From Burkholderiaceae bacterium (GTDB lineage: Bacteria > Pseudomonadota > Gammaproteobacteria > Burkholderiales > Burkholderiaceae): 9,095 nt of DNA. The number at the start of each line of letters is the position of its first letter. The first letter of the stretch is position 1. The notes under the pieces are model-generated. The model searched no databases and had not been told where the DNA came from. It saw nothing but the letters and a program-made list of their open reading frames with translations. Of this stretch, positions 1-9,095 are shown in pieces. The position numbers and the translations under genes were made by a program. The stretch is taken from assembly GCA_022701965.1 (NCBI GenBank), contig JAKONL010000341.1, forward strand, positions 1-9,095, in the 5' to 3' direction.

Positions 1-636
1 AAGAGCTTCGAGGCCGTGGTGCAGACGCACACGGTGCCGCTGGTGCTGGTCGTCGCGCCCGGCTCGCCGTTCAGGAGCATCAAGGACATCGTCGCCTGGG
101 GCAAGGCGAACCCGGGGCAGCTCAGCTTCGCGTCCAGCGGCAACGGCGGCGCGCCGCACTTCTCGGGCGAGCTGTTCAAGAGCATGGCGGGCATCGACAT
201 GCAGCACATTCCGTACAAGGGCAGCACGCTGGCCCATCCCGACCTGATGGGCGGGCGCGTGTCGCTGATGTTCGACACGCTGACGGCCGTCAGCGCGCAG
301 GTGAAGTCGGGCAAGCTGCGCGCGCTGGCCGTGACCACGCCCAAGCGGCTCGCCGCCTTGCCGGACGTGCCGACCGTCGCCGAGTCGGGCCTGCCGGGCT
401 ACGAGACCAGCACCTGGGGCGGCCTGCTCGCGCCGGCCGGCACGCCGGCGGCCACCGTCGCCCTGCTCAATGCCGAAGTGGACCGCATCCTCGCGCTGCC
501 CGACGTGCGCCAGCGTTTCGAGAATGCCGGCATGGAGCCCGCGGGCGGCACGCCGCAGCAGTTCGCCGCCTTCATCGCCAGCGAGACCACCAAGTGGGCC
601 AAGGTGGCCGCGCAGGCGGGCATCCAGCCCGAATGA
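1..636 (+). CDS. Bug/TctC-family periplasmic solute-binding protein, 3' part only
   Basis: The reading frame is open from base 1, so the gene begins upstream of the window; 211 residues remain of a family that is usually about 320-330. The missing part holds the signal peptide and the first half of lobe 1. Visible family signatures are FASSGNGG followed by HIPYKG (the ligand-pocket region), GKLRALAVT, LPDVPTVAE and LLAPAGTP. Family knowledge: Bug proteins bind carboxylates or other small organic acids in the periplasm, and some serve tripartite tricarboxylate (TTT) transporters, but most in Burkholderiales are orphans. No TctA/TctB membrane subunit is seen here. The next gene is a second Bug protein whose SD sequence overlaps this stop codon, so the two are probably co-transcribed. 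The ligand cannot be told from sequence. Confidence 0.93.
   Translation, partial: KSFEAVVQTHTVPLVLVVAPGSPFRSIKDIVAWGKANPGQLSFASSGNGGAPHFSGELFKSMAGIDMQHIPYKGSTLAHPDLMGGRVSLMFDTLTAVSAQVKSGKLRALAVTTPKRLAALPDVPTVAESGLPGYETSTWGGLLAPAGTPAATVALLNAEVDRILALPDVRQRFENAGMEPAGGTPQQFAAFIASETTKWAKVAAQAGIQPE
310..335 (+). repeat. 26-base block shared by the two tandem Bug genes (copy 1)
   Basis: The 26 bases that encode most of GKLRALAVT are identical to 1314-1339 in the next gene. The surrounding DNA is clearly diverged, so this is most likely strong protein conservation combined with the same preferred codons, or a small gene-conversion tract. Confidence 0.7.
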
Positions 637-640
637 GGAA
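635..640 (+). promoter_or_regulatory. Ribosome binding site for the second Bug gene
   Basis: GAGGAA lies 7 bases before the ATG at 648 and overlaps the stop codon of the preceding gene. It decides the start at 648 over the in-frame ATG at 633 (an ATGA overlap with the stop codon) and over the more distant in-frame start at 594. Confidence 0.65.
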
Positions 641-647
641 CCGAGCC

Positions 648-1640
648 ATGCACGCACATCGCTTCACGCACCGCCGTACCGCACTGGCAGCCATGGCCCT
701 GGCCCTGGCTGCGCTCGCGCCGCTTCCGGCCTTCGCCGACGAGGCCTATCCGAGCCGGCCGATCACGCTGATCGTCCCGTTCTCGCCGGGCGGCGGCACC
801 GACATCGCCGCGCGCCTGCTGGCCACGCGCCTGGGCGTGCGGCTGGGCAGGCCGGTGGTGGTCGACAACCGGGCCGGCGCGGGCGGGCTGGTCGGCGCCG
901 ACCTGGTCGCCAAGGCCAGGCCCGACGGCTACACGCTCTTCTTCGCGAACGTCGGCACCCAGTCGATCAATCCCTGGCTCTACAAGATGCCCTACGACGC
1001 GGATAAGGCCTTCGCGCCGGTCTCGCTGTTCGCCGAGCTGCCGTTCGCACTCGTCGTCAATCCCAATATCCCGGCCAAGACGCCCAGGGAACTGGTGGCG
1101 CTGGCCAAGGCCGCGCCCGACAGGTACACCTTCGCGAGTTCGGGCAACGGCGGGTCGCCGCACCTGACCGCCGAAATCTTCCAGCAGGCCACCGGCATCC
1201 AGCTGCGCCACGTGCCCTACAAGGGCGGCGGTCCGGCCATGGCCGACCTGATCGCGGGCCATGTCGACATGCTGTTCGCCTCGGTGCTGGAGACCTCGGG
1301 CTACGTCAAGGGCGGCAAGCTGCGCGCGCTGGCCGTGACGAGCGCGCAGCGCTCGCCGGTCATGCCCGACGTGCCCACGCTCGCCGAGCAGGGTATCGCC
1401 AATGCCGACTCCGGATCGTGGACCGCCGTGCTCGCGCCGGCCGGCACGCCCGCCGACATCGTCGACAAGCTCGCCGCCGGCATCCAGGCGATCGCGCAGA
1501 TACCGGAGGTCAGGGAGCAGCTGACCGCCCAGGGCGCCATCCCGCGCGGGACCACGCCGGCCGAGCTGCAGAAGGTGATCGACGCCGACAGGGCGCGCTA
1601 CGGGCAGGTGATCAGGACGCGCGGCGTCCGGCTGGACTAG
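648..1640 (+). CDS. Bug/TctC-family periplasmic solute-binding protein
   Basis: This is a complete protein of 330 residues, the normal family length. A basic N-terminus (HRFTHRR), a hydrophobic stretch at about 11-28 and AFA before Asp31 form a clear Sec-type signal peptide, with likely cleavage after Ala30. Mature family motifs follow: VPFSPGGGTDIAAR at 43-56, VDNRAGAGG at 72-80, FASSGNGG at 162-169, HVPYKGGGPAMADL at 188-201, GKLRALAVT at 223-231 and LAPAGTP at 262-268. Known of the family: two-lobed binding proteins that hold a carboxylate through the PGGG loop and backbone contacts. The start at 648 is chosen because of the SD at 635-640 and because the signal peptide begins there. It sits in tandem behind a diverged paralogue and 17 bases before a 2-hydroxyacid dehydrogenase. 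That suggests uptake or sensing of a hydroxy or keto acid, which is an inference. No membrane components are nearby. Confidence 0.94.
   Translation: MHAHRFTHRRTALAAMALALAALAPLPAFADEAYPSRPITLIVPFSPGGGTDIAARLLATRLGVRLGRPVVVDNRAGAGGLVGADLVAKARPDGYTLFFANVGTQSINPWLYKMPYDADKAFAPVSLFAELPFALVVNPNIPAKTPRELVALAKAAPDRYTFASSGNGGSPHLTAEIFQQATGIQLRHVPYKGGGPAMADLIAGHVDMLFASVLETSGYVKGGKLRALAVTSAQRSPVMPDVPTLAEQGIANADSGSWTAVLAPAGTPADIVDKLAAGIQAIAQIPEVREQLTAQGAIPRGTTPAELQKVIDADRARYGQVIRTRGVRLD
1314..1339 (+). repeat. 26-base block shared by the two tandem Bug genes (copy 2)
   Basis: Second copy of the block at 310-335, in the same frame and the same position of the protein. A further 20-base block coding for LAPAGTP is identical at 427-446 and 1431-1450, and occurs inverted at 2807-2826 in the third Bug gene. 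Confidence 0.7.
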
Positions 1641-1657
1641 GCGGGGAACGAAACGAC

Positions 1658-2581
1658 ATGAGCATCGACAAGCCGATCGTCCTCAAGGCCGCCGAGTTGC
1701 CGGACTGGGCCACCGAAGCGCTCCACGCGCGCTTCACCGTACTCGAACTTCCCAAGGACGCCGCCGATGCCGCGGCGTTCCTGCGCACGCACGGCGCGGG
1801 CGTGCGCGGCATGGCGCTGCGCAAGACGAAGGTGGACGCCGCGCTCCTCGACGCGTTGCCGGCGCTGGAGATCATCTCGAGCTACAGCGCGGGCCTGGAC
1901 AACGTCGACGTGCCGGCCGTGAAGGCGCGCGGCATCGTGCTGGAGAACACCTCCCGCGTGCTGGCCGAGGACGTGGCGAACACCGCGCTCGGCCTGGCGC
2001 TCGCGGTCACGCGCGACCTGGTGAACGCGGACGCGTTCGTGCGTTCCGGAAAATGGCCGGCGCACGGGCAGTACCCGCTCGGCCGTTCGATCTCGCGCAT
2101 GCGCATCGGCATCGTCGGCTTCGGCACCATCGGCTCCGCCATCGCGCGGCGGCTCGCGGCCTTCGGGTCGCAGGTGGCGTATTTCGGCCCGAACGCCAAG
2201 CCCGTCGACCTCCGGTACTTCGACGACGTGGTCCGGCTCGCGGCCGAGAGCGACATGCTGATCCTGACCTGTCCGCTGACGCCGGCGACGCATCACCTGG
2301 TGAACGCCCGAGTCCTGGAGGCGCTCGGACCGCAGGGCTATCTCGTGAACATCGCCCGCGGTCCGGTGGTCGACGAAAGGAGCCTGATCGCGGCACTGGC
2401 GGCCGACCGCATCGCCGGCGCGGCGCTGGACGTGTTCGAGCACGAACCCGACGTACCGCCCGAACTGGCGGGCGATGCCCGGGTGGTCCTCACGCCGCAC
2501 ATCGGCTCGGCGACCGAGGAGACACGGCGCGCCATGGGCCAGAACGTCGTCGATACGCTCGCGCGGCATTTCGGGCGGTAG
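1658..2581 (+). CDS. D-isomer-specific 2-hydroxyacid dehydrogenase (glyoxylate/hydroxypyruvate reductase-like)
   Basis: This is a cytoplasmic NAD(P)H oxidoreductase of 307 residues, typical for the family (310-330). It interconverts 2-keto acids and D-2-hydroxy acids. The catalytic domain residues (about 1-98 and 286-307) flank a Rossmann domain with the dinucleotide loop GFGTIG at 154-159. The catalytic triad is visible: Arg234 in NIARGPVVDE, Glu263 in DVFEHEP and His281 in TPHIGSAT. The SYSAGLDNVDV stretch at 75-85 is the substrate-loop signature. The start at 1658 has a modest SD (GGGGAA at 1643-1648); the same open frame extends further upstream, but that part lies inside the Bug gene in another frame. 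It ends 29 bases from the convergent Bug gene. Substrate preference (glyoxylate, hydroxypyruvate or another 2-keto acid) cannot be fixed; the small-molecule reductase subgroup is more likely than PGDH because there is no ACT domain. Confidence 0.93.
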   Translation: MSIDKPIVLKAAELPDWATEALHARFTVLELPKDAADAAAFLRTHGAGVRGMALRKTKVDAALLDALPALEIISSYSAGLDNVDVPAVKARGIVLENTSRVLAEDVANTALGLALAVTRDLVNADAFVRSGKWPAHGQYPLGRSISRMRIGIVGFGTIGSAIARRLAAFGSQVAYFGPNAKPVDLRYFDDVVRLAAESDMLILTCPLTPATHHLVNARVLEALGPQGYLVNIARGPVVDERSLIAALAADRIAGAALDVFEHEPDVPPELAGDARVVLTPHIGSATEETRRAMGQNVVDTLARHFGR

Positions 2582-2594
2582 GCGCCAGCGCGCC
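2581..2594 (+). terminator. Small GC hairpin in the convergent gap, possible weak terminator
   Basis: GGCGC / CAGC / GCGCC forms a 5-bp stem with a 4-base loop at the stop codon of the dehydrogenase. No T-run follows on either strand, so this is not a standard intrinsic terminator. The rest of the 29-base gap shows only a 4-bp stem (2596-2607). Termination may be Rho-dependent or lie elsewhere. Confidence 0.18.
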
Positions 2595-2610
2595 GGTTCG
2601 CTCGAACGAC

Positions 2611-3630
2611 CTACTCGTCCGACTTGATGCCGGCCTCGGTGATGAGTTTTTCCCAGCGCGTCACTTCGGTCCCGATGCGTTCGGCCGACTGCGCCGGCGT
2701 GGTGGGCTGGGCGGCGTAGACGCCCTGCTTGAGCAGCATGTCCTTGAACTCGGCGGTCTGGACCAGCTTCCTGAGCGCTTCGTTCAGGCGCATGACGATC
2801 GCCTCGGGCGTGCCGGCCGGCGCGAGCACGCCGAAGGTCGAGGACACGTCCAGGCTCGGCAGACCCGCCTCGGGCGCCGACGGCACGTCGGGCAGCATCG
2901 AGATGCGCTGCGGCATGGTGACCGCGAGGGCGCGCAGCTTGCCCGTCGAGATGAAGGGCAGCGCGGCGGGCACGGTCTCGACCATCATGTTGACCTGGCC
3001 GCCGACCAGATCGGTCATGGCCGGACCGCTGCCCTTGTAGGGCACGTGCTGCATCTTCACGCCGGCGTCCCGGCGGATCATCTCGCCGCCCAGGCGCTGC
3101 GGCGCGCCGGGGCCGGACGAGGCGAAGTTGAGCTTGTCCGGATGGGCCCGGCCGTAGGCGATCAGTTCCTTGAGCGTCGTCACCGGCAGCTGCGGATTGA
3201 CCACCACGACCAGCGGTACCGCCCCCACCACCATCACCGGGGCGAAGTCGCCGACCAGGCTGTAGCGCAGCCGGCCCTTCTCCAGCGTGGCGACGGCCGC
3301 ATGGCTGGTCAGCGCGCCCATCAGCAGCGTGTAGCCGTCCGGCGCCGCACGAGCGACCGCTTCGGCGCCGATGTTGCCGCCCGCGCCGCCCCGGTTGTCC
3401 ACCACCACCTGCTGGCCGATCTCGTCCCCGAGCTTCTGCGCGACGATGCGACCGATGACGTCGGTGGCGCCGCCGGGCGGGTACGGGACGACCAGCCTGA
3501 GCGGCTTGTCGGGATAGGCGGCGACCGCGCCGCCCATGCCGAACGCGAGCGCGAGCGCGCATCCGAGGCGGGTGGCGGAAAGCAGGTGTCGCCTGCGCGG
3601 AAGAGGACGGGGAGCGGGGCCGGATTTCAT
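2611..3630 (-). CDS. Bug/TctC-family periplasmic solute-binding protein, last gene of the - strand run
   Basis: This is a complete protein of 339 residues. The N-terminus has PRRRHLLSAT at 11-20, a run of arginines followed by two leucines that resembles a twin-arginine motif. A hydrophobic core at about 21-36 and AVA before the mature AYPDKP follow. Export may therefore be by Tat, although Sec cannot be excluded. Family motifs: VPYPPGGATDVIGR at 48-61, VDNRGGAGGNIGAE at 77-90, FASSGPGAPQRLGGE at 169-183, HVPYKGSGPAMTDL at 195-208, GKLRALAVT at 230-238 and LAPAGTP at 269-275. The start at 3630 has GGAGA 7 bases upstream (3638-3642) and begins the signal peptide; the in-frame extension to 3747 would add 39 residues overlapping the previous gene and is less likely. 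It lies 52 bases downstream of the DapA-like gene on the same strand, so it is probably the uptake or sensing component of that catabolic operon. Confidence 0.94.
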   Translation of the reverse strand: MKSGPAPRPLPRRRHLLSATRLGCALALAFGMGGAVAAYPDKPLRLVVPYPPGGATDVIGRIVAQKLGDEIGQQVVVDNRGGAGGNIGAEAVARAAPDGYTLLMGALTSHAAVATLEKGRLRYSLVGDFAPVMVVGAVPLVVVVNPQLPVTTLKELIAYGRAHPDKLNFASSGPGAPQRLGGEMIRRDAGVKMQHVPYKGSGPAMTDLVGGQVNMMVETVPAALPFISTGKLRALAVTMPQRISMLPDVPSAPEAGLPSLDVSSTFGVLAPAGTPEAIVMRLNEALRKLVQTAEFKDMLLKQGVYAAQPTTPAQSAERIGTEVTRWEKLITEAGIKSDE

Positions 3631-3682
3631 GGGTGGGTCTCCAGATTCGAAGCAGAGGTCGGAATGCCCCGCTTCTTGCTTC

Positions 3683-4639
3683 TTAGGTGGCCGGTGCGCG
3701 TGCGTCGTGGCGCTGCAGCCTCGTGAGCAGATGATCGACTTCGGCACGCGCGAGCGCGGTGAACGGCGCTGCCGGCTTGCGCTGGGCGGCCGATGTCAGC
3801 AGCCCGCGGCGCATGAGGATGTACTTGCGTACCGAGAGCCCCACGCCCGGCTGCTGCTCGTAGCGCAGCAACGGCAGGTGGGCGTCGAACAGGTCGTGGG
3901 CTTCCTCGCGCTGCCCGGCGCGAGACAGGCGCACGACGTCGCACAGCATGTCGGGGAATGCGTAGCCGGTGTTGGCGCCGTCGGCGCCCCGCTCCATCTC
4001 GTAGTCGAGGAAGAGGCCGTTGTTGCCGCACAGGATCGGGATGCGGCGCATGCCCGACTTCTCGAACTGGCGCAGCGCCGTGATCTTCTCGAGCCCGGGC
4101 CAGTCCTCGTGCTTGAGCATCGCGCACGAGGGCAGCTCCTCGACGATGCGGCGGATCACGCCCGGGGCCATCTGGACGCTGAAGGTCAGCGGATAGTCCT
4201 GCAGCACGAACGGCACGTCCGCACCGATGGCCTCCACCGCCTGCCGGTAGTAGCCCACGATCTGGTCGTCGGTGCGCAGGGTGTGGGGCGGCGCGATCAT
4301 CACGCCGGCCGCGCCGATGGCCATGACGTCGTGGGTCAGGGCCCGCATGGCGGCGAAACCCGGCGCCGAGACGCCGACGACGACCGGCAGGCCGGAGGCC
4401 CGGCGGATCATCCGTCTCGCGACGTCCAGGCTCTCCTGCTGCTCCAGCTTGGGGGCCTCGCCGAGCTGGCCCAGGACGGTGATGCCGGTGGCGCCGCAGC
4501 CCAGGTAGAAGTCGGTCAGGCGGTCGATGGACGCCGTGTCGATGCTGCCGTCCTCCAGGAAAGGCGTCGGCGCGATGGGATAGACGCCGTGGGCGTCCGG
4601 CGGCAGCAGTGCGGTCTTTCCTTCGGTGCTCAGGTCCAT
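3683..4639 (-). CDS. DapA-like (DHDPS/NAL family) aldolase or dehydratase of unknown substrate
   Basis: This is a class I (Schiff-base) TIM-barrel lyase of 318 residues. The Schiff-base lysine is Lys176 in MLKHED, and the partner tyrosine is Tyr149 in LQDYPLTF. Their 27-residue spacing is close to the 28 of E. coli DapA (Tyr133, Lys161). The DapA phosphate/carboxylate-loop motif GTTGE is replaced by GQLGE at 57-61, so both threonines that shape the DapA site are gone. True dihydrodipicolinate synthase activity is therefore unlikely. Family members act on 2-keto-3-deoxy sugar acids and similar substrates, which fits the dehydratase upstream. The start at ATG 4639 is chosen for its SD (GGAGA at 4644-4648); a GTG at 4663 that overlaps the LacI stop codon (GTGA) would add eight residues but has no good SD. 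Retro-aldol cleavage or dehydration of a 2-keto-3-deoxy acid is inferred, not shown. Confidence 0.9.
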   Translation of the reverse strand: MDLSTEGKTALLPPDAHGVYPIAPTPFLEDGSIDTASIDRLTDFYLGCGATGITVLGQLGEAPKLEQQESLDVARRMIRRASGLPVVVGVSAPGFAAMRALTHDVMAIGAAGVMIAPPHTLRTDDQIVGYYRQAVEAIGADVPFVLQDYPLTFSVQMAPGVIRRIVEELPSCAMLKHEDWPGLEKITALRQFEKSGMRRIPILCGNNGLFLDYEMERGADGANTGYAFPDMLCDVVRLSRAGQREEAHDLFDAHLPLLRYEQQPGVGLSVRKYILMRRGLLTSAAQRKPAAPFTALARAEVDHLLTRLQRHDARAPAT

Positions 4640-4643
4640 GAAA

Positions 4644-4648
4644 TCTCC
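4644..4648 (-). promoter_or_regulatory. Ribosome binding site for the DapA-like gene
   Basis: GGAGA lies 4 bases before the ATG at 4639. It supports that start over the GTG at 4663, whose upstream region has no clear SD. Confidence 0.6.
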
Positions 4649-4659
4649 GGTTCGGTTCG

Positions 4660-5736
4660 TCACGAGTTCGTCCGCTGGCGGGGCGCGGCGGTGCTGCCGC
4701 GCACGACCAGCGTGAAAGGGATGTGGGTCGAGTTGGCGACCGCCTGGCCGCCGATGCGCGCGAGCAGGTAGTCCGCCGCTCTCGCGCCGACCGCTCCGGC
4801 CTCCAGCCGGACGGTGGTGAGCGGCGGCGTCAGGTGTTCGGCGAAATCGGCATCGTTGATGCCCGTGATCGACACGTCGCCCGGCACGCTCACCCCCATC
4901 GACTGCGCCTGCACCAGCGCGCCGAAGGCGAGCGAATCGGTGCCGCAGATCACGGCGGTGGGGCGCTTCGCCGTCTCCATCAGCGCCTGGAAGGCGAGCT
5001 GGCCGTCGACGATCTTGTGCGATTCGCTGATCAGCTGTTCGCGCGGGCCGGGCGCGCCACGGGCCGCCAGCGCCGCGCGGATGCCGGCCACCCGCTTGGC
5101 GGCACGGTCGCTCTGGGGCGACTGCTGGGCGATGACGCCGAAATCGCGGTGGCCGAGGTCGAGCAGGTAGTTGGCCAGCGCCTGGCCGATCGCGTAGTTG
5201 TCGAAGCCGACGCTCGGGTGGGTGTCGTCCTGCACCCAGGTGTTGACGAAGGGCACGCCCTTGGCCGCGAGCAGCTGGTAGACCTCGTCCGAATGCCGCG
5301 CGCCGACGAGCATCATTCCGGCCACGCCGTGCGAGAGCAGCGCGCTGACCTGGCGGACCTCCTCCTGCGGGTCGTAGTTCGAGCTGGCGAGCAGCAGCGT
5401 GTAGCCGCCCGTGTTGAGGCGTCGCTGCAATGCGCCGACGCCGACCGAGAAGTTCGCCTCTTCCAGCGTCGGCACCACCGCGCCCATGGTCGAGAAACGT
5501 TGCGTCGCCAGCGCGCGCGCCGCCGCATGCGGCGTGAAGCGCATCTGCGCACTGGCCCGCTCGACCCGCACGCGCAGCTCCTCGGCGACCGTCGACTTGC
5601 CGTTGAGCACGCGCGAGACCGTGGCCACCGACACGCCCGCGGCCTTGGCCACGTCGCGGACCGTGACCGAGCGCGTGCCGGGTCGCGGCGAGCGCGGCCT
5701 GGCTTCCCCGGCCTCACCGGCCTGACCGGCCGTCAA
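4660..5736 (-). CDS. LacI-family transcriptional regulator with TTG start
   Basis: This 358-residue regulator carries a LacI HTH at about 25-46 (TVRDVAKAAGVSVATVSRVL), the most diagnostic block of the family. The hinge helix with ARAL at 73-76 holds the leucine that usually wedges the operator minor groove. A periplasmic-binding-protein-like effector domain runs from about 82 to the end, with GFDN at 177-180, CGTDSLAFGAL at 264-274, GDVSITGIND at 286-295 and LTTVR at 306-310. It probably represses this operon and is relieved by a pathway intermediate, which is inference from family and position. The first possible start in frame is TTG at 5736, which overlaps the stop of the RraA-like gene as TTGA; only a poor SD (GGCGAGA at 5744-5750) precedes it, so translation is probably coupled. 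A 24-residue leader with an AGQ-AGE-AGE repeat precedes the HTH. Unusually, the regulator is embedded mid-operon rather than divergent. Confidence 0.93.
   Translation of the reverse strand: MTAGQAGEAGEARPRSPRPGTRSVTVRDVAKAAGVSVATVSRVLNGKSTVAEELRVRVERASAQMRFTPHAAARALATQRFSTMGAVVPTLEEANFSVGVGALQRRLNTGGYTLLLASSNYDPQEEVRQVSALLSHGVAGMMLVGARHSDEVYQLLAAKGVPFVNTWVQDDTHPSVGFDNYAIGQALANYLLDLGHRDFGVIAQQSPQSDRAAKRVAGIRAALAARGAPGPREQLISESHKIVDGQLAFQALMETAKRPTAVICGTDSLAFGALVQAQSMGVSVPGDVSITGINDADFAEHLTPPLTTVRLEAGAVGARAADYLLARIGGQAVANSTHIPFTLVVRGSTAAPRQRTNS
5704..5730 (-). repeat. Three imperfect 9-base tandem repeats at the 5' end of the LacI gene
   Basis: Read on the - strand, three 9-base units GCCGGTCAG, GCCGGTGAG and GCCGGGGAA follow the TTG and ACG codons and encode AGQ, AGE, AGE. 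Units of nine keep the frame, so copy-number change would alter only the leader length ahead of the HTH. Confidence 0.6.
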
Positions 5737-6449
5737 CCGCCGGTCTCGCCGCGGTAGCGTGCGAGGTTGGCCTCGTTCGCCGGGTACAGGCCCGGCAGCT
5801 CGGCGCCCTTCTTCACCTGCTGCATGATCCAGGTCTCGAGCCGTTCCTGCTCCGGTCCGGCCGCCATCACCTCGTCCAGGTAGGCCTCGGGAATCACGAC
5901 GGCGCCGTCGTCGTCCGCCACGATCACGTCGCCGGGATAGATGGCGACGCCGCCGCAGCCGATCGGCTCCTGCCAGTTGGCGAAGATCATCCCCGACGCC
6001 GAAGCCGGTGCGGCCGTGCCCTGGCTCCAGGTGGGCAGGCCGGTCGACAGCACGCCGTTGATGTCGCGGATCACGCCGTCGGTCACCAGCCCCGCCACGC
6101 CCCGGTAGGCCATGCGGGCGCAGAGGATGTCGCCGAAGATGCCCGAATCGGTGTGGAATCCGGCGTCGACCACCACGATGGAGCCTTCGGGCATGTTCTC
6201 GACGGCGGCCCGCGTGGAGCGTGGCGACGACCAGGCAGCGGGCGTCGCGAGGTCCTCCCGCGCCGGAATGAAGCGCAGCGTGAACGCGCGCCCGACGATG
6301 CGCGGACCGCCGCCGTGCAGCGGCCGGCTGTTGCGGATCCAGACGTTGCGCATGCCCTTCTTGAGCAGGATGGTCGTGATGGTGGCGGTGCTCACGCCTT
6401 TCAGCGTCTCGACGACGGCAGGGGCCAGCGGGGACATGGATTCGCTCAT
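5733..6449 (-). CDS. RraA-like / HMG-aldolase-fold family protein
   Basis: This protein of 238 residues belongs to the RraA-like family, often annotated as ribonuclease activity regulator RraA. Enzymatic relatives are class II (metal-dependent) pyruvate aldolases such as 4-hydroxy-4-methyl-2-oxoglutarate aldolase. Visible motifs are GSIVVVDAG at 89-97, a glycine-rich loop leading to LVTDGVIRD at 121-129 with the Arg128-Asp129 pair, and YPGDVIVADDDGAVVIP at 171-187. In HMG aldolases an acidic residue follows RD after two positions; here Gly132 is there, so classical HMG aldolase activity is doubtful. The start at 6449 has GGAGA at 6456-6460, and the frame open to 8015 is antisense-type carry-over through the dehydratase gene. 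It lies 26 bases after the dehydratase gene and overlaps LacI by four bases. In this operon an enzymatic role, such as aldolase, decarboxylase or isomerase on a sugar-acid intermediate, is more plausible than RNase E control; this is inferred. Confidence 0.88.
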   Translation of the reverse strand: MSESMSPLAPAVVETLKGVSTATITTILLKKGMRNVWIRNSRPLHGGGPRIVGRAFTLRFIPAREDLATPAAWSSPRSTRAAVENMPEGSIVVVDAGFHTDSGIFGDILCARMAYRGVAGLVTDGVIRDINGVLSTGLPTWSQGTAAPASASGMIFANWQEPIGCGGVAIYPGDVIVADDDGAVVIPEAYLDEVMAAGPEQERLETWIMQQVKKGAELPGLYPANEANLARYRGETGG

Positions 6450-6455
6450 GGTGTT

Positions 6456-6460
6456 TCTCC
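6456..6460 (-). promoter_or_regulatory. Ribosome binding site for the RraA-like gene
   Basis: GGAGA lies 6 bases before the ATG at 6449, inside the 26-base gap after the dehydratase stop. It supports this start over the in-frame ATG at 6437. Confidence 0.6.
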
Positions 6461-6475
6461 AGGAAGGTGCTGCGT

Positions 6476-8185
6476 TCAGAGATCCGAGGACCGGAGGAAG
6501 TCGAAGTCGCAGCCGTCCTCGGCCTGCAGCGTGGCGTCCTGATAGAGCTTGGCGTAGCCGCGCGTCGGCGCTGGAGGCGCCGGTGGCATGGCGTCGCGCC
6601 GGGCAGCGAGCTCCGCCTCGTCCACCAGCAGGTCGATCTTCCGCTCGCTCACCGACATGCGGATGCGGTCGCCGCTGCGCACCAGGGCGAGCGGGCCGCC
6701 GACCGCCGCTTCGGGCGACACGTGCAGGACGATGGTGCCGTAGGCCGTGCCGCTCATGCGGGCGTCGGAGATGCGCACCATGTCCTTCACGCCGGCGCGC
6801 AGCAGTTTCTGCGGGATCGGCAGGTAGCCCGCTTCCGGCATGGCCGCGGCGCTGGTCGGCCCGGCGTTCTGCAGCACCATGAAGTCGTCGGCGTTCACGT
6901 CGAGGTCGGGGTCGTCGATGCGCTCGGCGAGGTCCTCGAGCGAGCTGAAGACGACGGCGCGGCCGGTGCGCTCGAACAGGTTCGGGTCGGCCGCCGAGCG
7001 CTTGATGATCGCGCCGTTGGGCGCGAGCGAGCCGAACAGCGCCGCGAGACCGCCCTGCGCGCGGATCGGGTCGGACATGGGATGCACGACCGCGCGGTCG
7101 ACCCAGGTCGACTCGCCCTTCAGGCGCTCGCCCATGGTCTCGCCGGTGACGGTCATGCAGTCCAGGTGCAGCAGCGGTTCGAGTTCGCGCAGCACCGCGC
7201 CCAGGCCGCCGGCGGCGAACAGGTCCGACATGTAGTGCTGGCCGGTGGGCTTGAGGTCCACCAGCACGGGCGTGGTGTCCGACAGCTCGTTGAGCCGGTG
7301 CAGCGGGATGCGGATGCCGCGCCGGCCGGCGATGGCCGTCAGGTGGATCAGCGCGTTGGTCGAGCCGCCGATGGCCAGCAGCACGCGCAGGGCGTTCTCC
7401 ACCGACTTCTCCGTGATGATCTCGCTCGGCCGGATCGGCGCCAGCGCGAGTTCGGCGGCGCGCTTGCCGCTGGCCTCCGCCGCGCGGATGCGGTCGGAAT
7501 GCACCGCCGGAATGGCGGCCGTGCCCGGCAGCGACATGCCCAGCGCCTCGGCGATAGAAGCCATGGTGCTGGCGGTGCCCATCACGCCGCAGGTGCCGGC
7601 GGTCACGGCGAGCTTGCCCTCGACCTCCTCGATGCCTTGCGCCGAGACTTCGCCGGCCCTGAACTTGCCCCAGAAGCGGCGGCAGTCGGTGCAGGCGCCC
7701 AGGCGCTCGCCCTGGTAGGGCATGGGCAGCATCGGCCCGACCACCAGCTGGATGGCGGGAATGTCGGCCGAGGCCGCGCCCATGAGCTGCGCCGGCACGC
7801 TCTTGTCGCAGCCGCCCACCAGCACCACGGCGTCCATGGGTTGCGAGCGCACCATCTCCTCGATGTCCATCGACATGAGGTTGCGGAACTTCATCGACGT
7901 CGGGCTCTGGAACGATTCGCCCAGCGAGATGCTCGGGAAATCCAGCGGCAGGCCACCGGCGGCGAGCACGCCGCGCTTGATCGCCTCCACCAGTTCCGGC
8001 GTCGTGCGGTGGCACGGGTTGAAGCCGCTGGCCGACTGCGCGATGCCCACCACCGGCCGCTTGAGCATCTCGCTCGACAGGCCGGACTGCTTGGCGAAGG
8101 TGCGGCGCAGGTACAGCGAGAAATCCGCGTCGCCGTAGTTCGTGAGACCGCGGGCGAGGCCGACGGGTCGGGTGGGAGCGTTCAA
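6476..8185 (-). CDS. IlvD/EDD-family sugar-acid (aldonate) dehydratase, TTG start
   Basis: This is a 569-residue [2Fe-2S] dehydratase that converts a 2,3-dihydroxy acid into a 2-keto-3-deoxy acid. The cluster cysteines are Cys58 (NPCHR), Cys126 (GGCDKS) and Cys199 (GTCGVMG). Lys128 is the likely carbamylated Mg ligand and Ser478 (ARMSGTAYG) the likely catalytic alkoxide. From memory, these sit one or two positions from their counterparts in the crystallised Rhizobium L-arabonate dehydratase. GTCGVMGTASTM and SDARMSGTAYG are of the sugar-acid dehydratase kind rather than the GACGGMYTANTM and DGRFSGG of true IlvD, so branched-chain amino acid synthesis is unlikely. The start is TTG at 8185 with AAAGGAA (8190-8196) in good position; the next in-frame ATG would remove the conserved N-terminus. 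The TTG overlaps the amidohydrolase stop as TTGA. Substrate is undetermined: pentonates such as L-arabonate or D-xylonate are candidates. Confidence 0.94.
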   Translation of the reverse strand: MNAPTRPVGLARGLTNYGDADFSLYLRRTFAKQSGLSSEMLKRPVVGIAQSASGFNPCHRTTPELVEAIKRGVLAAGGLPLDFPSISLGESFQSPTSMKFRNLMSMDIEEMVRSQPMDAVVLVGGCDKSVPAQLMGAASADIPAIQLVVGPMLPMPYQGERLGACTDCRRFWGKFRAGEVSAQGIEEVEGKLAVTAGTCGVMGTASTMASIAEALGMSLPGTAAIPAVHSDRIRAAEASGKRAAELALAPIRPSEIITEKSVENALRVLLAIGGSTNALIHLTAIAGRRGIRIPLHRLNELSDTTPVLVDLKPTGQHYMSDLFAAGGLGAVLRELEPLLHLDCMTVTGETMGERLKGESTWVDRAVVHPMSDPIRAQGGLAALFGSLAPNGAIIKRSAADPNLFERTGRAVVFSSLEDLAERIDDPDLDVNADDFMVLQNAGPTSAAAMPEAGYLPIPQKLLRAGVKDMVRISDARMSGTAYGTIVLHVSPEAAVGGPLALVRSGDRIRMSVSERKIDLLVDEAELAARRDAMPPAPPAPTRGYAKLYQDATLQAEDGCDFDFLRSSDL

Positions 8186-9033
8186 GATGTTCCTTTGGTG
8201 TTCAGGGTATCGCCCGGGGACAGGCCGTAGAGATGCGCGGGATTCTCCACGCAGATGCGCTGGCGGAGGGCCGGTTCGTCGAGCCAGTCCAGCACCGCGA
8301 GGGCCCGCTCGTCGTCCGGTAGCACGTCGGCCTCGGAGACGTGGGGCCAGTCGCTCGCCCACAGGCAGCGCTGCGGAAATTCGTCGATCAGGATGCGCGC
8401 CAGCGCCGCGACCTCGGGATAGTCGGGCCGGCCGATGGCCGACATGCGGTGCGTGTAGGGCCCGGACAGCTTGACCCACGCACGGCCGGTCTCGAGCAGC
8501 GCCAGCAGGGCCTTGAAAGGTGCGTCCTGCGGCCTCGTGCCGCCCACGAAGGCGCCGACGTGGTCGATCACGACATCGACCGGGAGACGCTTCAGGTCGT
8601 CGAGCCGCGCCGGCAGCTGGTGGCCGTCGAACTGCAGGTTGAGGTGCCAGCCCAGCGGCGCGACGGCGTCGGCCATCGGCGCCAGCTCGGTCCAGCCGAG
8701 GCCGCCGTGGCGCAGCAGCATGAAGCGCACGCCGCGCGCGCCGGCGGCATGCAGGCGCCGCAGCTCCACCTCCGGCGTGTCGGGCGCGACGACGACGATC
8801 GCGCAGGCGCCGGCACCCATGGCCGCCACCGCATCGAGCGTGCAGCGGTTGTCGAAGCCATAGCCCGAAGGCTGCACGACCACCGCGCACCGGATGCCCC
8901 TCCGGGCGGCCAGCGCCAGGTAGTCCTGCGCCGTCGCCTCGCGGTACATCGCGTCCGGCAGGGGCGCGAAGCGTCGGTCGAACACGTGCATGTGGCAGTC
9001 GCACACGCCCTCGGGCATCGGTTGCGGGGTCAT
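8182..9033 (-). CDS. Amidohydrolase_2 family hydrolase, LigI-type lactonase
   Basis: This TIM-barrel hydrolase has 283 residues, close to LigI (about 290). The N-terminal metal or substrate-site motif is CDCHMHVFD at 11-19 (His14, His16). Further family residues are His158 in VIDHVG, Lys188 in WVKLSGPY and the catalytic base Asp228 in WASDWPH, followed by ENPAHLYGL near the C-terminus. Family members hydrolyse lactones: 2-pyrone-4,6-dicarboxylate (LigI), L-rhamnono-, L-fucono- and related sugar lactones, and 4-sulfomuconolactone. Next to a sugar-acid dehydratase, an aldonolactonase that feeds aldonate to the dehydratase is the favoured reading (inference). The start at ATG 9033 has GGAGG at 9042-9046, 8 bases away. 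The ATG overlaps the stop codon of the upstream gene as ATGA, and the stop codon overlaps the TTG of the dehydratase. It is the first complete gene of the visible - strand run. Confidence 0.92.
   Translation of the reverse strand: MTPQPMPEGVCDCHMHVFDRRFAPLPDAMYREATAQDYLALAARRGIRCAVVVQPSGYGFDNRCTLDAVAAMGAGACAIVVVAPDTPEVELRRLHAAGARGVRFMLLRHGGLGWTELAPMADAVAPLGWHLNLQFDGHQLPARLDDLKRLPVDVVIDHVGAFVGGTRPQDAPFKALLALLETGRAWVKLSGPYTHRMSAIGRPDYPEVAALARILIDEFPQRCLWASDWPHVSEADVLPDDERALAVLDWLDEPALRQRICVENPAHLYGLSPGDTLNTKGTS
8190..8196 (-). promoter_or_regulatory. Ribosome binding site that fixes the TTG start of the dehydratase
   Basis: AAAGGAA lies 4 bases before TTG 8185, within the end of the amidohydrolase gene. 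No ATG or GTG in frame is close, so this site decides the TTG start. Confidence 0.7.
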
Positions 9034-9095
9034 GACCGCAGCCTCCGGGCGTGCTCGGCGTTGAGCGCGTTGCCGGGCATGCGTCCGGCGACGAT
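9030..9095 (-). CDS. 3' end of an unidentified upstream gene
   Basis: On the - strand a frame is open from the window edge and ends in TGA at 9030-9032, overlapping the amidohydrolase ATG as ATGA. The 21 visible codons read IVAGRMPGNALNAEHARRLR plus a final Ser. The ATGA junction and the GGAGG SD placed inside this frame argue for a real gene in the same operon. The fragment is too short for a family call; it could be a transporter, dehydrogenase or other pathway enzyme. Confidence 0.55.
   Translation of the reverse strand: MVAGRMPGNALNAEHARRLRS

Follow-up and report, generated by a model that had tools for sequence, protein, structure and literature searches.

We analysed a window of 9,095 nucleotides of Burkholderiaceae bacterium DNA (the whole stretch under study) and identified six genes on the - strand, running from position 9033 to 2611: a lactonase, an IlvD/EDD dehydratase, an RraA-family protein, a LacI regulator, a DHDPS-family protein and a Bug receptor. 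The six genes had been proposed in a preliminary description, and Pfam and NCBIfam models recovered all of them with the same strand, order and families. Intergenic gaps from the lactonase to the Bug gene were -4, +26, -4, +20 and +52 nt, and because of these short distances (-4 to +52 nt) we read the genes as one transcription unit. The features of the window are the following:

1..636, + strand: Bug/TctC receptor, 5' end lost at the window edge (Pfam TctC 1.5e-51)
648..1640, + strand: Bug/TctC receptor (Pfam TctC 2.9e-74)
1658..2581, + strand: second D-2-hydroxyacid dehydrogenase, on the converging strand (Pfam 2-Hacid_dh_C 1.1e-52)
2611..3630, - strand: Bug/TctC periplasmic receptor, last gene of the unit (Pfam TctC 1.1e-69)
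3683..4639, - strand: DapA-like DHDPS-family protein, 318 aa (Pfam DHDPS 5.7e-22)
4660..5736, - strand: LacI-family regulator (Pfam LacI and Peripla_BP_3)
5733..6449, - strand: RraA-family protein of the PRK08245 type, 238 aa (Pfam RraA-like 2.2e-31)
6476..8185, - strand: DHT, IlvD/EDD sugar-acid dehydratase, 569 aa (Pfam ILVD_EDD_N 2.6e-103)
8182..9033, - strand: LAC, amidohydrolase-superfamily lactonase, 283 aa (Pfam Amidohydro_2 1.2e-38)
9030..9095, - strand: HADH2, C-terminus of a D-2-hydroxyacid dehydrogenase, 21 residues and stop, cut by the window edge (Pfam 2-Hacid_dh in its counterpart in a related genome)

The TTG start of DHT overlaps the LAC stop, and a possible TTG start of the LacI gene overlaps the RraA stop. 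The + strand unit (1-2581; Bug fragment, Bug and D-2-hydroxyacid dehydrogenase) converges on the - strand operon. The HADH2 TGA overlaps the LAC ATG by 4 nt, and the HADH2 C-terminus matches the gene at the equivalent place in a related genome, G117 (L123:8184-9164; IVAGRMPGNALNAEHARRLRS vs IIAGRMPGNALNAEHALRLRA). The operon had been called complete, a view that we correct here: the unit runs off the window, which ends at 9095 inside HADH2, and in G117 an importer lies upstream.

Families and conserved residues of the encoded proteins

LAC keeps the HxH motif (14/16), His158 and Asp228. Its PDB relatives, which share the amidohydrolase family, are LigI (4d8l; 2e-31) and 4mup, which we take to be D-galactarolactone isomerase. 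The HxH and Asp of LAC match LigI, whereas 4mup has Gln at the first place and Asn at the Asp place. The mechanism of D-galactarolactone isomerase lacks the general-base Asp and has Asn there, a hallmark that is absent from LAC. The Asp228 equivalent was present in the 21 closest relatives of LAC (P0001-P0021), and the column comprised 94 Asn, 26 Asp and 1 Ile across 121 rows. In a tree of 74 of these 121 rows (the first 75 minus short ones), the Asp and Asn rows were separated by one split with a support of only 93/49, and the Ile row (P0043) belonged to no group. Many LAC relatives are named D-galactarolactone isomerase by JGI.

DHT scored 819 bits against NCBIfam NF004784 (cut-off 539), and 671.8 bits against the L-arabinonate dehydratase model PRK13016, below its equivalog cut-off of 882. 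The nearest PDB relative was 8ej0 (4e-162), presumably PuDHT of Paralcaligenes ureilyticus; 9evv/5j83 we take to be the L-arabinonate dehydratase of R. leguminosarum. D-gluconate is the substrate on which PuDHT has its highest activity. In IlvD/EDD sugar-acid dehydratases three Cys act as Fe-S ligands and the serine of an SGTA motif has its own role; DHT carries all of them (aligned Cys58, Cys126 and Cys199; MSGTAYG at 477), as do PuDHT and the L-arabinonate dehydratase. The latter two have GSGTDVWKMS and GSGTHLWKFS, respectively, at the site of an additional DHT motif, GACTDCRRFW, which was kept in 20/20 sequences.

The RraA-family protein scored 321 bits against NF006093 (cut-off 208) and contained the motif D107-X20-R128-D129. 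The letters D-X20-R-D, reportedly set out by Mazurkewich in 2014 for HMG/CHA-type class II pyruvate aldolases, are thus present in the window protein, and they were kept in 121/121 rows, the window's included. The part of PMC5065237 available to us gives two motifs for HMG/CHA-type aldolases, with letters not stated. The protein matched HMG/CHA aldolase at 6e-17, and its scores stayed below the NCBIfam equivalog cut-offs of that type (PRK09262, 90 against 179 bits; LigK, 82 against 304.5 bits). Its best PDB match was 5x15, presumably RraAS2 of S. coelicolor, which FlDet, a further RraA-family enzyme, also resembles (26%).

The DapA-like protein had its best PDB matches with 3dz1 (1e-131), named merely as dihydrodipicolinate synthase, and with the L-KDA dehydratase KdaD of A. 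brasilense (3fkk/7c0c; 3e-28 for 7c0c). Lys176 aligned with the Schiff-base Lys171 of KdaD, and Gln147 and Glu178 were the equivalents of its Gln143 and Glu173; all three were present in 77/77 sequences. The catalytic Tyr of DHDPS-family aldolases of the KDG aldolase type was absent, its column being Gln in 77/77. Unlike KdaD, the protein has Asn206/Asn207 in the place of Glu199/Glu200: the Glu199 column was Asn with one Ser, and that of Glu200, the C5-proton base, comprised 42 Gly and 35 Asn among the 77. According to the accessible part of PMC9795676, the Gln/Glu of L-KDA dehydratase accompany the loss of aldol cleavage, and a review places Glu173 in no DHDPS/NAL enzyme except L-KDA dehydratase. 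Judged by these residues, the DapA-like protein is probably a Schiff-base enzyme of the L-KDA-dehydratase type, an accessory dehydratase and not an aldolase.

Recurrence in related genomes and operator-like sites

We found the order dehydrogenase-lactonase-dehydratase-RraA-LacI in G117, where identities were 71-95% and an ABC importer precedes these genes. A search of G117 for DapA gave no homologue at 1e-60, an absence that carries little weight because G117 seems to be a MAG. In Paracandidimonas, a LacI relative (62%) and two operator-like sites are followed by SDR-DapA-oxidase-dehydrogenase-Bug-dehydratase; the dehydratase (75-76%) and DapA are present there, and no RraA exceeded 41%.

In 80 loci (the best 80 of 184, some on short contigs), we counted genes that lie up to about 10 kb from DapA and have an identity of 55% or more. 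A dehydratase was present in 19 loci and an RraA likewise in 19; 8 loci had both, 30 had either and 50 had neither. One randomly placed copy in a 5-Mb genome would be expected in about 0.3 loci by our estimate, so the co-occurrence of DapA with dehydratase or RraA exceeds chance. A check of co-occurrence had been set in advance, and it came out in favour of the operon, with the core recurring in G117 and DapA accompanied by dehydratase and/or RraA in several genera. The closest DapA proteins (86-88%, among the best 80 of 184) were those of three Variovorax genomes, in which the best dehydratase (60-61%) was on another contig; the best RraA reached 41% in the two of these genomes tested. The exact gene order of the window was seen in none of the examined loci.

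A plasmid search with the window gave no record covered to 80% (best 19%, among the matches listed). On plasmids, an IlvD/EDD gene was annotated in none of 6 RraA neighbourhoods viewed, and RraA, DapA and LAC in none of 3 dehydratase neighbourhoods viewed; part of the Cupriavidus plasmid record H1 is unannotated. HADH-LAC pairs were present in two of the three LAC neighbourhoods viewed on plasmids and missing from the third. The + strand dehydrogenase (1658..2581) belonged to cluster 10, in a clustering that drew on DapA neighbourhoods only; the six other members (7 with the window's) were all in dehydratase/SDR/DapA modules of Cupriavidus, Pseudomonas and Paracandidimonas. The combination of RraA, DapA and Bug, introduced as not being a textbook one, is not unique to the window, and we found no description of the module in the open-access literature among the matches listed.

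The LacI relatives of G117 (81%) and Paracandidimonas both lie within units that have AACCGGTTTCT-type sites, two before each unit. The AACCGGTTTCT motif was picked by eye from L048 and L123 and then counted, so the count is post hoc: exact matches occurred in 3/134 loci, namely these two units and L033, which shows no sign of linkage and where the match, located by eye, falls in the 3'-terminal part of a gene for an EamA-like transporter. Across genome G117 the pattern GNAACCGNTTTCT matched 6 times, including twice within the operon promoter. It matched 5 times in G005, where three matches, which make up two sites, fell in the LacI-SDR gap. The control pattern matched once in each genome. Even when up to 2 mismatches were allowed, the window contained no GNAACCGNTTTCT, which a promoter beyond the window edge would explain. 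With 1 mismatch allowed, GNAACCGNTTTCT was not found in L120, nor GAAACCGNTTTC in L013. We discarded a GalR-type operator (TGNNANCGNTNNCA, 1 mismatch), which had fewer matches than the mean of the shuffles in L123, L048 and the window. In the available part of PMC11678583, the PtxS operator of 2-ketogluconate (kgu) operons has a core, AACCGGTTTC, that is also found in the AACCGGTTTCT sites; these operons share a LacI-family regulator with our locus, but their kinase and epimerase genes are not in the window. The LacI proteins of the relatives may bind the AACCGGTTTCT sites.

A candidate sugar-acid lactone pathway and its alternatives

From the families and their order, the operon very probably serves the catabolism of a sugar-acid lactone. 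This agrees with the earlier proposal of a sugar-acid/lactone catabolic operon of unassigned substrate, with the lactonase before the dehydratase. In the reading that best explains the whole, to which we give a probability of about 0.5, the operon would be repressed by LacI and would serve the uptake and degradation of a sugar-acid lactone, or else of the corresponding 2-keto acid. LAC would hydrolyse the lactone to the sugar acid, and DHT would remove water to give the 2-keto-3-deoxy acid. The metal-dependent RraA-family enzyme would then cleave the latter, with pyruvate plus an aldehyde or a 2-oxo acid as the probable products. The D-2-hydroxyacid dehydrogenases may reduce a glyoxylate- or hydroxypyruvate-type cleavage product, or a 2-ketoaldonate as pathway entry, and the DapA-like protein would probably serve as an accessory dehydratase of the L-KDA-dehydratase type. 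Counting against this route, RraA often occurs without a dehydratase nearby, and the dehydratase often without RraA.

The RraA-family enzymes known to us act on diacids, and an aldarate is for that reason as possible as the aldonate first put forward, which is not established as the substrate class. Isosaccharinate gave no lead in the literature, among the matches listed.

According to the accessible parts of PMC6336799 and PMC9795676, the non-phosphorylative pentose pathways (Weimberg, Dahms and Route III) include a lactonase, a dehydratase for acid sugars, in some cases of the IlvD/EDD family, and an enzyme of the DHDPS family whose substrate is a 2-keto-3-deoxy acid. The window shares these three with the operons of Azospirillum, Caulobacter and Herbaspirillum. 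It differs in having an RraA-family protein where those operons use a classical aldolase or an enzyme of the FAH type; it also adds D-2-hydroxyacid dehydrogenases and contains no visible KGSA dehydrogenase or sugar dehydrogenase. We tentatively consider that there may be one more non-phosphorylative route for sugar acids. In it, RraA would act on the 2-keto-3-deoxy acid, and a distinct DHDPS-fold clade (Gln/Glu without Glu200) might catalyse a reaction new to the family.

RraA and DapA had been treated as equal candidate lyases. The intact RraA motif, the DapA-like protein without the aldolase Tyr and with the Gln/Glu of L-KDA dehydratase, and the lack of a detected G117 homologue suggest instead that RraA is the better candidate for cleavage. 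Cleavage by the DapA-like protein is unlikely: it belongs to the DHDPS family and has the Schiff-base Lys176, and no other enzyme of this kind was seen next to the Paracandidimonas dehydratase, but Gln replaces the catalytic Tyr and Glu178 corresponds to Glu173 of an enzyme that, in the part of the source available, has no aldol cleavage.

Somewhat better placed, though still rather unlikely, is a reaction without C-C aldol cleavage, in which RraA would dehydrate and decarboxylate a 2-keto-3-deoxy-hexarate to alpha-ketoglutaric semialdehyde and the substrate would be an aldarate lactone. FlDet of Flavobacterium UMI-01 (237 aa) is such a dehydratase/decarboxylase, which also counts against RraA cleavage; the product that it forms from KDGR is regarded as alpha-ketoglutaric semialdehyde, and it is inactive on DEHU, KDG, KDPG and 4-hydroxy-2-oxoglutarate (PMC8563752). 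The window RraA is near it in length and has 5x15 as best PDB match, and the JGI name of many LAC relatives points the same way, as do galactarate-dehydratase-like genes in Cupriavidus modules (370 bits, below the cut-off of 731) and a Salipiger dehydratase relative that adjoins a succinate-semialdehyde-dehydrogenase-like gene. However, FlDet is likened here by its description, not by sequence identity, and its gene setting differs. An ALDH-like gene was found in just 2 of 76 DapA neighbourhoods by motif and length (L031, L040, L054 and L055, without a called DapA, were left out of the 80; L031 was inspected by hand), and none in the window. We also know of no IlvD/EDD enzyme that acts on aldarates.

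It is improbable that RraA and DapA process a hydroxy-2-oxo diacid (e.g. 4-hydroxy-2-oxoglutarate) that would arise from a pentarate in this operon but from an amino acid in others. On plasmids of Bradyrhizobium, Variovorax, Methylobacterium and Rhizobium, RraA does occur with SDR and/or DapA near genes annotated as glutamate-cyclase-domain protein, alanine racemase, aminotransferase or amidase, and the dehydrogenases are glyoxylate-reductase-like; yet the basis is neighbour annotation, amino-acid substrates do not account for LAC and DHT, and FlDet is inactive on 4-hydroxy-2-oxoglutarate (PMC8563752). A fragment of protocatechuate 4,5-cleavage, with LAC opening 2-pyrone-4,6-dicarboxylate and RraA as CHA aldolase, would fit the likeness of LAC to LigI and of RraA to HMG/CHA aldolase, but we rejected it as very improbable, since the Pfam families of the window include no ring-cleavage or hydratase partner and the LigK score is far under its cut-off. 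To our knowledge, IlvD/EDD enzymes have no role in that route.

The impact of these results lies in annotation and pathway knowledge, not in basic principle. The DapA-like clade of 77 sequences, with 3dz1 as solved relative, carries the Glu173 equivalent, which makes its reaction directly testable. RraA-like proteins are frequently annotated as RNase E regulators, and their repeated association with sugar-acid genes suggests an enzymatic, metabolic function for many of them.

Gene layout and assignment of the enzymes

The window, with a G+C content of 71%, holds two converging gene groups, one on each strand:

9030-9095, - strand: HADH2, the C-terminal 21 codons plus stop codon of a D-2-hydroxyacid dehydrogenase (HADH), at the right edge
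On the - strand, first after HADH2: LAC, amidohydrolase-superfamily lactonase
On the - strand, second: DHT, IlvD/EDD dehydratase
On the - strand, third: RraA
On the - strand, fourth: LacI regulator
On the - strand, fifth: DapA-like protein (DapA), DHDPS family
On the - strand, sixth: Bug, TctC-type periplasmic receptor
+ strand: Bug fragment
+ strand: Bug
+ strand, end 2581: second D-2-hydroxyacid dehydrogenase

HADH2 shares 4 nt (ATGA) with LAC, and the gaps after that are -4 nt (LAC-DHT), 26 nt (DHT-RraA), -4 nt (RraA-LacI), 20 nt (LacI-DapA-like) and 52 nt (DapA-like-Bug). All six genes named in the preliminary description, from lactonase to Bug, were confirmed in the window. The operon had also been called complete, which does not hold because the unit extends beyond 9095. 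The choice of cleaving lyase, left open there between RraA and DapA, is now narrowed towards RraA.

DHT has the Cys and the SGTA motif expected of an IlvD/EDD enzyme, and its nearest solved relative is PuDHT (4e-162), followed by L-arabinonate dehydratase; the highest activity of PuDHT is described in PMC9314677 as being on D-gluconate. DHT also carries GACTDCRRFW, with two extra Cys, at residues 163-172 (window 7670-7699, - strand). All 20 clustered DHT members, window included, have GACTDCRRxW, whereas the motif is absent from PuDHT and L-arabinonate dehydratase. Asp228 of LAC corresponds to an Asp in LigI and to an Asn in the PDB relative 4mup, which we take to be a galactarolactone isomerase without general base. 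The 21 closest LAC relatives all have Asp at this position, and the full set of 121 rows comprises 94 Asn, 26 Asp and 1 Ile.

The residues D107-X20-R128-D129 of the window RraA, which follow the D-X20-R-D motif, were kept in 121 of 121 rows. According to PMC5065237, either of two motifs that serve metal binding and catalysis is retained by most RraA homologues, which are likely class II pyruvate aldolases; another paper reports a second activity in the family, with FlDet acting as dehydratase and decarboxylase on KDGR (PMC8563752). Lys171, Gln143 and Glu173 of KdaD, the L-KDA dehydratase, were matched in the DapA-like protein in all 77 sequences (window included), but the position of KdaD Glu200 is Asn or Gly in this clade. 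Passages of a review state that KdaD lacks aldol cleavage, that Gln143 replaces Tyr and that Glu173 is conserved in no other DHDPS/NAL enzyme (PMC9795676), and a catalytic Glu of KdaD is also emphasised in a 2026 paper (PMC13398020). Judged from these residues and from the lack of aldol cleavage in KdaD, the DapA clade is KdaD-like, yet not KdaD, and the DapA-like protein is unlikely to be an aldolase.

Recurrence in related genomes

We scanned the DapA-like protein against genome contigs and retained the best 80 of 184 loci. By tblastn, DHT and RraA of at least 55% identity were each near DapA in 19 of these best 80, so that 8 loci had both partners, 30 at least one and 50 none; the gene-call version gave DHT in 18, RraA in 17, both in 8 and either in 27 of 76 DapA loci. 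Clear modules were Bug, DHT, HADH, SDR, DapA and RraA in Cupriavidus; MFS, DHT, RraA, SDR and DapA in Methylobacterium; LacI divergent from SDR, DapA, FMN oxidase, HADH, Bug and DHT in Paracandidimonas soli; and, in Pseudomonas sp. Q11, divergent DHT, TTT-type transporter genes and a regulator (by eye), HADH, a galactarate-dehydratase-like gene, SDR, RraA (47%) and DapA. In a Ramlibacter MAG (L019), DHT overlaps a LAC of 35% identity and DapA is divergent.

Cupriavidus neighbourhoods with RraA, HADH, Bug and DapA also contain an SMP-30/gluconolactonase-type gene (L005:8787-9710, Pfam SGL; L009:5717-7494); the L009 copy falls in the same cluster as the L005 copy and is directly followed by LAC.

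Many Methylobacterium DapA copies had neither DHT nor RraA. Three Variovorax loci share a five-gene run in the same order, DapA-CitE-CoA transferase-FAD oxidase-LAC (L001:10004-14967, L002, L003), with short overlaps, an L-2-hydroxyglutarate-oxidase-like FAD enzyme and a CoA transferase assigned by eye. DapA and LAC are thus brought together in another pathway as well, and DapA has further settings.

Of 299 genomes in the family to which G001 (source of L001) belongs, one, G117, had a DHT of 91% identity, with other matches at no more than 62%. Contig C87 of G117 carries a peptide-type ABC importer, HADH, LAC (71%) and the first part of DHT (95%), and contig C115 the remainder of DHT (91%), RraA (85%) and LacI (81%). 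DapA had no match at 1e-60 in G117, a genome of unsure taxonomy and completeness. LAC of the window type was found only in G117, the genome on which the draw was centred, among 399 family genomes (E 1e-85), 398 phylum and 399 order genomes (E 1e-75), in overlapping draws. A protein search gave further LAC relatives, mostly metagenomic among the matches listed, and five LAC and RraA pairs among these matches that agree in source and in the length of the longest contig (32642, 98810, 157563, 19285 and 2909) hint at possible LAC-RraA linkage; the LAC of pair 19285 (P0025) is of the Asn type.

Other neighbourhoods speak against RraA acting with the dehydratase. The Paracandidimonas DHT (75-76%) is the closest among the named loci examined and DapA is also present, with no RraA above 41% in that genome. 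Three Variovorax genomes have the closest DapA (86-88%), yet their best dehydratase (60-61%) is encoded on a separate contig; RraA reached 41% in the two checked. On plasmids, where annotation is incomplete, six RraA neighbourhoods that were viewed included SDR in five, amino-acid-type genes in four, a DHDPS-family gene in three and an annotated IlvD/EDD gene in none. Aminotransferase, racemase, glutamate-cyclase-domain or amidase genes adjoin RraA and SDR in L135, L136, L138 and L140, with DapA also in L138. None of three plasmid dehydratase neighbourhoods showed RraA, DapA or LAC; on a Salipiger plasmid a succinate-semialdehyde-dehydrogenase-like gene adjoins the dehydratase, an arrangement expected of a pathway via alpha-ketoglutaric semialdehyde.

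In two of three LAC neighbourhoods viewed on plasmids, a dehydrogenase directly precedes LAC and a gene of LacI type or with a substrate-binding domain is present; the third had neither. In L143:3941-6819 and L139:5906-8816, a TRAP transporter is followed in succession by a regulator-like gene (annotated as LacI in L139; a substrate-binding-domain protein in L143), a hydroxyacid dehydrogenase and LAC. This regulator-dehydrogenase-LAC row, with no dehydratase beside it in either locus, is perhaps a conserved front end.

Operator-like sites and possible substrate classes

The G117 importer is preceded by two exact copies of GTAACCGGTTTCT, spaced by 78 bp (0.01 expected), and GAAACCGGTTTCT and GAAACCGCTTTCT, 64 bp apart, lie in the Paracandidimonas LacI-SDR gap. 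The pattern GNAACCGNTTTCT, from an operator-like motif picked after these sites were seen, had 6 and 5 matches in G117 and Paracandidimonas, respectively (control pattern, 1 and 1), and both genomes had a close pair only at these promoters. The motif has AACCGGTTTC in common with the PtxS operator, given as TGAAACCGGTTTCA in part of PMC11678583. We infer that sites of this kind, located upstream of the window, are bound by the window LacI. Through two relatives of one regulator, LAC and RraA (in G117) and DapA (in Paracandidimonas) are thus tied to D-2-hydroxyacid dehydrogenases and to a dehydratase of one kind.

The substrate may be an aldonate or 2-ketoaldonate, consistent with the PuDHT-like dehydratase, the PtxS-like operator and the D-2-hydroxyacid dehydrogenase adjoining LAC. 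It may also be an aldarate: to our knowledge, known RraA-family enzymes all use diacids, the relatives of LAC are enzymes for galactarolactone or dicarboxylates, and sister modules include a galactarate-dehydratase-like gene at 5 of 76 DapA loci. The genes form a genuine sugar-acid operon of a type that recurs, its enzyme steps being predicted from residues and neighbours.
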